Positions 1 through 64,000 of a DNA stretch of 64,000 nt are shown piece by piece. This DNA is from Lysobacterales bacterium (lineage in GTDB: Bacteria; Pseudomonadota; Gammaproteobacteria; Xanthomonadales; SZUA-36). Numbering within the stretch: position 1 is the first letter of the stretch; every line of letters begins with the position of its first letter. The position numbers were made by a program, and so were the translations under genes. The notes under the pieces are model-generated. The model did no database searches and was not told the DNA's origin. It saw nothing but the letters and a program-made list of their open reading frames with translations. The stretch is taken from assembly GCA_021648125.1 (NCBI GenBank), contig JAKITK010000009.1, positions 1 to 64,000 of the forward strand, written 5' to 3'.

Positions 1-1
1 G

Positions 2-244
2 GAAGTTGGTCGATGGCTTAAGGTCGTGCTACAGGGTTACTTTAATTACTATGCTGTACCGGGCAATTTGCGGGTGTTAGATAGTTTCAGGACAGCGGTA
101 ATACGCATGTGGATAAAGGCGATGAGGAGGCGAAGTCAACGGGGTAGTTCAGTACCGTGGCGGAAATTCGTTAGCCTCATCAGCCGGTTTATCCCGAAGG
201 CTCGAGCTGCCCACCCATACCCCAACCAGCGGTTGTGTGTTTGA
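2..244 (+). CDS. Group II intron-encoded maturase, C-terminal end (partial)
   Basis: The reading frame is open from base 2 to the stop at 242-244 and its 5' part lies outside the window. The residues seen (GYFNYYAVPGN, then a W-rich and R-rich stretch RRRSQRG and a final HPYPNQR) are the conserved C-terminal maturase/X-domain signature of group II intron reverse transcriptases. Such proteins bind their own intron RNA, help it splice, and reverse-transcribe it during retrohoming. The intron RNA 3' domains follow directly, which supports a genuine intron end rather than a stray RT fragment. The intron lies on the opposite strand to the neighbouring integron cassettes. Whether the full protein is intact cannot be judged here. 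Confidence 0.85.
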   Translation, partial: EVGRWLKVVLQGYFNYYAVPGNLRVLDSFRTAVIRMWIKAMRRRSQRGSSVPWRKFVSLISRFIPKARAAHPYPNQRLCV

Positions 245-254
245 CTCGATGTAG

Positions 255-322
255 GAGCCGTATGCGTTAGTAGCGCACGTACGGATCTGTGCGGGGGGTA
301 CCGGGTAACCGGTATTCCTACC
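255..322 (+). ncRNA. Group II intron RNA domains V and VI (3' end)
   Basis: Ten bases after the maturase stop begins a stem starting GAGCCGTATGCG and closing CGCACGTACGG across a short loop. This has the size and shape of catalytic domain V (about 255-287). A second hairpin follows at about 289-322, with arms TACCGG/CCGGTA around a GTAA loop and a CCTAC end, as expected for domain VI and the 3' splice site. I place the intron end near 320-322; the branch adenosine is not assigned. Maturase, DV and DVI in this order are the standard 3' architecture of a bacterial group II intron. Confidence 0.82.
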
Positions 323-865
323 ATGACTCAAGCAGAAGCATTCCCGATTTTGCCATGATAGAAAATCTCCCATTGCCGACAATGGCGTGGGTGAATTTAC
401 TTAATCAATTGAGGGCAACTTGTTGATTAGTATCATACTGACCAACAACATTGTTCCACTTAATTAATCTAATCGGTGAGTCAATGCACTCATCAGGCTG
501 TCAGTAATTTTCAACTTTTGTTCGTGGCAATAACGGGAATCAGGCTAAAAGGCACCTGTCCCCATGGTCTTCCCATGGTCGCTGCGACTGCTCGAACGAC
601 TCGTTATATGATTGGTCGCTGTTTGCAGTTTAATTGAGCTAATATTCACGATCCTGTGCTCCCCAAATAGTACCGACAAAATTACAAGTTGCTCGAGTCT
701 TGGTGGTATAAAGGTAACTGTAAGGTCTGGCTTAAGCCAGCTTAGCCTGCCTTACAGTTACCTTTATACCATAAATTCGATGCCCCGAAAATCGGATTTC
801 TCTTTTCTTTTCTGTAAGATTTATTATGAAATCTTTATAAGTCTTTTACTTTGGTGACCGGGCAG
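323..865. other. ORF-less stretch between intron and first cassette gene
   Basis: No convincing gene is present in these about 540 bases; the short ORFs have no recognisable content. Visible structures are a duplicated CCCATGGTC at about 563-583, a sequence resembling half of an attC at about 588-612 (rejected as a full site), and the perfect inverted repeat at 705-770. By position it may be a promoterless, gene-less last cassette of the array that the intron invaded, but that is inference. Confidence 0.5.
705..770. repeat. Perfect 21-bp inverted repeat (hairpin)
   Basis: Bases 705-725 are exactly complementary to 750-770, so the strand folds into a 21-bp stem with a 24-nt loop. The loop holds a smaller palindrome, CTGGCTTAAGCCAG, at 727-740. 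The stem is AT-rich at its base and no T-run follows, so it is not a typical terminator. No ORF crosses it. Possible identities are a miniature palindromic element, a folded DNA recombination site, or part of a structured RNA. Confidence 0.8.
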
Positions 866-924
866 GCATATAACGTCCGAAACAACGCGGAGGACTGTCC
901 GAGTTAATTGCGCTTGTTATGCCT
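866..924 (-). other. attC-like recombination site 1 (short)
   Basis: Read on the minus strand it begins GCATAAC, overlapping the stop codon of the preceding cassette gene, and ends with a GTTATATGC-type core after GGAC. The outer ATAAC/GTTAT boxes are complementary and the centre contains GGACAGTCC, a small palindrome. These are the folded-site features recognised by integron integrases: complementary outer R boxes and a palindromic centre. It is short (about 58 nt) and degenerate compared with sites 2 and 3, but its spacing after a gene end fits a cassette boundary. Confidence 0.6.
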
Positions 925-1393
925 TTTTGCCTCCAATATTATTGTTTAAAAGCATTTCCAGCATTTCTTCATTTGGGAGTGCCCTTGAGGGTACCATATG
1001 AAACATATTACTAGTAATGTATAGAAGATAAATCTCACCCGATGATTTCCATTTGTGGATATCACTCCATTTCAATTTGCTTTCACCAGATTCACTTTTG
1101 AAATTAACGCCTTGCTCAGTGATTTCCATTGTAATTTCGTTTCTCAGTGCTCGATTCTGTTTATATTGTTTCTTTGCATTAAAAGGGATTAGACAAAAAA
1201 GAACAAGGAAATATCCAGATACACCACCAACTACTGAGCCAGTAGCTATAATTTTGTATTCTGTAAATATAGCGGCTAGGATTAAGATAATTCCGATAAA
1301 GATTAAAATAATCAAAGTATTCCTTGCTCCTCTTCCATGAAGTTGCATTGCCTGCACATTTTCCAACTCACTCAGCTTGTAGCTACAATCCAT
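917..1393 (-). CDS. Integron cassette protein, YcxB-like membrane protein
   Basis: The 158-residue protein has two hydrophobic segments (about residues 25-42 and 50-69) followed by a soluble C-terminal half. That half has the pattern of YcxB-like domains: a strand-rich stretch with 'GVNFKSESGESKLKWSDI', then a strand 'EIYLLYIT', then a 'MVPSRALP' turn. YcxB proteins are membrane proteins of unknown biochemical function. The stop codon lies inside the downstream attC site and another attC lies upstream, so this is a one-gene cassette. No promoter of its own is obvious. The family call is from pattern recognition only. Confidence 0.65.
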   Translation of the reverse strand: MDCSYKLSELENVQAMQLHGRGARNTLIILIFIGIILILAAIFTEYKIIATGSVVGGVSGYFLVLFCLIPFNAKKQYKQNRALRNEITMEITEQGVNFKSESGESKLKWSDIHKWKSSGEIYLLYITSNMFHMVPSRALPNEEMLEMLLNNNIGGKKA

Positions 1394-1403
1394 TATTTTC
1401 TCT

Positions 1404-1507
1404 TAGGCATAACGCCAAGCTAAGGGGTTTCGAGAACAGGCGGTTTTTTTGCGTTCTTTGCAAAAAAAGTGCGTGTTCTCGAAATCCCTCTTGAGCGTTT
1501 TGTATGA
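1404..1507 (-). other. attC site 2 (long, VCR-like)
   Basis: On the minus strand the site starts near an ACAAAACGCTCAAGAGGGA-type left end and finishes TTGGCGTTATGCC, which is the R' core. The arms TTTCGAGAACA and TGTTCTCGAAA are perfectly complementary, and an inner TTTTTTTGC/GCAAAAAAA pair extends the fold, giving an almost fully palindromic site of about 104 nt. Size and termini resemble Vibrio-type VCR sites of chromosomal integrons. It lies between the genes at 917-1393 and 1512-2048, exactly at a cassette junction. Confidence 0.8.
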
Positions 1508-1511
1508 TTGC

Positions 1512-2048
1512 TCACCCCCATTTCCCCTTGGGTTCAGCTATTCTTCCCAATAGATCTTCTACTCCTTGGATAAAATCTGCCTGCGCATGTGTTACCCCAC
1601 CACCGACTTTACCAATGCGGGCAATCAGGGCGATTGCTGAATCGGCTTGTTCTGGTGAAAAACTGGTTAGGCTGGGAGCCAATACGGAGCTCAAATCATC
1701 GCGGACTTCATCGCCTTTTCCGAGAAGATATGTACTCGATACCAATAGCCCAGCGGCATCGCGTTTTGATAAATGGAATTCGCTTTCAAACATATGCAAG
1801 ATTTCGTGTTTTTCTTCAGAGGTTATATCCCCATCGGCTTTTGCCGTCGCCGTTACGACAAGGGCCGTTGCTTCCATTGGGGTATCGAGACCGTAAATAG
1901 GATTGGCTTCGTACTGTTTCTTCCATTTCCTACGTCTTTTCCACAGCCATGGGTTTAGACCACCAAGGTCTATTCCCATTTCCGCAAGTCGGTGCAATAG
2001 CCACAGGACTGTGACTATTGATCCGAGCAACCCTATTATTATGTGCAT
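1512..2048 (-). CDS. Integron cassette protein, membrane-anchored TerB-like domain
   Basis: The 178-residue protein has an N-terminal hydrophobic segment (about residues 3-20), a basic stretch (KRRRKWKKQ) and a helical domain from about residue 58. The helical part, with 'ATAKADGDITSEEKHEIL' and later 'IALIARIGKVGGG', matches the TerB/DjlA-N type fold, in which an acidic loop follows an Ala-rich helix. TerB-like domains are linked to tellurite and stress islands and to membrane-associated complexes, but a precise role is not established for single-domain versions. An attC site lies at each end, so it is a one-gene cassette. The ATG at 2046-2048 has no strong ribosome site. Confidence 0.68.
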   Translation of the reverse strand: MHIIIGLLGSIVTVLWLLHRLAEMGIDLGGLNPWLWKRRRKWKKQYEANPIYGLDTPMEATALVVTATAKADGDITSEEKHEILHMFESEFHLSKRDAAGLLVSSTYLLGKGDEVRDDLSSVLAPSLTSFSPEQADSAIALIARIGKVGGGVTHAQADFIQGVEDLLGRIAEPKGKWG

Positions 2049-2070
2049 TTAAAAAACCTCAAACTAGCAA

Positions 2071-2144
2071 CCTAACGTCATGGCTAAGCCGACGCCGAAG
2101 GAGCGCCAGCGACGTAGGCGGTCGGCTTGAGCCAATTGTTAGCT
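2071..2144 (-). other. attC site 3 (classical about 74-nt site)
   Basis: On the minus strand the site runs from GCTAACAATTGGCTCAAGCC to GCGTCGGCTTAGCC and ends GACGTTAGG. Left and right cores (CTAAC / GTTAG) are complementary, as are the inner GGCTCAAGCCGAC and GTCGGCTTAGCC arms, with an imperfect centre. This is the textbook class-1-like attC layout. The preceding gene reads through most of the site and stops at a TAG inside it (2084-2086), a common arrangement in cassettes. Confidence 0.92.
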
Positions 2145-2767
2145 GACTTCGCTTCACGACAACTAATGTACTCAATTCTATGATGCAGCTTCATTTTCCA
2201 ATTTGTTGAAGGCTGCGATGGTTCTGGATATTTTAATCTAGAAATCATTCCCCATATATCATTCTGCTCCGCACCGGAAAGGTTATTTCCACAACGGTTG
2301 CAAAGCCCTTTTATCCCTATACATCCAGAACCATAGAACGCAATCGAGAGATATGCAGATGCGATTTGCAACTTACTTCTATGTCGAGAGACAGCAATTG
2401 CCAATATCTGCTCACGCACCTTGCGGCTCACCGTTCTATCGTAGCGACCAGTTACGACTCTTACAAATTGTTGCTCAACTGTGCTCGCACCCTGAACCCT
2501 GCCGTACCGTATGCGCACATATGCCGCTCTGGCCATGGCAATTGGATCCACACCTTGATGAAGGGCGCTTCGATGATCTTCCGCAGTGATTAGTGATACT
2601 AAGAACGGAAATGGCACTTTTCCCCTTGATGAATCGACTACGTCAAGGCAACTGGTAATCTCTGTGCGAATGCCACATATATTCCACAATTCGGCAATTC
2701 GAGAAAGCGCGATAAAAGGTCCCGATAAAATCAAAATTAATAATCTCAAAACATGCCTCGCTGCCAC
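2084..2767 (-). CDS. Integron cassette GT51 peptidoglycan glycosyltransferase
   Basis: The 227-residue protein has one N-terminal membrane helix (about 5-24) and a compact GT51 domain. Conserved blocks are in order: AEDH with the presumed catalytic Glu63, QGASTVEQQ at 92-100 (family QGGSTITQQ), RKVREQ with Glu119, and AYLSIAFYGSG at 138-148. GT51 enzymes polymerise lipid II into glycan strands; stand-alone versions are monofunctional glycosyltransferases. No transpeptidase domain follows. The start is GTG at 2765-2767, overlapping the end of the upstream gene by 22 nt, so translation is probably coupled. The last about 20 residues (NWLKPTAYVAGAPS...) are encoded by the attC site itself. Confidence 0.78.
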   Translation of the reverse strand: MAARHVLRLLILILSGPFIALSRIAELWNICGIRTEITSCLDVVDSSRGKVPFPFLVSLITAEDHRSALHQGVDPIAMARAAYVRIRYGRVQGASTVEQQFVRVVTGRYDRTVSRKVREQILAIAVSRHRSKLQIASAYLSIAFYGSGCIGIKGLCNRCGNNLSGAEQNDIWGMISRLKYPEPSQPSTNWKMKLHHRIEYISCREAKSANNWLKPTAYVAGAPSASA

Positions 2768-3240
2768 GTAACTTCACCGTCTTGGTTTGCAACCATTGAA
2801 TTGAATGCACCTAGCATTTCTTTATCAGATCTAATAACCACATCATAGAAATTTGTGGATTCCCTACCATGTCCGTCCTCGACCACATGAAGGTACAAAC
2901 GATCCTTTGCGAAGTAGTTCTTTCCCAAGTATCCGTCAACTACTCCTCTTGTTCTATTTTCTCCAACATAATCTCTTTCTCCAGTAGAAGAGTTTTCATA
3001 GATTTTTTCGGCTGTGCCATGAATACGATTACCTTCTCGCCACAGCATGGCCACATACCTCAGAACCATTCCGGTATATGGTTCGTACGAAGTGTTTATA
3101 GTGCGTATTTCGAAGTACCATCGCCCGGTAATATCTGGAATTGAGAATAATTTTTCCCTTGCCCAGAAGAAAAGCAACGCGAGTGTTACACCACCAATGA
3201 CCGTGGCTATTATGTTGGGGATAAAACTGTCAAAATTCAT
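2746..3240 (-). CDS. Integron cassette protein with N-terminal membrane anchor and strand-rich domain
   Basis: The 164-residue protein is not assigned to a named family. An N-terminal hydrophobic helix (about residues 7-27) is followed by a strand-rich region beginning 'DITGRWYFEIRT', a lipocalin/beta-barrel-like opening. It contains many aromatic and charged residues and no obvious catalytic motif. The arrangement is reminiscent of membrane-plus-beta-barrel effectors known from cyclic-nucleotide defence systems, but no partner synthase is present and I regard this only as a lead. It is the first gene after the attI-like boundary and overlaps the GT51 gene, forming a two-gene cassette. Confidence 0.6.
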   Translation of the reverse strand: MNFDSFIPNIIATVIGGVTLALLFFWAREKLFSIPDITGRWYFEIRTINTSYEPYTGMVLRYVAMLWREGNRIHGTAEKIYENSSTGERDYVGENRTRGVVDGYLGKNYFAKDRLYLHVVEDGHGRESTNFYDVVIRSDKEMLGAFNSMVANQDGEVTWQRGMF

Positions 3241-3261
3241 TTAGTCATCCATTGGTTTCGT

Positions 3262-3330
3262 GCAGCTAACTTTGATTTATACAGCCAAACCTGAATATCA
3301 AGCGATATTTCTGTATAAGAATTTTCATTA
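3262..3330 (-). other. attI-like (or remnant attC) boundary of the cassette array
   Basis: On the minus strand the sequence ATAAATCAAAGTTAGCTGC ends in a GTTAGCT core (3264-3270), preceding the first cassette gene by about 25 nt. The AAA(T)CAAAGTTAG shape resembles the recombination end of attI1. No complementary left box typical of attC was found in the next 100 nt, which favours attI. A second GTTAGCA core lies at 3379-3385 on the same strand. The integrase gene that should diverge from an attI site is absent. Confidence 0.45.
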
Positions 3331-3794
3331 GTCATATCGTGCTATCAATCCCATTGATTTGCAAGTGAAAATATTAATTGCTAACTAGAGATGAATAAAT
3401 AGACAAAAATATTCCTGGATAAAAGCGGTATATTCTTACTTAAGCGAGGGTAAGTCGTTGATAGTCGGATTGTTGGAAGTGAATTAGCCTAGTTATACAG
3501 AGTTGGGGTGGGGTATGTCAAAGCTTGTAAATTAGGTGGGAAATACAGTTTATTGTGCATCACAACACGATTGAGGAAGGTATCTTCTAACCTATTGCTT
3601 GGTTTCGAATGAGATCCCGACTCGGTGGCCGGGAAGGTAGTTTTCACTTAGTTGTATTATTTTTTAGATAGTCTCTGCTGTTATTTTAAGTCTACTTTGA
3701 TGTTTATATATTTATTTTGTTCGCTAGGTTTTTTTATTTTTACTGCGAGCGGTAGGCACTAAAAACTCAAGGTCGAATCCGTAGACTCTGATAA
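3331..3794. other. AT-rich gene-free stretch, expected integrase position
   Basis: No ORF, RNA gene or clear repeat is seen in about 460 bases. In an intact integron, intI would lie here on the plus strand, diverging from the attI-like site. No stretch encoding recognisable tyrosine-recombinase motifs is visible in any frame. The cassette array therefore looks integrase-less, either by deletion or because the array was transplanted. Confidence 0.6.
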
Positions 3795-4658
3795 TTAATT
3801 TAACAAGCGAGCCATTCGGGTGCGCATTTCTCGGATCAATTGTGGGTCGTTGGCAAGCTGGAAAGCTGCTACCAGGCTGCGTTGCGCCAGGCCATCTTGA
3901 TACTCCCGGTTGCGTTGTAATAATTCCAGCAACTGCTCCATGCCCTTACGATAGTCGCCACTGACGAGGGCGTGGGCGGCTAGTTGATAACGGCTGTTAT
4001 GTTCATCGCCATTGTCTGCCAAAGTTTTTTCTAGTTCTGTAACCGTTGGCGCATCACTCAAGGCTTTGCTGAATTCAAGTGCACCGAAAAGTGCTTTGCC
4101 TTCCATGCTGTCACGGATTTCTAGTGGCAGGGACTGCAGAATATCTTCAGCAAGTTGGGTTTCACCCAGTTGCATTTGTACTTGTACTAGTTTTAGTTTC
4201 AGTTGGTTGTCATCTGGGTTTTGACCAAATTGTTCTTCCAGCAGGCTTCGGGCGGCTTCTAGTTGCCCGGTACTGATGGCTTCATCAATCAATTCGGCGG
4301 GGGAGAGGGCTTTTTCCGGTAATAGCGCAGTAATTTTATCGCGGATAACCGATTCTGGTTGCACACCCATAAAATGATCAGCCACTTGGCCGTCTTTCAG
4401 CATTAATACGGTAGGTAGCGACTGCACACCCATTTGACCGGCGAGTGCCTGTTGTTCATCGGCATTTACTTTGACCAGTTTGACCTGGCCGGCAAATTCA
4501 GTCACCAGTTTATCGAGAATGGGCAACAGGGTTTTGCAGGGCTCGCACCAGTCGGCCCAGACATCAACCAGAACCAGTTGTTGCTTGGAAGCGCTTAGGG
4601 CTTCGACTTCAAAGTTTTCAGCAGTGCCGTCGATAATATTAGGGTTTGTTTGATCCAT
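3795..4658 (-). CDS. cnoX: Thioredoxin-TPR co-chaperone CnoX (YbbN)
   Basis: The 287-residue protein has an N-terminal thioredoxin fold with a WCEPC active site (Cys38/Cys41) and a C-terminal TPR-like helical half (about residues 115-287). CnoX/YbbN is a cytoplasmic holdase that protects substrates from oxidation and passes them to GroEL or DnaK. The E. coli protein lacks a CXXC active site, whereas this one keeps it, as in the Caulobacter type, so thiol-disulfide activity is expected. I chose the ATG at 4656-4658 because the upstream in-frame TTG (4668-4670) overlaps the GGAAAC ribosome site. It is transcribed divergently from the ABC exporter. Confidence 0.9.
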   Translation of the reverse strand: MDQTNPNIIDGTAENFEVEALSASKQQLVLVDVWADWCEPCKTLLPILDKLVTEFAGQVKLVKVNADEQQALAGQMGVQSLPTVLMLKDGQVADHFMGVQPESVIRDKITALLPEKALSPAELIDEAISTGQLEAARSLLEEQFGQNPDDNQLKLKLVQVQMQLGETQLAEDILQSLPLEIRDSMEGKALFGALEFSKALSDAPTVTELEKTLADNGDEHNSRYQLAAHALVSGDYRKGMEQLLELLQRNREYQDGLAQRSLVAAFQLANDPQLIREMRTRMARLLN

Positions 4659-4814
4659 TTTAGTTTCCAACTTGATTCTGGGAGTTTATGCTCAATATAT
4701 AATATGTGCGGTTTAATTTCGGGGTTTCAAGATGCGGTTTCAAGATAGCTATCCAACTTAGCAACCAACCCAACATCCTATTTATCAGTCTAAAGTTTAA
4801 AAAAAGTAAAAATA

Positions 4815-6584
4815 ATGAGAAAAGAGATAATCGATCGTGAAAAATCCAAGGATATGTCCCACCTGCGGGGGCTTTTTCCCTATGTGACCCGTTACCGCAA
4901 ATATATTTTCCTGGCGCTGTTGTTTCTGGTGCTTGGTGCTGCCACTACGCTTTATTTTCCGGTGGCCCTACGGCATGTTATTGATCTTGGTTTTGCTGAA
5001 GGTCAGCATGAAAAAATCGATCAATATTTCTGGATTATGTTTGCGGTTTCAATTTTGATGGCGATATTTACCTCCTTGCGCTATTACTGGGTATCTTGGC
5101 TTGGCCAACGGGTGGTCACCGATATTCGCAAAGATGTGTTTGCCCGGGTTGTTGGTATGTCACCCTCGTTTTTTGAGACCACCCGTACGGGTGAAATTCT
5201 CTCACGCATCAATACCGATACCACTTTGGTGGAAAGCGTGGTTGGCAGTACTTTTTCTGTCACTTTGCGTAGTATCGTTATGTTGATAGGCTCGATGATA
5301 ATGATGATTGTTTCTAGCCCGAAACTGGCGGGAATGATCCTGCTGCTGATCCCGGTAATTATTGTGCCGATTATTCTCTTTGGGCGTAAAGTCAGGAAGC
5401 TTTCAAAACAATCACAGGATCGGATTGCCGACAGCTCGGCACTCGCAACTGAAACCATCTACGCTATCCATACTGTGCAATCTTATGCCCAGAGTGAGCG
5501 CGAAAATAAACGTTTTTCAGAAGCTGTACTGCAAGCTTTTTCGACTTCGGTTAAACGCATCGCGGCTGCCACCAGCATGAGTATGGCAGTGATAATTATG
5601 GTGCTTGGCGGGATTATTTTTGTCCTTTGGCTGGGCGCTCAGGCCGTTATCGAGGGTACTATGACCGCAGGCACACTGAGCCAGTTTTTACTCTATGCCA
5701 TTATCGCCGCATCCACAGCAGGTGGGCTGACAGCAGTCTGGAGTGAACTGCAGCGGGCGGCAGGTGCATTGGAAAGGATTACTGAATTATTGAATATGCA
5801 AAGTGATATTCAGTCACCTGAAGATGCGCATATATTTACCGAGAAAGTAAAAGGCAATATTGAGCTGCAAGCTGTCACTTTTACTTATCCTTCCAGATTG
5901 GATCAGCCGGTACTGGAAGCTATCAGCCTTAATATTAAAGCCGGTGAAACCGTTGCTATAGTGGGCCCGTCCGGTGCGGGTAAGACCACCCTATTTCAAC
6001 TGTTAATGCGTTTTTATGATCCGCAGCAGGGCGTAATAAAGATTGATGATGTAGCGCTAACTACGTTGGAGCTAGACAGCTTACGCCAACAGATGGCGCT
6101 GGTATCCCAAGATGTGACTATATTTTCCACCAATGCGCTTGAAAATATCCGCTACGGTCGGCCGGATGCCACTGATGAACAGGTATATGAGGCTGCCAAA
6201 GCCGCAAATGCCGATGTCTTTATCGAAGATCTGGCGGAACAATACAAAACTTTTCTGGGCGAGCGCGGGGTACGGCTTTCCGGCGGCCAGGCACAACGGC
6301 TTTCTATTGCCCGGGCACTGTTAACTGATCCGCCTATTTTGTTGCTGGATGAAGCCACTTCAGCACTGGATGCCCGCAGTGAAAAACTGGTACAGCAGGC
6401 ATTAGATGAGTTGATGCGGGATCGAACCACACTGGTGATCGCACACAGATTAGCTACTGTGCGTAAAGCTGACAGGATTGTAGTAATGAATGAAGGTAGG
6501 GTGGTCGCCGAGGGTTCACACGATAAGCTTATCGAAAGTAATGAATTGTATCGCAATCTGGCTGAATTACAGTTTTTGGTGTAG
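4815..6584 (+). CDS. ABC half-exporter (permease fused to ATPase), MsbA/multidrug type
   Basis: The 589-residue protein has six predicted membrane helices in the first about 320 residues and an ABC ATPase domain behind. The ATPase has Walker A GPSGAGKTT (about residue 384), signature LSGGQAQR, Walker B ILLLDEATSALD and the switch His in AHRLATV. It would dimerise and export a lipid or hydrophobic compound from the inner membrane. No substrate-specific partner gene is adjacent, so the substrate is unknown. A weaker alternative start is the ATG at 4854. All catalytic motifs are intact. Confidence 0.9.
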   Translation: MRKEIIDREKSKDMSHLRGLFPYVTRYRKYIFLALLFLVLGAATTLYFPVALRHVIDLGFAEGQHEKIDQYFWIMFAVSILMAIFTSLRYYWVSWLGQRVVTDIRKDVFARVVGMSPSFFETTRTGEILSRINTDTTLVESVVGSTFSVTLRSIVMLIGSMIMMIVSSPKLAGMILLLIPVIIVPIILFGRKVRKLSKQSQDRIADSSALATETIYAIHTVQSYAQSERENKRFSEAVLQAFSTSVKRIAAATSMSMAVIIMVLGGIIFVLWLGAQAVIEGTMTAGTLSQFLLYAIIAASTAGGLTAVWSELQRAAGALERITELLNMQSDIQSPEDAHIFTEKVKGNIELQAVTFTYPSRLDQPVLEAISLNIKAGETVAIVGPSGAGKTTLFQLLMRFYDPQQGVIKIDDVALTTLELDSLRQQMALVSQDVTIFSTNALENIRYGRPDATDEQVYEAAKAANADVFIEDLAEQYKTFLGERGVRLSGGQAQRLSIARALLTDPPILLLDEATSALDARSEKLVQQALDELMRDRTTLVIAHRLATVRKADRIVVMNEGRVVAEGSHDKLIESNELYRNLAELQFLV

Positions 6585-6626
6585 GGGTTTGACTGGCGGT
6601 TGAGTCACTTGGTTCACGCCAAATTA

Positions 6627-6749
6627 TTAGTCGTTTATATCAAAGCTAGCAATACCCCCCAATTTTACTGTGAGCTCTTCGCCATCATGGGCTTTTTGCA
6701 GGTAACTCAACAAATTGGCCCTGAAGTCGCTGATATTTATGTTTTGCAT
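6627..6749 (-). CDS. Truncated Phd/YefM-type antitoxin (40 residues, orphan)
   Basis: A short ORF encodes 40 residues beginning MQNINISDFRANLLSYLQ and continuing KAHDGEELTV. This is the N-terminal DNA-binding half of Phd/YefM antitoxins: an ISDFRANL opening followed by GE-x-TV. A good ribosome site (GAGGTG) precedes the ATG. Normal family members have about 75-85 residues, so the toxin-neutralising C-terminus is missing, and no toxin gene follows. It is either a relic of a toxin-antitoxin pair or a free autorepressor-like peptide. Confidence 0.7.
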   Translation of the reverse strand: MQNINISDFRANLLSYLQKAHDGEELTVKLGGIASFDIND

Positions 6750-6779
6750 AATTCACCTCTTTATTGGATGGTACAATAA

Positions 6780-6799
6780 TACTGTATATATGTAGCATA
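6780..6799. promoter_or_regulatory. LexA-box-like palindrome upstream of the antitoxin remnant
   Basis: TACTGTATATATGTAGCATA matches the enterobacterial SOS-box consensus at about 16 of 20 positions, with an intact CTGT left half and a degraded right half. It lies about 30 bp upstream of the antitoxin start codon, where an operator would be expected. The remaining bases up to 7050 hold no gene or repeat that I can recognise. Confidence 0.35.
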
Positions 6800-7050
6800 A
6801 ATGGTAGTGAAAGTGAATGATGAGAAATGGTGGGAATGCTTCTACTGGGTGTGTCTATCCAAATCTTTGATTAAGTAAGCTCACCCACGCTAATGTAAGA
6901 AATGTGAGATTTCCTCCCGTGGTAAAAACTGGAAATCTATTACTGACCACCTGCCCAAAGCTTTTCTCGTAAGCTTTTACAAACTTTACTGTTTCAAACT
7001 TTACCAAATTTAAAAGCGGATCTATGCCAACAAAACTGGAATAAAGTATC

Positions 7051-7719
7051 TTACAGTCGGGTTTTACCGACTGTTTTATTTCTCAGTCGATGAAAGAGAT
7101 ACCAGGATATCCATAGAACTGAGGAAATTGAAATGGCTGCTAATATTGCCGGTTTAGGGTCATTTAGAGTGCTAATTGAACCCGCGTATGTGGCAATAAG
7201 TGTATAAGGTATTGTGCTTATACACCAAGCCAGAAGAAACTTCCAAAAGTTCATATTTGTCATGCCCGCAAGGCAGGCGGTTGCTTCAGGCAGGATAGGG
7301 ACAGCCCGGGAAAGAATAATCATTATGAATCCGCTTTGATCAAAAGCAGATATGGCATCGTTACGCTTTTTCTCATCCTTTATTAAAAAAGAGATGATTC
7401 CATTTCGATAGTAACGACTAATAATGTAGCCGGAAATACCAGCCAACATAGTTCCAGTTAACGCCGCTATTGCGCCATAAACAGGGCCTAAAAAATATCC
7501 AGAAAGAATAACTACCGTTAATGTTGGAATTGCCACAAACAGATCAGCAAATAAGATAACTGCGATTATAGTACCCAAATGGGTTGGTGAGATATTTTTC
7601 GCATGGATAAACCAGCCTTCTATCTGCTCTAGTGTGAGTACCCCAGATAATTTAATAATTATAAAAGTCGATGCAAACACGGCTGAAATAATTAGAAGCA
7701 ATTTAATTAGTGATTTCAT
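7051..7719 (-). CDS. TVP38/TMEM64 (VTT-domain) membrane protein
   Basis: The 222-residue protein is an integral membrane protein with about six hydrophobic segments. The central part carries the VTT/DedA-like pattern: a P-T/G-rich loop 'AIPTLTVVILSGYFLGPVYGAIAALTGTMLAG' split over two helices, and a conserved 'SRAVPILPEATACLAGMTNM'. VTT proteins are thought to scramble or transport lipids or undecaprenyl carriers across the inner membrane; the substrate here is unknown. It lies 28 nt after the SDR gene in the same direction, so the two are probably co-transcribed. Confidence 0.87.
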   Translation of the reverse strand: MKSLIKLLLIISAVFASTFIIIKLSGVLTLEQIEGWFIHAKNISPTHLGTIIAVILFADLFVAIPTLTVVILSGYFLGPVYGAIAALTGTMLAGISGYIISRYYRNGIISFLIKDEKKRNDAISAFDQSGFIMIILSRAVPILPEATACLAGMTNMNFWKFLLAWCISTIPYTLIATYAGSISTLNDPKPAILAAISISSVLWISWYLFHRLRNKTVGKTRL

Positions 7720-7747
7720 TTTTCATTAATACCTTGTGTTGATAAAC

Positions 7748-8479
7748 TTAACTGTTTTTCAAAATACGCCTTGCAAGCGAAGGAGACATACGCAACAAGG
7801 CTCTCAATAACTTGACCTTGCCAATATCGTTTTCTGCTACACCTTGTTCCATACCACGAATAATCTTGCTGGCAGCTGCCGTCGCAGTTAGTTTGTTTTT
7901 TCCCCTTCCTTTAGTCATGGCTGTATCAACCAGCGGAAGAAATGCCTGCTGAACACCCACATTCGTATCTTCCAGTTGGTACCTTAGTGACTGGGAAAAT
8001 AAGTTGAGCGCACCCTTTGTTCCACAATAAATAGCTGACGAAGTTTTAGGAACCAGACCTAAGCCCGAATTTATATTTAGAATTACAGCTGGTGATCTAT
8101 GAATTAACGAAGGCAGCAACAGGTAAATAAGGCAACATATACTGGTGAAATTTAAAGTAATTTCTTTGCTTATGCTCTCGTAAAAAAACCCATCATCCAA
8201 AAACATAGGCGTGTATTGAGATGCGGCATTATTTATGAGTATGTCAATCGAATCAAACCTACCAGCAATTGAGTTCGCCACAGCCTCGGCCTCACTTAGG
8301 AAAGATAAATTCGCTTGATAGGTGACTATACCGTCGAACTTCTCTGCTAATGCATCAAGACTTCTATTGTTCTTAGATATAACAATAAGCGTGTTGTTTG
8401 AATAAAGTTGTTTTACAATTTCCAGCCCTATACCCGATGTCCCCCCGGTAATAACGATCTGCTTGCCACTTATTTTCAT
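7748..8479 (-). CDS. Short-chain dehydrogenase/reductase
   Basis: The 243-residue protein has the classical SDR layout: the NAD(P)-binding TGGTSGIG at residues 11-18, NNA at 83-85, the catalytic Ser138, and Tyr151 with Lys155 in YCGTK. These give an intact catalytic set for NAD(P)H-dependent oxidation or reduction of an alcohol or ketone. The substrate cannot be read from sequence; the variable C-terminal lid is short. It forms a likely operon with the downstream VTT membrane protein and is divergent from a Crp/Fnr-type regulator 98 bp away. Confidence 0.9.
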   Translation of the reverse strand: MKISGKQIVITGGTSGIGLEIVKQLYSNNTLIVISKNNRSLDALAEKFDGIVTYQANLSFLSEAEAVANSIAGRFDSIDILINNAASQYTPMFLDDGFFYESISKEITLNFTSICCLIYLLLPSLIHRSPAVILNINSGLGLVPKTSSAIYCGTKGALNLFSQSLRYQLEDTNVGVQQAFLPLVDTAMTKGRGKNKLTATAAASKIIRGMEQGVAENDIGKVKLLRALLRMSPSLARRILKNS

Positions 8480-8577
8480 AGTACTATCCTCACGCTTAGC
8501 ATAGAATTGTTTCTAACTTAACCTCCATCAATATTAGAACCATAAACGACGAAAATCATTAACCAAGGTTAAAATCT

Positions 8578-9105
8578 ATGAATTTTACGGAGCTTATTGA
8601 AACCAACGGTAAGATAGTTAATAAAAAGAAAGGCGATCACATTTTCGTTCAGGGCAGCTCTAACACTTCAATATATTTTATTAAGTCTGGGTTACTGAAG
8701 GCGTACTACATTACTGAGGAAGGCAAAGAGTTTGTTAAGTCATTTCTTCTGACCAACGATGTCATTGGAAGCTTGTCTTCTGCCTACAAGGGTGAGAGTT
8801 GTTCCTTCAGCCTAGTTTGCCTGGAAGACTCCAATCTGGTTGAAATTCCATTCTCGGTTATCTATAGCCATTGCAAAACCGATCACCTCATCGCCAATAG
8901 CATGATCGAACTGCTATTGAATTTTTCAATGAAGAAAGAAAAAAGAGAATTTGAGTTCTTGTGTATGTCAGCAGAAGATAGATATAGAAAACTAGAAATG
9001 GACTCCCCAAGGATACTTGAATCTGTCACCCAGAACGACCTTGCACGCTACTTAGGGGTAACTCCGGTTGGCTTGAGTAGGATTAAGAAAAGAGTGAGGT
9101 TATAG
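8578..9105 (+). CDS. Crp/Fnr-family transcription regulator
   Basis: The 175-residue protein has an N-terminal cyclic-nucleotide-binding-type beta barrel (about residues 10-115, with 'GDHIFVQGSSNTSIYFIKSGLLKAYY') and a long dimerisation helix. A shortened helix-turn-helix 'TQNDLARYLGVTPVGLSRIKKR' lies at the end. No Fnr cysteine cluster is present. It ends directly after the recognition helix, as in several small Crp/Fnr members. Divergent placement from the SDR-VTT pair suggests it controls them from the shared 98-bp gap. Confidence 0.87.
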   Translation: MNFTELIETNGKIVNKKKGDHIFVQGSSNTSIYFIKSGLLKAYYITEEGKEFVKSFLLTNDVIGSLSSAYKGESCSFSLVCLEDSNLVEIPFSVIYSHCKTDHLIANSMIELLLNFSMKKEKREFEFLCMSAEDRYRKLEMDSPRILESVTQNDLARYLGVTPVGLSRIKKRVRL

Positions 9106-9196
9106 CGTTGGGCGATAAATAACGGAATACTTTAACCGGGTGCCTGTTTCAAACATTTTTTCCGGACTGCCGCTCACTGCAGTGGTTTGAAGTGCA

Positions 9197-9313
9197 AACC
9201 CCAAGGAACCCCAAGGACAGGGAACCCCAAGGACGAACCCCAAGGACGAACCCCAAGGACGAACCCCAAGGACGAACCCCAAGGACGAACCCCAAGGATG
9301 AACCCCAAGGACG
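9197..9313 (+). repeat. Tandem repeat, nine AACCCCAAGG cores, mostly 13-bp period
   Basis: Cores start at 9197, 9207, 9223, 9236, 9249, 9262, 9275, 9288 and 9301; the last seven are spaced exactly 13 bp apart as AACCCCAAGGACG with one A-to-G-type variant (GATG). It is a minisatellite. Because 13 is not a multiple of three, reading frames crossing it are low-complexity and unlikely to be proteins. The array may vary in copy number by slippage. Confidence 0.95.
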
Positions 9314-9355
9314 GGCACATGGCAAAAAAGGGAATGTCTTTGCCGAGTGTCTGTC

Positions 9356-9436
9356 CTCGAAATCACTCGAAATCAAAGCCGAGTAACAAGCCGAGTGTCT
9401 GCCCTCGAAATCCTCCTCGAAATCTCCCTCGAAATC
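9356..9436 (+). repeat. Dispersed CTCGAAATC repeats
   Basis: CTCGAAATC occurs five times between 9356 and 9436 (starts 9356, 9366, 9404, 9416, 9428), interleaved with two copies of GCCGAGTGTCTG (about 9342 and 9390). With the 13-bp array this makes a 250-bp gene-free stretch dominated by simple repeats, between the regulator gene and the toxin-antitoxin pair. No gene is seen from 9106 to 9582. Confidence 0.85.
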
Positions 9437-9582
9437 ACATTTAAACCGGCTGCTTAGAGAGTCCTTATACAAGCAAATAAAATTCGCGTGCTTTAGGCGA
9501 TGGACGCGCAAAGACCCGAGCGCCGTTATTTGAACCGTTCTTCGTGGAGTACAAACGGCACACGATGTGCTGGAATAGGCGC

Positions 9583-9861
9583 ATGAAAGTGATTTCGTGG
9601 AACGCAGAAAAAAACACTCTTTTGAAAGCTGAGAGAAACATTACATTTGAAGATGTGGTTTTCCATATCATGGCAGGTGACATCCTCGAAACAATTGAGC
9701 ATCCAAATCAAGTGCGTTATCCCGGCCAGCAAAGCCATATGATCGTTATTGAAGATTATGTTTACTTAGTTCCGTTTGTCGAATCGGAAGAAGAGGTCTT
9801 TCTGAAGACCATCATTCCAAGCCGAAGGGCAACCAAGGCTTATCGAGGTATTGAGAAATGA
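9583..9861 (+). CDS. BrnT-like toxin of a type II toxin-antitoxin pair
   Basis: The 92-residue protein opens MKVISWNAEKN and continues 'LLKAERNITFEDVVFHI'. It ends with 'YVYLVPFVES...FLKTIIPSRRATK', the pattern of BrnT-type RNase toxins with a RelE-like fold. These cleave mRNA and are neutralised by a ribbon-helix-helix partner. The ATG at 9583 is preferred to an upstream in-frame ATG at 9544 because homologues begin at this point; the ribosome site is weak. It overlaps the following antitoxin gene by 4 nt. Confidence 0.8.
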   Translation: MKVISWNAEKNTLLKAERNITFEDVVFHIMAGDILETIEHPNQVRYPGQQSHMIVIEDYVYLVPFVESEEEVFLKTIIPSRRATKAYRGIEK

Positions 9862-10133
9862 AAAAGTTTGATCAAGAAGAAAGTGAAATTCTCGCAGCAA
9901 TTGAGTCGGGTAAAGTTAAGCGAGTAAAGGATGCCAGCGATATACAGAAAAGGCACCAGAATTATGCGGCAGCCATGTTTAAGAAAGATGCCAGGATTAA
10001 CATCCGGCTCCCATCTAAAGACCTTCGAGGATTGCAAAAAAAAGCACTTGCAGAGGGCATACCTTACCAAACACTGGTTGCCAGCATCCTACACAAATAT
10101 GTAGATGGTCGGCTGCATGAGCATAGTAGCTAA
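9858..10133 (+). CDS. CopG/BrnA-like ribbon-helix-helix antitoxin
   Basis: The 91-residue protein has an acidic and Lys-rich N-terminal half that probably binds the toxin. Its C-terminal ribbon-helix-helix is 'INIRLPSKDLRGLQKKALAEG' followed by 'IPYQTLVASILHKYV'. The order toxin then antitoxin with an ATGA overlap is the usual BrnTA arrangement. The RHH half is expected to bind the operon promoter and repress it together with the toxin. Its promoter would have to lie beside the simple-repeat stretch at 9197-9436. Confidence 0.82.
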   Translation: MKKFDQEESEILAAIESGKVKRVKDASDIQKRHQNYAAAMFKKDARINIRLPSKDLRGLQKKALAEGIPYQTLVASILHKYVDGRLHEHSS

Positions 10134-10228
10134 CAAGTGACTGTGGTTAAAAGTCAACAAAATTAATCCATGCCCGATATAGGGGTTTTGGGCTGGAGGG
10201 CTTCATGTGGGCTATCCTGCACACATAT

Positions 10229-10741
10229 TTAGCGTAGTTGATAAGTTGGTTGGGAATCGAGATTAATTATTTTATGATCGAGCAACCACTGGCGAGCATC
10301 TTCGCCATCGCCCTCAAACCATGCCTGGGCCGACCCCAACCTAAAACTATAGCCCCAGCTATCCATGTCCAGCCACATTTGTTGTCTGCTGCAGGGCGGT
10401 AAACCATCGGCAAGCAGGATTTGCAGGTAACACACAGCATTTTCTTCGTCATAATCACCACCGGCATTAGTATGCAAGTTCTCGCGGCGTTCGCGGTCCA
10501 TACAAATATAGTGGCAAGTTTCGTGCAACAAGGAGTGCAGGGGGGTATCGGCACGCACATAGAGCTTAGAGCCGATCAGGCCGGCTTCTTCATCGCCCCA
10601 GAAACTGCCGGGAATGGTTTTGGAATCGGCAACTTTAAGGTCTAATTGGTAGTCTTGCAGTAATTTGACTAAATCGCCCTGATCGACCTCGCTATAAAGC
10701 ATCACCGGTTGGCAGGGATTAGACTGTGGGTTTTCACTCAT
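10229..10741 (-). CDS. Conserved protein with HETCHY metal-binding-like motif
   Basis: The 170-residue cytoplasmic protein is not assigned to a characterised family. It contains LLHETCHYICMD (about residues 70-81), similar to the HExxH zinc-protease signature, and an acidic 'DYDEENAVCYLQIL' that could supply a third ligand (Glu). This resembles small gluzincin-like or ImmA/IrrE-like folds. No signal peptide or membrane helix is seen. Peptidase activity is inference; the second His has a hydrophobic context as in true zincins. It is convergent with the antitoxin gene. Confidence 0.65.
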   Translation of the reverse strand: MSENPQSNPCQPVMLYSEVDQGDLVKLLQDYQLDLKVADSKTIPGSFWGDEEAGLIGSKLYVRADTPLHSLLHETCHYICMDRERRENLHTNAGGDYDEENAVCYLQILLADGLPPCSRQQMWLDMDSWGYSFRLGSAQAWFEGDGEDARQWLLDHKIINLDSQPTYQLR

Positions 10742-10848
10742 TGGGTTTTATTCACACTCTAATTTCGTGGTACCTATGCAGCCTTTATTTTAACCCTATG
10801 ACTTTTTTCATATGCAATTATTTTCTAATTCGGTAACATAAGCAGGTA

Positions 10849-12036
10849 ATGGCTCATTCTTTTCCCAATCACACACACAAATTACACTTCGTCGGTAACT
10901 ATGCGCCGATAGATTTGTTGAAGTATGCCGGGCTGGTAACTTGGATTTGTGCAGCAATACCATTGGTATTCCATTACTGGATTTATCCGAATCCCTTGCC
11001 CCCCGTTGTGTTGCTCGCCTGGCTGTTGCTGCATTTGCTATTCGGTGCCGCGTATTGGTATTTCGCCCGCCAATTGCCGAAAAGAAGGCCCGTTGTTGAA
11101 AGTCTTATCACGCTAGCGTTAATGACCTTTTCAGCACTGATGATCGGCCACCTCAGTCAGACCGCGGTGGCCGGAATACTTTTGCTGATTGTGGCGGGAT
11201 TACTTCCCTGGATGCTGCCGCTGGCCGCCAGTTTTGCTTGGTTGCTGGGGCAGAATATTGCGCTGGCAATTGTGATTAATCTGATCCCCGGAGTAACCTC
11301 AACGGGCGCGGTTATGTTGGCGGGCATGTTTTTAGGGGTTTCATTATTTGCATTTATGGCAGGTCTGGTTGGTTTGCGTAATATTCGCGCGCGTATAGAA
11401 CTGGCCCGTGTTAACTCAGAATTACGCGCCACCCAGTCTTTATTGGCGGAAAACACCCGGATTGCCGAGCGTGTGCGAATAGCCCGGGAATTACATGACT
11501 TGGTGGGCCACCACCTGACTGCATTGACCCTTAATCTTGAAGTGGTAACTCATCTGGTTGATGGTAAAGTGCTTGGGCATGTTCAGCAGGCACACTCTCT
11601 TGCCAAGTTACTATTGGCTGATGTACGCGAAGTGGTTAGCGAAATGCGTAAAGATGATCGTGTAGACCTGCAACAGGTGTTGCTTGCACTGACTACCGGT
11701 GTACCGGAACCAGAAGTACATCTGGATATACCCCCCAGCCTTACTTTAACGGATCCGCAGCAGGCGCAAATTATTTTACGCTGTGTACAGGAAGCGGTTA
11801 CCAATTGTGTAAAACATGCGAAGGCTAAAAACCTCTGGATTTCGGTTGAAATGCTGGAAAATAGTCTACAGATGACTGCTGTTGATGATGGTATTGGCAG
11901 TAAGGAATTGAAAATGGGTAACGGCCTTGAGGGTATGCAAGAACGCGTTGAGTTACTCGGCGGTACACTTGATATACAATCAATTCCGGGGCAGGGCTTT
12001 GTGCTCACAGTTAATTTGCCAACAAGAAGTCTATAG
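10849..12036 (+). CDS. NarL-type sensor histidine kinase
   Basis: The 395-residue protein has about six hydrophobic segments in residues 20-180, with no large periplasmic loop. A HisKA_3 dimerisation domain follows (ARELHDLVGHHLTALTL, phospho-acceptor His216), then an ATP-binding domain with 'AVDDGIGSKEL' and 'GNGLEGMQERVELLGG'. This is the NarX/DesK/LiaS class, signalling from within the membrane. The response regulator gene lies downstream, separated by an unusual 232-bp gap that contains a palindromic element. Confidence 0.9.
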   Translation: MAHSFPNHTHKLHFVGNYAPIDLLKYAGLVTWICAAIPLVFHYWIYPNPLPPVVLLAWLLLHLLFGAAYWYFARQLPKRRPVVESLITLALMTFSALMIGHLSQTAVAGILLLIVAGLLPWMLPLAASFAWLLGQNIALAIVINLIPGVTSTGAVMLAGMFLGVSLFAFMAGLVGLRNIRARIELARVNSELRATQSLLAENTRIAERVRIARELHDLVGHHLTALTLNLEVVTHLVDGKVLGHVQQAHSLAKLLLADVREVVSEMRKDDRVDLQQVLLALTTGVPEPEVHLDIPPSLTLTDPQQAQIILRCVQEAVTNCVKHAKAKNLWISVEMLENSLQMTAVDDGIGSKELKMGNGLEGMQERVELLGGTLDIQSIPGQGFVLTVNLPTRSL

Positions 12037-12220
12037 GGCACCTCTATTAATTCAATGAACGCGCATCTTGAGACCAGAACCCGCCGCTTCGGCGTCGCCT
12101 AAAGCGCCTACTTTTGGTGTAAAACTTGTCAATAGCAAGCATTAACTGCATTTCACGCCTTGAATCGACAAGTTTTGGATCTCAATCTGACACATCCAGA
12201 ATTAATAGAACTACCCTATA
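12032..12220. mobile_element. MITE-like palindromic element between kinase and regulator genes
   Basis: The ends are inverted: TATAGGG (12032-12038) with CCCTATA (12214-12220), and CTATTAATTC (12044-12053) with GAATTAATAG (12199-12208). An inner AAAACTTGTC/GACAAGTTTT pair lies at 12121-12130 and 12167-12176. The 189-nt unit has no ORF. The left terminal 29 nt (12035-12063) recur exactly, on the other strand, at 29050-29078. Its left end starts inside the kinase stop codon. It looks like a small non-autonomous repeat inserted between two co-operating genes. Confidence 0.75.
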
Positions 12221-12268
12221 ATATACGCGAACTGAAATTTTAATGATCACGCAAATAGGTGTTATTCA

Positions 12269-12910
12269 ATGATTAAAGTAATGTTGGTTGATGACCAGAA
12301 TCTGGTACGCAAGGGCGTTGAGAGTTTACTCGAACTTGCCGAGAACATCGAAGTGATCGGTGAGGCGGTTGATGGTCAGGAAGCCATCGACAAAATTCCT
12401 CAGATAGCCCCCGATGTTGTCTTGCTGGATATGCGCATGCCGGGTCTTAACGGGATTGATGTATTGCAACATCTTTCTGCAAGCAAGCAATTACCACCAA
12501 CGATCATCCTCACCACTTTTGATGATGAGGAACTGGTGTTGGCTGGAATTAAAGCGGGAGCGCGTGGTTTTTTATTAAAAGATGTTTCCTTGGAAGTATT
12601 GGTGGATGCCATCGAAAAGGTGCACGCGGGTCAGTCAATCGTCAAGCCTGTATTAACCGAGCGTTTATTAAAAGGTCTGGGAAATTCAAACCCTGAATTT
12701 ATGAGCCTGGAACAACCCGATCCACTGACCGAACGGGAAACAGAAATTCTGCGTTTGATGTCGGGTGGCTATAGCAATAAGGAAATCGCTAACGCCCTGC
12801 ATGTGGCTGAGGGCACTGTGAAGAATCATGTTTCGAATATTCTCTCAAAAATGGGGGTGCGTGACCGTACCCGAGCCGTGTTGAAGGCTTTTGAATTAAA
12901 ACTGATTTAG
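12269..12910 (+). CDS. NarL/LuxR-family response regulator
   Basis: The 213-residue protein has a receiver domain with the acidic pocket Asp8/Asp9, phospho-acceptor Asp54 (VLLDMRMPG), and conserved Thr and Lys (ILTTFDD, LLKD). A C-terminal LuxR-type helix-turn-helix (about residues 148-213; LTERETEILRLMSGGYSNKEIA) completes it. It is the evident partner of the kinase at 10849-12036. The insertion-like palindrome between them may carry a promoter or reduce co-transcription. Confidence 0.92.
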   Translation: MIKVMLVDDQNLVRKGVESLLELAENIEVIGEAVDGQEAIDKIPQIAPDVVLLDMRMPGLNGIDVLQHLSASKQLPPTIILTTFDDEELVLAGIKAGARGFLLKDVSLEVLVDAIEKVHAGQSIVKPVLTERLLKGLGNSNPEFMSLEQPDPLTERETEILRLMSGGYSNKEIANALHVAEGTVKNHVSNILSKMGVRDRTRAVLKAFELKLI

Positions 12911-12922
12911 CGGAAGATTTCA

Positions 12923-12956
12923 GGGTGAGCTCCAGTGTCCACTCCAGAGCTCACCC
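12923..12956. terminator. Convergent hairpin between regulator gene and small membrane protein gene
   Basis: GGGTGAGCTC at 12923-12932 pairs perfectly with GAGCTCACCC at 12947-12956, and the 14-nt loop can pair further (AGTG/CACT). It lies between the two convergent genes, 13 nt after the regulator stop. No long T-run follows, so it may act as a bidirectional or Rho-assisted terminator. Confidence 0.55.
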
Positions 12957-12976
12957 CAATACCTACCTTATGAAAA

Positions 12977-13216
12977 TTATGAGGCTTTATCAAGGTAGTC
13001 AAATTCACGTTTAAGATTGCTGCGCCTATCGGTAATAATAGCTTCCAGGGTTTCAATCCGGCCTTTCAGCTCGCTTTCCAGTCGATCCATACGCTGTGTT
13101 AATGCATCCAGTCCCTCATTGCTGGCTGCACGGCGTTTGGTCTTGTTGTAACTCTCAAAAACACCCGCAATAATACCGGCAACAGCTATTAATGTAATCA
13201 TGGTCCATAAAGTCAT
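12977..13216 (-). CDS. Small membrane protein, PspB-like
   Basis: The 79-residue protein has one N-terminal membrane helix (about residues 4-20) and a heptad-rich coiled coil (about 35-70; LDALTQRMDRLESELKGRIETLE). Size and layout resemble PspB, which links PspC to PspA in envelope stress, but no other psp gene is adjacent. The start ATG is preceded by GAGAGG. Without a search the PspB relation is tentative. Confidence 0.6.
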   Translation of the reverse strand: MTLWTMITLIAVAGIIAGVFESYNKTKRRAASNEGLDALTQRMDRLESELKGRIETLEAIITDRRSNLKREFDYLDKAS

Positions 13217-13335
13217 AGTGCCTCTCCCGTTTAATCGATCGTAATCAATATTGCCAGTGCATGTACTTATAGACCAGTGTAAGAAGTCATGTAGTGCTAA
13301 CAGGTCAGGTCTCAGGAATCAGGTATCGATTCCCT

Positions 13336-14409
13336 CTAAACTTCTAAACCTGTAAGCTCCGGTAGCGGTTCATCGTGCCCGGCGCGGCTGTGCTGAGGGT
13401 CCATGCGTTCCATTAAATAACATAGACAGTCCTGGTGAATCACTTTTTGATCCATGGTCAGCATGGATGGCATAATCGGGCGGGTTGTGCGGATTTCACC
13501 GCCTGTAAATGAAAAGAATTTCCCGCTGACATCCTTGCCATGCATATCTGTGGTTATGAATGGCAGGGTAGTCTTATCATGGGTATAGCCAAGTAGGGTG
13601 TTGGCCTCCAGTTCGCGAAAATTCATGTGATCAATGTCGTCGATTAATGACAATTCGTGATCACTGCCGCCAAAACCGATATCCAGATTCGCAGCTACTT
13701 TAACGGTAGCCACCATATGGAATAGACCCATCTCACCACCCGGCAGGGGGATGTCATCTAAGTGGGCTAAATGTAGGCAGGACTCTAAATAGGCTAGGGT
13801 GTGATCTGTACCGTGGATGTTTCCTGCCAGTCCGCACTCAAGAGTAACCGCCGGGCAGAAATTCGAAAAAGCGTTCGACAATACACCTTCGGGAATAGTG
13901 AAGTGCACCACCGTGTTGGAAAATAGCGCGGCCAGGCGGAAACAGCGGTTATCAAGTTGGTTGATGGCTGCATAGTGCGGGTTTAAGCCAGTATTGTTAT
14001 GAATATCGATGGCCGCAAATGGGTTTTTAGCCTGCATGATATCGTACACTTGACGGAAGATATTATGGATGTCGCTTTGATTTTCACTGGTATTTTTCTG
14101 CGGCCAGCAGCGATTAAAATCCAGCTGTGTATCGAGTCGTCTTTTGTTAAACCGCGCGGCTTCTACATTGCCGATGAGAAGTGAGATTGACCGCGGTAGC
14201 GGTTCAAAACTAGAATGGTTTTTTAACAGTCGGCGCACAGCCTCCCAGCCGGTATCTTCATTGCCATGTTGCAGCACAGAAATAAATAGCGGTTGCTGAC
14301 GGATACCGGGAAGATGAATTAATGTCGGTCCATCCAGTTGCCGATACAACGAGGATGCAGATCGCTCAAGCAGCCCATCAGGCAGATAATGATATTCAGT
14401 TAGTTCCAC
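13336..14409 (-). CDS. M14-family zinc carboxypeptidase/deacylase-like protein
   Basis: The 357-residue cytoplasmic protein has the M14 zinc triad: HGNEDTG supplies His48 and Glu51, and DIHNNTG supplies His137. The substrate-binding 'LDFNRCWP' lies between, matching the N-R pair of the family. A later 'TLECG' could hold the catalytic Glu. It resembles succinylglutamate desuccinylase/aspartoacylase-type M14 proteins more than digestive carboxypeptidases. These cleave an amide or terminal amino acid; the substrate is unknown. It is divergent from the Gld-type ABC operon. Confidence 0.8.
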   Translation of the reverse strand: MELTEYHYLPDGLLERSASSLYRQLDGPTLIHLPGIRQQPLFISVLQHGNEDTGWEAVRRLLKNHSSFEPLPRSISLLIGNVEAARFNKRRLDTQLDFNRCWPQKNTSENQSDIHNIFRQVYDIMQAKNPFAAIDIHNNTGLNPHYAAINQLDNRCFRLAALFSNTVVHFTIPEGVLSNAFSNFCPAVTLECGLAGNIHGTDHTLAYLESCLHLAHLDDIPLPGGEMGLFHMVATVKVAANLDIGFGGSDHELSLIDDIDHMNFRELEANTLLGYTHDKTTLPFITTDMHGKDVSGKFFSFTGGEIRTTRPIMPSMLTMDQKVIHQDCLCYLMERMDPQHSRAGHDEPLPELTGLEV

Positions 14410-14561
14410 AAGGTGATCTTAATTTATACTAGTGGCAGAACCATAGCCTGAATTACAGTATTATGAAAGCGATATATTCAACTTTTTTGTTTGCTGGTTT
14501 ATGCTGGTTGAGAGTTCCTTCCCAATGTGGGTATGTCATTCATTTAAAGAGTCACTAAATA

Positions 14562-15482
14562 ATGCTAGAAGCGCGTTCTTTATATAAATCATTTGGTTCT
14601 ATCGAGGCCGTTAAAGATCTTAGCTTCAGCCTCGAAAAAGGCACGGTGTTGGGTTTTCTGGGCCCCAACGGTGCCGGCAAATCGACCACCATGCGGATGC
14701 TCACAGGCTTCCTCACACCAAGCAAAGGCACGGCCTTAATTCAGGGCTATGATGTGCAGGCAGATGCTCTGAAAGCCCGTCGTTGCCTAGGTTATTTGCC
14801 GGAAGGTGCGCCCTTATATCTAGAGATGACAGTCCAGCAGTTTCTGCTGTTTATTGCCAGGATACGCAATATTCCACGGGCTGAATTGACCACCCGGCTG
14901 GGTGAAACCCTAGAACGCCTGTCTTTAACTGATGTAGCTGGGCAGACAATTGATACCTTATCGAAAGGTTATCGCCGCCGGGTGGGTATCGCCCAGGCGC
15001 TGATACATGACCCCGCTGTGTTAATCCTTGATGAGCCAACCGATGGTCTGGATCCTAATCAGAAGCGCGATGTGCGCCAGCTGATTCGGAATATGTCGGA
15101 TGATAAGCTGATTATCGTCTCAACTCATATTCTCAGAGAAGTATCTGCGCTGTGTAACCGGGTGATGATTATTGCCGGCGGGGAGCTGAAAGCGGACAAC
15201 AGCCCCGAAGGTTTGCTGCAAACCTCGCGTTATTATCAGGCGGTTACATTGCGGGTTGATAACCCCCAGCCGGTGGCCACCGAACTCAGCGATTTGCCGG
15301 AGGCCGCTCAAGTAGAGTTAAAAGATCATGAGTTGACAATTTTTCCCCGCAAGGGCGCAAAACTATTACCTCTGATCACAAATTTGGCAGAAAAACAGCA
15401 ATGGAATCTACAGAGTCTACGCTTGGAAGAAGGCCGGCTGGACGATGTTTTCCGCCGAGTTACTACCGGGGCGGAGCAATGA
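14562..15482 (+). CDS. ABC transporter ATPase, GldA-like
   Basis: The 306-residue protein has Walker A GPNGAGKST (residues 34-42), a signature region 'LSKGYRRRVGIAQAL', Walker B 'AVLILDEPTDGLDPNQ' and the switch His in STHILRE. A C-terminal extension of about 90 residues is typical of GldA/CcmA-like ATPases. It opens an operon with the permease, a GldG-type periplasmic protein and a DUF4340 lipoprotein, all overlapping by a few bases. In Flavobacteria the GldAFG complex serves gliding and secretion; in Gammaproteobacteria the role is unknown. Confidence 0.9.
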   Translation: MLEARSLYKSFGSIEAVKDLSFSLEKGTVLGFLGPNGAGKSTTMRMLTGFLTPSKGTALIQGYDVQADALKARRCLGYLPEGAPLYLEMTVQQFLLFIARIRNIPRAELTTRLGETLERLSLTDVAGQTIDTLSKGYRRRVGIAQALIHDPAVLILDEPTDGLDPNQKRDVRQLIRNMSDDKLIIVSTHILREVSALCNRVMIIAGGELKADNSPEGLLQTSRYYQAVTLRVDNPQPVATELSDLPEAAQVELKDHELTIFPRKGAKLLPLITNLAEKQQWNLQSLRLEEGRLDDVFRRVTTGAEQ

Positions 15483-16213
15483 AAACGGTAACCACTATAA
15501 TTCGTCGGGAACTGTTGTCTTATTTCACCACACCCATTGCATTTGTTTTTTTAGTGGTGTTTCTGGTTTTAGCTGCCGCTTTCAGTTTTTATCTGGGCGG
15601 GTTTTATGAACGCCAAATTGCAGATTTACAGCCTTTTTTCCAGTTCCACCCCTGGTTATACCTATTTCTGGTTCCCGCGTTGTCGATGCGATTATGGGCT
15701 GAAGAGCGTCATTCCGGTACCCTCGAGTTGTTATTGACCCTGCCGCTTACCCCCTGGCAAGCGGTGTTAGGTAAGTTTATTGCCGCCTGGTTGTTTCTCG
15801 GTTTGGCGTTATTATTAACCGTGCCAATCTGGTTCACAGTGAATTATTTGGGTGAAGCTGATAATGGTCGCATTATGAGCAGTTACCTAGGTAGTTGGTT
15901 ATTGGCAGGGAGCTTGCTGGCTATTGGTTCCTGCATGTCAGCTCTGAGTCGCAATCAGGTGATTGCCTTCGTGCTGACGCTAGTGGCAAGTTTTGTTTTA
16001 ATGCTTACCGGTCTACCGATGATTTTGAATATTTTTGATGGTTGGTTATCGCAATTCTGGATTGATGGTATTGCTAGGCTTAGCTTGATCAATCATTTTA
16101 ACGGCTTCCAGCGAGGGGTAATTGCCTGGTATGAGATGCTGTATTTTATTCTGATGATCCTGTTTTGGTTGTATGCCACGGTAGTGGTGTTAAATAATCG
16201 GAGATCAAACTGA
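15479..16213 (+). CDS. ABC transporter permease, GldF-like
   Basis: The 244-residue protein starts at the ATG in the ATGA overlap with the ATPase stop (15479-15482). It has six hydrophobic segments typical of ABC-2 permeases. The cytoplasmic loop after helix 2, 'SMRLWAEERHSGTLELLLTLP', matches the conserved coupling region of GldF/NatB-like permeases. It pairs with the upstream ATPase and the downstream GldG-like protein to form an inner-membrane exporter or mechanochemical complex of unknown substrate. Confidence 0.9.
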   Translation: MKTVTTIIRRELLSYFTTPIAFVFLVVFLVLAAAFSFYLGGFYERQIADLQPFFQFHPWLYLFLVPALSMRLWAEERHSGTLELLLTLPLTPWQAVLGKFIAAWLFLGLALLLTVPIWFTVNYLGEADNGRIMSSYLGSWLLAGSLLAIGSCMSALSRNQVIAFVLTLVASFVLMLTGLPMILNIFDGWLSQFWIDGIARLSLINHFNGFQRGVIAWYEMLYFILMILFWLYATVVVLNNRRSN

Positions 16214-18093
16214 TGCTAAAGCCTAAGCCACAAAATAGGCACGGTTTTATCTCCCGTCTCGGTAGTGTGGCCTTGCTGACTATTCTAGCGGTGAGTCTAG
16301 TGGCTTATAGTGTACTGGCGCCTTCGGTATTCTCTGGTTGGCAGCTGGATATGACTGAAAATCAGCAATATACCTTGAGTGAGGGCAGCCGCAAAATTCT
16401 GGCTGAACTACCTCAGGGTATTCACTTGCGGCTGTATTTTTCTGAAACTGCAAGTAAGAGCCTGCCGCAAATTCGTCAATATGCCGATGATGTTTGGAAT
16501 GTTCTCCAGGAAATGCGCCAACATTCCGGTGGTCGCTTAAAACTGGAAAAAATCGACCCTGAACCCTTTTCCGAAGCTGAAGATGACGCCACCGCACTTG
16601 GCTTGCAAGCGGTACCATTACCAACGGGGGAACAGCTTTACCTAGGCTTGGTTGCCGGTAATGAGCTGGATGGCCTGCAGGTAATGCCATTTTTACAGCC
16701 GGACAAGGCGCTGTTTCTGGAATATGACCTAGCAAAAATGATTTCAGGTCTGGCAAGTCCAGAGCCATTACGGATAGGCTGGTTAAGTCAGTTGCAAGTG
16801 GTGCCTCATGCTGACCCAATGACTGGGCAAACCAGCCCGGGCTGGGAGTTCTACCGCCAGCTCGATCAACTTTATGAGATGTTGGCGATACCGGCAAATT
16901 CGGTTGAACTGCCGGATGCGTTGGATCTGCTGATTATTGCTGCACCTCGAGGCCTTTCAGCACAGATGGCTTTTTCGGTAGAGCAGTACCTGCTCGGTGG
17001 TGGTCGTTTGTTGCTTTTTCTTGACCCGTTGGCCGAGCGCATGCCAACCAGCAGTGGGGAGTTGGACCAGGTGAGTGGGCTTGAGGTTTTGCTCGAACAT
17101 TGGGGTATCGGTTTTGATTCGCGGCAGATAGTGGCAGATCTTGAGTATGCATTGCAGGTGAATTTTGCAGAGGGTCAAAAACCTGTTCGACACCTGGCTA
17201 TATTGGGTGTGCCTGCTAGTGGTATGAATCAGGAAGATATTGTTAGTGCGGAGCTGGAGGTTATCAATCTATCATCCAGCGGTTACCTGCAAGTTCGGGA
17301 GAATGCCAAGCTTTCGCTTTCTCCGCTGCTGTTTACATCTGAAAACGCGGGTTTATTAAAACTGGAACAACTTGAAAATCTGGATGACCCCGCTGATTTA
17401 ATGCGTGATTTCTTAGCTACAGGAGACTCTTATATACTCGCTGCTAGATATCAGGGGCTAGTGTCTGCGGTATTAGCTCCTCCGGCAGCTATAGTTGCTG
17501 AGGGTGAGTCTGAGACGGAAGAAAAACCCCCGCATTTGCAGGCGGCTGTGCAACCCCTACAAATGATTGTGTTCGCAGACTCCGATTTATTGGATGACAG
17601 GTTCTGGGTTCAACATCAGGCGTTTTTTCAACAATCAGTCAGTTCAGCCTTTGCCGATAACGGCAATCTTGTGGTTAATGCAGTGGACAATCTACTTGGT
17701 TCTGAAGCGCTGATTTCAATTCGTGCACGGCAAGTTACCCAGCGGCCTTTTTCGCGGGTAGAGCAGATGCGTTTTGCCGCTGAGCAACAGCTGCACGAGC
17801 GCGAGCAAGTATTACAACAGGAATTGCAACTGATAGAAACCCGCTTGCAAAGCATGCAAAACCCGGAGGATTCAGGAGCGCTGACAAACTCAGAACAGGA
17901 AGCCGAGATTCAGCGGTTTATAGAACAACGCTTGGCAACCCGCAAGCAGTTGCGGCAGGTTCAGCAGAGCTTGAATCAGGAGATTCGCAAGCTGGGAACA
18001 CGCCTGAAAGTGATCAATATATTGTTAATCCCGGCACTGGTGGCCGGGTTGTCGCTGCTTTATTTTTGGCGACGCAGAACAAATTCACGCTAA
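16213..18093 (+). CDS. GldG-family ABC-associated periplasmic protein
   Basis: The 626-residue protein has one N-terminal membrane helix (about residues 17-38), a large extracytoplasmic part with IFT52/GldG-like features ('YTLSEGSRKILAELPQGIHLRLYFS' split by strands; 'GGRLLLFLDPLAER'), a coiled coil (about 530-590) and a C-terminal membrane helix. GldG proteins are auxiliary components of ABC-2 exporters. Its ATG shares one base with the permease stop codon, showing tight translational coupling. It is intact over the family's usual length. Confidence 0.87.
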   Translation: MLKPKPQNRHGFISRLGSVALLTILAVSLVAYSVLAPSVFSGWQLDMTENQQYTLSEGSRKILAELPQGIHLRLYFSETASKSLPQIRQYADDVWNVLQEMRQHSGGRLKLEKIDPEPFSEAEDDATALGLQAVPLPTGEQLYLGLVAGNELDGLQVMPFLQPDKALFLEYDLAKMISGLASPEPLRIGWLSQLQVVPHADPMTGQTSPGWEFYRQLDQLYEMLAIPANSVELPDALDLLIIAAPRGLSAQMAFSVEQYLLGGGRLLLFLDPLAERMPTSSGELDQVSGLEVLLEHWGIGFDSRQIVADLEYALQVNFAEGQKPVRHLAILGVPASGMNQEDIVSAELEVINLSSSGYLQVRENAKLSLSPLLFTSENAGLLKLEQLENLDDPADLMRDFLATGDSYILAARYQGLVSAVLAPPAAIVAEGESETEEKPPHLQAAVQPLQMIVFADSDLLDDRFWVQHQAFFQQSVSSAFADNGNLVVNAVDNLLGSEALISIRARQVTQRPFSRVEQMRFAAEQQLHEREQVLQQELQLIETRLQSMQNPEDSGALTNSEQEAEIQRFIEQRLATRKQLRQVQQSLNQEIRKLGTRLKVINILLIPALVAGLSLLYFWRRRTNSR

Positions 18094-19106
18094 TGTTGGT
18101 ACAGCGAAAATGGGTGGTTTGTCTATTCTTGCCGGTTTTCCTGTTGGCGTGCGAACCACAACCAGTAGCGAATTCACACGACCGGTTCAGTAAAGAACAG
18201 TTTTTCCCTGCATATGATGTCAGCAAAATAGCGCAAATTACAGTCAGCCAACACGGTGTTGATCCGTTGCTGAGCCTTTTGCTGGAAGGTGGGCGTTGGC
18301 AGTTGCTTTCCCCGACAAAATTGCCGGCGAATCCTGAGTTAATGGGGACGCTGATGGATAGCCTAAAAAACGCCAAAATATTAGAACAAAAAACCACGGA
18401 AAAAAATTGGTATAAACATCTGGGTGTTGATGATATTGGTACACCACAGGCTCGGGGAACATTGCTGGTGCTGGACACAGGTGAGGATATCATAGAGTTG
18501 CTAATCGGTGACAAGAGCAAAAATCAACAGGGACAATATTGGCGTGCTGCCAACAGACCGGCTCAAGCGGTCATGCGGGTGGACCAAGTGCTTGATTTGC
18601 CCCGTGATGCTCTTGGCTGGATGGATCGGGAAATCATTGATTTGCCGGCTAACGGCGTTGCATCTATCACTATTAACTCAAATGATGGTAGTCGTTATTT
18701 TCTTCAGCGCAACAGCCACGAAGAGGAGTTGTCTCTGGGGACTGGCGAAAGTAATGATCAAAGTGATGTGACACAATTACCCCATTCAGTGAATCAACTG
18801 GTGTTCGGGTTGACCCAATTGAACTTTGATGCAGTAGAATCGGCTGCTGATACCACCCTTGGGCCAGCTGCATATACTCTGGTCTTCGGCTTATTCGATG
18901 GCACCGCGATTAAGCTTTCACTTTTCCCGGATGAAAACGGTAGTTGGGCTAGCTTAATGGCGATAAACGATCCACAAGGTTTGAATGCGGCGTTGGTGAA
19001 AACAATGAATCAACATTTATCCATTCGCCACTATCACCTGAGTACACAGAGAACGGCGTTATATGTGCAGGCGATAAAATCTCTCGCAGGAGAGCATAAT
19101 GAATAG
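18093..19106 (+). CDS. DUF4340-family lipoprotein of the Gld-type operon
   Basis: I place the start at the ATG in TAATG (18093), overlapping the gldG-like stop, which gives 337 residues. A lipoprotein signal with lipobox LLAC (Cys20) follows. The body has the DUF4340 pattern with repeated strands 'ITVSQHGVDPLLSLLLEGGRWQL' and 'ITINSNDGSRYFLQR'. DUF4340 proteins accompany GldG-like ABC systems almost everywhere; their function is not known. It probably sits at the outer face of the inner membrane or under the outer membrane as part of the complex. Confidence 0.85.
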   Translation: MLVQRKWVVCLFLPVFLLACEPQPVANSHDRFSKEQFFPAYDVSKIAQITVSQHGVDPLLSLLLEGGRWQLLSPTKLPANPELMGTLMDSLKNAKILEQKTTEKNWYKHLGVDDIGTPQARGTLLVLDTGEDIIELLIGDKSKNQQGQYWRAANRPAQAVMRVDQVLDLPRDALGWMDREIIDLPANGVASITINSNDGSRYFLQRNSHEEELSLGTGESNDQSDVTQLPHSVNQLVFGLTQLNFDAVESAADTTLGPAAYTLVFGLFDGTAIKLSLFPDENGSWASLMAINDPQGLNAALVKTMNQHLSIRHYHLSTQRTALYVQAIKSLAGEHNE

Positions 19107-19491
19107 TGTTTCAACTCACGCAAAACCCTGGATCATCATTGCAGCACTGCTGGGAGCAACTGCGGTTTTAGCCGGCGCACTCGGCGCGCATGGATTAAAA
19201 GCCATTTTAACTCCGGCACAATTAGTAACCTGGAAAATGGCCAGTTTCTATCAGCTTGTGCATGCTGTGTTGCTGATGGCTTTGGCGGTTTCTGTGTTGA
19301 TCGAATTACGAAGTTTCCGCTTGGTGAGTAAAGTTTTGCTATTTGGTGTTCTATTTTTCAGCGGCAGCCTTTATCTGTTCTTGCTGACCGGAATAAAGTT
19401 CTTAACTATTTTAACTCCGATAGGTGGCGTACTTCTGGTAGGTGCTTGGTTGCTGCTGGTGTTTGCAGCATGGCGTAACAAAAATATATAG
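19099..19491 (+). CDS. DUF423 (YgdD-type) small membrane protein
   Basis: The 130-residue protein has four hydrophobic helices, with the DUF423 hallmark 'LGAHGLK' near residue 28 and 'KMASFYQLVHAVLLMAL'. Its function is unknown in all bacteria. The start ATG at 19099 overlaps the last codons of the DUF4340 gene by 8 nt, so it is co-translated with the Gld-type operon. The next about 200 bases are AT-rich and contain no gene. Confidence 0.9.
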   Translation: MNSVSTHAKPWIIIAALLGATAVLAGALGAHGLKAILTPAQLVTWKMASFYQLVHAVLLMALAVSVLIELRSFRLVSKVLLFGVLFFSGSLYLFLLTGIKFLTILTPIGGVLLVGAWLLLVFAAWRNKNI

Positions 19492-19697
19492 TTCTAACCA
19501 GCCTGAATAAAAAGAAGATATGTGCTTGTGATTTGCAACTTGTGGTATTCTGTGTAGTTCAACAGTTTTTCAATCCACACATAATAAGTATCAGTCTTAC
19601 TGTGGATATAGTGAATAGTTACCCCTTAAATCTATTCAGGTTGTTATAAAACCGATCTAATTTAAAGGCGGGCTAATTTTAAAGACGGGAGTTTTCA

Positions 19698-22562
19698 ATG
19701 AAGACATATAGAAAAAATATTCTGGTGTGCAGCATTGCTTTGCTGTTTGGTGGCTTGTTAGCAACCCATTCAATCGCCAACACCTTAACCTTACCGGGTC
19801 TTACTGCACCGGCAACCATGTATGAAAATGCTGATGGTATTCCGACAGTTGTTGGAGCGAATGAACTGGATGTTGCCTTTGTTCAGGGTTATCACGCAGC
19901 GTCAGCGCGGTTTTTCCAGATGGACTTTAACCGTCGTGCAGCAGGTGGAACACTTGCCGAAATCATGGGTGGAGCTGCACTGGCCAGTGATATCCAACTG
20001 CGTACCCTGGGGTTGGGGCGTGCGGCAGTAGCCACTTTTAAACAACAAAATGCCCAGGTTAAAGGTGTTCTACAGGCCTATGCCAATGGTGTGAATGCCT
20101 GGCTGGAAAACAATAACCTACCACCTGAATACAGCGTGTTGGAAATTGATAAGGCCCAGCGTTGGACGCCGGTTGATTCGATACTAATAACCAAAGTATT
20201 GGCATTTCAACTCGGATTTAGGCTCGATACTGATGAAACTATCCTTCTGGGAGCTTACCAGCAGGCGGGTGAAATTGGTGGTTTCAATGGTCTGGCACTG
20301 TATGCAGAAGATCTGATGCGTAAGGATAACCCGGATAAAACAACAACTATCGATGGCTTTCTTGGCTCTATCGGTGGCGTAGGTGGAGCGACCGCAGCAG
20401 CTGGCAATAAAAATATTTCCAAGAAAGTTGCCCGGAAACAGCGGAAATTTGCATTAAAAACCATTTTTTCTAATAACTTCAGGTTAAGTCAGCAGGTTAT
20501 TGATTTGGCGGCAGACCTTAAAGCCAAGACTATCGGTGTCCCGCTACTGGACACCGACATGCGTGATGTAAAAGGTGAGAATGGCACAAACTGGTGGGTG
20601 ATCAGTGGTGACAAGACCGCCAGTGGCCATGCTATGTTGATGAACGACCCGCATCTTTCATTGGGTGCGCCCTCTATTTTTTATGAGGTAAGTCTAGTTT
20701 ACAAAGATACCGACTGGTCAGCTAGTGGTGTTGCTTTTGCTGGGATACCAGGAGTAGTTCAGGGTTGTAACTCCTACCTTTGTTGGGGATCCTCGGTTAA
20801 CCCCTTGGATCAAACCGATACTTTTTTCGAAGAGTTTCAGCTGAATAAGTTTGGGCTACCCACTCATACCATGTATAAGGGTGAGGCAGAGCCATTAAAA
20901 GTTATCTTCCAGAGTTATTATGTGAATCAGGTGGGTGATGGTGAAATGAGCAATACCGAGCGCGCTGAGGTGGGTTATGACGCCGGCGGAATCACCTTTG
21001 TTGTACCGCGGCGTAATAATGGTCCAATTGTAAACACCGACGGTAGCGGCGGACTTTCGGTTCAGTACGCGGGCTGGGGTGCAACTTTTGAACTGCAGGC
21101 ATTCCTAGAAATGAACCATGCCCGTTCGATGGATGATTTCAAAGCCGCATTGCAGCACTTTGATATCGGTTCGCAAAACTTTGGTTATGCAGATATTGAC
21201 GGCAACATAGCCTACTTTTCCGGTGCGGAAATGCCCATTCGCTCTGATCTGCAAAAAGGTATTGTAGATGGTGCGCCACCCTGGATAATTCGTGATGGTA
21301 CGGGTGCTGCTGATAATGAATGGATGCCGGTAACCAACCCGCAACCACATCAAGCACTGCCGTTTGAAATTTTGCCGTTTGCAGAAATGCCGCAGGTAAT
21401 CAATCCGCCCTCAGGCTATATTGCTAACGCCAACAACGACCCAATTGGCGTAACCATTGACAATAACCCGCTGAACCAGCTACGCCCGGGCGGTGGCATT
21501 TATTATCTGAACGATAAATACTCTGATTTCCGTTTGGGGCGTATTGACCGCGAATTGCGTGCATTATTGGATAATACAATTCCAATTGATGGCGCGAATA
21601 TGGTGGAATTGCAATCCAATCATCAGTTGCTGGATGCGGAAATTGTTATTGGCTTAATTGAGCCTTATCTATTGGCTGCTGGTTTACCAGCGCAACACCC
21701 ACTGGGTGAAGCCATCAATCGCCTGCTCGCTTGGGACTACAGCAGCCCAACGGGTATCCAGGAAGGTTATGATCCAGGGGATGATCCTAATAATCTTCCG
21801 CTACCGACTCAGCAGGAAATTGACAATAGTGTAGCAGCCACAATCTATGCCATGTTCCGTAGCCAGTTTCTGAAAAACAGTATTGACGGCACGCTGGACT
21901 TTATTGGTCTAGGTGATTTTAAACCCAGCAGTGGCCAGCAGTGGAATAATCTGATTCATTTATTGAAAGTATTCCCAGAGCAAGGTGGCGTTGGTATCAG
22001 TGGTATTCCGTTTATCAATGCCCCGGATGCTAATTCCCCAGCAGAAGCCCTGACCATGATTTTACTTAAAAGTCTGCAGGACTCTTTGGACCGTTTAGCA
22101 TCAGATGAATTTGCCCCGGCCTTTGCTAATTCAACTAATCAGGATGATTATCGCTGGGGCAAGTTGCACCGCATCGTGTTCCGGCACGCCTTTGGTTCTG
22201 ATCCATTCAACATACCCAATGGTGGTGGTTTTTCACAGCTTGGACCTGATTTGCCCGGAGTGGCAAGATCCGGTGGTTACGGTGCAGTTGATGCATCACA
22301 CCATTCTCCACGAGCTGAAAACTTGAATGATTTTATGTTTTTCAATGGGCCAGCACGGCGTTTCTGGGGCATCATGGACCCGATGGGTATTGATGGGCAT
22401 GAAATACTACCGGGTGGAAACAATGGTATCTTCCTGCATCCTTGGTATTCCAATCAACTGGGTCGCTGGTTAACCAACCAGTACCACCAACTGCCTTTAG
22501 GCGAAGATGATGGTGTTAATAATGCGGTGATAGTGACTGATTTCCAACCACCTTCACCATAA
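19698..22562 (+). CDS. Penicillin-acylase-family Ntn hydrolase with Thr at the nucleophile position
   Basis: The 954-residue secreted protein has a signal peptide (cleavage after about residue 27, SIAN), an alpha-chain region, a spacer and a beta chain. The processing and nucleophile motif is G-T297-N-W-W where most penicillin acylases have G-S-N. The following 'SGDKTASGHAMLMNDPHL' is the conserved beta-chain start. The family hydrolyses amides such as N-acyl homoserine lactones, penicillins and acyl peptides, in the periplasm after self-cleavage. No pvdQ-type siderophore neighbours exist, so the substrate is open. The next ORF starts 13 nt after its stop. Confidence 0.88.
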   Translation: MKTYRKNILVCSIALLFGGLLATHSIANTLTLPGLTAPATMYENADGIPTVVGANELDVAFVQGYHAASARFFQMDFNRRAAGGTLAEIMGGAALASDIQLRTLGLGRAAVATFKQQNAQVKGVLQAYANGVNAWLENNNLPPEYSVLEIDKAQRWTPVDSILITKVLAFQLGFRLDTDETILLGAYQQAGEIGGFNGLALYAEDLMRKDNPDKTTTIDGFLGSIGGVGGATAAAGNKNISKKVARKQRKFALKTIFSNNFRLSQQVIDLAADLKAKTIGVPLLDTDMRDVKGENGTNWWVISGDKTASGHAMLMNDPHLSLGAPSIFYEVSLVYKDTDWSASGVAFAGIPGVVQGCNSYLCWGSSVNPLDQTDTFFEEFQLNKFGLPTHTMYKGEAEPLKVIFQSYYVNQVGDGEMSNTERAEVGYDAGGITFVVPRRNNGPIVNTDGSGGLSVQYAGWGATFELQAFLEMNHARSMDDFKAALQHFDIGSQNFGYADIDGNIAYFSGAEMPIRSDLQKGIVDGAPPWIIRDGTGAADNEWMPVTNPQPHQALPFEILPFAEMPQVINPPSGYIANANNDPIGVTIDNNPLNQLRPGGGIYYLNDKYSDFRLGRIDRELRALLDNTIPIDGANMVELQSNHQLLDAEIVIGLIEPYLLAAGLPAQHPLGEAINRLLAWDYSSPTGIQEGYDPGDDPNNLPLPTQQEIDNSVAATIYAMFRSQFLKNSIDGTLDFIGLGDFKPSSGQQWNNLIHLLKVFPEQGGVGISGIPFINAPDANSPAEALTMILLKSLQDSLDRLASDEFAPAFANSTNQDDYRWGKLHRIVFRHAFGSDPFNIPNGGGFSQLGPDLPGVARSGGYGAVDASHHSPRAENLNDFMFFNGPARRFWGIMDPMGIDGHEILPGGNNGIFLHPWYSNQLGRWLTNQYHQLPLGEDDGVNNAVIVTDFQPPSP

Positions 22563-22575
22563 GTCAACGCATAGT

Positions 22576-22839
22576 TTGAGTAAAATCAACTACGATAGAA
22601 AGTTAGCGGCCCGGCATCTAATTGCTAAGGATCAGCAGCTGGGCCGCTTTATTTCCGGACTTAAACAAAGCCCGCCACTACCAAAGCGGGAGACTGATTT
22701 ATTCCTCTCACTATCTCGCTCCATTGTTTACCAGCAGCTTTCAGGCAAAGCAGCCGCAACTACCTTTTCTCGGTTTTCCGGCTTGTTTCCCGGACAGTTA
22801 GTTGCCCTCGGCAGCTATCACGCGCAATTGCACAGTTGA
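22576..22839 (+). pseudogene. Truncated AlkA-type DNA glycosylase
   Basis: The 87 residues match the N-terminal part of 3-methyladenine DNA glycosylase II-type proteins: 'LFLSLSRSIVYQQLSGKAAATTFSRF' split at the usual helix break. After 'FPGQLVALGSY' the frame changes to unrelated residues and stops at 22837-22839. The family's helix-hairpin-helix and catalytic Asp, normally about 100 residues further on, are missing, and the next gene begins on the other strand within 21 bp. The start is TTG. This is a remnant, not a working repair enzyme. Confidence 0.8.
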
Positions 22840-22859
22840 AAAGTTGTGTGTGGTTGGGG

Positions 22860-23771
22860 TTAATTCTCGCGCCAGCACCAGTGCCAGGGTTCCCAAATAA
22901 TGTCATAGGGATTATCTTGCGGATAGGATAGATAAAAACCAAAGTCTTCCGCATTAAAATTTAGCCATTTAAAAGCTTTGCAATCAGCAAATTCATTTTC
23001 TAATGGCGTACAAATGCCATCGGTAATATCGATAGCTCGACCCGTGTGGTGCTCGCTGAAACCGGGGGCCGCTGAAACCTTCAAAACATTTTCTATGTTT
23101 TGGCCAGCAGCAAGTTTGCGTTTAATCAGACGGTTTTGATAGTCGATGCTTCGGAAGGCGGAGACTGGTATCAGGCTGACATTATCATTGACTGCACTAT
23201 GTTGCATAAGCGTCCATGCGGCGGCCGCACGGGGTAACATCTGTTGAGGCCTTTGCCAGCAGTCCAGTCCGATTTCAGTCAGCTCATTGGCATCTTCATA
23301 CAGACGCAGCCCCCGGCTAATACCATAGTTTAGGGGGATGTCCAAAGTTTTGTGCAGGCGGTGAATTCGCTGCTGGGAACCCGGCATCCAGCTTGTCAGG
23401 CTGAGGGCAGGGCTTAGGTTTGTAGCGCATGCATGGATACTGGCAAGAAAATGGCGAGCGGTAGAATGGTCTATCAGTTCTGAAGGTAGGCGTATCTCTG
23501 CTACACCATAATCTAGCATCAGACTTACCAGGCAGCGAAATAATCGAGTACCTATGCCGCAGCGCCGATGCTCGGGTTCAACATAGAGTTCGACCAGTTT
23601 GTTGCTGCGGTCATTCAGACTACTCCAGCCGATAATAGCCTCGTTACAAGAGGCTATCAGAACTGGAATGTGCCGCTGGGTTGTTAGTTGCCGCGACAAA
23701 CTAGCGGGTAGCTCGCCGGCCCAGTCCTCAAGGTGCCAAAGGGGTTGGACTTCTACTTTAGCCACATCCAT
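22860..23771 (-). CDS. GNAT acetyltransferase fused to VanY-type D-Ala-D-Ala carboxypeptidase
   Basis: The 303-residue protein has two domains. Residues 1-130 are a GNAT fold ('ELYVEPEHRRCGIGTRLF', the acetyl-CoA loop at 69-78). Residues about 150-303 are an M15/VanY peptidase with SEHHTGRAID (zinc ligands His241 and Asp248), Glu294 and His297 in EPWHW. VanY enzymes trim D-Ala from peptidoglycan precursors and normally have a signal or membrane anchor; none is seen here, so the enzyme would act in the cytoplasm on precursors. Both active sites look complete. The linkage is unusual and makes this a candidate murein-recycling or immunity protein. Confidence 0.85.
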   Translation of the reverse strand: MDVAKVEVQPLWHLEDWAGELPASLSRQLTTQRHIPVLIASCNEAIIGWSSLNDRSNKLVELYVEPEHRRCGIGTRLFRCLVSLMLDYGVAEIRLPSELIDHSTARHFLASIHACATNLSPALSLTSWMPGSQQRIHRLHKTLDIPLNYGISRGLRLYEDANELTEIGLDCWQRPQQMLPRAAAAWTLMQHSAVNDNVSLIPVSAFRSIDYQNRLIKRKLAAGQNIENVLKVSAAPGFSEHHTGRAIDITDGICTPLENEFADCKAFKWLNFNAEDFGFYLSYPQDNPYDIIWEPWHWCWREN

Positions 23772-24309
23772 TGAGCTGGTTTCCTAAATGATCAGTCGCT
23801 AGATTTTACCTGAATCCGGTATTGTATGTCTTCTCGTAACCGCGCAACGCATGCAAAGGAAACCGTATTGCTGATTTGCATGCGTTACGGGAAATTTTAT
23901 TTCTCTGATTTTTCGCGCCTAACCGTAGCACGGGAAAGAACAACAGGTGATGATGGCTGGGAACTAGGAACCGCAATTGCAGCGGCTACGATGGCCCGTC
24001 ATGGTGGTAAAGTGTAAGTGCAAAGGTAAACCCCACTCTGAAATCTATGTTACCCCAAACAGAGTGTGTATGCCCCAATCCCCAGATAGAGGCGCGATAT
24101 CATGTGCAGCATATGTGTTTCTATCTGGGGATTGGGGGTCTGGGATCAGGTTGACGCACAGGGGGGCTTTACAATTATGATCCGGGGCGTAAGAACTGTA
24201 CCCCATCAACAGGATACACCACTTTTCAATTTAACTCATACGCCCAGAAACCCTATCATAAGTTCTAGGGATTGGGGTAATATAGGGGGCTAACTAAAGG
24301 TCAAATACT
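23772..24309. other. Intergenic stretch with hairpin repeat; no convincing gene
   Basis: The only longer ORF (23826-24017, 63 residues, plus strand) has no recognisable domain, no good ribosome site and a composition like the surrounding non-coding DNA, so I do not call it. The notable structure is the perfect hairpin at 24073-24137. G/C runs (ACCCC, GGGGGG) flank it on both sides. A ribosome site-like AAAGG precedes the gene starting at 24310. Confidence 0.5.
24073..24137. repeat. Short copy of a palindromic repeat with 18-bp perfect arms
   Basis: Bases 24073-24090 (starting CCCCAATCCCCAG) are the exact complement of 24120-24137 (ending CTGGGGATTGGGG), with a 29-nt loop. The same arms and loop words (GGCGCG, ATGTGCAGCAT, GTGTTTCTAT) occur at 51013-51168 in a longer version. 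This 65-nt copy therefore appears to be an internal-deletion form of that element. No target duplication is visible around this copy. Confidence 0.85.
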
Positions 24310-26430
24310 ATGAAAGTCAACTTTACAAGTTTAACAATAACAATTCTTATATTGTTTACCTACAATCTAGCTAATGGACAAGGTGTTTATTGGGTTGATA
24401 ACAATGGTAGCTCTCCATGGAGCCAAGCTCAGAACTCAGCCCCTTTATCTGGTGGTGCAGCAGCCTCAATAAGCACAGCCAACGCCAATGCCCAACCTGG
24501 CGATATCATTTATATGAGAGGTGGAGATTACAATACGACTATAAGACCTAATAATTCGGGCACCTCTGGGAGTCTAATAACCTTTCAAAGATACCAAGGT
24601 GAAAAGGTTGTATTTGATGGACTAAGAAATTGTGTTGTTTTAGATAAAAAAGACTACATTGTAGTAGATGGAATATATTGTTATAGAACAAGTAAAGCTT
24701 GGGTGGTTTTAGATAATGGGAGCTCCAATAACACTATAAAAAACAGTGTGTTTGAGACGGCTTATAATTGGGATGGTATTAGTATGCGAGATGGAACTAC
24801 TCGCAATACAATTTTAAATAATTCATTTTTAGGGACCTGTAGTCGTACAAGTGATTTTGTGGTACCCGGTAATGTTAGTGCTGTTGATACTAACTCAGGA
24901 GGTCCTGCAGATTTTATTTATATGACTCCTAATACATCTTATAACTTAATAGAGGGCAATGATTTTGGCAATGGAGCACTCCATCAGGCAATAATGTCAA
25001 AAGCAAGTTACAATATTTACCGAAGCAATATTTTTCAAAATAAATTGCACACTAATCTGGGTATGATGACTGGTCTTAGCCCAATGTTTGGTAATGTAAT
25101 CGAAAGTAATGTTTTTTTAGATGCAGGAAAAGACTATTTGCTTAATTATTGCGGCTCAGTTCGTGATAAAAGAGCTAGATACCACAACCAAATTGTAGTC
25201 GGAGGTGGAAGGAATACCATAATAAGAGGTAATGTTTTTACTGGAGGGGTGAATGTTGAAAATACAAGTTTGAGGTTTGAGGCTTTAGACAACCGAGTAT
25301 ATAACAACACGCATTATAGAAATATAATCAATTATTTTATGTACGCTGGAATAACTAATCCTCCCTATGATTATAATGGCGAGGTATTTATAAACAACAT
25401 TTTAGCAAAAGCCGAGAATTTTGATAATCGCGTGGATGAGAATGGCGGAACTATATTCGCTTATGAGATTAAGGTTGACTGGGATGCTACCTCAGGCAAT
25501 TCTATTTGCAACAATAATATCTGGAATGCCAATGGTGGGCAGATTGTGTTAGGAAGCAACAATACCTGTGGGAACTCCAATATGAATATAGACCCGAAGT
25601 TTGTAAATGAGGCAGCTGTCGCCAGCGATTCCGTTTTGCGTTTACAAGCATTTTCTCCTATGATTGATGCAGGTAGTTGGCTAACTACAATCACTAGTTC
25701 GACAGGTTCGGGAACAGTATTCCAGGTAGATGACGCAAAGTTTTTCTTCGGTGGATATGGGATGGTGGAAGGTGATCTCATCCAATTTGAGGGACAAAAT
25801 ACACCTATTCGAATTACAGATGTGAGCTACTCTGACAATAGAATAACCGTAAGTCAAAACACCTCTTGGACTAACGGGTTGGGTATAGCGCTACCTTATA
25901 GTGGTAACAAACCAGATATTGGTGCGCATGAATACTATGTAGCAAGATTGCCCGAGCCGGGGGCGGCAATACCAATAACCTATGAAGGAGAAGATTTGCT
26001 CGTAGTATCTTCATCTGGGGATGATATGTTAAATTCAAATAATGCCGAGGCCAGCAATGGTCAATATTTTTTGTACAAATCCGATACCATCGGAGATTAT
26101 GTAACCTTTAATGTTACTATAGCTCAAGCTGGAGAGCAGATGATCTCTCTGGACTTCTGGTCACATATCAGTCGCGGAACAATTCAGCTATCGATAGATG
26201 GAACTAATGTAGGCTCACCAGTTGACCAGAACCGCAGATCGCAATTTCTAGTTACTGATATAGATTTAGGCTACTACAACTTTCCAAGCACAGGTATATA
26301 TCAATTTAAGTTTACTAATGTAGCTCGTAATGCAAGTAGTGGCAATCATAAGTTTGTAATTGATTTAATTAGATTAACTGCCAACGATACAACTCCAGTG
26401 AATATAATCTTTACTAATGGGTTTGAGTAA
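24310..26430 (+). CDS. Secreted right-handed beta-helix protein with C-terminal carbohydrate-binding-like domain
   Basis: The 706-residue protein has a signal peptide (cleavage near NLANG, residue about 23) and a long parallel beta-helix region (about 40-440) with the spaced N-x-I/F rungs of pectate-lyase-like folds ('NTIKNSVFE', 'NLIEGNDFGNG', 'NTIIRGNVFTGG'). A beta-sandwich at about 560-690 opens 'YEGEDLLVVSSSG', like CBM6/35 modules. The protein ends in IIFTNGFE, a terminal tail shared with other exported proteins of such bacteria. Activity could be polysaccharide lyase or binding. The gene is visibly more AT-rich than its neighbours, suggesting transfer. Confidence 0.8.
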   Translation: MKVNFTSLTITILILFTYNLANGQGVYWVDNNGSSPWSQAQNSAPLSGGAAASISTANANAQPGDIIYMRGGDYNTTIRPNNSGTSGSLITFQRYQGEKVVFDGLRNCVVLDKKDYIVVDGIYCYRTSKAWVVLDNGSSNNTIKNSVFETAYNWDGISMRDGTTRNTILNNSFLGTCSRTSDFVVPGNVSAVDTNSGGPADFIYMTPNTSYNLIEGNDFGNGALHQAIMSKASYNIYRSNIFQNKLHTNLGMMTGLSPMFGNVIESNVFLDAGKDYLLNYCGSVRDKRARYHNQIVVGGGRNTIIRGNVFTGGVNVENTSLRFEALDNRVYNNTHYRNIINYFMYAGITNPPYDYNGEVFINNILAKAENFDNRVDENGGTIFAYEIKVDWDATSGNSICNNNIWNANGGQIVLGSNNTCGNSNMNIDPKFVNEAAVASDSVLRLQAFSPMIDAGSWLTTITSSTGSGTVFQVDDAKFFFGGYGMVEGDLIQFEGQNTPIRITDVSYSDNRITVSQNTSWTNGLGIALPYSGNKPDIGAHEYYVARLPEPGAAIPITYEGEDLLVVSSSGDDMLNSNNAEASNGQYFLYKSDTIGDYVTFNVTIAQAGEQMISLDFWSHISRGTIQLSIDGTNVGSPVDQNRRSQFLVTDIDLGYYNFPSTGIYQFKFTNVARNASSGNHKFVIDLIRLTANDTTPVNIIFTNGFE

Positions 26431-26527
26431 TACAACAGCTTTGTGTTGGTTCATAAAAGAAATCCGCATTTGGCTGGATAATACCCTGTTGCAGATACCG
26501 CCATCGAGCACGACTGGCAGGCTATTC

Positions 26528-27508
26528 TCAGGCCCGGCTAGAGTCAAAGCTAATGCAGTTAGCAATCTGTTGGCAGTCTGTTAGTGTCATCACCAGACGA
26601 TCAAAACCGAGCGCCACACCTGCACATTCCGGTAGGCCCTGTTTTTGTGCTGTGATCAGGTGTTGATCAAGAGATACCGCAGGCAAGTTCTGTTTTTTTC
26701 GTTTCTGGTTATCCCCCAAAAATCGTTGTTCCAGTTCAGCGGCGTTAGTTAATTCTTGGTAGCCGTTTGCCAGCTCCTGTTGGCCCAAATAGATTTCGAA
26801 CCTGAGCGCAGTTTCCCGATTTTTTGGGTTGAGCATTGCCAGGGCGGCCTGGCTGGCTGGAAAATCATGGACTATGGTGATGCCATCCCGGGGTAGACCG
26901 GGTTGGATAATCATACTCATGATAAAGTCCAGCCACTCGTCATGTTGCAGGTGCTCCGGACTGTGAAGCTGGTGTTTTTTGGCCAGCACCGCAAATTCGG
27001 TAGGACTGGCTGAGAAGGGATCCAATCCGGTGACATTATTAAATAACTCCTGATAGCTCACCCAGTTTAACGGCCACTGTCGGATATGTTGTTGCTTAAC
27101 TTTGCTTGCCAGAAAATAAATAAGATCGACGACTTCCGCAGCTACTTCCTGCCAGGAGTAATTTTCCCGGTACCACTCAAGCATGGTGAATTCCGGATTA
27201 TGGAATTGCCCGGATTCTTCTTGGCGAAAAACCTTGCCAAGCTCATAACAGTCACCATAACCCGCAGCCAGTAATCGTTTGAGTGGAAATTCCGGAGAAG
27301 TCCTGAGATACATTTCATTCTTACCGGCGGTAATAAAACTCTGGATGTTCGGGTCGGGGTTGCCGCTGTGGGATAAAATAGGGGTTTCGACTTCGAGAAC
27401 ACCGCGCTGTTTAAAGAACTTGCGGGTGGCAGTTAGCAGGCGGGCTCTGTGTTGTAAATTAGTGAGTATGGCGCTGGGTTTCCAATTTAAATTCGAATTT
27501 AAAGTCAT
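26528..27508 (-). CDS. epmA: EF-P lysine ligase EpmA (PoxA/GenX)
   Basis: The 326-residue protein is a lysyl-tRNA synthetase-like catalytic core without the anticodon-binding domain, the length typical of EpmA. Class II motif 2 is seen as 'KVFRQEESGQFHNPEFTMLEWY' (split in the family as FR-E) and motif 3 as 'GVALGFDRLVM'. EpmA attaches (R)-beta-lysine to a Lys of elongation factor P, which relieves ribosome stalling at proline runs. The start codon overlaps the ppx stop by 4 nt, so the two genes are co-translated. No epmB or efp is in this window. Confidence 0.92.
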   Translation of the reverse strand: MTLNSNLNWKPSAILTNLQHRARLLTATRKFFKQRGVLEVETPILSHSGNPDPNIQSFITAGKNEMYLRTSPEFPLKRLLAAGYGDCYELGKVFRQEESGQFHNPEFTMLEWYRENYSWQEVAAEVVDLIYFLASKVKQQHIRQWPLNWVSYQELFNNVTGLDPFSASPTEFAVLAKKHQLHSPEHLQHDEWLDFIMSMIIQPGLPRDGITIVHDFPASQAALAMLNPKNRETALRFEIYLGQQELANGYQELTNAAELEQRFLGDNQKRKKQNLPAVSLDQHLITAQKQGLPECAGVALGFDRLVMTLTDCQQIANCISFDSSRA

Positions 27509-29058
27509 ACAGACAAATTACATTTGGGATCGTTTTCAAGAATTAATTCAAAGCCTAGTTTTTCCAGTTGGCTGGTTTCTGCTTGCAGGTCGCTTAGCGC
27601 GAGTGCGTGTTTTTGTTGCCAGATTTTGGGCAGACTGAGGACTAAACGGGCTACTTTTGTTTTTTTTAGTTCCAGTTCCAAATCGGGTATTGAAGCATCG
27701 TTGCGGGACCGGCATAAAATGATACTGAGCCTGAATATTGAAATTAATAAAAATATTTTTTTCTGCCGAGTAGGAACTGACTCGCGAAGATCATCAGGCA
27801 ACTCTCGACGCTGGGATATGATCAATTTTGCAAGCAACTGCTGATCTTGATGGGAAAAACCGGGCATGTCACTATTTTCAATCAGGTAAGCAGAGTGCCG
27901 ATGGTAACTTTGGTGTGAGATTGCTAGGCCAATTTCATGCACTTGGCAGGCCCAGGCGAGCAGCTCACGGTCGCTCTTTTTCAGCCCGCCATCTGTGGAT
28001 ATTTGCCCGAATAAATCGCTGGAAACACGCCATACACGCTCAACTTGCTCGGAATCCACAGAATAGCGTTTACTCAGCTGATCGATGGTTTGCTGGCGCG
28101 GGTCAGTGAGACTGTAACGCCCGATTAAATCTAACAAAACACCCTCTCGCAGGGCCCATCTCGATATTTGCATGTTTTTCAGGTCGAGATCCTGGAACAA
28201 GGCTTCCAGCAGGATGACACCGCCAATAAACACTGGGCGGCGGCGTTCAGATAAACCGTCTAATGAAATCTCCTCGATGGTCTTAAAATCGAGCAGGCGA
28301 TCCTTTAGTTTGAGCATAGCTTTGCGGGTAATGCCTTTGGATGTCCAGCCCTGTTGTAAGCAGACCTCATGGATTGCACGGATGGTGCCGGAACACCCGA
28401 CGGATTCATCCCAATCAATGTTTCGGTACTGGTATTTGTAACGTCGAAAATTTGTTCTGAATAGATTTCTAGCGGACTGCCAACGACGGCGACTGATTTT
28501 TCCATCCGCAAAAAACTTCTGGGTTAGGGAAACACAACCGAACGACAGGCTTTCAAGTAATTCGGGCTGGTCTTGGCTACCAACAATTATCTCGGTGCTA
28601 CCGCCACCGATATCCACAACCAGGCGGGTAACAGGCTGGGGCTGACTCATAAAGCCGGTTACCCCGAGAAAAATTAGTCGGGCTTCTTCTCTGCCGGCAA
28701 TAATTTCTATACGGAAACCAAGGGCTGTTTCTGCGGCATGTATAAATTTTCGCGGATTGCCTAAGCGGCGCAATCCCTGGGTGCCTACAATTCTGACTTG
28801 CGCCGGCGGTATATCTCTCAGGCGTTGGCCAAATCGTTGTAAACACGCAAGCGCTCGTTCTTCGGTGACTTTATCAAGCTCTCCACGGGTAGAAATTCCA
28901 CCACCCATTCGCACCATTTCTTTAATCCGGTCGATAACATGAATATCACCACCAACTTCGTCCTGGCGCACGATGAGCAGGTGAAAGCTATTGGAGCCCA
29001 GATCGCAGGTAGCATGGTAAGTATGCAAGTTATCAGAAGTCAAAATATTCGCGTTCAT
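27505..29058 (-). CDS. ppx: Ppx/GppA exopolyphosphatase
   Basis: Starting at ATG 29058 the protein has 517 residues. The actin-like ATPase N-terminus has CDLGSNSFHLLI and VVDIGGGSTEI (phosphate-binding loops) with catalytic-region 'EARLIFLGV', and an HD-like C-terminal domain contains 'ACQVHEIGLAISH'. It hydrolyses polyphosphate or pppGpp. The start codon lies inside a 29-bp repeat (29050-29078) that also occurs at the end of the palindromic element at 12 kb. Placement between phoB and epmA fits phosphate-linked regulation. Confidence 0.9.
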   Translation of the reverse strand: MNANILTSDNLHTYHATCDLGSNSFHLLIVRQDEVGGDIHVIDRIKEMVRMGGGISTRGELDKVTEERALACLQRFGQRLRDIPPAQVRIVGTQGLRRLGNPRKFIHAAETALGFRIEIIAGREEARLIFLGVTGFMSQPQPVTRLVVDIGGGSTEIIVGSQDQPELLESLSFGCVSLTQKFFADGKISRRRWQSARNLFRTNFRRYKYQYRNIDWDESVGCSGTIRAIHEVCLQQGWTSKGITRKAMLKLKDRLLDFKTIEEISLDGLSERRRPVFIGGVILLEALFQDLDLKNMQISRWALREGVLLDLIGRYSLTDPRQQTIDQLSKRYSVDSEQVERVWRVSSDLFGQISTDGGLKKSDRELLAWACQVHEIGLAISHQSYHRHSAYLIENSDMPGFSHQDQQLLAKLIISQRRELPDDLRESVPTRQKKIFLLISIFRLSIILCRSRNDASIPDLELELKKTKVARLVLSLPKIWQQKHALALSDLQAETSQLEKLGFELILENDPKCNLSV

Positions 29059-29078
29059 TGAATTAATAGAGGTGCCCT
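29050..29078 (-). repeat. 29-bp repeat shared with the 12-kb element, spanning phoB stop to ppx start
   Basis: This 29-bp segment is identical, on the opposite strand, to 12035-12063. It begins with the last base pair of the phoB stop codon region and ends in the third codon of ppx, thus supplying the ppx ATG and most of the 19-bp intergenic gap. No second terminal arm is visible nearby, so this may be a solo end left by an element. At both sites the repeat starts directly at a stop codon. Confidence 0.85.
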
Positions 29079-29773
29079 TAAGTGTCCATGTCGCTGGAAA
29101 AGCGATAACCAAAACCACGAACCGTCTGGATATAGTTGTCCAGACCAAGTTCCTGAAGGATTTTTCGAACTCGACGGATGTGCACATCTACGGTGCGTTC
29201 TTCTACATAAACATTGCCGCCCCAAACTTGATCAAGCAGCTGACTGCGGCTGTAGGCTCTGTTGGGGTGACGGATAAAAAATTCCAACAAGCGGTACTCA
29301 GTAGGTGCCAGTTGGATTTCTTTATCCTCGGTGAGGATGCGTCGAGCCTGGACATCTAACTGCAGTTTACCTGCTTGTAGTGGTTTTTCTCCGGGGGTTA
29401 AGGCGGTGCGGCGCAACAAGCTTTTAATTCTTGCGATCAGCTCACGGGGCGAAAACGGCTTGAGAATATAATCATCGCAACCGGTTTCCAGTCCGTTAAC
29501 TCGATCATTTTCGGTAGATCGGGCGGTAAGCATAATAATTGGTAAGTCGCGGGTAGCAGCGTCCGCACGCAGTCGGCGGGCTAGTTCGATGCCATTGGTG
29601 CCGGGCATCATCCAGTCGAGCAAAACAATATCCGGGCGGTTGTCGCTTATAACTGCCAGTGCAGCCTGCGCATCTTGCGCTGTCAGGGTTTCCATTTTTG
29701 CGCGGGATAATGAAAACACCAACATATCTCTGATGCTGGCCTCATCATCTACAATTAAAACTTTTACGGGCAT
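29078..29773 (-). CDS. phoB: Phosphate regulon response regulator PhoB-like
   Basis: The 231-residue OmpR-type regulator starts at ATG 29773 (GAGAATTCC precedes). The receiver has Asp10/Asp11, phospho-acceptor in 'IVLLDWMMPGTNG' and Lys in 'YILKPFSP'. The winged helix ends 'VDVHIRRVRKILQELGLDNYIQTVRGFGYRF' (split across wing). This resembles PhoB most closely. A phoR kinase gene normally follows; here ppx follows instead, so the sensor is encoded elsewhere or another kinase acts. PhoB activates phosphate-starvation genes. Confidence 0.85.
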   Translation of the reverse strand: MPVKVLIVDDEASIRDMLVFSLSRAKMETLTAQDAQAALAVISDNRPDIVLLDWMMPGTNGIELARRLRADAATRDLPIIMLTARSTENDRVNGLETGCDDYILKPFSPRELIARIKSLLRRTALTPGEKPLQAGKLQLDVQARRILTEDKEIQLAPTEYRLLEFFIRHPNRAYSRSQLLDQVWGGNVYVEERTVDVHIRRVRKILQELGLDNYIQTVRGFGYRFSSDMDT

Positions 29774-29839
29774 GGAATTCTCATACAACTTAATATATTG
29801 GAGACGCTGATATCTTACCCGTAAGCCAGCTACAAATCT

Positions 29840-31372
29840 CTAAGATCGTTGCGTCTTTTGCAGTCGCTGACCGCCTTCTGCTAATTCTATTTCCAGCTCA
29901 GACAATCTAGCTGAAATTCTCGAGCGTTGGTAATAATCCAGGTCTGTCTGTCGGGAAACTTCGCGCAGTTTCATCACCGCTTGATGTAAGTGGCCGCGCA
30001 AATAGTGTGCTTCGGCCACCGCTTCAGAGCGTTTGATGGGTAGTTCAGCACGGTTGGCGGCTTGCGCGTAGAGGTCATAAATGCTCGGGTCATTATCCCG
30101 CACCAGCAGTTGCTCACGGATAATCGGAATTGCCCGTTCAGCAGACTCCCGCGTGCCATCAGCAAGTAATGCCCGCAGCAGGTAGGTGCTAATAACGGTA
30201 TTTCCGGGAAAGCGGTTGTAGAGGACTTGCAGTCGTTCCTGAGCTCTGCTGAATTGCCCCTGCTCAGAATCCAGTAGTGTAGCCTCGATAATAAAAGCAC
30301 CGCGGTCGGGATCTTCATCTAGCAAGTCGTCGAGCAGTCTGCGCGCGTGTTCGATTTCACCCTTGGTTTTCATGCTCATTACCAGCCCGTACTTAACCGC
30401 AGTCCGTTGGTTTGAGGTGAGGTCTGTGCGGCTGAGTAGTGCGCTGAAGTAACGAATCGCTTCCTCGGGCTTATTGATGTATTCCGATGCACGGATACGC
30501 GCTTTAACCAGATAAAAGTTTAGGTCATCACGGGGGTTGAATACCTCGATTTTGGAAGCGCGATTTTTGGCTTCCGCCACGCGAGTGGTGCTCAGTGGGT
30601 GAGTCCGCATATACTCAGGCGGGCCTTCGCCATTGGAGCGAGAAGCGCGCCCCATTTTGGAGAAAAAATCGGCCATTCCCATAGGGTCATAACCGGATGC
30701 GGCCATGGTTTGTATGCCCAGTCGGTCAGCTTCATGCTCGTTTTGGCGAGTAAAGTTGATTCGGTTTTGGGTAGTTAGTGCCTGTCCCGTCATTAACGCG
30801 CCCTGGGCCACTTCTGCACTACCGGAAAGTATTGCTAGGCCCAACATGGCCAGCATAACTGGCAGATTAACTTTGCGTGCGTTTTCCATACCCCTGGCGG
30901 CATGCGACTGGGTGATGTGGGCGATTTCATGGCCGAGGACACCGGCGACCTCGGCTTCGGTATCCGCTGCCATGATTAGGCCGGTATGTAGGGCAATTAG
31001 ACCTCCGGGTGCTGCCCAGGCATTTAAAACCGGGTTTTTGATGACCACAAAATGAAAATTGGTTTCCGGGCGGCTGGAGTTTGAAGCCAAGCGATGGCCC
31101 ATATCCACAAAATAAGCTTTTACCAATGGGTCTTCAACCAGCAAATTATAGGCTCGTAACTGCCGAACCAGGGATTTAGCGTATTCTGCTGCCTCTTTGT
31201 TGCTGAAACTACTGTCGAAGGAGCCGCCGATATCGGGCAAGCGAACACGACTTTTGTCATCACTGCTGTAGCGTTCAGCAGTCTGGGCAATGCTGGCCGT
31301 AGCAATTAGCAATACAAATGCTGTTAGGCATAGTTTGCGTAGACTTGGGAATGAACGATTCAACAGATACAT
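29840..31372 (-). CDS. bepA: BepA-like M48 periplasmic metalloprotease/chaperone
   Basis: The 510-residue protein has a signal peptide (residues 1-29), an M48 protease domain with HEIAH zinc motif ('GVLGHEIAHITQSHAARG'), a third-ligand 'NEHEADRLGIQ', and C-terminal TPR repeats (about 290-500). BepA assists assembly of LptD and degrades stalled outer-membrane proteins. Length and layout match. It is divergent from the tus genes. Confidence 0.92.
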   Translation of the reverse strand: MYLLNRSFPSLRKLCLTAFVLLIATASIAQTAERYSSDDKSRVRLPDIGGSFDSSFSNKEAAEYAKSLVRQLRAYNLLVEDPLVKAYFVDMGHRLASNSSRPETNFHFVVIKNPVLNAWAAPGGLIALHTGLIMAADTEAEVAGVLGHEIAHITQSHAARGMENARKVNLPVMLAMLGLAILSGSAEVAQGALMTGQALTTQNRINFTRQNEHEADRLGIQTMAASGYDPMGMADFFSKMGRASRSNGEGPPEYMRTHPLSTTRVAEAKNRASKIEVFNPRDDLNFYLVKARIRASEYINKPEEAIRYFSALLSRTDLTSNQRTAVKYGLVMSMKTKGEIEHARRLLDDLLDEDPDRGAFIIEATLLDSEQGQFSRAQERLQVLYNRFPGNTVISTYLLRALLADGTRESAERAIPIIREQLLVRDNDPSIYDLYAQAANRAELPIKRSEAVAEAHYLRGHLHQAVMKLREVSRQTDLDYYQRSRISARLSELEIELAEGGQRLQKTQRS

Positions 31373-31425
31373 GCTCGCGTGTTTGTGGTTACAATAAAGA
31401 CCACTAATTTATAACACAGTTCCCT

Positions 31426-32118
31426 ATGCAGAAGCGATTGAATATCAACGGCAGAGTCCTGAGTTTGTGTCAGCCACCGTCTTCATACTTGAGTTCTCAG
31501 TCAGCACAAAGCTGGTGTAAGCAACGCCTTGAGGCTGGCGTACAGCCACCGGTGGTCTGGTTTTTACAAGATGCAGTTTACCATGTCCTTCGCCCCCAAG
31601 CAGAGACGGGCAGGCAGACAGATGTTTATGAGGCATGGAAAACGCTGAAAAAACAAGGTGTTAAGCTTGCGGTTTGTCAGTCCTCTTGCGCTCGCCGCTT
31701 GCCGCCCGGTAGTCTGGATAATGATATATTTGAGCTTTCCACCCTGACACAGTGGGCGGCTGAGCTGATTCAGCAAGCTGAGGCTAGGACGGAGGCAATC
31801 TATTGCATAGTGGATGAGCCGGCATTAAATATTCGATTTTTACGAGAAAAAATCGACCCTGTGCTGTCACTGCTGGCATTAGAGGTGCCGGTTAGATTGG
31901 TGTTTACCGCAGCAGTCGTTGACCATTTATTAGACGATAAATATTGGCGAAAGTGGCGAATGTTGCCAGAAACCGAAGAGCTTATCAGCTTATTTCTATG
32001 CACCGATGATTTGATGCCTGAATACAGGCATAGTCTAAATGAGCGCGGAGACATTCAGTTTTTGTCTGCGCTTGAGTTCTCTGAAATTACAGAAAAAAGT
32101 TGTTGTGTGTATGTCTGA
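31426..32118 (+). CDS. Fused TusD-TusC-like (DsrE/DsrF) sulfur-transfer protein
   Basis: The 230-residue protein looks like two DsrE-family domains in one chain. The first (about 1-118) has the TusD-type 'LKKQGVKLAVCQSSCARR', with a Cys at the sulfur-relay position. The second (about 118-230) opens 'EAIYCIVDEPAL' like TusC. In E. coli TusB, TusC and TusD are separate and pass sulfur to TusE for tRNA 2-thiouridine. Its stop overlaps the tusE start by 8 nt. No TusB is seen. The two-domain reading is from pattern and length and is moderately certain. Confidence 0.65.
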   Translation: MQKRLNINGRVLSLCQPPSSYLSSQSAQSWCKQRLEAGVQPPVVWFLQDAVYHVLRPQAETGRQTDVYEAWKTLKKQGVKLAVCQSSCARRLPPGSLDNDIFELSTLTQWAAELIQQAEARTEAIYCIVDEPALNIRFLREKIDPVLSLLALEVPVRLVFTAAVVDHLLDDKYWRKWRMLPETEELISLFLCTDDLMPEYRHSLNERGDIQFLSALEFSEITEKSCCVYV

Positions 32119-32467
32119 AAAAGATGCCAGCAAGAGCACAATTGTAGTTGATGGGCTTAGCTATGACCTCGATGAGGCCGGATATTTGTTGGACGTGGAT
32201 TCCTGGACTCGTGCATTTGCAGAGGCCAAGGCACGCAGTGAAAGTTTGCAATTACTGCCAGATCACTGGCAACTAATCGAGTATGCGCGTGAGTTTTATC
32301 AGCGTTACGATGAATCGCCACCGATGCGGCCACTGGTGAAATGGCTGCAACAGCAAAAGGCTGAGGAGACAGGACACTCTCGCTATCTGTATCGCTTATT
32401 TCCCGATGGCCCCGGCAAACAACTGAGTTTGCTTGCGGGCTTGCCAAAACCGGTAAGTTGCATATAA
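32111..32467 (+). CDS. tusE: TusE/DsrC-family sulfur carrier
   Basis: Starting at ATG 32111, the 118-residue protein has the DsrC fold: 'DEAGYLLDVDSWTRAFAEA', 'LLPDHWQLIEYAREFYQRY' and a C-terminal arm ending KPVSCI with the penultimate conserved Cys. It lacks the second arm cysteine of dissimilatory DsrC, so it is the TusE type that delivers sulfur to MnmA for U34 thiolation. It is translationally coupled to the upstream DsrE-like gene and followed by a glutaredoxin. Confidence 0.9.
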   Translation: MSEKDASKSTIVVDGLSYDLDEAGYLLDVDSWTRAFAEAKARSESLQLLPDHWQLIEYAREFYQRYDESPPMRPLVKWLQQQKAEETGHSRYLYRLFPDGPGKQLSLLAGLPKPVSCI

Positions 32468-32535
32468 TCAGGCTTTGATTAAATAAGCATTGGCTAAACA
32501 AGCATTGACTAATGCTGGGGATTACGGAAACGGGA

Positions 32536-32793
32536 ATGTCTGAAATTGAAATGTACACCAAGGGGTTTTGCCCTTATTGCATTGCGGCTAAGCACCTGCT
32601 TAAGAAAAAACCTCTAGTATTCAAAGAAGTCCCCATCGACCGCAATCCGGATTTACGGGCAGAAATGATCCAGCGATCCGGTCGTAGTACAGTACCGCAA
32701 ATTTTTATCAATGGTGATTCGATTGGCGGTTATTCAGAGATGAGTGCACTCGAGCAAAGCGGGCAACTCGACCTGCTGTTGGCGACTGGCTAA
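32536..32793 (+). CDS. grxC: Glutaredoxin 3
   Basis: The 85-residue protein starts MSEIEMYTKG and has the dithiol active site CPYC near residue 12, 'RSGRSTVPQIFINGDSIGGYSEM' with the cis-Pro and glutathione-binding GG, as in GrxC. The ATG at 32536 is preferred to the upstream ATG at 32512 because it gives the normal length. It probably belongs to the tus operon and could reduce persulfide relay cysteines, though GrxC is a general reductant. Confidence 0.92.
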   Translation: MSEIEMYTKGFCPYCIAAKHLLKKKPLVFKEVPIDRNPDLRAEMIQRSGRSTVPQIFINGDSIGGYSEMSALEQSGQLDLLLATG

Positions 32794-32841
32794 TTCACCA
32801 GTAACCTAGTTATCTTTGACTCAGCTATACTTGACTAAGGC

Positions 32842-33966
32842 TCAATTCGGATTGATTTTAAAAGCAGATACTCTGGCGCCGTACTGGTTGTGACCGCGCA
32901 TTCGGTCCATGCTAAAACTTTTGAATGTCCATGTTATTGGACCTGCTTCGGTCTGAATTTCAATCTCACAGCGTTGTGGCGGGCTGTCAAATTTATCCGG
33001 ATGCATCCGGCATGTTCCTTTGACATGGTTTTTTGCAAATCCTAATTTAATTTCCGGCGCCTTAACCGACACTGAAAGAACCCTGAATTGTTGCGTTGAG
33101 CTGGCATAATTTGGATTGTCTTCTGGTGCCACCAGCCAGCGCCCTTTCAGTAACCGGTCGAGAATGGGCGGATCCATAAAATACCTGACCATGGTTAATT
33201 TTCTCAAACTGATCAGCTGATCGAGACTATCACCTTGTCGTGATTCCAGCCAAACATCAGCCCGACTGGCTGATAAAAAACGGATGTGAATGGCGTTGCG
33301 AGAGTTATCGATCAACGGTGGCTTGTATTTGCCCGTAAGCGATTGCCCTTGTGTGAATTTAATTAATTCGGTGTTGGCTATACCACGCTTCATTGGGGCA
33401 GTACCTAGCAACCACTCTGGTTGGCCATGATCGTCAAAAGTTTGAGTCAACAGGGTTAACAAGCCGTTCTGATAATCGACTGTAAGCCCTGTGCCCGGGC
33501 CGCTGTCCTGAGCTGCCCCAGGTTCCGGCCACCACCAACCGGATGCGGGACGGATATCCGACTGGCCGCTGCTCTGGCTTAGTAGCTTAAAGCCAAGCAA
33601 ATGTTCAGAGGACTGTGAATTTCCTTTGTGTAACCAATAAAACTCCGAGCTTGCTGAAACATTTTTCGGAAAATCAAACAACAGCAGAAACGGGGTGGGT
33701 TTGGGATTGCACGCGGATTGTTGGGTATTAGTTAATAAATAAATGCGCTTACTGTTTTCGGTAGCATCGGTTTTTACCGAGATAGTTTCGGGGGTGCAAG
33801 TGTTTGGCCAAACCCCCCGCAAACCCAGTTCATCCGCTCTAGAGCCGGCACGCGGAACAGGATTAAAATCTAAGCTCCATTCAACAGCTGCAAGTGGTTG
33901 CCATAGCAGCAGGCCGAGGCAGAATAAAACGAAATGGCTGGGACTGCTTGGGCTCTGTTTGGGCAT
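32842..33966 (-). CDS. Secreted protein of unknown function with GWWW-P-type repeat motif
   Basis: From ATG 33966 the protein has 374 residues with a signal peptide ending near PLAAVEW. It has a 'SGWWWPEPGAAQDSGPGTGL' segment followed by 'FDDHGQPEWLLG', the W-W-P / G-x-P-x-WL motif seen in many exported proteins of Xanthomonadales-like bacteria. Four or more cysteines suggest disulfides. The C-terminus is strand-rich with no catalytic motif. I do not recognise a function. It is convergent with grxC and divergent from the isocitrate dehydrogenase gene. Confidence 0.7.
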   Translation of the reverse strand: MPKQSPSSPSHFVLFCLGLLLWQPLAAVEWSLDFNPVPRAGSRADELGLRGVWPNTCTPETISVKTDATENSKRIYLLTNTQQSACNPKPTPFLLLFDFPKNVSASSEFYWLHKGNSQSSEHLLGFKLLSQSSGQSDIRPASGWWWPEPGAAQDSGPGTGLTVDYQNGLLTLLTQTFDDHGQPEWLLGTAPMKRGIANTELIKFTQGQSLTGKYKPPLIDNSRNAIHIRFLSASRADVWLESRQGDSLDQLISLRKLTMVRYFMDPPILDRLLKGRWLVAPEDNPNYASSTQQFRVLSVSVKAPEIKLGFAKNHVKGTCRMHPDKFDSPPQRCEIEIQTEAGPITWTFKSFSMDRMRGHNQYGARVSAFKINPN

Positions 33967-34098
33967 AAATTGTCTGCGAACGAATAAGGTATAAGTACTT
34001 TGAATTAACACAAGATGTATAATAACGGATTAATTTTCTTGCCGTACAGAGTATATCTGTTGTGGTTATGGCGGGTAAACAATTTTCAGGAGGGAGTG

Positions 34099-35103
34099 AT
34101 GAGTAGAACAATTACAGTAATCAGTGGTGATGGTATTGGGCCGGAAATTATGGACGCTACCTTGCGTGTGTTGGAGGCAGTCGGTGCGGATTTGGAATAT
34201 GAATATGCAGAGGCAGGTCTGAGCGCGCTGGAGAATTCTGGATCACTGTTACCAGAGGCCACATTGGAATCCATCCGTCGGCATAAAATTGCTCTGAAGG
34301 GCCCATTAACCACACCCGTTGGTGAAGGGTTCCGTTCCATAAATGTTACCCTGCGGGAAATATTCGACCTCTATGCGAATGTTCGCCCGGCACTTTCCTA
34401 TCCGGGGACCCGTTCTCGTTTCGAAGAAATTGACATCATTACCGTGCGTGAAAACACCCAGGGTGCTTATATGGCAGCGGATGCAAAGATTTCTGAAGAT
34501 GGCAATACAGCTGAATCAAAGATGGTGGTAACTCGCGCTGGTTGCGAGCGTATAGTTCGATATGCCTGTGAAATGGCAGTCACAATGGGGCGGAAAAAAG
34601 TAACCATTGTGCATAAAGCTAATATTTTAAAAACAGTTTCAGGCATGTTTTTAGAGGTCGCTCGGGAAGTTAGTCAAAATTATCCAGATTTAAAATTTGA
34701 AGAAATGATTGTCGATAACACCTGCATGCAACTGGTAATGAACCCTTGGCAGTTCGATGTTATTGTCACAACGAATCTCTTTGGGGATATTATTTCCGAT
34801 CTTTGTGCAGGCTTAGTCGGTGGCTTGGGAATGGCGCCAGGTGCCAATATTGGTCGGGATATCGCTATTTTTGAGGCGGTTCACGGTTCAGCTCCAGATA
34901 TTACCGGTAAGGGCGTTGCCAACCCCTGTGCCTTGATTCTGGCTGCAGCCGCCATGCTCGGAAAAATGGGAATGGAGCAACGCGCACAGAAAATGCGTGA
35001 TGCGATTAGACGAACCATTGTTGCCGGCGATCGCCTTACTCCTGATCTCGGCGGGGCACACACAACCCAGGAATTAGCGGATGCTATAATTTCACGCCTT
35101 TAG
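34099..35103 (+). CDS. NAD-type isocitrate dehydrogenase (short, IDH/IPMDH family)
   Basis: The 334-residue protein starts at ATG 34099, eight bases after AGGAGG. Family motifs are GDGIGPEIM, the 'REIFDLYANVRPAL' substrate loop, 'TVRENTQGAY' and the metal and nucleotide part 'NLFGDIISDLCAGLVGGLGMAPGANIG' (split). The short length and the RENT-Q-GAY loop point to the NAD-dependent or homoisocitrate-type isocitrate dehydrogenases rather than the 420-residue NADP Icd. It would act in the TCA cycle. It has a strong ribosome site and no operon partner. Confidence 0.85.
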   Translation: MSRTITVISGDGIGPEIMDATLRVLEAVGADLEYEYAEAGLSALENSGSLLPEATLESIRRHKIALKGPLTTPVGEGFRSINVTLREIFDLYANVRPALSYPGTRSRFEEIDIITVRENTQGAYMAADAKISEDGNTAESKMVVTRAGCERIVRYACEMAVTMGRKKVTIVHKANILKTVSGMFLEVAREVSQNYPDLKFEEMIVDNTCMQLVMNPWQFDVIVTTNLFGDIISDLCAGLVGGLGMAPGANIGRDIAIFEAVHGSAPDITGKGVANPCALILAAAAMLGKMGMEQRAQKMRDAIRRTIVAGDRLTPDLGGAHTTQELADAIISRL

Positions 35104-35399
35104 GGTGTTTTCTTAGGCTTGTTTAGGGCAGCAGTTAGGTTATTAGGGTAATTGTTGTATTTTAGCTACAACAGACAAAGTCTGCTAGCAATACCAGAAG
35201 CTTGTTTGTGTTTATCTAGATGCTTGGAAGTCAGTGCTACCAATGTGATTTGCTGATTGAGTGTAACTGTCAATATTATTGCAATTAACTTATTTTTTAC
35301 ATTGACTTTATGTTGTTTTCCTGCCATATTGCAATCTAGATAAGGGCGCATGCCCTCGGTATTTAGGTATTGATTCCAACAGGTAATAAGAAAGCTATT

Positions 35400-36629
35400 G
35401 TGAAAACGAAGAAAACGCATTTAAAACAAAGGCTTACACCTAGTATTCGTAAAGGATTGCTGGTTGCTGCCCTGTTGCTGCCGTTTTCTGCGCCGGCCGC
35501 ACCGGTGGCTTTTGCCATGGGTGGTCAGAGTTTGAGCTCATTTTATTTGTTCGGTATGGAGTTAGGGCCTTGGGAGGATTACCTGTTAAAGGAACTAACC
35601 CCAGATCTTGCCGTCCTTGAAATCATCCAAACGCCTAAAATTAACTGGCTGGCTGATGGTGCTGAGAAAATGCTACCGGCATTCGCCCGCCGCCTGCTGG
35701 AAGACAATAAAACTAAAATTATGCCGACTTTTAGTTATACCTCCAGCCTTCAAAATACTCTGACTCATGGCCTGAATTTCCAGACCAAGCCAATGGACGC
35801 TTCTATAACTGGTTTGGGCCTTGAGCGAGAAGTTGTTTCCAGCGGATTCGTGCAACAGCTTGGCGATAGCAGTATCCTTGCGGTATCTGCTCTGATGGCA
35901 CATCAACGATTTGGTACTTCCGCCCTCGGTGTTTATCGTAGTGACGATATGGCCCCCGGCAATTATCAAGGTACCTGGGAAAATTCACCATGGGCTGAGT
36001 CATCTTATGGTGCAGGTGTTTGGATGGGTCTGGAAAGCAATATATCTAACAAGCTTGCAGTAAATGCAGGATTCCAGTCGCGCATTGATATGGATAGTTT
36101 TGATAATTATCGCGGCGTTTATTCTGAGCCCGGCGATTTGGATATTCCAGCACGGGCGCACTTTGGAATGACCCTGATGGCGACAAACAATCATTGGTTT
36201 ACTGCCGGGGTTGATCGTGTCTTATACAGTTCACTCGCAACATTCCCAAGTAACTTTCTCCCAGAACGTTTCATATCCTTACTGGGTGACTCAAGCAGTC
36301 CCCAATTTAACTGGGAAGATTTAACGGTTTATAGTATTAGTTGGCGCTGGAAAGATAACAACCAGCGTACTGAATGGTGGGTAGATCTATCAACTCGCCA
36401 ACAACCTTCACCGACATCATCGGCGCTGAATAATGCCTTGCGTTCTGAATATTCCGGCAATGTAATGCAGTTGGGTTTTTCAACCCAAACCGGGGAGCGC
36501 AGCAAACTCAATTTGCGCGCCGCCTATGCACCACCAGAGTATGTATTCGGTGGCAGTGTTCTAGGCGTTGTTCCTGATAACCTGGAACAGAAAATCGAAA
36601 TGGAAGCGCTCTGGGTGCTGAGATTCTAA
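35400..36629 (+). CDS. Probable outer-membrane beta-barrel protein, family not recognised
   Basis: From the GTG at 35400 the protein has 409 residues; an in-frame ATG at 35370 is a less likely start. A signal peptide (VAALLLPFSAPAAPVAFA) is followed by a short plug-like part and then amphipathic strands rich in W, Y and S/N turns up to a terminal Leu-Arg-Phe ('WVLRF'). A C-terminal aromatic after alternating hydrophobics is the BAM recognition signature. No known transporter motif is seen. The 296 bases before it hold no gene. Confidence 0.65.
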   Translation: MKTKKTHLKQRLTPSIRKGLLVAALLLPFSAPAAPVAFAMGGQSLSSFYLFGMELGPWEDYLLKELTPDLAVLEIIQTPKINWLADGAEKMLPAFARRLLEDNKTKIMPTFSYTSSLQNTLTHGLNFQTKPMDASITGLGLEREVVSSGFVQQLGDSSILAVSALMAHQRFGTSALGVYRSDDMAPGNYQGTWENSPWAESSYGAGVWMGLESNISNKLAVNAGFQSRIDMDSFDNYRGVYSEPGDLDIPARAHFGMTLMATNNHWFTAGVDRVLYSSLATFPSNFLPERFISLLGDSSSPQFNWEDLTVYSISWRWKDNNQRTEWWVDLSTRQQPSPTSSALNNALRSEYSGNVMQLGFSTQTGERSKLNLRAAYAPPEYVFGGSVLGVVPDNLEQKIEMEALWVLRF

Positions 36630-36769
36630 TACCTGTAAACTTTTCAAGTTTTACTTTTACGCCCCAATTTACCTCCCGTTTTTTTGCCCATGTGTTTCAC
36701 TGCGGGTGATGTTTTCGCTGGGTGTTATACTGCCGTTACTGTTAATTTCCAGATGAGGATGTAATCCGA

Positions 36770-37843
36770 ATGAACCTGATCGCTAATTGGTTCCAGCGCA
36801 ATTTTTCCAATCCGGAAGTGGTTATACTTCTATCTTTCCTGGTTATCGGCGTTGCTTTCTTTTATTTTTTTGGGAAAATGCTTGCGCCGGCAGTTGTTGC
36901 GCTGGTGATTTCGTATTTACTAAATGGTTTGGTGCGGCGCCTGACAAATCTGGGCGTGCCGCAATTAATCTCGGTAATGCTGGTGTTTCTATTGTTTCTG
37001 GCGTTATTGCTGTTCTTTTTATTCGGATTATTACCATTATTAACGCGTCAGCTCACGCACTTGGTACAACAGATACCAAATTATATTTCCCAGGGGCAGG
37101 TTCTATTACAGCGCCTTCCCGAGCTTTACCCTGAACTAATTAATCAGGCTCAGTTGAATGAGTTTGTCGCCCGACTCGGGGCTGAGTTTGCCGGTGGTGG
37201 GCAGCAAATTCTGGCTTGGTCGCTGTCTTCGGTCTTGGGATTGGTTAGCTTGTTGGTCTTTTTGGTGCTGGTTCCAATCCTAGTGTTTTTCATGATGAAA
37301 GACCAGCAGAAGATTGTTGACTGGATTCGTAGCTACTTACCAGGTAATCGTAATCTAGTGTCATCAGTCTGGAGCGAAGTCGACGATCAAATTGGCAACT
37401 ATGTGCGCGGCAAGACGGTTGAAATCCTGATTGTTGGCATAGTAACTTATATCGTTTTTCTGATGTTAGGGCTGCAATATGCGGCTCTGCTGGCTACGAT
37501 TGTGGGTTTTTCGGTATTGGTACCCTATATCGGCGCGGCCGTAGTTACCTTGCCGGTAGCACTGGTGGCATTCTTCCAGTTTGGCTGGGGTTGGGATTTT
37601 GGTGCAATCCTTATCGCCTACGGTATTATTCAAGGACTTGATGGCAATGTGCTGGTACCTGTATTGTTCTCAGAAGTTGTTAACTTACACCCGGTCGCGA
37701 TCATCGTGGCAATTTTATTTTTTGGCGGGTTATGGGGCTTCTGGGGTGTGTTTTTTGCGATCCCCTTGGCCACCCTGGTGAGTGCTATTTTGAGCGCTTG
37801 GCCGCGAGAGATAATACCAGAGTCATTAGAAACCGCGACCTAA
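36770..37843 (+). CDS. AI-2E/PerM-family membrane transporter
   Basis: The 357-residue protein has about seven to eight membrane helices with the AI-2E-transporter blocks: 'AGSILAWSLSSVLG'-like central region here as 'GGQQILAWSLSS', 'VPILVFFMMKD', 'LQYAALLATIVGFSVLVPYIG' and 'HPVAIIVAILFFGGLWGFWGVFFAIPLA' (split). Members export autoinducer-2, act as sodium/proton antiporters, or are uncharacterised like PerM. The specific substrate cannot be inferred. An ATG 36770 with GAGG at -14 begins it. Confidence 0.88.
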   Translation: MNLIANWFQRNFSNPEVVILLSFLVIGVAFFYFFGKMLAPAVVALVISYLLNGLVRRLTNLGVPQLISVMLVFLLFLALLLFFLFGLLPLLTRQLTHLVQQIPNYISQGQVLLQRLPELYPELINQAQLNEFVARLGAEFAGGGQQILAWSLSSVLGLVSLLVFLVLVPILVFFMMKDQQKIVDWIRSYLPGNRNLVSSVWSEVDDQIGNYVRGKTVEILIVGIVTYIVFLMLGLQYAALLATIVGFSVLVPYIGAAVVTLPVALVAFFQFGWGWDFGAILIAYGIIQGLDGNVLVPVLFSEVVNLHPVAIIVAILFFGGLWGFWGVFFAIPLATLVSAILSAWPREIIPESLETAT

Positions 37844-37929
37844 AACTTCAGCCTGCAACCCAAGTTTTTTAGCTTTACTAGCCATAAGTTCGAGACTCAT
37901 CAGGTGCTATTATTCAGGCGCGCGGTAGC

Positions 37930-39318
37930 TTATAAATTTTCTGAAGCATAATGCGCTAACCGAGACCGTTCACCTGTGCGTAGGGTTATATGCCCCGAGT
38001 GTTGCCAGGATTTAAACCGGTCTACAGCAAAAGTCAGTCCGGAAGTTGTTTCTGTCAGGTAAGGGGTATCAATTTGCTCAACATTCCCAAGGCATACCAT
38101 TTTTGTACCTGGGCCTGCGCGTGTCAGTAGAGTTTTCATTTGTTTCGGGGTGAGGTTCTGAGCCTCATCAATAATCACAAACCGATTGAGAAAGGTGCTA
38201 CCACGCATAAAATTCATCGAACGCACTTTGATCCGGTTCTTGATCAAGTCGTTGGTTGCCTCGCGCGCCCAATCATCGTTTTCTGCCGGTTGAGTGAGAA
38301 ATTCTAAATTATCGGTTAGTGCCCCCATCCATGGCGTCATTTTTTCTTCTTCTGTGCCGGGTAAAAAGCCAATATCTTCACCAACTGAAACAGTCGCCCG
38401 CGTCATTATGATTTCACTGTAGGTTTTGTCATCCAGGGTTTGCGTCAAGGCAGCTGCCAGAGTTAGCAGGGTTTTTCCGGTACCTGCTGTACCCATCAGG
38501 GTTACAAAATCAATCTCCGGGTCCATAAGTAAATTAAGCGCAAAGTTTTGTTCACGGTTGCGCGCCCTGATACCCCAGACAGAATGACTTTGCTGGCGGT
38601 AGTCAGTCACCACCCGGAGTTCGGCATGGTTTTCCTCTACAGAAGTTACCATCGTCTCTAGCCCATTGTCACCCTCCAGCGCAAGGAACTGTCGTGGATA
38701 CCAAAGTTCATCTTTCTGTCGAGGTAGTCGGTAAAATACCGAGTGCTGCTGAGTCCATGATTCAACCGGCTCGTGCTGACCCCAGAATTCAGGGCCTTCT
38801 ACGCGCGCACCGTTATACAATAAGCTAAGGTCATCCAGCGCTCTGTCATTAAAATAATCTTCAGCCGGAATGCCAATGATCGCTGCTTTTATGCGTAAGT
38901 TAATGTCTTTAGAAACCAGCACAATTTCTTTATCTTGCTCTTGTTCCTGTAATTGAGCGGCGGTCGAAAGGATTTGATTGTCAGCAAGTGATTGCTCGGC
39001 TAACAGGCTGCTGTGGGGTTTGGTTAGTTCAGTCTGGAAATATAAACGACCACTGCCGATTTCAAGATTCAAGCCATCGGGCATGCGCAATTTAAGTCCA
39101 TCGTTGAGGTCAGTGCCAACCTCCATTAATTCACCGATAAAGCGGCTAACCTGACGAACATTCCTGGATACCTCGGTTAGGCCTTTTTTGGCGTTGTCGA
39201 GTTCCTCCAGGACGATCATTGGCAGGAAGATGTCATGTTCCTCGAAGCGGAACAGGGAGGTAGGGTCGTGCATCAGCACATTGGTATCGAGAATATACAG
39301 CCGTTTACGGTGTACCAT
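37930..39318 (-). CDS. PhoH2-type protein: PIN domain fused to PhoH ATPase
   Basis: The 462-residue protein has an N-terminal PIN ribonuclease domain ('YILDTNVLMHDP' with the acidic Asp, and later Asp residues around 'VSKDINLRIKA'). A C-terminal PhoH ATPase follows, with Walker A GTAGTGKT and 'FVIIDEAQNLTPKQMK'. PhoH2 proteins unwind and cleave RNA. No PhoAT antitoxin-like small gene is upstream. It is 10 bp downstream of bcp in the same direction, suggesting co-transcription. Confidence 0.9.
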   Translation of the reverse strand: MVHRKRLYILDTNVLMHDPTSLFRFEEHDIFLPMIVLEELDNAKKGLTEVSRNVRQVSRFIGELMEVGTDLNDGLKLRMPDGLNLEIGSGRLYFQTELTKPHSSLLAEQSLADNQILSTAAQLQEQEQDKEIVLVSKDINLRIKAAIIGIPAEDYFNDRALDDLSLLYNGARVEGPEFWGQHEPVESWTQQHSVFYRLPRQKDELWYPRQFLALEGDNGLETMVTSVEENHAELRVVTDYRQQSHSVWGIRARNREQNFALNLLMDPEIDFVTLMGTAGTGKTLLTLAAALTQTLDDKTYSEIIMTRATVSVGEDIGFLPGTEEEKMTPWMGALTDNLEFLTQPAENDDWAREATNDLIKNRIKVRSMNFMRGSTFLNRFVIIDEAQNLTPKQMKTLLTRAGPGTKMVCLGNVEQIDTPYLTETTSGLTFAVDRFKSWQHSGHITLRTGERSRLAHYASENL

Positions 39319-39328
39319 TATTTCTCCA

Positions 39329-39796
39329 TTAGTTTAGGTGGTTGTTGAGTAATGTAGAGAGGACATCTTGCGCGTGTTCTTTTACTTTTACTTTATCCCA
39401 AGTTTCCAGCAGCTTACCTTCAGGGCCGATAAGGAATGTAGAGCGAACAATACCCATATAAGTTCGTCCATAAAGTTTCTTTTCCCGAATCACGCCAAAA
39501 GCGTGGCAGAGTTTTTCATCAGCATCAGATAAAAGATCAAATGGAAACTCATGTTTGTTGCGGAAATTTTCATGCACCCGAACACTGTCGCGGGAAACTC
39601 CGAGAATGGCACAGTTAGCAGATTGAAATTGTGGGTACAGGTCGCGAAAATCCTGCCCCTCGCGGGTACAACCAGGGGTATTATCTTTAGGATAGAAATA
39701 CAGAACCAGGAATTGACCTTTGAAGTCTTTGATGGAGATGCTTTTTTCGCCGGTAGCGGCGATTGTGAGATCAGGTGCGTTCGAGCCAATTTTCAT
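39329..39796 (-). CDS. bcp: Thioredoxin-dependent peroxiredoxin BCP
   Basis: The 155-residue protein has the Prx fold with peroxidatic Cys in 'YPKDNTPGCTREGQDFRD' and the catalytic Thr in the same motif. The second motif 'LLSDADEKLCHAFGV' contains the resolving Cys position used in some BCPs. It reduces peroxides with thioredoxin. It stands just upstream of the PhoH2 gene and is divergent from dapA; in many Gammaproteobacteria bcp neighbours dapA. Confidence 0.93.
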   Translation of the reverse strand: MKIGSNAPDLTIAATGEKSISIKDFKGQFLVLYFYPKDNTPGCTREGQDFRDLYPQFQSANCAILGVSRDSVRVHENFRNKHEFPFDLLSDADEKLCHAFGVIREKKLYGRTYMGIVRSTFLIGPEGKLLETWDKVKVKEHAQDVLSTLLNNHLN

Positions 39797-39941
39797 TATC
39801 TGCAGCTTACCATATTATACTTTCTGCTATGAGCATACTTGCCAGTGGTCTTGCCCGCAAGTACCATGATAAGCACTTCGGTTTTTTTTGGAAAAACCAC
39901 CCACATTAATTAAGGAATCAGAGCTTCCTTCAGGTGATGAT

Positions 39942-40817
39942 ATGTTTACAGGCAGTATAGTTGCACTGGTAACCCCGATGCACGCTGATGGTTCAATTGA
40001 CTGGTGTTCACTGGAAAATTTAATCGACTGGCATTTACAAGCAGGTACTAACGCACTGGTTATTGCAGGAACCACTGGTGAGTCTGCGGTACTCAGCGAA
40101 TCAGAGTATCAGCAGTTACTTGAGGTGTCGCTTGCCCGGGTAGCGGGGCGTTGTCCTTTGATAGCGGGCTGTGGAGGGCCGGCAACGGCAAGCGTAATCA
40201 GCACCACCAAGCTGGCTATGAAGTTGGGTGTAGACGGGGCGTTAGTTGTCACCCCATATTACAACCGCCCTCCACAAGCGGGGTTGGTGGCGCATTACCA
40301 GGCTATTTCGGATGCCTGTGATATTCCTTTAATACTATATAATGTACCCGCGCGTACCGGCGTGGACCTCAGTCCTGACAGTGTGGCCGAACTTTATCAG
40401 CGGGATAATATTGTGGCCTTTAAGGAAGCCAACCCAATAACCGGAAGAATGACTGAATTGGTGGCTCGGTTTTCAGATCAGCTGGTGTTGTTAAGTGGCG
40501 ATGATCCTACTGCCTTTGAGAGCCTGGCTACCGGTGCAAAAGGAGTAATTTCGGTTATTAATAACCTTATCCCCGCTGCCTTTTCACAAATGGTAAAATT
40601 AGCATTATCTGGTAACCTAGATGATGCACGCGCCCTTGATCAACGCTTCCAGCTGCTATATGCTGCTGCAGCGCTTAGTTCAAATCCAATACCGATTAAG
40701 TGGGCACTGTATAAATTAGGTAAGATAGACAGTGGCATTCGCCTGCCCCTGCTTCCCCTTGAGAACTCACTGCGAGCTGAACTGGATGCCGCATTGATGA
40801 CTCTGGAAACACTATAG
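39942..40817 (+). CDS. dapA: 4-Hydroxy-tetrahydrodipicolinate synthase
   Basis: The 291-residue protein starts MFTGSIVALVTPMHADG at 39942. It has the Schiff-base Lys in 'VAFKEA', the catalytic Tyr in 'LYNVPARTGVDL', and 'GTTGESAVL' for pyruvate binding. DapA condenses pyruvate with aspartate semialdehyde in the first dedicated lysine/DAP step. It precedes bamC by 11 nt, the same order as in E. coli and Pseudomonas. Confidence 0.95.
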   Translation: MFTGSIVALVTPMHADGSIDWCSLENLIDWHLQAGTNALVIAGTTGESAVLSESEYQQLLEVSLARVAGRCPLIAGCGGPATASVISTTKLAMKLGVDGALVVTPYYNRPPQAGLVAHYQAISDACDIPLILYNVPARTGVDLSPDSVAELYQRDNIVAFKEANPITGRMTELVARFSDQLVLLSGDDPTAFESLATGAKGVISVINNLIPAAFSQMVKLALSGNLDDARALDQRFQLLYAAAALSSNPIPIKWALYKLGKIDSGIRLPLLPLENSLRAELDAALMTLETL

Positions 40818-40828
40818 AAGATTTTTAT

Positions 40829-41467
40829 ATGAAAAAAGTATTATTGTTAGTGCTGTGTGTATTGCTACTGTTGGCTTTGACAGCATGTGGTAGATCTGAA
40901 AAACGACAAACGGCGTATATTCGGGCAGTAGAAGTCTCGCCTCTGGAAGTTCCTACTGATCTTGATCCGCCAAGGACAGATACAGCCGTAACTCCGGCAA
41001 TTGCGGCAGCTGACTTACCGTCGGTCAACACTGAGCCCAAAAGTACGCTGCCACCCTTGGTTTTATCCAGCGGGCAACTGGAAAATTCAAATGTAACCAT
41101 CGCTTATAGCGCTCAGGGTACCTATCTGTTGCTTGAAGACACGCTAGCTTCAACCTGGAGGCGCGTAGGCCTGAGTTTACCGCGTATGGGTCTGAGCAAT
41201 ATAGCAACTAATGAGGCAGACCTAACTTACGACTTTGATTATGTACACCAGCGCTTGGAGTACGATAAAACCGTCTGGGAAACCATGAAATTTTGGCAAG
41301 ACCACGGGGGTCCCGACTACTCGGGTAGGTATCGCTTACAGCTGAAGGAAGTAGGTAAGGGTAGGCGTATGCATACACGAATCTATTTGCAGGATGCAAT
41401 TGGCCAACCGGTTGATGCTGCCGCGGCAGGGGTTGTGTTTGGCTCATTCCTTGAACGCCTAGGTTAA
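40829..41467 (+). CDS. bamC: BamC-like outer-membrane assembly lipoprotein
   Basis: The 212-residue lipoprotein has a lipobox LTAC (Cys20) and a proline-rich linker 'PLEVPTDLDPPRTD', then one helix-grip domain ('TYLLLEDTLASTWRRVGLSLPRMGLS' in two halves). BamC in E. coli has two such domains (344 residues), so this is the shorter form with one domain. It belongs to the BAM complex that folds beta-barrel proteins. Position directly after dapA supports the call. Confidence 0.82.
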   Translation: MKKVLLLVLCVLLLLALTACGRSEKRQTAYIRAVEVSPLEVPTDLDPPRTDTAVTPAIAAADLPSVNTEPKSTLPPLVLSSGQLENSNVTIAYSAQGTYLLLEDTLASTWRRVGLSLPRMGLSNIATNEADLTYDFDYVHQRLEYDKTVWETMKFWQDHGGPDYSGRYRLQLKEVGKGRRMHTRIYLQDAIGQPVDAAAAGVVFGSFLERLG

Positions 41468-41583
41468 CGATTGGCTAGTGATTGGCTAGCGACTGGTTAT
41501 CGATTAGGCTTTATAGTTGCTCGGTAGTTCACCAAAGTAATCACAGTAAGCTGCTGATTTAGTGATTAAATCAACAGATTTCC

Positions 41584-41907
41584 TTAGCGCTCCAGGTGTT
41601 TTAGTTTGTTCGCTACACCTTCCCACTCTTTAGCATCTTCTGGTGCGGCTTTCATTTCTGTAATCACCGGCCACAGCAGTGTGAGTTCGGCGTTTAGTTC
41701 AAGGAAATGCTGCTGATCTTTGGGCAAATCATCATCAGGATAAATCGCACCGATAGGGCATTCGGGCTCACATAAGGTACAATCAATGCATTCTTCCGGA
41801 TCGATAACTAGGAAATTCGGTCCTTCATAGAAGCAGTCGACCGGACAGACTTCAACACAGTCGGTGTATTTGCATTTAATACAGTTATCAGTCACTACAT
41901 ATGTCAT
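41584..41907 (-). CDS. fdxA: 7Fe ferredoxin FdxA
   Basis: The 107-residue protein has the 3Fe-4S/4Fe-4S spacing: [17 protein letters not shown] in the first half and [12 protein letters not shown] at about residues 40-51. The C-terminal extension of about 50 residues is typical of FdxA from Azotobacter, Pseudomonas and relatives. It is a small electron carrier. It stands alone, opposite to its neighbours. Confidence 0.95.
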
Positions 41908-42063
41908 AAATTTAACCTGTTTTTGCGCTTCTCAGAAAACTCAAACTCGTGTTTCCGCCTTGAAAGGGCAACATCCCAGCCACTTGATGAGTGCAAAAGG
42001 TCAACCATCTACTGGTTTTCACCTTTGCGGTGGTATTGTGGATATAGTACGCATGATAAACTA

Positions 42064-42231
42064 ATACCTAGATCCTGCAAGTGATCGTGCTTAGGCAGTG
42101 CAAGATATTGATTTGTAGAGTGAATGATAACTTTGAGTGGGATCCTCATTGTGATTGCCGAAAAGTTTCATTTGCTATACGGATCAAGAGCTTGTGCTGA
42201 GTGAGTGTGAGCACTTGCAGGATTTAGGTAA
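42064..42231. repeat. Palindromic element upstream of pcnB, imperfect arms of about 20 bp
   Basis: The left arm ATACCTAGATCCTGCAAGTG (42064-42083) pairs with CACTTGCAGGATTTAGGTAA (42212-42231), 18 of 20 bases complementary. The 168-nt unit has no ORF. It differs in sequence from the other palindromes in this window and fills most of the 392-bp gap between fdxA and pcnB. Nothing else is recognisable in that gap. Confidence 0.7.
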
Positions 42232-42299
42232 TACCTAATTGAATTAAACCTAATGTTCTTCGGGGCGAGGGTTTCGCTCTAATAAATGGAAAAACAAAT

Positions 42300-43613
42300 T
42301 TGTTCACAGACACTACCACTATAAATGCCAGGGTTCTGCCGCTTGCAGAGCACCGCATAAAAAAGAGACGGGTTGACCGCTTCGCTATTCAGGTCATCGC
42401 TACACTTAACGAAGCCGGCTATCACGGCTATATCGTAGGTGGCGGGGTACGCGACCTGCTACTTGATATGAAACCTAAAGACTTTGATATCGCCACAGAT
42501 GCTACGCCAGAACAGGTGCACAGGCTATTTCGGCGCTCGCGAATTATCGGCAGGCGTTTTCGGCTGGTGCATGTATATACTCGTGGCGAACTCCTGGAAG
42601 TTGCAACCTTTCGTGGCCCGGCCAATGCGAAGGCAAACAAAACCTGTGAAAACAGCGGTCGGATATTATCCGATAATAGCTATGGCAGTATGGCGGAAGA
42701 TGCTATCCGCCGAGATTTCACCATCAACGCGTTATTCTATGATCCTTTAGCCGAAGAAATTCACGATTTTGTTGGTGGTTATGAGGATCTTAAACAGCGT
42801 TTGTTACGCGTAATCGGTGACCCTGAACTACGCTATCGGGAAGACCCTGTAAGGGTTTTACGGGCGGCAAGATTTACTGCAAAGCTCGGCGTTAAAACCG
42901 ACACTGCCAGTGAAGAACCCATCCGCGAAGCCGGGAAGTTGCTGGCGAATGTACCACCCGCCCGTCTGTTTGATGAGGTTCTGAAACTATTACTCAGCAG
43001 CCATGCGGTTGCAAGTTTTGCGGCACTACAACACTGGGGACTGGTGCATCAGCTATTTCCTCAATTGCAATGTGATCCCGCCGGCGTAGTCAAGGAAGGC
43101 CCGTTATTGAAACAGGCTATGCAGAATACAAATGAGCGAGTACATCAGGGCAAGCCGGTAACCCCGGCATTCCTGTTCGCCGCACTCTTATGGGAACCAT
43201 TGAACAAGCGCGTCAGTCACTATCAGGAAAAAGGTTATTCAGCCCAAGAGGCACTTATTGTCGCAGGTGATGAGGTTATCGCCAAGCAATGTAAGGTAAC
43301 TGCAATTCCGCGACGGTTTTCTGCGGTCACGCGTGGCATTTGGTCCATGCAGCCACGCTTTGAAAAGACCCAAGGGGCTCGTGCGTGGCGTTTATTGAAT
43401 GAACGAAAATTCCGGGCCGCCTATGATTTCCTAATTCTTCGCTCCTTAGAAGATGAGTCTTTGGTACCGCTAGTTAAATGGTGGACAGATATTCAGGAGC
43501 TTTCTCAGGAACAACAGGAAAAGCTAATTTTCAAATCCGGCAAGTCCGGTCGCCAGCGACAATCGCGCAGGGCTAAACCAACAACCAAGCCCGTTGCCAG
43601 TCAGGATGGCTGA
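42300..43613 (+). CDS. pcnB: Poly(A) polymerase I
   Basis: The 437-residue protein has the nucleotidyltransferase head GYIVGGGVRDLLL followed by 'PKDFDIATDATPEQV' with the catalytic Asp pair. It also has 'AEDAIRRDFTINALFYDP' and 'REDPVRVLRAARF', and ends in an Arg/Lys-rich tail typical of PcnB rather than of CCA-adding enzyme. It polyadenylates RNA 3' ends for decay. The start is TTG at 42300; no in-frame ATG is available upstream of the catalytic core. It overlaps folK by 8 nt. Confidence 0.93.
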   Translation: MFTDTTTINARVLPLAEHRIKKRRVDRFAIQVIATLNEAGYHGYIVGGGVRDLLLDMKPKDFDIATDATPEQVHRLFRRSRIIGRRFRLVHVYTRGELLEVATFRGPANAKANKTCENSGRILSDNSYGSMAEDAIRRDFTINALFYDPLAEEIHDFVGGYEDLKQRLLRVIGDPELRYREDPVRVLRAARFTAKLGVKTDTASEEPIREAGKLLANVPPARLFDEVLKLLLSSHAVASFAALQHWGLVHQLFPQLQCDPAGVVKEGPLLKQAMQNTNERVHQGKPVTPAFLFAALLWEPLNKRVSHYQEKGYSAQEALIVAGDEVIAKQCKVTAIPRRFSAVTRGIWSMQPRFEKTQGARAWRLLNERKFRAAYDFLILRSLEDESLVPLVKWWTDIQELSQEQQEKLIFKSGKSGRQRQSRRAKPTTKPVASQDG

Positions 43614-44127
43614 AATTTCACTGGTTTATCTTGGTCTTGGTGGAAACTTAGGCGATGTTGCAAAGCACTTTGAACATGCCCAGCAGGCGCTTGACAGTCA
43701 CCCCAAGATTACTGTGTTGCGTACATCTTCTCAATACATCAGTAAAGCCTGGGGCGGGGGAGTGGTTGATGTATCAGCGCAAAATGACTACCTGAACCAG
43801 GTTATTGAACTCGAAACTTCAGTATCGACAGAGAATTTGTTGCGTTTCAGCCAACAGCTAGAGCGGGAGGCCGGGCGCAATCCACAGGCGCAACGCTGGG
43901 CCGCACGCACACTGGATATCGATATTTTGCTTTATGGGCAGCAGCTGCAATGCACTTCAGTGCTTGAACTGCCGCATCCGCGAATGTTGCTGCGGGCCTT
44001 TGTATTAAAACCTTTAGCAGAGTTAAGCCCTGAGCTACAGATACCGGGAGCTGGCCAGGTTTTAGCGGCGTTGCAGGCATTAAGCCCAACAGAGCGAAAC
44101 AACACACAGCGGTTTGCGGTGGTTTAG
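43606..44127 (+). CDS. folK: HPPK, 2-amino-4-hydroxy-6-hydroxymethyldihydropteridine pyrophosphokinase
   Basis: The 173-residue protein starts MAEISLVYLGLGGNLG inside the pcnB end. HPPK motifs are GLGGNLGD, 'AQNDYLNQVIELET' and the catalytic 'RWAARTLDIDILLYG' (Arg, Asp-x-Asp), then 'LELPHPRMLLRAFVLKPLAEL'. It makes a folate precursor diphosphate. In pseudomonads panB, panC, panD and pgi follow; here an accessory block follows and pgi comes 7.8 kb later. A 45-bp piece of folK 3' sequence recurs at 51532-51576. Confidence 0.95.
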   Translation: MAEISLVYLGLGGNLGDVAKHFEHAQQALDSHPKITVLRTSSQYISKAWGGGVVDVSAQNDYLNQVIELETSVSTENLLRFSQQLEREAGRNPQAQRWAARTLDIDILLYGQQLQCTSVLELPHPRMLLRAFVLKPLAELSPELQIPGAGQVLAALQALSPTERNNTQRFAVV

Positions 44128-44191
44128 CTGTCTCCGGCTAAACGCTCGATAATTTTCAAGTTGACTCCGCCATGACGGGGGTTTTTTAGAC

Positions 44192-44359
44192 CTATTCAAA
44201 TACCCCCGGCACAACTCCATCAGCCTCAAACAGCACCGAATTTTTCAGTGCCGCCTATGACATACTCTCATGGGTGGGGGTCTCATAAGCCAAGCCAGTA
44301 ACGGGCAGTACTACTAGGGCAGAAAACACGATAGCTATTGCGCAATTTTTATATTCCAT
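44192..44359 (-). pseudogene. Third, broken copy of the phospholipase C-like gene (B3)
   Basis: From ATG 44359 the frame reads MEYKNCAIAIVFSAL... through a signal peptide to ETPTHESMS and then meets TAG at 44255-44257. The same frame continues AALKNSVLFEADGV, identical to the intact copy at 46293-47033, and then diverges and stops at 44192. It is therefore a nonsense-mutated and truncated copy. Its start overlaps the end of gene A3 by 25 nt, as in the other copies. Confidence 0.9.
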
Positions 44360-45198
44360 TCTTTAAATACCTCAAAATAGCTTAAATCAACACCGCACTG
44401 CTGCATGCTCTTGGGGTTTTGAATAATGACAAATTTTATTTTGGAGAGAAAATACACTTCATCACCATCAATATATGCAGCCGGGTATTTGTTGGGGTTG
44501 CGGTGATCAAATGTAGCCGCAATTGCATTCGGAATATTTGCCCATAGACAGTTATCATAGCGTAGCGCCTCTGTAACAAACCACCACAAAGTCGCCTTAG
44601 CATCTCGTTGGTGGTAATCAGTATCTATCTCAACTAACTCCACACTGATATCATTCCATTGTGAGCCCCGTATAATAGCCGGTTTAAATGATCCTTTTTT
44701 CTTGGGGTGAGTTCGCCTCAACCAACTCAACTTAAAAGAATTGGTACGCAGCCCCTCCTTGTAAAAGTCCACCATCGGCTCTCCCTTCTGCATCCTCCGC
44801 AGTAGTGGGTAAACATAAAAAAACCCGGGGAAATGATAACGCCCGTCCGCATCAGTCACCGACTCCATTGCATTGATAAAGGTGATCCGGTCAGTGGCAG
44901 CTAGGGACATCCGGTAATTTTCTCTCCATTTAGCAGTAACCAGCACACCCTCAATCGGTTGGCCCGCTTCATCAACCACCCTGCCATCAATATCCTCGAC
45001 AATAACAAACCAGGGATAAGCAACCCAGATGCTTGCCAGCAGTGCCACCCAAAGCCATTTACGCACCTTTGTGGGCTTCCATCTGGAGCTCCATGCAATT
45101 ACCGTTATCAGAAGCCAGCTAGCCAATATGGGCAGCATCCAAACCATCAATAGAATATAAATAGCGAAGGTAAGACTAACGAGCAGGTTTATCTCCAT
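44335..45198 (-). CDS. Module gene A3: membrane protein with carboxypeptidase-regulatory-like domain
   Basis: The 287-residue protein has two hydrophobic N-terminal segments (about 8-36), a third at about 48-66 ending in 'YPWFVIVEDIDG', and then 'GRVVDEAGQPIEGVLVTAKW', the opening of a CarboxypepD_reg-like beta sandwich. A further domain ends EWNIKIAQ. It is about as long as A1 and A2 but more diverged from them than they are from each other. The extracytoplasmic domain is probably exposed to the periplasm. Function is unknown; pairing with an exported enzyme suggests a chaperone, anchor or immunity role. Confidence 0.72.
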   Translation of the reverse strand: MEINLLVSLTFAIYILLMVWMLPILASWLLITVIAWSSRWKPTKVRKWLWVALLASIWVAYPWFVIVEDIDGRVVDEAGQPIEGVLVTAKWRENYRMSLAATDRITFINAMESVTDADGRYHFPGFFYVYPLLRRMQKGEPMVDFYKEGLRTNSFKLSWLRRTHPKKKGSFKPAIIRGSQWNDISVELVEIDTDYHQRDAKATLWWFVTEALRYDNCLWANIPNAIAATFDHRNPNKYPAAYIDGDEVYFLSKIKFVIIQNPKSMQQCGVDLSYFEVFKEWNIKIAQ

Positions 45199-45464
45199 AA
45201 CTGCATACTCTGATTGGAAAAATGAAATAAATTAGTTTGGTTGTCGAGGCTTTGGCTACTAACTCTAAAATTAGTATCGTGGGTAATAAACTTAGCATTA
45301 CTGAATTCAGCAATACCCTGGCCAAAATTACGCAACCGCACAGATGTATTTAATGTAAACATAAATATTCCCTTATGAACAGGTAACCTATAAGCCAAGC
45401 CTTCGGTAGGCGATGTTATTGTCGCAAACAACACTATTTCTCTGGTAAGATTTTTATATTCCAT
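45189..45464 (-). CDS. Module gene B2: truncated or scrambled phospholipase-like protein
   Basis: The 91-residue ORF starts MEYKNLTREIVLFATITSPTEGLAYRLPVHKG. Its start, signal-peptide size and AY motif parallel B1, but the rest (residues 35-91) has no similarity to the enzyme and lacks its His residues. It appears to be a deletion remnant joined to other DNA. Its start lies inside the end of A2 and its stop overlaps the start of A3 by 10 nt. Probably not a working enzyme. Confidence 0.6.
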   Translation of the reverse strand: MEYKNLTREIVLFATITSPTEGLAYRLPVHKGIFMFTLNTSVRLRNFGQGIAEFSNAKFITHDTNFRVSSQSLDNQTNLFHFSNQSMQLWR

Positions 45465-46279
45465 TCACTCAATCCTTTAAAAAAACCAATATCTACGCCA
45501 CACTTCTCCATGTTCCTAGGTAATGAGTGCCTACCAAACTTTACTGTATCTTCAGAGATCTGTATGCCCCGCTTAACAGTCTTATACTCACGGGTAATTG
45601 CAACGGGAATATTTGCCCACATGCAGTTATCGTTATCTTCGCTCAACACACTCTTAACGAACCCCCACAGAGTCCCGCTATTCCCAGAGCCATTGTCTGT
45701 CTTAACCATCACCACATCAAGGCCATTCAACAGTGATTTTCGGACAATACTGCCCCTAAGAGAAAACTTACCTTTCCAATACTTGTACTTGCTCAAGTTA
45801 TAATCGACTCGCAGGTTCTCTTGGTAGAACCTTACTTTCGGCTGGCCTGACATCAGCTTTTGATTAAAAGATGGGAGGTAGGTAAATCCGTAAATATGAT
45901 AACGCCCATCTTTATCGGTCACAGCTTCTCTTGCTTGGGCAGCATAGGAGCTTCCAGAAAAAATGGATGTGACCCGGATTATTGGCTCATACTCCCAAAG
46001 CGCAGTTATCAGTATTCCTTCTATGGGTTGACCAGTTACATCAACAACCCTACCTTCAATATCTTCAACAATGCTAAACCAAGGATAGGTAATCAAAATG
46101 CTTGCTAACAGAATGATCCAGAGCCATTTATGTTTCTTTTTCAGCTTCCAGCCAAAATGCTTTGTCAGCATAAATATTAATAGCTGGGCAACCAGTATAG
46201 GTAATGCTAAAACCCAGAGATAATACGCAATGATAAAAGGTATTAGGTAAATTAGTAAAAAAATATCCAAAATATTCAT
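45434..46279 (-). CDS. Module gene A2: membrane protein with carboxypeptidase-regulatory-like domain
   Basis: From ATG 46279, 13 bp behind a GGGAG ribosome site shared with A1, the protein has 281 residues. It has N-terminal membrane helices, 'YPWFSIVEDIEGRVVDVTGQPIEGILITALW' (split here: helix end, then the beta-sandwich opening), and a C-terminal part ending 'LSEWNIKILPEK'. Bases 45488-45669 inside it are nearly identical to 47057-47235 in A1, pointing to recent duplication or gene conversion. No catalytic motif is seen. Confidence 0.75.
   Translation of the reverse strand: MNILDIFLLIYLIPFIIAYYLWVLALPILVAQLLIFMLTKHFGWKLKKKHKWLWIILLASILITYPWFSIVEDIEGRVVDVTGQPIEGILITALWEYEPIIRVTSIFSGSSYAAQAREAVTDKDGRYHIYGFTYLPSFNQKLMSGQPKVRFYQENLRVDYNLSKYKYWKGKFSLRGSIVRKSLLNGLDVVMVKTDNGSGNSGTLWGFVKSVLSEDNDNCMWANIPVAITREYKTVKRGIQISEDTVKFGRHSLPRNMEKCGVDIGFFKGLSEWNIKILPEK
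45488..45669 (-). repeat. Near-identical block shared by A2 and A1
   Basis: These about 182 bases match 47057-47235 with only a few changes and a 3-nt length difference. The block covers the C-terminal coding part of genes A2 and A1. The flanking parts of the two genes are much less alike, so the match looks like a recent recombination or gene-conversion tract. Confidence 0.92.
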
Positions 46280-46292
46280 AACTACATACTCC

Positions 46293-47033
46293 CTATTCGC
46301 TAAACGCTGGAATTGATGCCTCAATTTGCGACATCGTAGTTAGCTCATCTATCCAATTAGAATACTTTTCATAAGCGCTGGTTTCTGCGCTTAACACTGG
46401 TAGATGTGGATCATCGCGCACATGCTGTGGTTGGGCCATGTCTTGTATATGGTGTATGGCTTGACCGAGAATCCGGAAAAGGCTGCCAAAATATTCTTCA
46501 CGGGTGGTTTTATTCTCAGAGATCAGGGCTAGACGAAAGCTCTGGTTGCCATCTCGCATTAATGCATCACTGCGGTTGGCTATCAACTCTCCATCCTTAT
46601 CGACACCATATAGAGCCCAATTGGGAGAGCTAAAGTTGTACCAACTCGGGCACAGAATAGGTCTTAGTGGCTTCTTTTTTACTGGATCAAAAAAATGCGA
46701 ACAAACCCACAAAGTATTTTCGTGATCTTCATATGCTGAACCCATGCGTATATGGCCGATAACATTTCGTTGATTTTCATCGTTTTTATCCAGGAAGAAA
46801 TCATGAAATCTTTTGTTTCCATCTACTGGATCATCCTCCTCATCATCCTTTATATCGTTTGGCACGACTATACCTAGCTCCTTGAGAACCCCATCAGCCT
46901 CAAACAGCACCGAATTTTTCAGTGCCGCCTCTGACATCATCTCATGGGTAGGGGTCTCATAAGCCAAGCCAGTAACGGGCAGTACTGCCAGGGCAGAAAA
47001 CGCTATAGCTATTGCACAATTTTTATATTCCAT
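46293..47033 (-). CDS. Module gene B1: secreted phospholipase C/P1-nuclease-like protein
   Basis: The 246-residue protein has a signal peptide (cleavage near GLAYE, residue about 25) and then PTHEMMSEAAL. A 'TLWVCSHFFDPVKKKPLRP' segment and the cluster 'RILGQAIHHIQDMAQPQHVRDDPHLP' follow, with several His and Asp residues in the spacing of zinc-dependent phospholipase C/S1-P1 nucleases. Relatives continue well past this cluster; here the protein stops soon after YEKYSNW, at the junction with A2, so it may be C-terminally shortened. The start ATG lies inside the end of A1 (25-nt overlap). The zinc fold is inferred. Confidence 0.72.
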   Translation of the reverse strand: MEYKNCAIAIAFSALAVLPVTGLAYETPTHEMMSEAALKNSVLFEADGVLKELGIVVPNDIKDDEEDDPVDGNKRFHDFFLDKNDENQRNVIGHIRMGSAYEDHENTLWVCSHFFDPVKKKPLRPILCPSWYNFSSPNWALYGVDKDGELIANRSDALMRDGNQSFRLALISENKTTREEYFGSLFRILGQAIHHIQDMAQPQHVRDDPHLPVLSAETSAYEKYSNWIDELTTMSQIEASIPAFSE

Positions 47034-47036
47034 TCA
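46888..47036 (-). repeat. Near-identical block shared by B1 and the B3 pseudogene
   Basis: These about 149 bases, covering the start and signal peptide of B1, match 44213-44361 with about ten changes. The match ends shortly after the DGV codons, marking the point where B3 was truncated. Confidence 0.9.
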
Positions 47037-47854
47037 TCCAGTCCTTCAAAAAAACTAATATCTACGCCACACTTCTCCATGTTCCTAGGTAAGCGCCTAC
47101 CAAACTTTACTGTATCTTCAGAAATCTGTATGCCCCGCTTAACAGTCTTATACTCACGGGTAATTGCAACGGGAATATTTGCCCACATGCAGTTATCGTT
47201 ATCTTCGCTCAACACACTCTTAACGAACCCCCACAAGCCTGCACTGGCTTGTCTCCTGTAGAAATCACTGTCGGCCTCAACCATCACCACATCAAGGCTA
47301 TTCCAACTGCTGCCTCGGAAAATACCCCAATCAAAATCTAGTTCACTTCCCAAAAACTTGCTTAGCCTGTAATCAACCCGCAGACCCTCATGGTAAAATC
47401 TCACATCCGGTTCAAATGGCCATAGTTTTTGATTAAAAGGTGGGAAGTAGGTAAAACCGGAAACCCGAAAACGCCCCTCTTTATCGGTCACAGCTTCTCT
47501 TGCTCCAGCAACACTGCGGCCGTCTACAGAAGCAAAAAGGGGTAAGCTCGGAATTAGTGGGTAATACTCCCAAAGAGCCGTCACCAGCACCCCTTCTATG
47601 GGTTGGCCGGTTGCATCAACAACTCGGCCATCAATATCTTTAATAGTACTGAACCAGGGGTAGGTAATAAAAATGATTGCCAACAGCGCGACCCAGAGCC
47701 ATTTTTGGTTCTTTTCCAGCTTCCAGTTAAAACGATCTGCTGCCTTGAATACCAGCAGCCGGGCAATCAACAGTGGTAATACTATGGCCACGAAAAGATA
47801 CACAAGTACCATAGACAGATACACCAGGCCAATTGGTGAAAAATAATCAAGCAT
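47009..47854 (-). CDS. Module gene A1: membrane protein with carboxypeptidase-regulatory-like domain
   Basis: Starting at ATG 47854, two bases after the stop of the large PKD gene, the protein has 281 residues. It has membrane helices at about 8-36 and 48-65, then 'YPWFSTIKDIDGRVVDATGQ' and 'PIEGVLVTALWEYYP' of the regulatory-like beta sandwich. It ends 'LDEWNIKIVQ'. The sequence GGGAGTATGTAGTTATG before and at its start is also found at A2 and, in altered form, at A3, so the leader was duplicated with the gene. Likely inner-membrane anchored with a periplasmic domain. Confidence 0.75.
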   Translation of the reverse strand: MLDYFSPIGLVYLSMVLVYLFVAIVLPLLIARLLVFKAADRFNWKLEKNQKWLWVALLAIIFITYPWFSTIKDIDGRVVDATGQPIEGVLVTALWEYYPLIPSLPLFASVDGRSVAGAREAVTDKEGRFRVSGFTYFPPFNQKLWPFEPDVRFYHEGLRVDYRLSKFLGSELDFDWGIFRGSSWNSLDVVMVEADSDFYRRQASAGLWGFVKSVLSEDNDNCMWANIPVAITREYKTVKRGIQISEDTVKFGRRLPRNMEKCGVDISFFEGLDEWNIKIVQ

Positions 47855-47856
47855 AA

Positions 47857-50800
47857 CTACATACTCCCTATACGCCAAACGCCATTGCCATCTATTATCA
47901 GGTAGACGAAAAATGCTCGGTCGATACCATCAATATCCCGATTAAGCAGATACTCGCCATAACTCAATTCGATTGCAACTGACTGGAACGATGAATAACT
48001 GGCGATGACATCAGGCATATGTGGTAACAGCAGGTAAAACACTAGGCCATAACTCTCCTCGGTACCTTCAGTTAATAGATACTCTTGAGCCAAGCCCAGG
48101 TTGCCCGCTACCAGCGCCGCATTCATACCGCTCCATACTTGCTGCATCAACTGATCAAGCTGGGCTTCGGTTTCTATCCCCACCACCAGCTCGTGGCGGT
48201 AACTGTTCCCGTCCAGATCCACAACGGTGATTACCGGCAGGTGAATATCTGGTTGGATGTACTCATGGCTGATGGCTTGGGTAAAGTTGCTTTCAATGGT
48301 TTCATCAATGCTGCCATTACCATCAAAGTCCAGTTCAATGCGCTCAATATTGGTTTGGTTTAGATCAATAATATTGAACTTAGTGGTTGCCGGGGCAAAG
48401 GCATGGCCAGGGTCTGCATAGGCGAGGAATAGATCTTGGGTGCCACCGGTAACCGTTATAGTTTCAGTCAACTGCTTTCTGCTCAGTGATGTCGCAATTA
48501 CGCTGATCTCCTGGCTACCAGATTCAAGCGGTATCATTACCGCAAATTCGCTGCCATAGGGATCGCCGCCTAGGCGGGCGACAATGCCATTGACGGTAAT
48601 ACCGGTATTGGGCGGTGCGCTTAGGGTGCCGGTTACCCGCAACCTGCCGCTATTGTGGGTTGCCCCCTCCAGTGGTGAGGTAATGGTTAGCACTGGGACT
48701 GCATTCAAGCTAGGGTCATTGGGGTACCAGTCACTGTCGTTATCGGTACCATCGCCATCTCGGTCGGCATCGGCATTATCACCAATACCATCACCATCAA
48801 AGTCGTAGGCCTCATCACTATCATTCGGAAATAAATCATTTTCATCAGCAATGCCATCGCCGTCAATATCGCCATCGGTAATATCGGGTTGTACGGTGAC
48901 TGTAGTTGAGGCCGTACTGCTCAGCCCCTGATTATCGGTTACCGTTAGCTCAAAGATAAGTATGGTATCGGCACCAACGGCTGGGGTGATGATATTGGTG
49001 AGCGCGGCATTGGGATTTTCAATAGAGGCTAGCGGCCCCTGGGTCTGTTGCCATTGATATTGGCTAATAGTGCCATCGGGGTCGCTACTGCCGCTACCAT
49101 CAAGCTGACCTAGGGTTAGCTCCAACAGGGTTTGAGGCGGGCCGGCATTGGCAATTGGGGGGAAGACAGGGGTTATGGTTATACTAATGGGGTCGGCATC
49201 TAGAATTGTCTGTACACCAAACGGATACGCTATCCGCACAAAGGCGAGTACAATTTCAGTTGTTTGGCTAACCTCAGGCGCAATAAAGCTAGTGTTCCAG
49301 GCGGCTTGGTCTTCAATACTGATAGCTGGGCCGGTTAACTGTACCCACCGGTATAGTCCAGTCGGTAAATTGGTTGATAAATACTCTGCGTTCAGGCTGA
49401 CCACTTCTCCTGGGGCGGCTAGCAAGTCTTCGCCGATGTCCAAGTTTTGCGCTTGGTGGGTGCGTGAAACCATCCAGAGATTGGTAGATCCAGTCTTGCT
49501 AAGACCGTCCCTATCAGTTACCGTTAATTTAAGCCCTATTCCTGCAAGCCCTGCAACTTGTGGCAAAGTAATCATCGGGGTGAGCATAGTCGAATCTGAA
49601 AATGTGACGGCTGGGCCGTAATATTGCTCCCATTGGTGCTGATCAATAAAGCTGTCAGGGTCATAGCTATATATTCCACTGACCTGGTTGCTTGTTCCTT
49701 CAAGCATGAGTATGTTTTCTCGGTCAAAAACTACTTGGGGACTGGAGTTTACATAACCGATATATCTGCGGTTGAAATCAGCTTTGCTGGCACCTTGGTC
49801 GTCGGTTGCCACCAGTAGAAATATATGCTCGTGCATAAGTTGCTGGCCATTTGCCGGGCCGTAATATGGTGCAAACACAAACTTAGCATTCAATTTATCA
49901 CTATCAATTAAATCTGTAGCAACAGGGCCTGAAACCTGGTACCACTGGGTACTGACAATACTGCCATCGGGATCTGATGCCGTGCCATTGAGGTTATATT
50001 CATCATCCATGTGCCAGTAGCTAACGCCAACACTGGAATGAGTACCAGCGTCCACCACAGGCGGTTGATTACCGTTTTGCGGTCTGTCAGGTACGGTGAC
50101 GGTTACCTCATCGGATGCTGTGGCTCCGGTATTGTCGGTGACGGTAAGCCGAAATAGGTAAACTCCAGCATTTGTAAAAGAGCCGTAATACAGTGGGTCA
50201 GGGCCGATCTCATCGCGTCTGGCAAAACCTCCAGGGCTAGAAAGCGTTTCCCAGTAATATTCAACAATACTACCATCGGGGTCATAACTGGCACTACCAT
50301 CCAAATGCAGCATTCGCGGTGCCAGCGACACATGATCAACACCAGCATTGGCAATGGGCGGTAGACTATCACCACTGCCTGGCTCGACAATGGTAAGTAT
50401 TACCGTATCAGTAGAGCTACTCCCAAACCAATCTGTAATAGTAACTTCAAAGACCAGGATTTCACCGGCTTGCACAGGTGTAACTTCTATGTGGCGATGG
50501 TTTTCACCATAGCGAATAATCGCCGGGCTTCCCTCAAGTTGTTGCCACTGAAAGCGTAACTCAAGAAAATTTCCTGGTTGAAGCCCGCTCACAACACCCC
50601 TGAGGATCACGCTGTCTCCACGAGCCACCACCTGATCTGTACCCGCAAAGACTATTGGAGGAATGTATTCAAGAATGCTAATCGTGACCTCATCGCTGGC
50701 TGTTGCGCCATCGTTATCGGTAACAGTCAGGCGCATGACGGCATCGGTATCAGCATCCACAGGCGGCAGATGCAGAGCAGGTGAGCGAGAGTTTATACCG

Positions 50801-51063
50801 TAAGTAGGATCGGGAAAGCCGATAGTAGGGCCAGATAGCTGCTGCCACTGGTACTGGCTAATAGTGCCATCTGGGTCACTACTGTTGTTAGCATTAAGCT
50901 GGCCTTGAGTGCCCTCCAACAGGATTCGGTCTGGGCCGGCATTTGCTATTGGGGGTATGTTTTCAGGCGCTAGCGTTTCAAAACCATCGGTAAAAATTAA
51001 GTTAGAGCTTAGCCCCAATCCCCAGGTAGAGGCGCGAAATGATGTGTATGATATTGGTTTCAC
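47857..51063 (-). CDS. Large PKD/Ig-like and thrombospondin-3 surface protein (main part of an interrupted gene)
   Basis: The 1068-residue ORF is the downstream part of a gene whose first 64 or so codons lie beyond an inserted element (51013-51168). It contains about seven PKD-like domains (recurrent PPIANAG, DPDGTISQYQWQQ), then calcium-binding type-3 repeats ('DGDGIADENDLFPND', 'DFDGDGIGDNADADRDGDG'), a further Ig-like domain and a helical C-terminal domain. Its own first codons come from the inserted element. As it stands the product lacks a signal peptide. The restored protein would have about 1115 residues. It heads the A/B module operon. Confidence 0.85.
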   Translation of the reverse strand: MKPISYTSFRASTWGLGLSSNLIFTDGFETLAPENIPPIANAGPDRILLEGTQGQLNANNSSDPDGTISQYQWQQLSGPTIGFPDPTYGINSRSPALHLPPVDADTDAVMRLTVTDNDGATASDEVTISILEYIPPIVFAGTDQVVARGDSVILRGVVSGLQPGNFLELRFQWQQLEGSPAIIRYGENHRHIEVTPVQAGEILVFEVTITDWFGSSSTDTVILTIVEPGSGDSLPPIANAGVDHVSLAPRMLHLDGSASYDPDGSIVEYYWETLSSPGGFARRDEIGPDPLYYGSFTNAGVYLFRLTVTDNTGATASDEVTVTVPDRPQNGNQPPVVDAGTHSSVGVSYWHMDDEYNLNGTASDPDGSIVSTQWYQVSGPVATDLIDSDKLNAKFVFAPYYGPANGQQLMHEHIFLLVATDDQGASKADFNRRYIGYVNSSPQVVFDRENILMLEGTSNQVSGIYSYDPDSFIDQHQWEQYYGPAVTFSDSTMLTPMITLPQVAGLAGIGLKLTVTDRDGLSKTGSTNLWMVSRTHQAQNLDIGEDLLAAPGEVVSLNAEYLSTNLPTGLYRWVQLTGPAISIEDQAAWNTSFIAPEVSQTTEIVLAFVRIAYPFGVQTILDADPISITITPVFPPIANAGPPQTLLELTLGQLDGSGSSDPDGTISQYQWQQTQGPLASIENPNAALTNIITPAVGADTILIFELTVTDNQGLSSTASTTVTVQPDITDGDIDGDGIADENDLFPNDSDEAYDFDGDGIGDNADADRDGDGTDNDSDWYPNDPSLNAVPVLTITSPLEGATHNSGRLRVTGTLSAPPNTGITVNGIVARLGGDPYGSEFAVMIPLESGSQEISVIATSLSRKQLTETITVTGGTQDLFLAYADPGHAFAPATTKFNIIDLNQTNIERIELDFDGNGSIDETIESNFTQAISHEYIQPDIHLPVITVVDLDGNSYRHELVVGIETEAQLDQLMQQVWSGMNAALVAGNLGLAQEYLLTEGTEESYGLVFYLLLPHMPDVIASYSSFQSVAIELSYGEYLLNRDIDGIDRAFFVYLIIDGNGVWRIGSM
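51005..51012 (+). repeat. 8-bp target-site duplication, left copy
   Basis: GAGCTTAG here is repeated exactly at 51169-51176, immediately outside both ends of the palindromic element at 51013-51168, as expected for transposition with 8-bp staggered cuts. Confidence 0.85.
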
Positions 51064-51168
51064 AGTGAAATAGAAAATATGAGTCGCACCCGTAGGTTCG
51101 GCGGTTATTTTTTGTTTTGCTGTGGAATCAAGAGCATGTGCAGCATCCGTGTTTCTATCTGGGGATTG
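51013..51168 (+). mobile_element. 156-nt palindromic MITE-like element inserted in the PKD-protein gene
   Basis: The ends are inverted repeats (CCCCAATCCCCAG at the left, CTGGGGATTG at the right, arms about 16-18 bp with small differences). It is flanked by the direct repeat GAGCTTAG. It has no transposase gene. A 65-nt internal-deletion form with the same ends is at 24073-24137. Deleting the element and one duplication copy (164 nt) joins the ORFs 51105-51368 and 47857-51063 in the same frame. The family of transposase that moves it is unknown. Confidence 0.88.
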
Positions 51169-51368
51169 GAGCTTAGTGTCCCGATTGTATTCTGTGGTTT
51201 AAGCCTGCCGATACTATCGAACGGAACCAGAGTAACTGCTGCTGTGGTGGTTGGGTTAGGGGTAGTGTCTGTAGCAAATATAACCTCAGCATTAACCGCG
51301 CCTGACAGAACTGTGGCCAGCAATATTAAACTGCCTTTGCTGATTTTTCCGTAAATGGAATCACGCAT
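51105..51368 (-). pseudogene. 5' part (signal peptide) of the interrupted PKD-protein gene
   Basis: The ORF opens with MRDSIYGKISKGSLILLATVLSGAVNA, a clear signal peptide with an AxA cleavage site, and then a mature start 'EVIFATDTTPNPTTTAAV'. After 'NTIGTLSS' it runs into the inserted element and stops at 51105. Without the element the frame continues into 'NLIFTDGFETLAPEN' and the PKD domains. The N-terminal fragment alone would be an exported 60-residue peptide. Confidence 0.88.
51169..51176 (+). repeat. 8-bp target-site duplication, right copy
   Basis: GAGCTTAG, identical to 51005-51012. Both copies sit in the same codon phase of the interrupted gene (CTA AGC TC on the minus strand). Confidence 0.85.
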
Positions 51369-51531
51369 CCTTGCCCTCCTGTTTTGTACATACTAGTTTA
51401 GTAGATACAATGCCCCTTATCCTTTGGAGCAGAAATTTATCTTACTATTAGATAGTGTGTCTAACAGCATCTATCCCCACCATAACTTTGTCAAGTGGTA
51501 AATATACTATATTGATTGTAGATTTATTGCC

Positions 51532-51576
51532 CCTTTCGCAGAGCTAAGCTCTGAGTTACAAATACCGGGAGCTGGC
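51532..51576 (+). pseudogene. folK 3' fragment (15 codons)
   Basis: Forty of 45 bases match 44011-44055 of folK in the same orientation, and the translation AELSSELQIPGAG parallels AELSPELQIPGAG there. Most differences are at third codon positions, so the fragment descends from a folK gene of a related lineage rather than being a fresh copy. It lies between the accessory block and pgi, so the block is bracketed by two folK 3' segments. Confidence 0.75.
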
Positions 51577-51651
51577 TCAATAACACCCACTGATACGCCT
51601 GTAGCTGGTTAATATTTAAAGCTTTACTTGTTGTATAAATGTTAAATTGAC

Positions 51652-51792
51652 TTGCATTTATGCCTAAAAGTGGTATTATTACCACCACCTTGGAATAACT
51701 GAGCAAGTAATGACAAGGTCGCAGGGCGTGTAAACGGATACATCACTCCAAAAGCCTGCCTCTCCTCGCCTATTGGGGAGAGGCTTTTTTTT
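51652..51792 (+). ncRNA. Candidate small RNA with own promoter and terminator
   Basis: A -35-like TTGCAT (51652-51657) and a -10-like TATTAT (51674-51679) are 16 bp apart; transcription would start near 51686 and end at the hairpin terminator of 51758-51792. No ORF with a ribosome site lies between. A small palindrome GTGGTATTATTACCAC overlaps the -10 and could be an operator. The transcript would be about 107 nt. An attenuator of the downstream pgi gene is the alternative reading. Confidence 0.45.
51758..51792 (+). terminator. Rho-independent terminator
   Basis: GCCTCTCC (51758-51765) pairs perfectly with GGAGAGGC (51777-51784) and eight T residues follow (51785-51792). It lies on the plus strand, 170 bp ahead of pgi, with no annotated gene directly upstream. 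Confidence 0.9.
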
Positions 51793-51962
51793 GTCTGAAA
51801 TCTCTTATCCTCCAATGTGTTTTCCGGTTTGCTTAGTAGGTAGTGGCTATTAAGGGCTTGTTCAGGCTTTAGGTCAGTGGAATCAATATCACTTGTATGA
51901 ATCAGTGATAAACTTATCCATTGTGTCCCAGATAAATGAAACACCAATTACGCTAATTTCAC

Positions 51963-53567
51963 ATGCCTGACAATAATCCAAACTTACTCTCCGTGTTGTG
52001 TAAAAACAACAGTAATCCGCAAGAGCCCACTCTAGCGGATTTATTCGAAGACCAACCACAGCGTTTTCAACATTTTTCGAAGCACTGGCAACAGATGCTG
52101 TTTGACTATTCGCGCACTGGCCTCACCAGCGCTAGGCTGGACAGTCTGTTGCAATTGGTGGATGAGAGCGGGCTGGAGAAGTGGCGCCGGCGTTTGTTGA
52201 CTGGTGAGGAGGTCAATACCAGTGAAGGTCGGTCGGCTGACCATTGCCTGATGCGGACAACAAAACCGGAAGATAGCGCTAATATCCTTGGCCTGGTTAT
52301 TCAAGTACAACGAGCTGAGATGCTGACACTGGGTGCTTCTCTCTACCAAGGTATTTTACCTGGCTACAGCAAGGCGATAACGGATGTTATTCATCTGGGC
52401 ATAGGTGGCTCGGTTCTGGGCCCGCAACTTGTCTTAGAGGCCTTACAGGGAACTAACAGCGGTACAGTTCGTGTTCATTTCCTGTCCTCTGCCGATGGCT
52501 GGCAAGTTTCTGCATTGATGGCCAAGCTAGATCCTCAATCAACCGCTGTAATAGTGGTGAGTAAAAGTTTTTCAACCAAGGAAGTTAAGCTTAATTTGCA
52601 ACGACTTCGGCAATGGTTATCAACTGCAGAGCAGGGTGATGCGACTGAACAACTTATTGCTGTAACTTCAGATTATGCGCGTGCTCAAGCGGCGGGATTT
52701 AGTCAGCAAAACATTCTGCTTTTTCCTGAGAGTATTGGCGGGCGTTACTCACTTTGGTCAGCTGTTGGTTTACCTATCGTTATTCGTTATGGCGAAGCGG
52801 TCTATTTGGAGTTACTCGCAGGAGCTGAACAAATGGACAAGCATTTTTCTGAGGCAGCGACAGAGAATAATCTGCCGGTTTTAGCAGCCTTGGTAACCAT
52901 ATGGCATCGAAATATCTGTAACTTTCCGGCGGTTGCCGTTGTTGCCTATGACAGCCGCCTGCGATTATTGCCAGCTTGGTTGCAGCAACTGGATATGGAA
53001 TCCGCTGGAAAATCTGTTGACAGGCAAGGACAGCCCCTACAACACCCGGCCGCACCGATTATTTTCGGCGGTTCGGGTACCGAAGTACAACACGCTTTTT
53101 TTCAGGCCTTGTATCAGGGGATGGATACCATCCCGGTTGAATTTATTGGGGTGATCTGTAATGACTCTGAACTTCCAGCAAATAAATCTCACAATCGATT
53201 TCAACTGGCAAACCTGATTGGTCAGGCCGATGCTCTGGCTTTTACACAGCAATCTTCAGATACTGCCGAAAGCACTAATGCAGATCCCCATCGCCAATTT
53301 GCCGGTAATTGTCCTAGTAGTGTGGTGATGCTCGATAGCCTCAATGCGAATAGCTTAGGTCAATTGCTGGCATTCTATGAGCATCGAATTTTTGTTCAAA
53401 GTATTATCTGGGGCAATAATCCCTTTGATCAGTTTGGGGTAGAATTTGGTAAACATACTGCTAGTGAGGTTGAGGATTTTTTACGAGTAAAGGGTGCTAG
53501 TAAGACTGGGTGTAAACCCGCTGAATTGAATTCCTTGCGTGAATGGGTAGCTGAAAGACTAGATTAA
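51963..53567 (+). CDS. pgi: Glucose-6-phosphate isomerase
   Basis: The 534-residue protein has the PGI signatures: 'DVIHLGIGGSVLGPQL' (phosphosugar site), 'VVSKSFSTKEV', 'IGGRYSLWSAVGLP' and 'GNNPFDQFGVEFGK' with the catalytic Lys-containing C-terminal helix. It interconverts glucose-6-phosphate and fructose-6-phosphate in the cytoplasm. It has no operon partner here. In pseudomonads it follows folK-panBCD, and this order appears disrupted. Confidence 0.94.
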   Translation: MPDNNPNLLSVLCKNNSNPQEPTLADLFEDQPQRFQHFSKHWQQMLFDYSRTGLTSARLDSLLQLVDESGLEKWRRRLLTGEEVNTSEGRSADHCLMRTTKPEDSANILGLVIQVQRAEMLTLGASLYQGILPGYSKAITDVIHLGIGGSVLGPQLVLEALQGTNSGTVRVHFLSSADGWQVSALMAKLDPQSTAVIVVSKSFSTKEVKLNLQRLRQWLSTAEQGDATEQLIAVTSDYARAQAAGFSQQNILLFPESIGGRYSLWSAVGLPIVIRYGEAVYLELLAGAEQMDKHFSEAATENNLPVLAALVTIWHRNICNFPAVAVVAYDSRLRLLPAWLQQLDMESAGKSVDRQGQPLQHPAAPIIFGGSGTEVQHAFFQALYQGMDTIPVEFIGVICNDSELPANKSHNRFQLANLIGQADALAFTQQSSDTAESTNADPHRQFAGNCPSSVVMLDSLNANSLGQLLAFYEHRIFVQSIIWGNNPFDQFGVEFGKHTASEVEDFLRVKGASKTGCKPAELNSLREWVAERLD

Positions 53568-54072
53568 TCTGGGCAATTGCCTGCCAAATTTGGTCTCTAC
53601 CAAGCGTAAATGCAGACGCTCAGTAATAGGTTAATTATTGGTCAATGATAGGCTACTGATACACCGCTATCCAGAATCCTGGAGGATTGAGTTATATCAA
53701 TACTCAAAATCTTTAGCTGGGAAAGTATTAATGCCCGATGAATGTCATCACGATCACTTGTTGTCATCTCAGTATTTGTCTGCCGTAACGAATCGCGTAA
53801 GAAGGATATTTCGGCAGCTGCCTTGCTCAATTTAGTATTCATTATTATCAGTTTTCTCCTATTTGAGCTGACTTGCAGAGGTGATAGCGTCCTTTGCTGT
53901 TAGCTCTATGATTACTCGGCCATGTTTATCTCAGTTATTGGTTGATTGATGAAATCAATTCCATTTTTATTAAGGCCTGACTACTAACAATATGCAATTT
54001 ATATGCCAGCTTGTAACAAGCCCCAATTGTATTGATAGACATGGCTATGGTAAGTATTTTTTAGGAGGAGAG

Positions 54073-54108
54073 ATGAGTTGCGAGCTGTCAATAGAAGTCT
54101 ATAACTGA
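54073..54108 (+). CDS. Possible leader peptide of 11 residues
   Basis: ATG at 54073 is preceded by a strong TAGGAGGAG ribosome site with good spacing, and the ORF MSCELSIEVYN ends at TGA 54106-54108 inside the left arm of a perfect palindrome. A short ORF ending within a stem is the layout of leader-peptide attenuators, but no gene follows on the plus strand. It could equally be a fortuitous ORF. Confidence 0.25.
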   Translation: MSCELSIEVYN

Positions 54109-54129
54109 CAAAAATTGTCAGTTATAGAC
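54097..54129. terminator. Perfect 15-bp palindrome, probable AT-rich stem-loop
   Basis: GTCTATAACTGACAA (54097-54111) is the exact complement of TTGTCAGTTATAGAC (54115-54129) around AAA. The stem is low in GC and lacks a clean T-run. It may terminate transcription from either side or bind a dimeric regulator. Confidence 0.5.
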
Positions 54130-54228
54130 CAGTAAGTACTTGGGGGAAATAGATATAAGCTGAGCAAATATTTTAAACTTATAAACTAATAAATTATGTT
54201 CGTTATGATTTAACTACAAAAGATATTC

Positions 54229-55746
54229 TCAGAAATACTTTTTCAGCGAACCCAGGATTGTCCGGGTCAATGCACGACCCAGACTTGAGCCCATGGTGCT
54301 GAGAGTTTTGTCCCTGAATTTCTCAAGCTCGGACTTCCGTGGGCGACCCCGTGGTTTGGTTTTAGTGTTCGCCTTGCGTTGTTTTACACGCTCTTTTTCA
54401 GCCGCTGCTTCGCGTTCCTGTTGTTCACTTGCCCGAGTTTTTTCTTCCACTCGCTTGCGCAAAATTTCAAAAGCCGATTCCCGGTCAGCCACACGATTGT
54501 ATTTAGCGCCCATGCCGCTGCGCGAAAGTACAGCCGCGCGCTCTTCATCAGTCGCAGGTCCAATGCGTGATTCTGGCGGGACGATAAGGCACGCATCCAC
54601 GATGCCTGGAATACCGCCATCTTCAAGCATCGATACCAGCCCTTCACCGACACCCAGTGTGGTAATAACTTTCTGCACATCCAGTTTTGGGTTGGGTCGA
54701 AAAGTTGAAGCGGCAGCTTTAACGGCTTTTTGTTCCCGTGGGGTATACGCGCGTAATGCATGCTGGATGCGGTTGCCGAGTTGTGAAGACACTGTGTCGG
54801 GGACATCCAGTGGGTTTTGGGTAATAAAATAAACACCGACTCCCTTGGACCGAATCAGGCGCACGACCTGATTAACTTTTTCCAGCAAGGCCTTTGGTGC
54901 TGTATTAAACAGCACATGGGCCTCGTCAAAGAAAAATACCAGTCGGGGTTTCTCTGGATCGCCCACTTCGGGCAATTCCTCAAAGAGTTCCGATAATAAC
55001 CATAACAGGAAGGTTGAATAAAGCCGGGGCCTGGAAATCAGCTGATCGGCAGCGAGTATATTAATAACCCCCTTGCCGCTTAAATCCTGACGCAGGATAT
55101 CGCTTAGCTCCAGTGCCGGTTCGCCAAAAAATTGTTCAGCACCCTGTCGCTCCAGTACCAATAAGCGGCGTTGTATTGCGCCAACCGATGCCGGAGTTAC
55201 CCGTCCATACTGTGCGGATATTTGTTTGGCGTTTTCTGAAAGGTAGCGGAGTATTTCGCGTAAGTCTTTAAAATCGAGTAACAGCAGGCCTTCTTCATCT
55301 GCCATTTTAAAAGCGACATTCAAGACCCCCTCCTGAGTTTCATTCAGTTCCATCATGCTGGTCAACAGCAGTGGGCCCATATCTGATACAGTTGCGCGAA
55401 TTGGGTGGCCAGATTTACCGAAAACATCCCATAAAACCACAGGATATGCCTGACTACGGTAGTCCTCTATTCCAATTTTTTCTATTCGTTCAGTAATTTT
55501 ACGGTGGGGTCCGGCAGCCTGTGAAAGGCCAGAGAGGTCACCTTTAACATCAGCCATAAATACCGGCACGCCGATTTTCGAAAACCCTTCTGCTAAAATC
55601 TGCAGGGTTACTGTTTTCCCAGTCCCTGTTGCGCCGGTGATTAGACCATGGCGGTTGGCGTAGCCAGGTAGCAGGAATTTTTGTGACTCGCCTTTACCTA
55701 CCAGTAATTTGCGTACTTCTGACTTTTTTGACATCTTAGAATTCAC
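54229..55746 (-). CDS. HerA-type ATPase (DUF853, YjgR-like)
   Basis: The 505-residue protein has Walker [11 protein letters not shown] near the N-terminus, '[15 protein letters not shown]', Walker B '[13 protein letters not shown]' and the arginine-finger region '[29 protein letters not shown]' (split), matching DUF853/YjgR proteins of the FtsK-HerA superfamily. It ends with a Lys/Arg-rich coiled region. Its role is unknown; relatives pump DNA or act with nucleases, but no NurA partner is adjacent. The C-terminal AT-hook-like RGRPRK suggests DNA contact. Confidence 0.88.
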
Positions 55747-55889
55747 TCAAAGTATTAGCCCTTAGCTTATCGCACAACAGCCCAGATAGTGAAGTATTAT
55801 ACGGTTTGCTTTGCGAATTGGCTCGAAATAGCGTATAACTACTTGTTCACCACCACTACACTACAGTAATGACCGAGGGATCTAGCAAA

Positions 55890-56345
55890 ATGAAAAATTT
55901 ATTCAAGTTAGCATGTATAGCAATCATTGCTATGTCGTTGGCAGCTTGCCAACAAGAAGATGTCGATAAAGGCGAAGCAGAAGTTGATAAAGCAGTAGAA
56001 AGCGTTAAAGAAACTGCTCATGATGCTTCTGAAGCCGTTAAAGAGACTGCCGATGATGTTTCTGAAGCGGTGAAATCTACAGCTCAAGATGCTGCTGATG
56101 CAACGACTGAAGCCTATGAGTCGGCCAAAACCGCAACTAGTGATGCAATGGATTCTGCCGATGAGGCTCTGCAATCTGCTGAGGAATCCGTTGCAGCCGC
56201 CTATGGTTCTGCTACGGAGTCTACAGCGGACGCTATAGAATCCGCAAAAGAATCTGTTAGCGACGCCATGGATTCAGCCGGTGATGCTATCGAATCAGCT
56301 GAAGAAGATGTTGAGGAAGCTGTCTCTGAAGATGACAAAGATTAA
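55890..56345 (+). CDS. Ala/Ser/Glu-rich helical lipoprotein
   Basis: From ATG 55890 the 151-residue protein has a lipoprotein signal with LAAC (Cys near residue 19). A long amphipathic helix follows, built of about 11-residue repeats of the A-(D/E)-x-V/A-x-(S/E)-A type ('VKETAHDASEA', 'VKETADDVSEA'). This resembles LEA-like or apolipoprotein-like stress proteins, and YtxH-type proteins. It would sit as an extended helix at a membrane or on murein. An upstream ATG (55869) would add seven residues before the signal. A terminator follows at once. Confidence 0.75.
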   Translation: MKNLFKLACIAIIAMSLAACQQEDVDKGEAEVDKAVESVKETAHDASEAVKETADDVSEAVKSTAQDAADATTEAYESAKTATSDAMDSADEALQSAEESVAAAYGSATESTADAIESAKESVSDAMDSAGDAIESAEEDVEEAVSEDDKD

Positions 56346-56367
56346 AGCAACTGCAATAATCTCAACG

Positions 56368-56394
56368 ACGGCGACTTCGGTCGCCGTTTTTTTT
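56368..56394 (+). terminator. Rho-independent terminator
   Basis: ACGGCGAC (56368-56375), a TTCG tetraloop and GTCGCCGT (56380-56387), followed by a run of T residues, 22 bp after the lipoprotein stop codon. Confidence 0.95.
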
Positions 56395-56507
56395 GGCTTG
56401 ATTTTTTTACCCTGACTTTTTTAACGGTCGAGGCTATATCTGCACACAGAAATCCTTCCTGAATGGTATCATTCCTATTAGACAGTTAATCAATTTTCAG
56501 GAACAAA

Positions 56508-59138
56508 ATGAAGCAGGAATACAACCCACAGCAAATCGAGCTTGATGTTCAGCAACAATGGACACAAAGTCGTGCATATGAGGTTTCAGAAGACCCAAAC
56601 CGCGAGAAATTTTATTGTCTATCTATGTTGCCATATCCTAGTGGTGCGCTACATATGGGGCATGTGCGCAATTATACTATCGGCGATGTTATCAGCCGCT
56701 ATCAGCGCATGTTGGGTAAAAATGTACTCCAGCCGATGGGCTGGGACGCCTTTGGCTTACCTGCAGAAAACGCTGCCCTCAAACACCAAACAGCGCCAGC
56801 AAAGTGGACCTATAAAAACATTGATTATATGCGTCAGCAATTGCAACGCCTCGGCTTTGCCTATGACTGGTCGCGAGAACTAGCAACCTGCAAACCTGAC
56901 TATTACCGGTGGGAACAGCAAATGTTTGTGCGCTTGCTGAAAAAAGGCATGGTTTACCGCAAAAACTCGGTAGTCAACTGGGATCCAATCGATCAAACAG
57001 TGCTGGCCAATGAACAGGTGATTGATGGTCGCGGCTGGCGCTCCGGTGCGTTGGTAGAAAAGAAAGAAATTCCACAGTGGTTTTTAAAAATTACCGACTA
57101 TGCAGAAGAGTTGCTGGACGGGCTGGATCATTTAGAACAATGGCCTGATGCGGTTAAAATTATGCAACGCAACTGGATTGGTCGCTCCGAGGGCGCTGAT
57201 TTTAATATGAGCATCTGTGATGCCAGCGGTAATTTGGTTGATGATAAGGCCCAAATCAGTGTATTTACAACCCGTCCGGATACTGCATTTGGAATGACCT
57301 ATGCCGTCTTAGCCCCCGAACATCCGTTGGTTATGCAGGTAACACTAGCTGACCAGCTTGGTGCAGTAACAAACTTTATCCAGCAGGCAGCGGCACTTGA
57401 TGATGCCCAACGAACCGGCGAAGGCGAAGCCGGCAAGGGCAGCCAGCAAACTAAAGATGGCCAGTTTACTGGTGCCTATGTACTCAACCCTTTCACACAA
57501 AAAGCAGTGCCCCTATACATCGCCAATTATGTATTGATGGGCTATGGCAGTGGTGCAATTATGGCGGTGCCGGGTCAGGATCAGCGCGATTGGGATTTTG
57601 CCACAGCACATAATCTACCCATTATTCGCACAGTCCAGCCAGAAGACGGGTTTAGTGGGGATGCCTGGACCGCAGACGGCCCGGCAATAAACAGTGACTG
57701 GCTGAATGGCTTGGGCGTAGATGAAGCCAGAGAACGCGCCATAGGATGGCTGGAAAATCAGGGCCTGGGTGAGCGCAAGGTTAACTACCGCTTGCACGAC
57801 TGGGGAGTATCCCGCCAGCGTTACTGGGGTTGCCCGATTCCGATTATTTATTGTCCGCAATGTGATGCGGTGCCGGTACCGGAAGATCAGTTACCGGTGG
57901 TACTTCCCGAAAATGTTAAGTTTAGCGGGGTGAAATCACCCATTAAAGAAGACCCCGAGTGGCGTAAAACCACCTGTCCGCAGTGTGGCGGCCCGGCTGC
58001 GCGTGAAACCGACACTTTTGATACCTTTATGGAATCTTCCTGGTACTACGCCCGTTATTGCACACCCAATGCCGATGACCAACTGGATGAGCGCGCCAAT
58101 TACTGGCTGCCTGTAGATCAGTATATTGGTGGTATCGAGCATGCCATCATGCATTTATTGTATTTTCGTTTTTATCATAAATTGCTGCGTGATGCCGGTT
58201 ATATTAAATCTGATGAGCCGGTGACCCGCTTGTTATGTCAGGGCATGGTGGTGGCTGAAACTTTTTACCGAGAAAATGAAGATGGTAGCCGTCATTGGTA
58301 TAACCCGATAGAAGTTGAACTAGAGAAAGATCAAAAAGGCAAAATTATCGCTGCCAAACTGTTAACCGATAATCTTCCGGTTATTGTTGGCGCGGTTGAA
58401 AAAATGTCCAAATCAAAAAATAATGGTGTTGATCCACAATCGATGATTGATAAATTTGGTGCCGACACAGTTCGCCTGTTCTCGGTATTTGCATCGCCGC
58501 CCGACCAATCACTCGAATGGCTTGAAAGCGGTGTGGAAGGTGCGAGCAGATTCTTGCGCCGGGTGTGGAACCTTGTCCAGCAACATCTGGATACTCAGGC
58601 TTTGCCAGTAGCGGTTGACTTCAGTGGCCTGGAGCTGACTCCAATCCAAAAGGATATGCGGCGTAACACCCACAAAACCATCCACAAAGTGGGTGATGAC
58701 CTGGGTCGTCGACAGACCCTAAACACCGCCATTGCAGCCTGCATGGAGTTCGCCAATCAAATTCAGCGCTTTAAGGGTGGTGATACCAATACAATAATGG
58801 TGCGGCATGAGGCAATTTTGGCCTTGGTACAGCTGTTATCGCCCATCAGCCCGCACATTTGCCAGCAGTTGTGGCAACAACTGGGTTTTGATACCCAGTT
58901 GCATGATCGCCATTGGCCAGAAGTTGATAAACAAGCCTTGTTCCAGGATGAAATAACTGTGGTAATACAGGTCAATGGTAAGGTACGCTCACGCTTGGTA
59001 GTGGCTGCCGATATAGAGAGTGAAGCTATCCAGGCGCTGGCGTTAGCAGATTCCAATGTGAAACGCTTTACTGTGGACAAACAAGTCCGTAAAGTGATTT
59101 ATGTACCCGGCAGGTTGGTGAATATCGTCGCGAATTAA
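56508..59138 (+). CDS. leuS: Leucyl-tRNA synthetase
   Basis: The 876-residue protein has the class I motifs: GALHMGHVRNY (HIGH variant) near residue 45, an editing domain (about 220-420 with 'TTRPDTAFGMTYAVLAPEHPL' split), 'DTFMESSWYYARY', and EKMSKSKNN (KMSKS). Length is normal for LeuS. It charges tRNA-Leu. The genes lptE, holA and nadD follow on the same strand with short gaps, the standard gammaproteobacterial cluster. Confidence 0.97.
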   Translation: MKQEYNPQQIELDVQQQWTQSRAYEVSEDPNREKFYCLSMLPYPSGALHMGHVRNYTIGDVISRYQRMLGKNVLQPMGWDAFGLPAENAALKHQTAPAKWTYKNIDYMRQQLQRLGFAYDWSRELATCKPDYYRWEQQMFVRLLKKGMVYRKNSVVNWDPIDQTVLANEQVIDGRGWRSGALVEKKEIPQWFLKITDYAEELLDGLDHLEQWPDAVKIMQRNWIGRSEGADFNMSICDASGNLVDDKAQISVFTTRPDTAFGMTYAVLAPEHPLVMQVTLADQLGAVTNFIQQAAALDDAQRTGEGEAGKGSQQTKDGQFTGAYVLNPFTQKAVPLYIANYVLMGYGSGAIMAVPGQDQRDWDFATAHNLPIIRTVQPEDGFSGDAWTADGPAINSDWLNGLGVDEARERAIGWLENQGLGERKVNYRLHDWGVSRQRYWGCPIPIIYCPQCDAVPVPEDQLPVVLPENVKFSGVKSPIKEDPEWRKTTCPQCGGPAARETDTFDTFMESSWYYARYCTPNADDQLDERANYWLPVDQYIGGIEHAIMHLLYFRFYHKLLRDAGYIKSDEPVTRLLCQGMVVAETFYRENEDGSRHWYNPIEVELEKDQKGKIIAAKLLTDNLPVIVGAVEKMSKSKNNGVDPQSMIDKFGADTVRLFSVFASPPDQSLEWLESGVEGASRFLRRVWNLVQQHLDTQALPVAVDFSGLELTPIQKDMRRNTHKTIHKVGDDLGRRQTLNTAIAACMEFANQIQRFKGGDTNTIMVRHEAILALVQLLSPISPHICQQLWQQLGFDTQLHDRHWPEVDKQALFQDEITVVIQVNGKVRSRLVVAADIESEAIQALALADSNVKRFTVDKQVRKVIYVPGRLVNIVAN

Positions 59139-59158
59139 GCGCCATAAAGAGACCTTGA

Positions 59159-59692
59159 ATGAAAATTAAAATACTCGACCCCAGAATTCTAACCCTCTTG
59201 CTGAGTGTTTTTCTGCTTTCTGCCTGTGGTTTCCAGCTGCGCGGCGATTACGGACTGGAACAGCGACTCGGCAAAACCAGTTTGCAGCTTGCAAATGAAT
59301 ATTCCGACTTCAGTCGTAAGCTGGAGCGTAGCCTTGAACGCGCCGGAGTAGAGCTGGTTGCTGTCGAGGCCGCGGATAGCATTATTATTATTTCAAACTC
59401 CAAATTTACCCGTGAAGTGCTGAGTATTGGTAATGACGCCAGAGTACGGGAATTCCGCTTGAGGCTGGAAGTGGGTTTCAGTGTTGTAGCCGCCAGCCCG
59501 CCAGGTGATGATGAAGATGCAGAAACGCGGGTTCGGCTCAAGCCTCAGGTATTAAAACAGCAACGAGATTTACGCTTTGATGCCGGTCGGGTGCTGGCAA
59601 CATCCCGCGAGTCTGAGTTTTTACAGGAAGAGATGAGCGATACCCTGGTGCGCCAGTTTATGCAGCGTCTAAGCCAGATGGATTTACTCTAG
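59159..59692 (+). CDS. lptE: LPS-assembly lipoprotein LptE
   Basis: The 177-residue protein has a lipobox LSACGFQLRG, with the 'CGFQLRG' start typical of LptE (RlpB), then a small alpha/beta domain. LptE plugs the LptD barrel and helps insert lipopolysaccharide into the outer leaflet. It lies 20 bp after leuS and 13 bp before holA. Confidence 0.92.
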   Translation: MKIKILDPRILTLLLSVFLLSACGFQLRGDYGLEQRLGKTSLQLANEYSDFSRKLERSLERAGVELVAVEAADSIIIISNSKFTREVLSIGNDARVREFRLRLEVGFSVVAASPPGDDEDAETRVRLKPQVLKQQRDLRFDAGRVLATSRESEFLQEEMSDTLVRQFMQRLSQMDLL

Positions 59693-59705
59693 GAGCTGCA
59701 AAAAA

Positions 59706-60740
59706 ATGCCAATTAAACCCGATCAGCTACAATCTCAACTTAGTCAAAAACTGGCAGCTGTGTATCTGGTAGCCGGCGATGAAGAACTACTGGTTCAGGA
59801 AGCGGCAGATGCCATTCGTGAGCAGGCGCGCAAGGCCGGGTTTTTAGAGCGGGATATTCTGACCATGGAGCGCGGGTTTAAATGGAGCCGTTTACGCGAG
59901 TCTACTGAGTCGATGTCGCTGTTTGCGGAGAAAAAAATTATCGATTTACGCATTCCTACCGGCAAGCCGGGGCGCGATGGCGGCAAGGCTTTAACTGAAT
60001 GGTGCAATAATCCGGATGCCGATAACTTGCTGTTGGTGAGCTGTCCGAAATGGGATGCCAGTTCGCGCAAATCAAAATGGGCTCAAGTCTTGGCTAAAAC
60101 AGGCGTATATGTGGAGATTTGGCCTATCGGATCAAAGGAAATGCCGCGCTGGCTGGGGCAGCGGATGCAAGCACTCGGCTTACAGCCAGAAAATGGTGTA
60201 GTTGAACTGCTGGCAGAACGACTTGAGGGTAATTTGCTGGCGGCAGCGCAAGAAGTACATAAGCTGTGGTTGTTAAAGGGCAGTGCAGCGATCAGTCTGG
60301 AAGATATTAAAGCTTGGGTGGTAGATAGCGCCCGCTTTGATGTATTCCGATTAATTGAGTGTGGCCTCAACGGGCAGGGCGGTCAGGCTTGTAGAATTAT
60401 TGCCTCGCTTAAATCCGCAAATGCCCCCGCATTTATGCTTTTAGGCGCCTTGGTGCGCGAAATCAACAATCTCTATAGCTTGCGCCAATTACTCGATCAA
60501 GGCCAGCCCTTGGATAATGCTTTTAGACAAATGCGCATCTGGCGCACCCGTCAGGCACCAATCCAGGTAGCCCTGCGGCGCCTGGATCAGGCAAAATTAG
60601 CCGCCATGCTGCAACAGCTACAATTGCTCGATCGTCTGTCTAAAGGCCAGGTTTATGCACGCCATGCGGACGACTTTTGGGTTGAGTTGGATCTGTTATT
60701 CCTGATGATGTGCCAAGCTGCTACAAATCGGGCGGCATGA
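59706..60740 (+). CDS. holA: DNA polymerase III delta subunit
   Basis: The 344-residue protein has the HolA pattern: 'AAVYLVAGDEELLVQEAADAIR' at the N-terminus, 'NLLLVSCPKWD', 'LLAERLEGNLLAAAQEVHKLWLL' (split) and a C-terminal clamp-loader helical collar. HolA opens the beta clamp during replication. The stop codon shares the ATGA with nadD. Confidence 0.95.
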   Translation: MPIKPDQLQSQLSQKLAAVYLVAGDEELLVQEAADAIREQARKAGFLERDILTMERGFKWSRLRESTESMSLFAEKKIIDLRIPTGKPGRDGGKALTEWCNNPDADNLLLVSCPKWDASSRKSKWAQVLAKTGVYVEIWPIGSKEMPRWLGQRMQALGLQPENGVVELLAERLEGNLLAAAQEVHKLWLLKGSAAISLEDIKAWVVDSARFDVFRLIECGLNGQGGQACRIIASLKSANAPAFMLLGALVREINNLYSLRQLLDQGQPLDNAFRQMRIWRTRQAPIQVALRRLDQAKLAAMLQQLQLLDRLSKGQVYARHADDFWVELDLLFLMMCQAATNRAA

Positions 60741-61393
60741 CAGCACACACAGCCATTGGATTGTTCGGAGGCACATTTGACCCGGTGCATTTTGGACATT
60801 TACGCGCAGCATCCGAGGCCAAGGAAAAATTAGGTCTGGGTGATTTCCGTTTGCTCCCCGTAGGCAGGCCTGCACACCGTAACCAAACCCATGCCAGCGC
60901 CGAGCACCGGCTGGCCATGTTGCGTCTGGCAGTGGCAGAACATCCCGATATTACTGTGGACAACCGCGAAGTTCGCCGCAGTGGAGTTTCTTATATGGTG
61001 GACACACTCGCGGAAATTCGCGGCGAGGCTGGCACAGATAGAGCAATTTTATTAATCCTCGGTCAGGATGCAGCCCATGGTTTGTGTAGTTGGTATCGTT
61101 GGCAGGAACTATTTGATTATGCCCACCTGGTAGTTATGACCCGCCCTGATTCTCCCGCGAGTTTCTCTACCCAGTTAGAATCTTTTGTAACAACTCGCCG
61201 TTGCAATACAATGGCTGACTTATGGCGATCTCCCGCAGGTTTATTACTGAATCTTGAGGTTACCCAGTTGGCTATTTCCTCAACTGCAATCCGGCAGCAG
61301 GTTGCTCAAAATCGCTCGCCGCGTTTTCTTCTACCCGACAGAATATTAGGATATATTGGTTTTCATCAGTTATATCCTAAGGCTGATAAGTAG
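60737..61393 (+). CDS. nadD: Nicotinate-nucleotide adenylyltransferase
   Basis: From ATG 60737 (in the ATGA overlap with holA) the 218-residue protein has GLFGGTFDPVHFGHLRAA (nucleotidylyl-transferase HxGH type), 'DNREVRRSGVSYMVDTL' and the ISSTAIR phosphate motif. It makes deamido-NAD in NAD biosynthesis. It is the last gene of the leuS cluster; rsfS and rlmH, which often follow, are absent, and an antiporter gene comes next. Confidence 0.95.
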   Translation: MTAHTAIGLFGGTFDPVHFGHLRAASEAKEKLGLGDFRLLPVGRPAHRNQTHASAEHRLAMLRLAVAEHPDITVDNREVRRSGVSYMVDTLAEIRGEAGTDRAILLILGQDAAHGLCSWYRWQELFDYAHLVVMTRPDSPASFSTQLESFVTTRRCNTMADLWRSPAGLLLNLEVTQLAISSTAIRQQVAQNRSPRFLLPDRILGYIGFHQLYPKADK

Positions 61394-61401
61394 AGTAGCC
61401 G

Positions 61402-63102
61402 ATGGAACTGGAATATCTTACCGACATATTAATCTTACTCGCGGCTGCGGTGATAGCGGTTCCACTTGCGCGAATATCGGGTTTGGGAACGGTCCCGGGG
61501 TTTTTGCTGGCTGGCGTAATTATTGGCCCATCGGTACTCGGGTTGATCGAGCATAGTAGCGACATTTCCCATGTCGCCGAGTTGGGTGTGGTTTTGTTAC
61601 TGTTTGTTATCGGCATAGAATTAAAGCCCGCACGGTTGTGGGCGATGCGACGGATGGTTTTCGGCATGGGCGCGTTACAGGTCATAATTACCGGTGCTGC
61701 TATTACCGGTTTAGCACATTATGTCTTCGGGATTGATATCCGTGCGGCGATCCTGATTGGCCCGGCAATGGCGCTCTCCTCAACGGCCTTTGTGTTGCAA
61801 CTTTTGCAGGAGCAGAAAATGCTCGGCTCTAGATACGGTAGCTCATCTGTGGCTATTCTGTTATTTCAGGACTTGGCAGTGGTACCGCTGCTGGCACTGG
61901 TAACTCTGTTGTCGGCTACCGGCATGAGCGAAGATAAAAACCTTGGCTTAGCATTGCTAGAGGCACTGGCTATTCTGGCGTTGATAATTGTAGGTGGGCG
62001 TTACCTGTTGCAGCCATTATTGCAGCGCGTTGCTCGTTATGGTTCGGCTGAAGTATTTACCGCATCCGCTATCTTATTGGTGCTCGGTGTAGCAGCACTG
62101 ATGGCCACTATTGGTCTTTCCATGGCTATGGGTGCATTCGTGGCCGGCTTGTTGGTCGCAGACTCTGAATTTAGGCATCAAATTATGGCTGAAATTCAGC
62201 CATTCCGTGGGCTGTTACTCGGATTGTTCTTTATGTCGATGGGTATGTCACTGGAGCTATCCACGCTATGGGAATATCCTTTGCTTTCGATTGCGCTGGT
62301 GTTTGGGCTGTTATTACTAAAAGCGGCATTGTTATGGCCTTTAACCCTGCTTTTCGGTCACCGCGGGGGTATTGCCAAAGGAATTTCCCTACTGCTGGCA
62401 CAGAGCGGGGAGTTTGCGCTGGTGCTGTTTGCGTTGGCCTTTCAGTCGGAATTAATCAGTCAGGGTTTATTTCAACAGTTACTGGTTATTGTAATCCTTA
62501 GTATGCTTGCTACTCCCCCCATAGCTGCATTTGCTTATCGTTTGGCCAACGCGCCCAAATCACCGGAGGGGGGCGATGCCCCCGGCCACCCGCTGATTGA
62601 AGCTGCCACAGTAGTGATTGTCGGTTTCGGTCGAGTGGGTCGCCGGGTGGGAGAACTACTGGAATGCCGGGGGATCGAGTATGTTGCTGTGGATAGTGAT
62701 ACCGATATTCTTAAACAAGCTCGCGCAGCCGGCCGGGCAGTATTTTATGGCGATGCCCGCCAACCGGATGTATTGGTTAGTTTGGGAGTCGGCGATGCTG
62801 ATCTGGTGATTATTACCGTTGATGACTTTTCTGCTACAGAACAAATCATTATTTCATTACAGCGCACATTTCCCGGATTGGATATTTTGGCTCGCGGGCA
62901 TAACCTGGAACACTGCAAGCAACTCAAACGAGATGGTGCCTGGTTGGTGGTATCGGAAAACCTCGAGGCAAGCCTAGCACTGGCAGATGCGGCCTTAAAT
63001 CGCTTGTTACCCGGTGAAGCAGAAAATGAGGCTGCCATCGAACGCTTTAGAGACACATATTACGCCCAGATAAAGGCTGAAAGTAGGCTCGACCCGGAAT
63101 AA
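61402..63102 (+). CDS. CPA2-family cation/proton antiporter with RCK domain (Kef-like)
   Basis: The 566-residue protein has about twelve membrane helices in residues 1-385, including 'GLGTVPGFLLAGVIIGP' and 'ELGVVLLLFVIGIELKP', then a cytoplasmic RCK_N/TrkA-N domain with 'VVIVGFGRVGRRVGELL' and 'GDARQPDVLVSLG'. This is the KefB/KefC/YbaL arrangement: potassium or sodium exchange gated by nucleotide. No KefG/KefF partner is next to it. Confidence 0.9.
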   Translation: MELEYLTDILILLAAAVIAVPLARISGLGTVPGFLLAGVIIGPSVLGLIEHSSDISHVAELGVVLLLFVIGIELKPARLWAMRRMVFGMGALQVIITGAAITGLAHYVFGIDIRAAILIGPAMALSSTAFVLQLLQEQKMLGSRYGSSSVAILLFQDLAVVPLLALVTLLSATGMSEDKNLGLALLEALAILALIIVGGRYLLQPLLQRVARYGSAEVFTASAILLVLGVAALMATIGLSMAMGAFVAGLLVADSEFRHQIMAEIQPFRGLLLGLFFMSMGMSLELSTLWEYPLLSIALVFGLLLLKAALLWPLTLLFGHRGGIAKGISLLLAQSGEFALVLFALAFQSELISQGLFQQLLVIVILSMLATPPIAAFAYRLANAPKSPEGGDAPGHPLIEAATVVIVGFGRVGRRVGELLECRGIEYVAVDSDTDILKQARAAGRAVFYGDARQPDVLVSLGVGDADLVIITVDDFSATEQIIISLQRTFPGLDILARGHNLEHCKQLKRDGAWLVVSENLEASLALADAALNRLLPGEAENEAAIERFRDTYYAQIKAESRLDPE

Positions 63103-63148
63103 TGCAGGCTTCAAAACCTTGCAGTTACCTACTGCAAATCCGTCAGGC

Positions 63149-64000
63149 TCACTGACTGCGATATTTTCCTCGGCGGCTAAGAAAAGGTTTTTCTATCCAG
63201 CGATAAGTGATAGCTGAGATTAAAAGTGTGATGGGTAGCGCAATCAGGATGGTATTTGCAAGGGCATTCCACATGGGGGCCGGGGTGATATGCAACAACC
63301 ATTGTCGACTGATGAGCTCGTTGATAACTAAATAGTGAATTAAGTAGATAGAGTAACTGATGGTGCCAATACTCACCATTGCTTTGGAAAATAACCCTGG
63401 TATATGTCTGGCAGCAGAACAATAACTGATAATTAATAGACCCCATATCAGTCCTTCCCAGGTTGGCCAGATAAACTTCCAGCCACCATGGGATATCCAG
63501 CCACCCAATTGGTTATAGATGGTAAGACTGCCCGCCAGTAATACTATAGAAAGTAGTAGTGTTCGATCCCAGCCGGGACTAGGCTGGAACCGAGTTTTAT
63601 AGAAAACTGCCACCAGCATGCCAATTAAAAACTGGTCCAGTCGCCCCCAAATGGTCATATAAGCCAACAGTTGCAAGTCGTGGCCTTGAATTAACAAACC
63701 CAGACGAATCAGAATCATCAGGGCAATTAAAACCAGCAAAACAGTTATGCCATAACGATTCAGCAACCAGAGCAACAGCGGAAACAACAAATAAAACTGC
63801 CATTCAATGGCTATTGCCCAGAACATTGCAGAAAAAGAACCCAGCACTAGAGCGCCCGGATAATTCCCGAGGAAAAATATTGTCTTTAACAAGCCCGGTA
63901 TATTGAATTGTTCCGGATAAAAAATGATACCGGCAACTAGCATGAACAGGAATAACGGATAAGTGCGCAGCAAACGATTGCGAATAAACCCCGAATAGGA
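63149..64000 (-). CDS. OafA/YrhL-type membrane acyltransferase (partial)
   Basis: The ORF stays open to the window end, so at least 283 C-terminal residues are visible and the N-terminus with the catalytic His is outside. Multiple hydrophobic helices and 'AMFWAIAIEWQFYLLFPLLLWLL' (split; E-x-x-F-Y family motif) identify the acyltransferase-3 family, which O-acylates LPS, exopolysaccharide or other envelope glycans using acyl-CoA. It ends 'YRWIEKPF...', the usual family terminus. Substrate unknown. Confidence 0.88.
   Translation of the reverse strand, partial: SYSGFIRNRLLRTYPLFLFMLVAGIIFYPEQFNIPGLLKTIFFLGNYPGALVLGSFSAMFWAIAIEWQFYLLFPLLLWLLNRYGITVLLVLIALMILIRLGLLIQGHDLQLLAYMTIWGRLDQFLIGMLVAVFYKTRFQPSPGWDRTLLLSIVLLAGSLTIYNQLGGWISHGGWKFIWPTWEGLIWGLLIISYCSAARHIPGLFSKAMVSIGTISYSIYLIHYLVINELISRQWLLHITPAPMWNALANTILIALPITLLISAITYRWIEKPFLSRRGKYRSQ

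What the first reader, a model, noticed from the sequence alone, without database searches (positions are those of the whole stretch)
44192..51368. Three-fold repeated two-gene module behind a large PKD surface protein, with preserved A genes and decaying B genes
Genes A (membrane, carboxypeptidase-regulatory-like domain) and B (exported phospholipase C/P1-nuclease-like) alternate A1-B1-A2-B2-A3-B3. A1, A2 and A3 are all full-length (281-287 residues). B1 may be shortened, B2 is a scrambled 91-residue remnant and B3 has a stop codon and truncation. Each B start codon lies inside the end of its A. Keeping A while losing B is what is expected if A protects against, anchors or chaperones B, as in immunity arrays or lipase-foldase pairs. 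I know of no described system with this layout. The membrane/zinc-enzyme assignments and the protective role are inference; gene order, overlaps and decay are read from sequence.
Basis: partly seen in the sequence, partly recalled or inferred. Interest (0 to 1): 0.85.

Follow-up and report, generated by a model that had tools for sequence, protein, structure and literature searches.

The report
Immunity-like gene array outliving its enzyme
A row of three intact envelope-protein genes survives in this bacterium although the large exported enzyme once encoded behind each of them has been deleted three separate times, and similar rows in other bacteria suggest that these genes are protective partners of a previously unnamed, exchangeable secreted enzyme.

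Summary
The layout is real. On the minus strand the order is P (PKD/Ig protein), A1, B1, A2, B2, A3, B3. All three A are open (281, 281, 287 aa). All three B are remnants, B1 included: another locus of the genome (contig C93) has P-A-B with a B of 963 aa. B1, B2 and B3 arose by three different internal deletions, each sparing A. P-X-B recurs sporadically in Gammaproteobacteria; X (the slot of A) is predicted to be an envelope protein. X occurs twice or more at 8 of 26 compiled loci; B remnants lie in the array at 5 of 26. B carries nine putative metal-site residues like those of zinc phospholipase C and S1/P1 nuclease; its N-terminal half (BN) matches one solved phospholipase C. A co-varies with BN, not with the C-terminal half BC, and X type follows the BN tree better than the BC tree. 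Best reading: X-BN is an exchangeable effector-immunity-like cassette, the mirror image of CDI/Rhs modules (partner upstream, variable half N-terminal), and the window holds partner genes kept after effector loss. Toxicity, neutralisation and delivery are untested. New variant of a known kind.

The parts
47857..51063 (-). P: PKD/Ig-type protein body (six PKD-type stretches, Glucodextran_B, weak TSP3) ending in the C-terminal domain that precedes X at the other loci
   Evidence: ORF; Pfam; C-terminal alignment
51105..51368 (-). ORF with probable signal peptide, in another frame than P: probably the detached 5' end of P
   Evidence: inference
47009..47854 (-). A1, 281 aa, two hydrophobic N-terminal segments + carboxypeptidase-regulatory-like domain
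46293..47033 (-). B1 stub, 246 aa: B residues 1-229 with all nine putative metal-site residues, then 20 nt of inner B, then the P-tail junction
   Evidence: residue set defined
46277..46307 (-). relic of the P 3' end in front of A2 (94% to 47852-47882)
45434..46279 (-). A2, 281 aa
45526..45669 (-). tract 99% identical to 47092-47235 in A1 (gene conversion)
45189..45464 (-). B2 remnant, 91 aa: start of B + piece matching B4 residues 285-312 + P-tail scrap (about 45195-45210)
44335..45198 (-). A3, 287 aa, the most divergent copy (44-46% protein identity to A1 and A2)
44192..44359 (-). B3 remnant: B codons 1-49 with an internal TAG, joined to the last 8 codons of B
44011..44055 (+). 3' part of folK; a partial copy lies beyond the array
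51532..51576 (+). relic of the folK 3' part (89%), right border of the stretch between folK and pgi

Best explanation
P-X-B is an effector-immunity-like locus. B is exported (Sec-type signal; mature Tyr1, His6) and carries in its N-terminal half (BN) a zinc-hydrolase domain of the phospholipase C/S1-P1 nuclease kind, followed by a C-terminal half (BC). X is a membrane protein or lipoprotein encoded just upstream of B, which binds or blocks BN at the producer's envelope. P is the surface or carrier component. X and BN are exchanged together as a cassette against existing BC and P. Duplicated or displaced cassettes stay in a row between P and the working B. There B is lost by internal deletion while X is kept, because siblings or neighbours may still release the matching B. 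In the window this has gone to the end: three X (A1-A3), no B, probably a broken P, while the genome still has one complete P-A-B at C93. Shown: gene order, remnants, deletion joints, open A frames, co-variation, residue pattern. Inferred: export, enzyme activity, toxicity, protection, delivery.
For: Intact paralogue P-A-B in the same genome. Three different deletions each sparing A. Of 26 compiled loci, X is present two or more times at 8 and B remnants lie in the array at 5 (window, L099, L100, L145/L103, L112; one search shows B scraps between A copies). Of 38 X proteins scanned, 38 have a hydrophobic segment typical of a membrane anchor or a lipobox. X is not one family: A-type at 20 loci, small proteins with three hydrophobic segments at 5, another lipoprotein at 1. 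A co-varies with BN given P (partial rank correlation 0.47, reached by 1 of 2000 permutations) and given BC (0.64, 0 of 2000), but not with BC given P (-0.02); A with P given BN is 0.08 although P is equally close to A. X type needs 3 changes on the BN tree (0 of 200 shuffles as low) and 5 on the BC tree (51 of 200). Two chimeras: L041/L068 (BN windows 36-70% identical, BC 74-92%, X unrelated) and L144/L103 (BN 12-52%, BC 68-96%, A 27%). A1 and A2 against the C93 copy have dN/dS 0.76 and 0.53 (A3 0.45), against 0.40 for BN and 0.23 for the P tail. Of the nine putative metal-site residues six are kept in 23 of 23 B, one is Asp in 22 and Glu in 1, two are kept in 22 of 23. The BN profile finds one PDB sequence, 8cqm_A 'Phospholipase C', E 1.2e-5.
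Against: No toxicity, binding or secretion data. The best single stretch of the 8cqm match has only E 0.0028, and 1 of 23 BN matches Pfam Zn_dep_PLPC, at E 0.042. No delivery-system domain was recognised in the P and B tested. X copies are not always intact: the first A of L100 is frameshifted and A of L148 is cut short. The co-variation rests on 15 loci with A identities averaging 20%; without three G497 loci it falls to 0.33 (24 of 1000 permutations). BN and A are adjacent, so linkage adds to the signal. The trees are quick ones with long branches. Unlike X families in front of B that are 69% identical (L041/L068) could also mean that X is not B-specific. In 13 genomes searched with the lipoprotein-A profile no clear orphan X away from a P-X-B locus was found; the weak candidates are G478 C1:2522979 and, with the window's A profile, G039 C1:793549, E 2.3e-4, with no B beside it.
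Confidence: 0.55

Rival explanations
1. X is a dedicated export chaperone, activator or membrane anchor of B (as the lipase foldase is for its lipase), and B is a secreted nutritional phospholipase or nuclease, not a weapon.
For: X is predicted to be envelope-anchored, lies next to B with short overlaps or gaps and co-varies with BN, as a cognate chaperone would.
Against: Does not explain keeping three A with no local B, or three A for one B (L105), or the unrelated families filling the X slot, or the raised dN/dS of A.
Confidence: 0.2
2. The row is a by-product of unequal crossing-over between P-A-B copies; A copies survive by chance or recent origin and no selection on extra A is needed.
For: L103 shows a tandem P-tail+A+BN unit with 98-99% identity and identical A, so units do amplify. 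Some A are broken (L100, L148).
Against: A1-A3 differ from each other at 25-44% of bases yet are open; in a substitution-only null 44 of 2000 A1 copies stayed open at 12% change and 4 of 2000 at 22%. dN/dS of A pairs is 0.23-0.76 where dS is not saturated. The deletions in the window all spare A.
Confidence: 0.15
3. A is the working product (for example an envelope sensor or adhesin paired with P) and copy number raises its dose or variety, B being dispensable.
For: P and A remain where B is gone; A copies diversify.
Against: Among B-bearing loci A co-varies with BN and hardly with P; a match to P's whole C-terminal domain was found only in genomes that also have B (10 of 10, with a profile built from P genes beside B).
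Confidence: 0.1

Closest known systems
CDI (cdiA-CT/cdiI) and Rhs orphan modules (PMC3150448, passages read)
   Same: Exchangeable enzyme-domain + partner cassettes; rows of fragments of the big gene each with a small partner gene; the larger part of the protein conserved.
   Different: There the variable part is C-terminal, the immunity gene downstream and orphans follow the full gene. Here the variable half is N-terminal, the partner upstream, and remnants precede the full gene.
Polyimmunity loci and Tox-HET-C of polymorphic toxins (PMC3482391, passages read)
   Same: Tandem immunity genes; Tox-HET-C is a toxin domain predicted there to share fold and active site with zinc phospholipase C and S1-P1 nuclease.
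   Different: Polyimmunity loci are said there never to be interrupted by toxin genes; here B remnants lie between A genes. No RHS, HINT, LXG or filamentous-haemagglutinin part was seen by Pfam in the P and B tested.
esaG/tsaI/tipC immunity strings of type VII secretion (PMC9484751, abstract and outline read)
   Same: Strings of non-identical paralogous immunity genes, for esaG and tipC shaped by recombination through conserved blocks, like the 97-100% tract shared by A1 and A2.
   Different: Another phylum and secretion type; the abstract mentions no enzyme-gene remnants between the genes.
Zinc-dependent phospholipase C / S1-P1 nuclease superfamily
   Same: Residue pattern and profile similarity to 8cqm_A.
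   Different: B adds several hundred C-terminal residues and lies below Pfam's cut-off.

Membership tests
Zinc phospholipase C / S1-P1 nuclease superfamily | N-terminal residue of the mature protein plus His/Asp/Glu set that binds three zinc ions | tested here: met
   (L041 numbering): H24, D134, H161, H264, H274, H280 in 23 of 23 (E133 too); position 268 Asp in 22, Glu in 1; Y19 and E301 in 22 of 23. Sequence pattern only; metal binding not shown. The reference spacings (P1: W1, H6; HxxxDxxxxxH in P1 and PLC) are recalled.
Zinc phospholipase C / S1-P1 nuclease superfamily | Profile similarity to a member | tested here: met
   only PDB hit 8cqm_A Phospholipase C, whole-sequence E 1.2e-5, best stretch E 0.0028. 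Against: no member of 23 reaches Pfam's cut-off, 1 matches Zn_dep_PLPC at E 0.042.
Zinc phospholipase C / S1-P1 nuclease superfamily | Predicted fold | tested here: inconclusive
   B1 model from one sequence, pLDDT 35; no fold search was run.
CDI/Rhs-type polymorphic toxin locus | Variable domain recombined against a conserved rest of the protein | tested here: met
   two BN/BC chimeras and differing trees.
CDI/Rhs-type polymorphic toxin locus | Variable toxin domain C-terminal, immunity gene downstream | tested here: not met
   X lies upstream of B and A co-varies with the N-terminal half.
CDI/Rhs-type polymorphic toxin locus | Known trafficking or repeat domains (RHS, FHA, PAAR/VgrG, LXG) | tested here: not met
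   Pfam on P of three loci (window, C93, L036) and full B of three (C93, L041, L036), and BN of 23: none of the list. P shows PKD/Ig and Glucodextran_B. Other loci not scanned.
CDI/Rhs-type polymorphic toxin locus | Toxicity and neutralisation by the cognate partner | not testable with these tools
   Bench test needed.
Polyimmunity locus (as described in PMC3482391) | Tandem immunity genes never interrupted by toxin genes | tested here: not met
   B remnants between A genes in the window, L099, L100, L103 and L112. L105 has three A with none seen, which would fit.
Lipase-specific foldase pair | Foldase sequence family | tested here: not met
   No such family for the A proteins scanned in Pfam or NCBIfam.

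The most novel reading that the evidence does not exclude
An undescribed family of exchangeable effector-immunity loci in Gammaproteobacteria with mirror-image design: partner gene upstream, variable zinc-hydrolase half at the N-terminus, conserved C-terminal half; displaced partner+BN cassettes are stored upstream, and partner genes outlive their enzymes, as in this window.
Probability: 0.45. Interest if true: 0.75.

Novelty: new variant of a known kind. Interest (0 to 1): 0.62.

Why it matters
If right, it adds a family of exported zinc hydrolases with their own changeable protective partners, reverses the usual order of polymorphic toxin modules, and gives arrays in which immunity retention after toxin loss can be read joint by joint. 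It makes a direct test possible: does each A protect against its own BN and not against others?

Tried and rejected
Recalled idea that P-like proteins precede Rhs genes: not supported here. The P profile matched 44 of 274 genomes, most only in its Ig part; a match to the end of the C-terminal domain occurred in 10, all 10 also with B. Of six further P contigs fetched, four show A then B (L144, L145, L146, L147; one B cut by the contig end, one a 151-aa stub) and two end within or just after A (L143, L148). Scans of genome contigs: none, one unrelated multi-domain protein. The A profile in the order gave 3 of 398 genomes, ourselves and two weak ones. Plasmids: no match for B of C93, one record for B of L101. 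Phages, with B of L041: none. Viral contigs, B profile: none. PADLOC (6 proteins) and PHROGs (4 proteins): none. Structure models of A (pLDDT 41) and B1 (35) were too poor, so no fold search was run. A phylum-wide sample of 125 genomes, class-mates included, gave BN matches in 4 including our own; the other three are weak core matches (E 1.4e-4 to 2.2e-4). Remnants of B between the small membrane genes of L060 and L068: nothing convincing. Literature: searches listed no paper on this locus (two listed none at all); only listings with abstract beginnings were seen, plus the passages or outline named under Closest known systems.

Rows dropped and merged: L145 and L103 share a 121-nt identical end and are counted as one array, which gives 26 loci (27 contigs). 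Not among the 26: L040 and L066 (degenerate) and L065, L106, L107, L108, L109, L143, L148 (cut or incomplete). The co-variation test used 15 of 20 A-type loci (left out: window, L035, L038, L145/L103, L146, because P or B is missing, cut or broken). The trees used 23 B; L035, L038, L066, L106, L108, L145 and L146 were left out as cut or broken, while L103 and L109 stayed in although they fill under half of the BC columns. The hydropathy scan left out the frameshifted first A of L100 and one of the two identical A of L103. L035, L036, L038, L041 and L064 were called A-type by eye; X of L036 and L041 has no Pfam hit. X start codons were in part chosen by me.
Full report
What is there. On the minus strand, between folK and pgi, the window holds P (51063-47857), A1 (47854-47009), B1 (47033-46293), A2 (46279-45434), B2 (45464-45189), A3 (45198-44335) and B3 (44359-44192). 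The A genes are repeats of each other and are open. A carries hydrophobic N-terminal segments and a carboxypeptidase-regulatory-like domain below Pfam's cut-off (24-27 bits against 32.3).

The B genes are remnants. The same genome holds an intact copy on contig C93: P 495 aa, A 289 aa from the first start codon, B 963 aa. Against it, B1 is residues 1-229, then 20 nt of inner B, then the last ~24 nt of P in front of A2. B2 is the start of B, a piece matching residues 285-312 and a scrap of P tail. B3 is codons 1-49 with a TAG, joined to the last eight codons of B. These are three different internal deletions that remove the body of B and leave A. The P-tail scraps in front of A2 and A3 suggest that P-A-B units once stood in tandem. 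P itself may be damaged: its probable signal peptide lies in another frame (inference).

Insertion. In G002, of the same genus, pcnB, folK and pgi follow each other with about 0.5 kb between folK and pgi; in the window the gap is 7.8 kb and a 45-nt relic of the folK end (89%) lies on the far side. In G001, also of the genus, pcnB and folK are adjacent but no pgi was found in the roughly 4 kb fetched beyond them, so the neighbourhood varies. The array was inserted here or lost from G002; the folK relic favours insertion.

Distribution. A4 was found in 1 of 61 genomes (ourselves), B4 in 2 of 61 (G002 with a C-terminal piece at a contig end). More distant B occur in 13 of 398 genomes of the order and 13 of 360 of the class, ourselves included in both; some of these are fragments. 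One order-mate contig has the length and match place of the plasmid record NZ_CP035703.1 of Pseudolysobacter antarcticus, order Lysobacterales, Gammaproteobacteria. I compiled 26 loci with P (or its tail) and B (or its remnant) together. Each has an X gene between them: A-type in 20, small proteins with three hydrophobic segments in 5 (L060, L061, L063, L067, L068), another lipoprotein in 1 (L062). X occurs two or more times in 8 of 26: window 3, L060 3, L068 3, L099 2, L100 3 (the first frameshifted), L145/L103 3, L105 3, L112 2. B remnants lie in the array in 5 of 26: window, L099, L100, L145/L103, L112.

B as an enzyme. Among 23 long B, H24, E133, D134, H161, H264, H274 and H280 are invariant (L041 numbering), position 268 is Asp in 22 and Glu in 1, and Y19 and E301 are kept in 22. 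With the signal peptide cut where expected, Tyr is residue 1 and His residue 6, the spacing of S1/P1 nuclease (recalled). A profile of the N-terminal half BN finds one PDB sequence, 8cqm_A, Phospholipase C, E 1.2e-5 over the whole sequence (best single stretch 0.0028), with the HFY-P and HxxxDxxxxxH blocks aligned. B1 still has the whole residue set.

A goes with the N-terminal half of B. Across 15 A-type loci, A identity correlates with BN given P (0.47; 1 of 2000 permutations as high) and given BC (0.64; 0 of 2000), but not with BC given P (-0.02). The control for closeness: A with P given BN is 0.08, and with BN thinned to 180 columns the means are 0.42 (A-BN) and 0.16 (A-P). Without the three G497 loci the A-BN value drops to 0.33 (24 of 1000). 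On quick trees of 23 B, X type needs 3 changes on BN (0 of 200 shuffles as low) and 5 on BC (51 of 200). Two direct chimeras: L041/L068 in one genome, with unrelated X and BN less alike than BC; L144/L103 in another, with BC largely the same and BN and A unlike. So X+BN appears to move as a unit.

Selection on A. A1-A2-A4 pairs have dN/dS 0.53-0.76 and pairs with A3 0.29-0.45; BN (B1-B4) has 0.40 and the P tail 0.23. Extra A copies elsewhere have 0.23-0.39 where dS is not saturated. Under substitution only, 44 of 2000 copies of A1 stay open at 12% change and 4 of 2000 at 22%. A1 and A2 share a 97-100% stretch near the 3' end amid 47-82% before it, a mark of gene conversion; the very end is also constrained by the overlap with the start of B.

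How it works, most likely. B is an exported zinc hydrolase used against other cells; X sits in the envelope and blocks BN; X-BN cassettes are exchanged; old X are kept while their B decays. This is the logic of orphan CDI/Rhs modules (PMC3150448) and polyimmunity loci (PMC3482391), turned round: partner upstream and variable half N-terminal. It fails the defining order of CDI/Rhs and the 'never interrupted' rule of polyimmunity loci, so I file it as a variant, not a member. What is not shown: export, activity, harm, binding, delivery. A dedicated chaperone or anchor for a nutritional enzyme remains possible.

Limits. Most genomes are drafts and unnamed, contigs often end in these loci, L103's identical units may be collapsed or inflated by assembly, A identities average 20%, and the structure models were unusable.

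Noticed in passing
L034 (G000:C34) 1353-2996: A third P-type gene of the same genome whose end runs in frame into a sequence like the 204-aa exported ORF that follows B on C93 (L008 5909-6523): probably a recombination product that removed A and B.
   Followed up: partly
L147 4369-5828 and L146 2591-3224: Genes that look by eye like an AbiE-type pair and a HEPN-MNT pair lie beside P-A-B loci of G497, one of them where B is cut to 151 aa; G497 holds at least five P-A-B loci.
   Followed up: no
L145 3435-3555 and the start of L103 (reverse strand): 121 identical nt join these two contigs into one array of three A and two B stubs in front of a B cut by the contig end.
   Followed up: yes
L100 4879-5485: The first A of this three-A array is frameshifted: an exception to the intact-A pattern.
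   Followed up: yes
L019 1396-2319 (G039 C1:793549-793851): A 307-aa protein with a weak match to the window's A profile (E 2.3e-4) and no B beside it; possibly a solitary A-like gene or just a shared domain.
   Followed up: partly
L040 10659-12437; L148 1782-2012: Transposase-like genes (by eye) interrupt a P-X-B locus (L040) and lie beside a truncated A (L148).
   Followed up: no
window 42062-42233: A 73-nt inverted repeat, 71% complementary, with 26 nt between the arms, between the genes at 41.9 and 42.3 kb.
   Followed up: no
L066 (G162:C1, 17196 bases; record NZ_CP035703.1): A decayed P-X-B copy on a small plasmid of Pseudolysobacter antarcticus, hinting at lateral transfer.
   Followed up: partly
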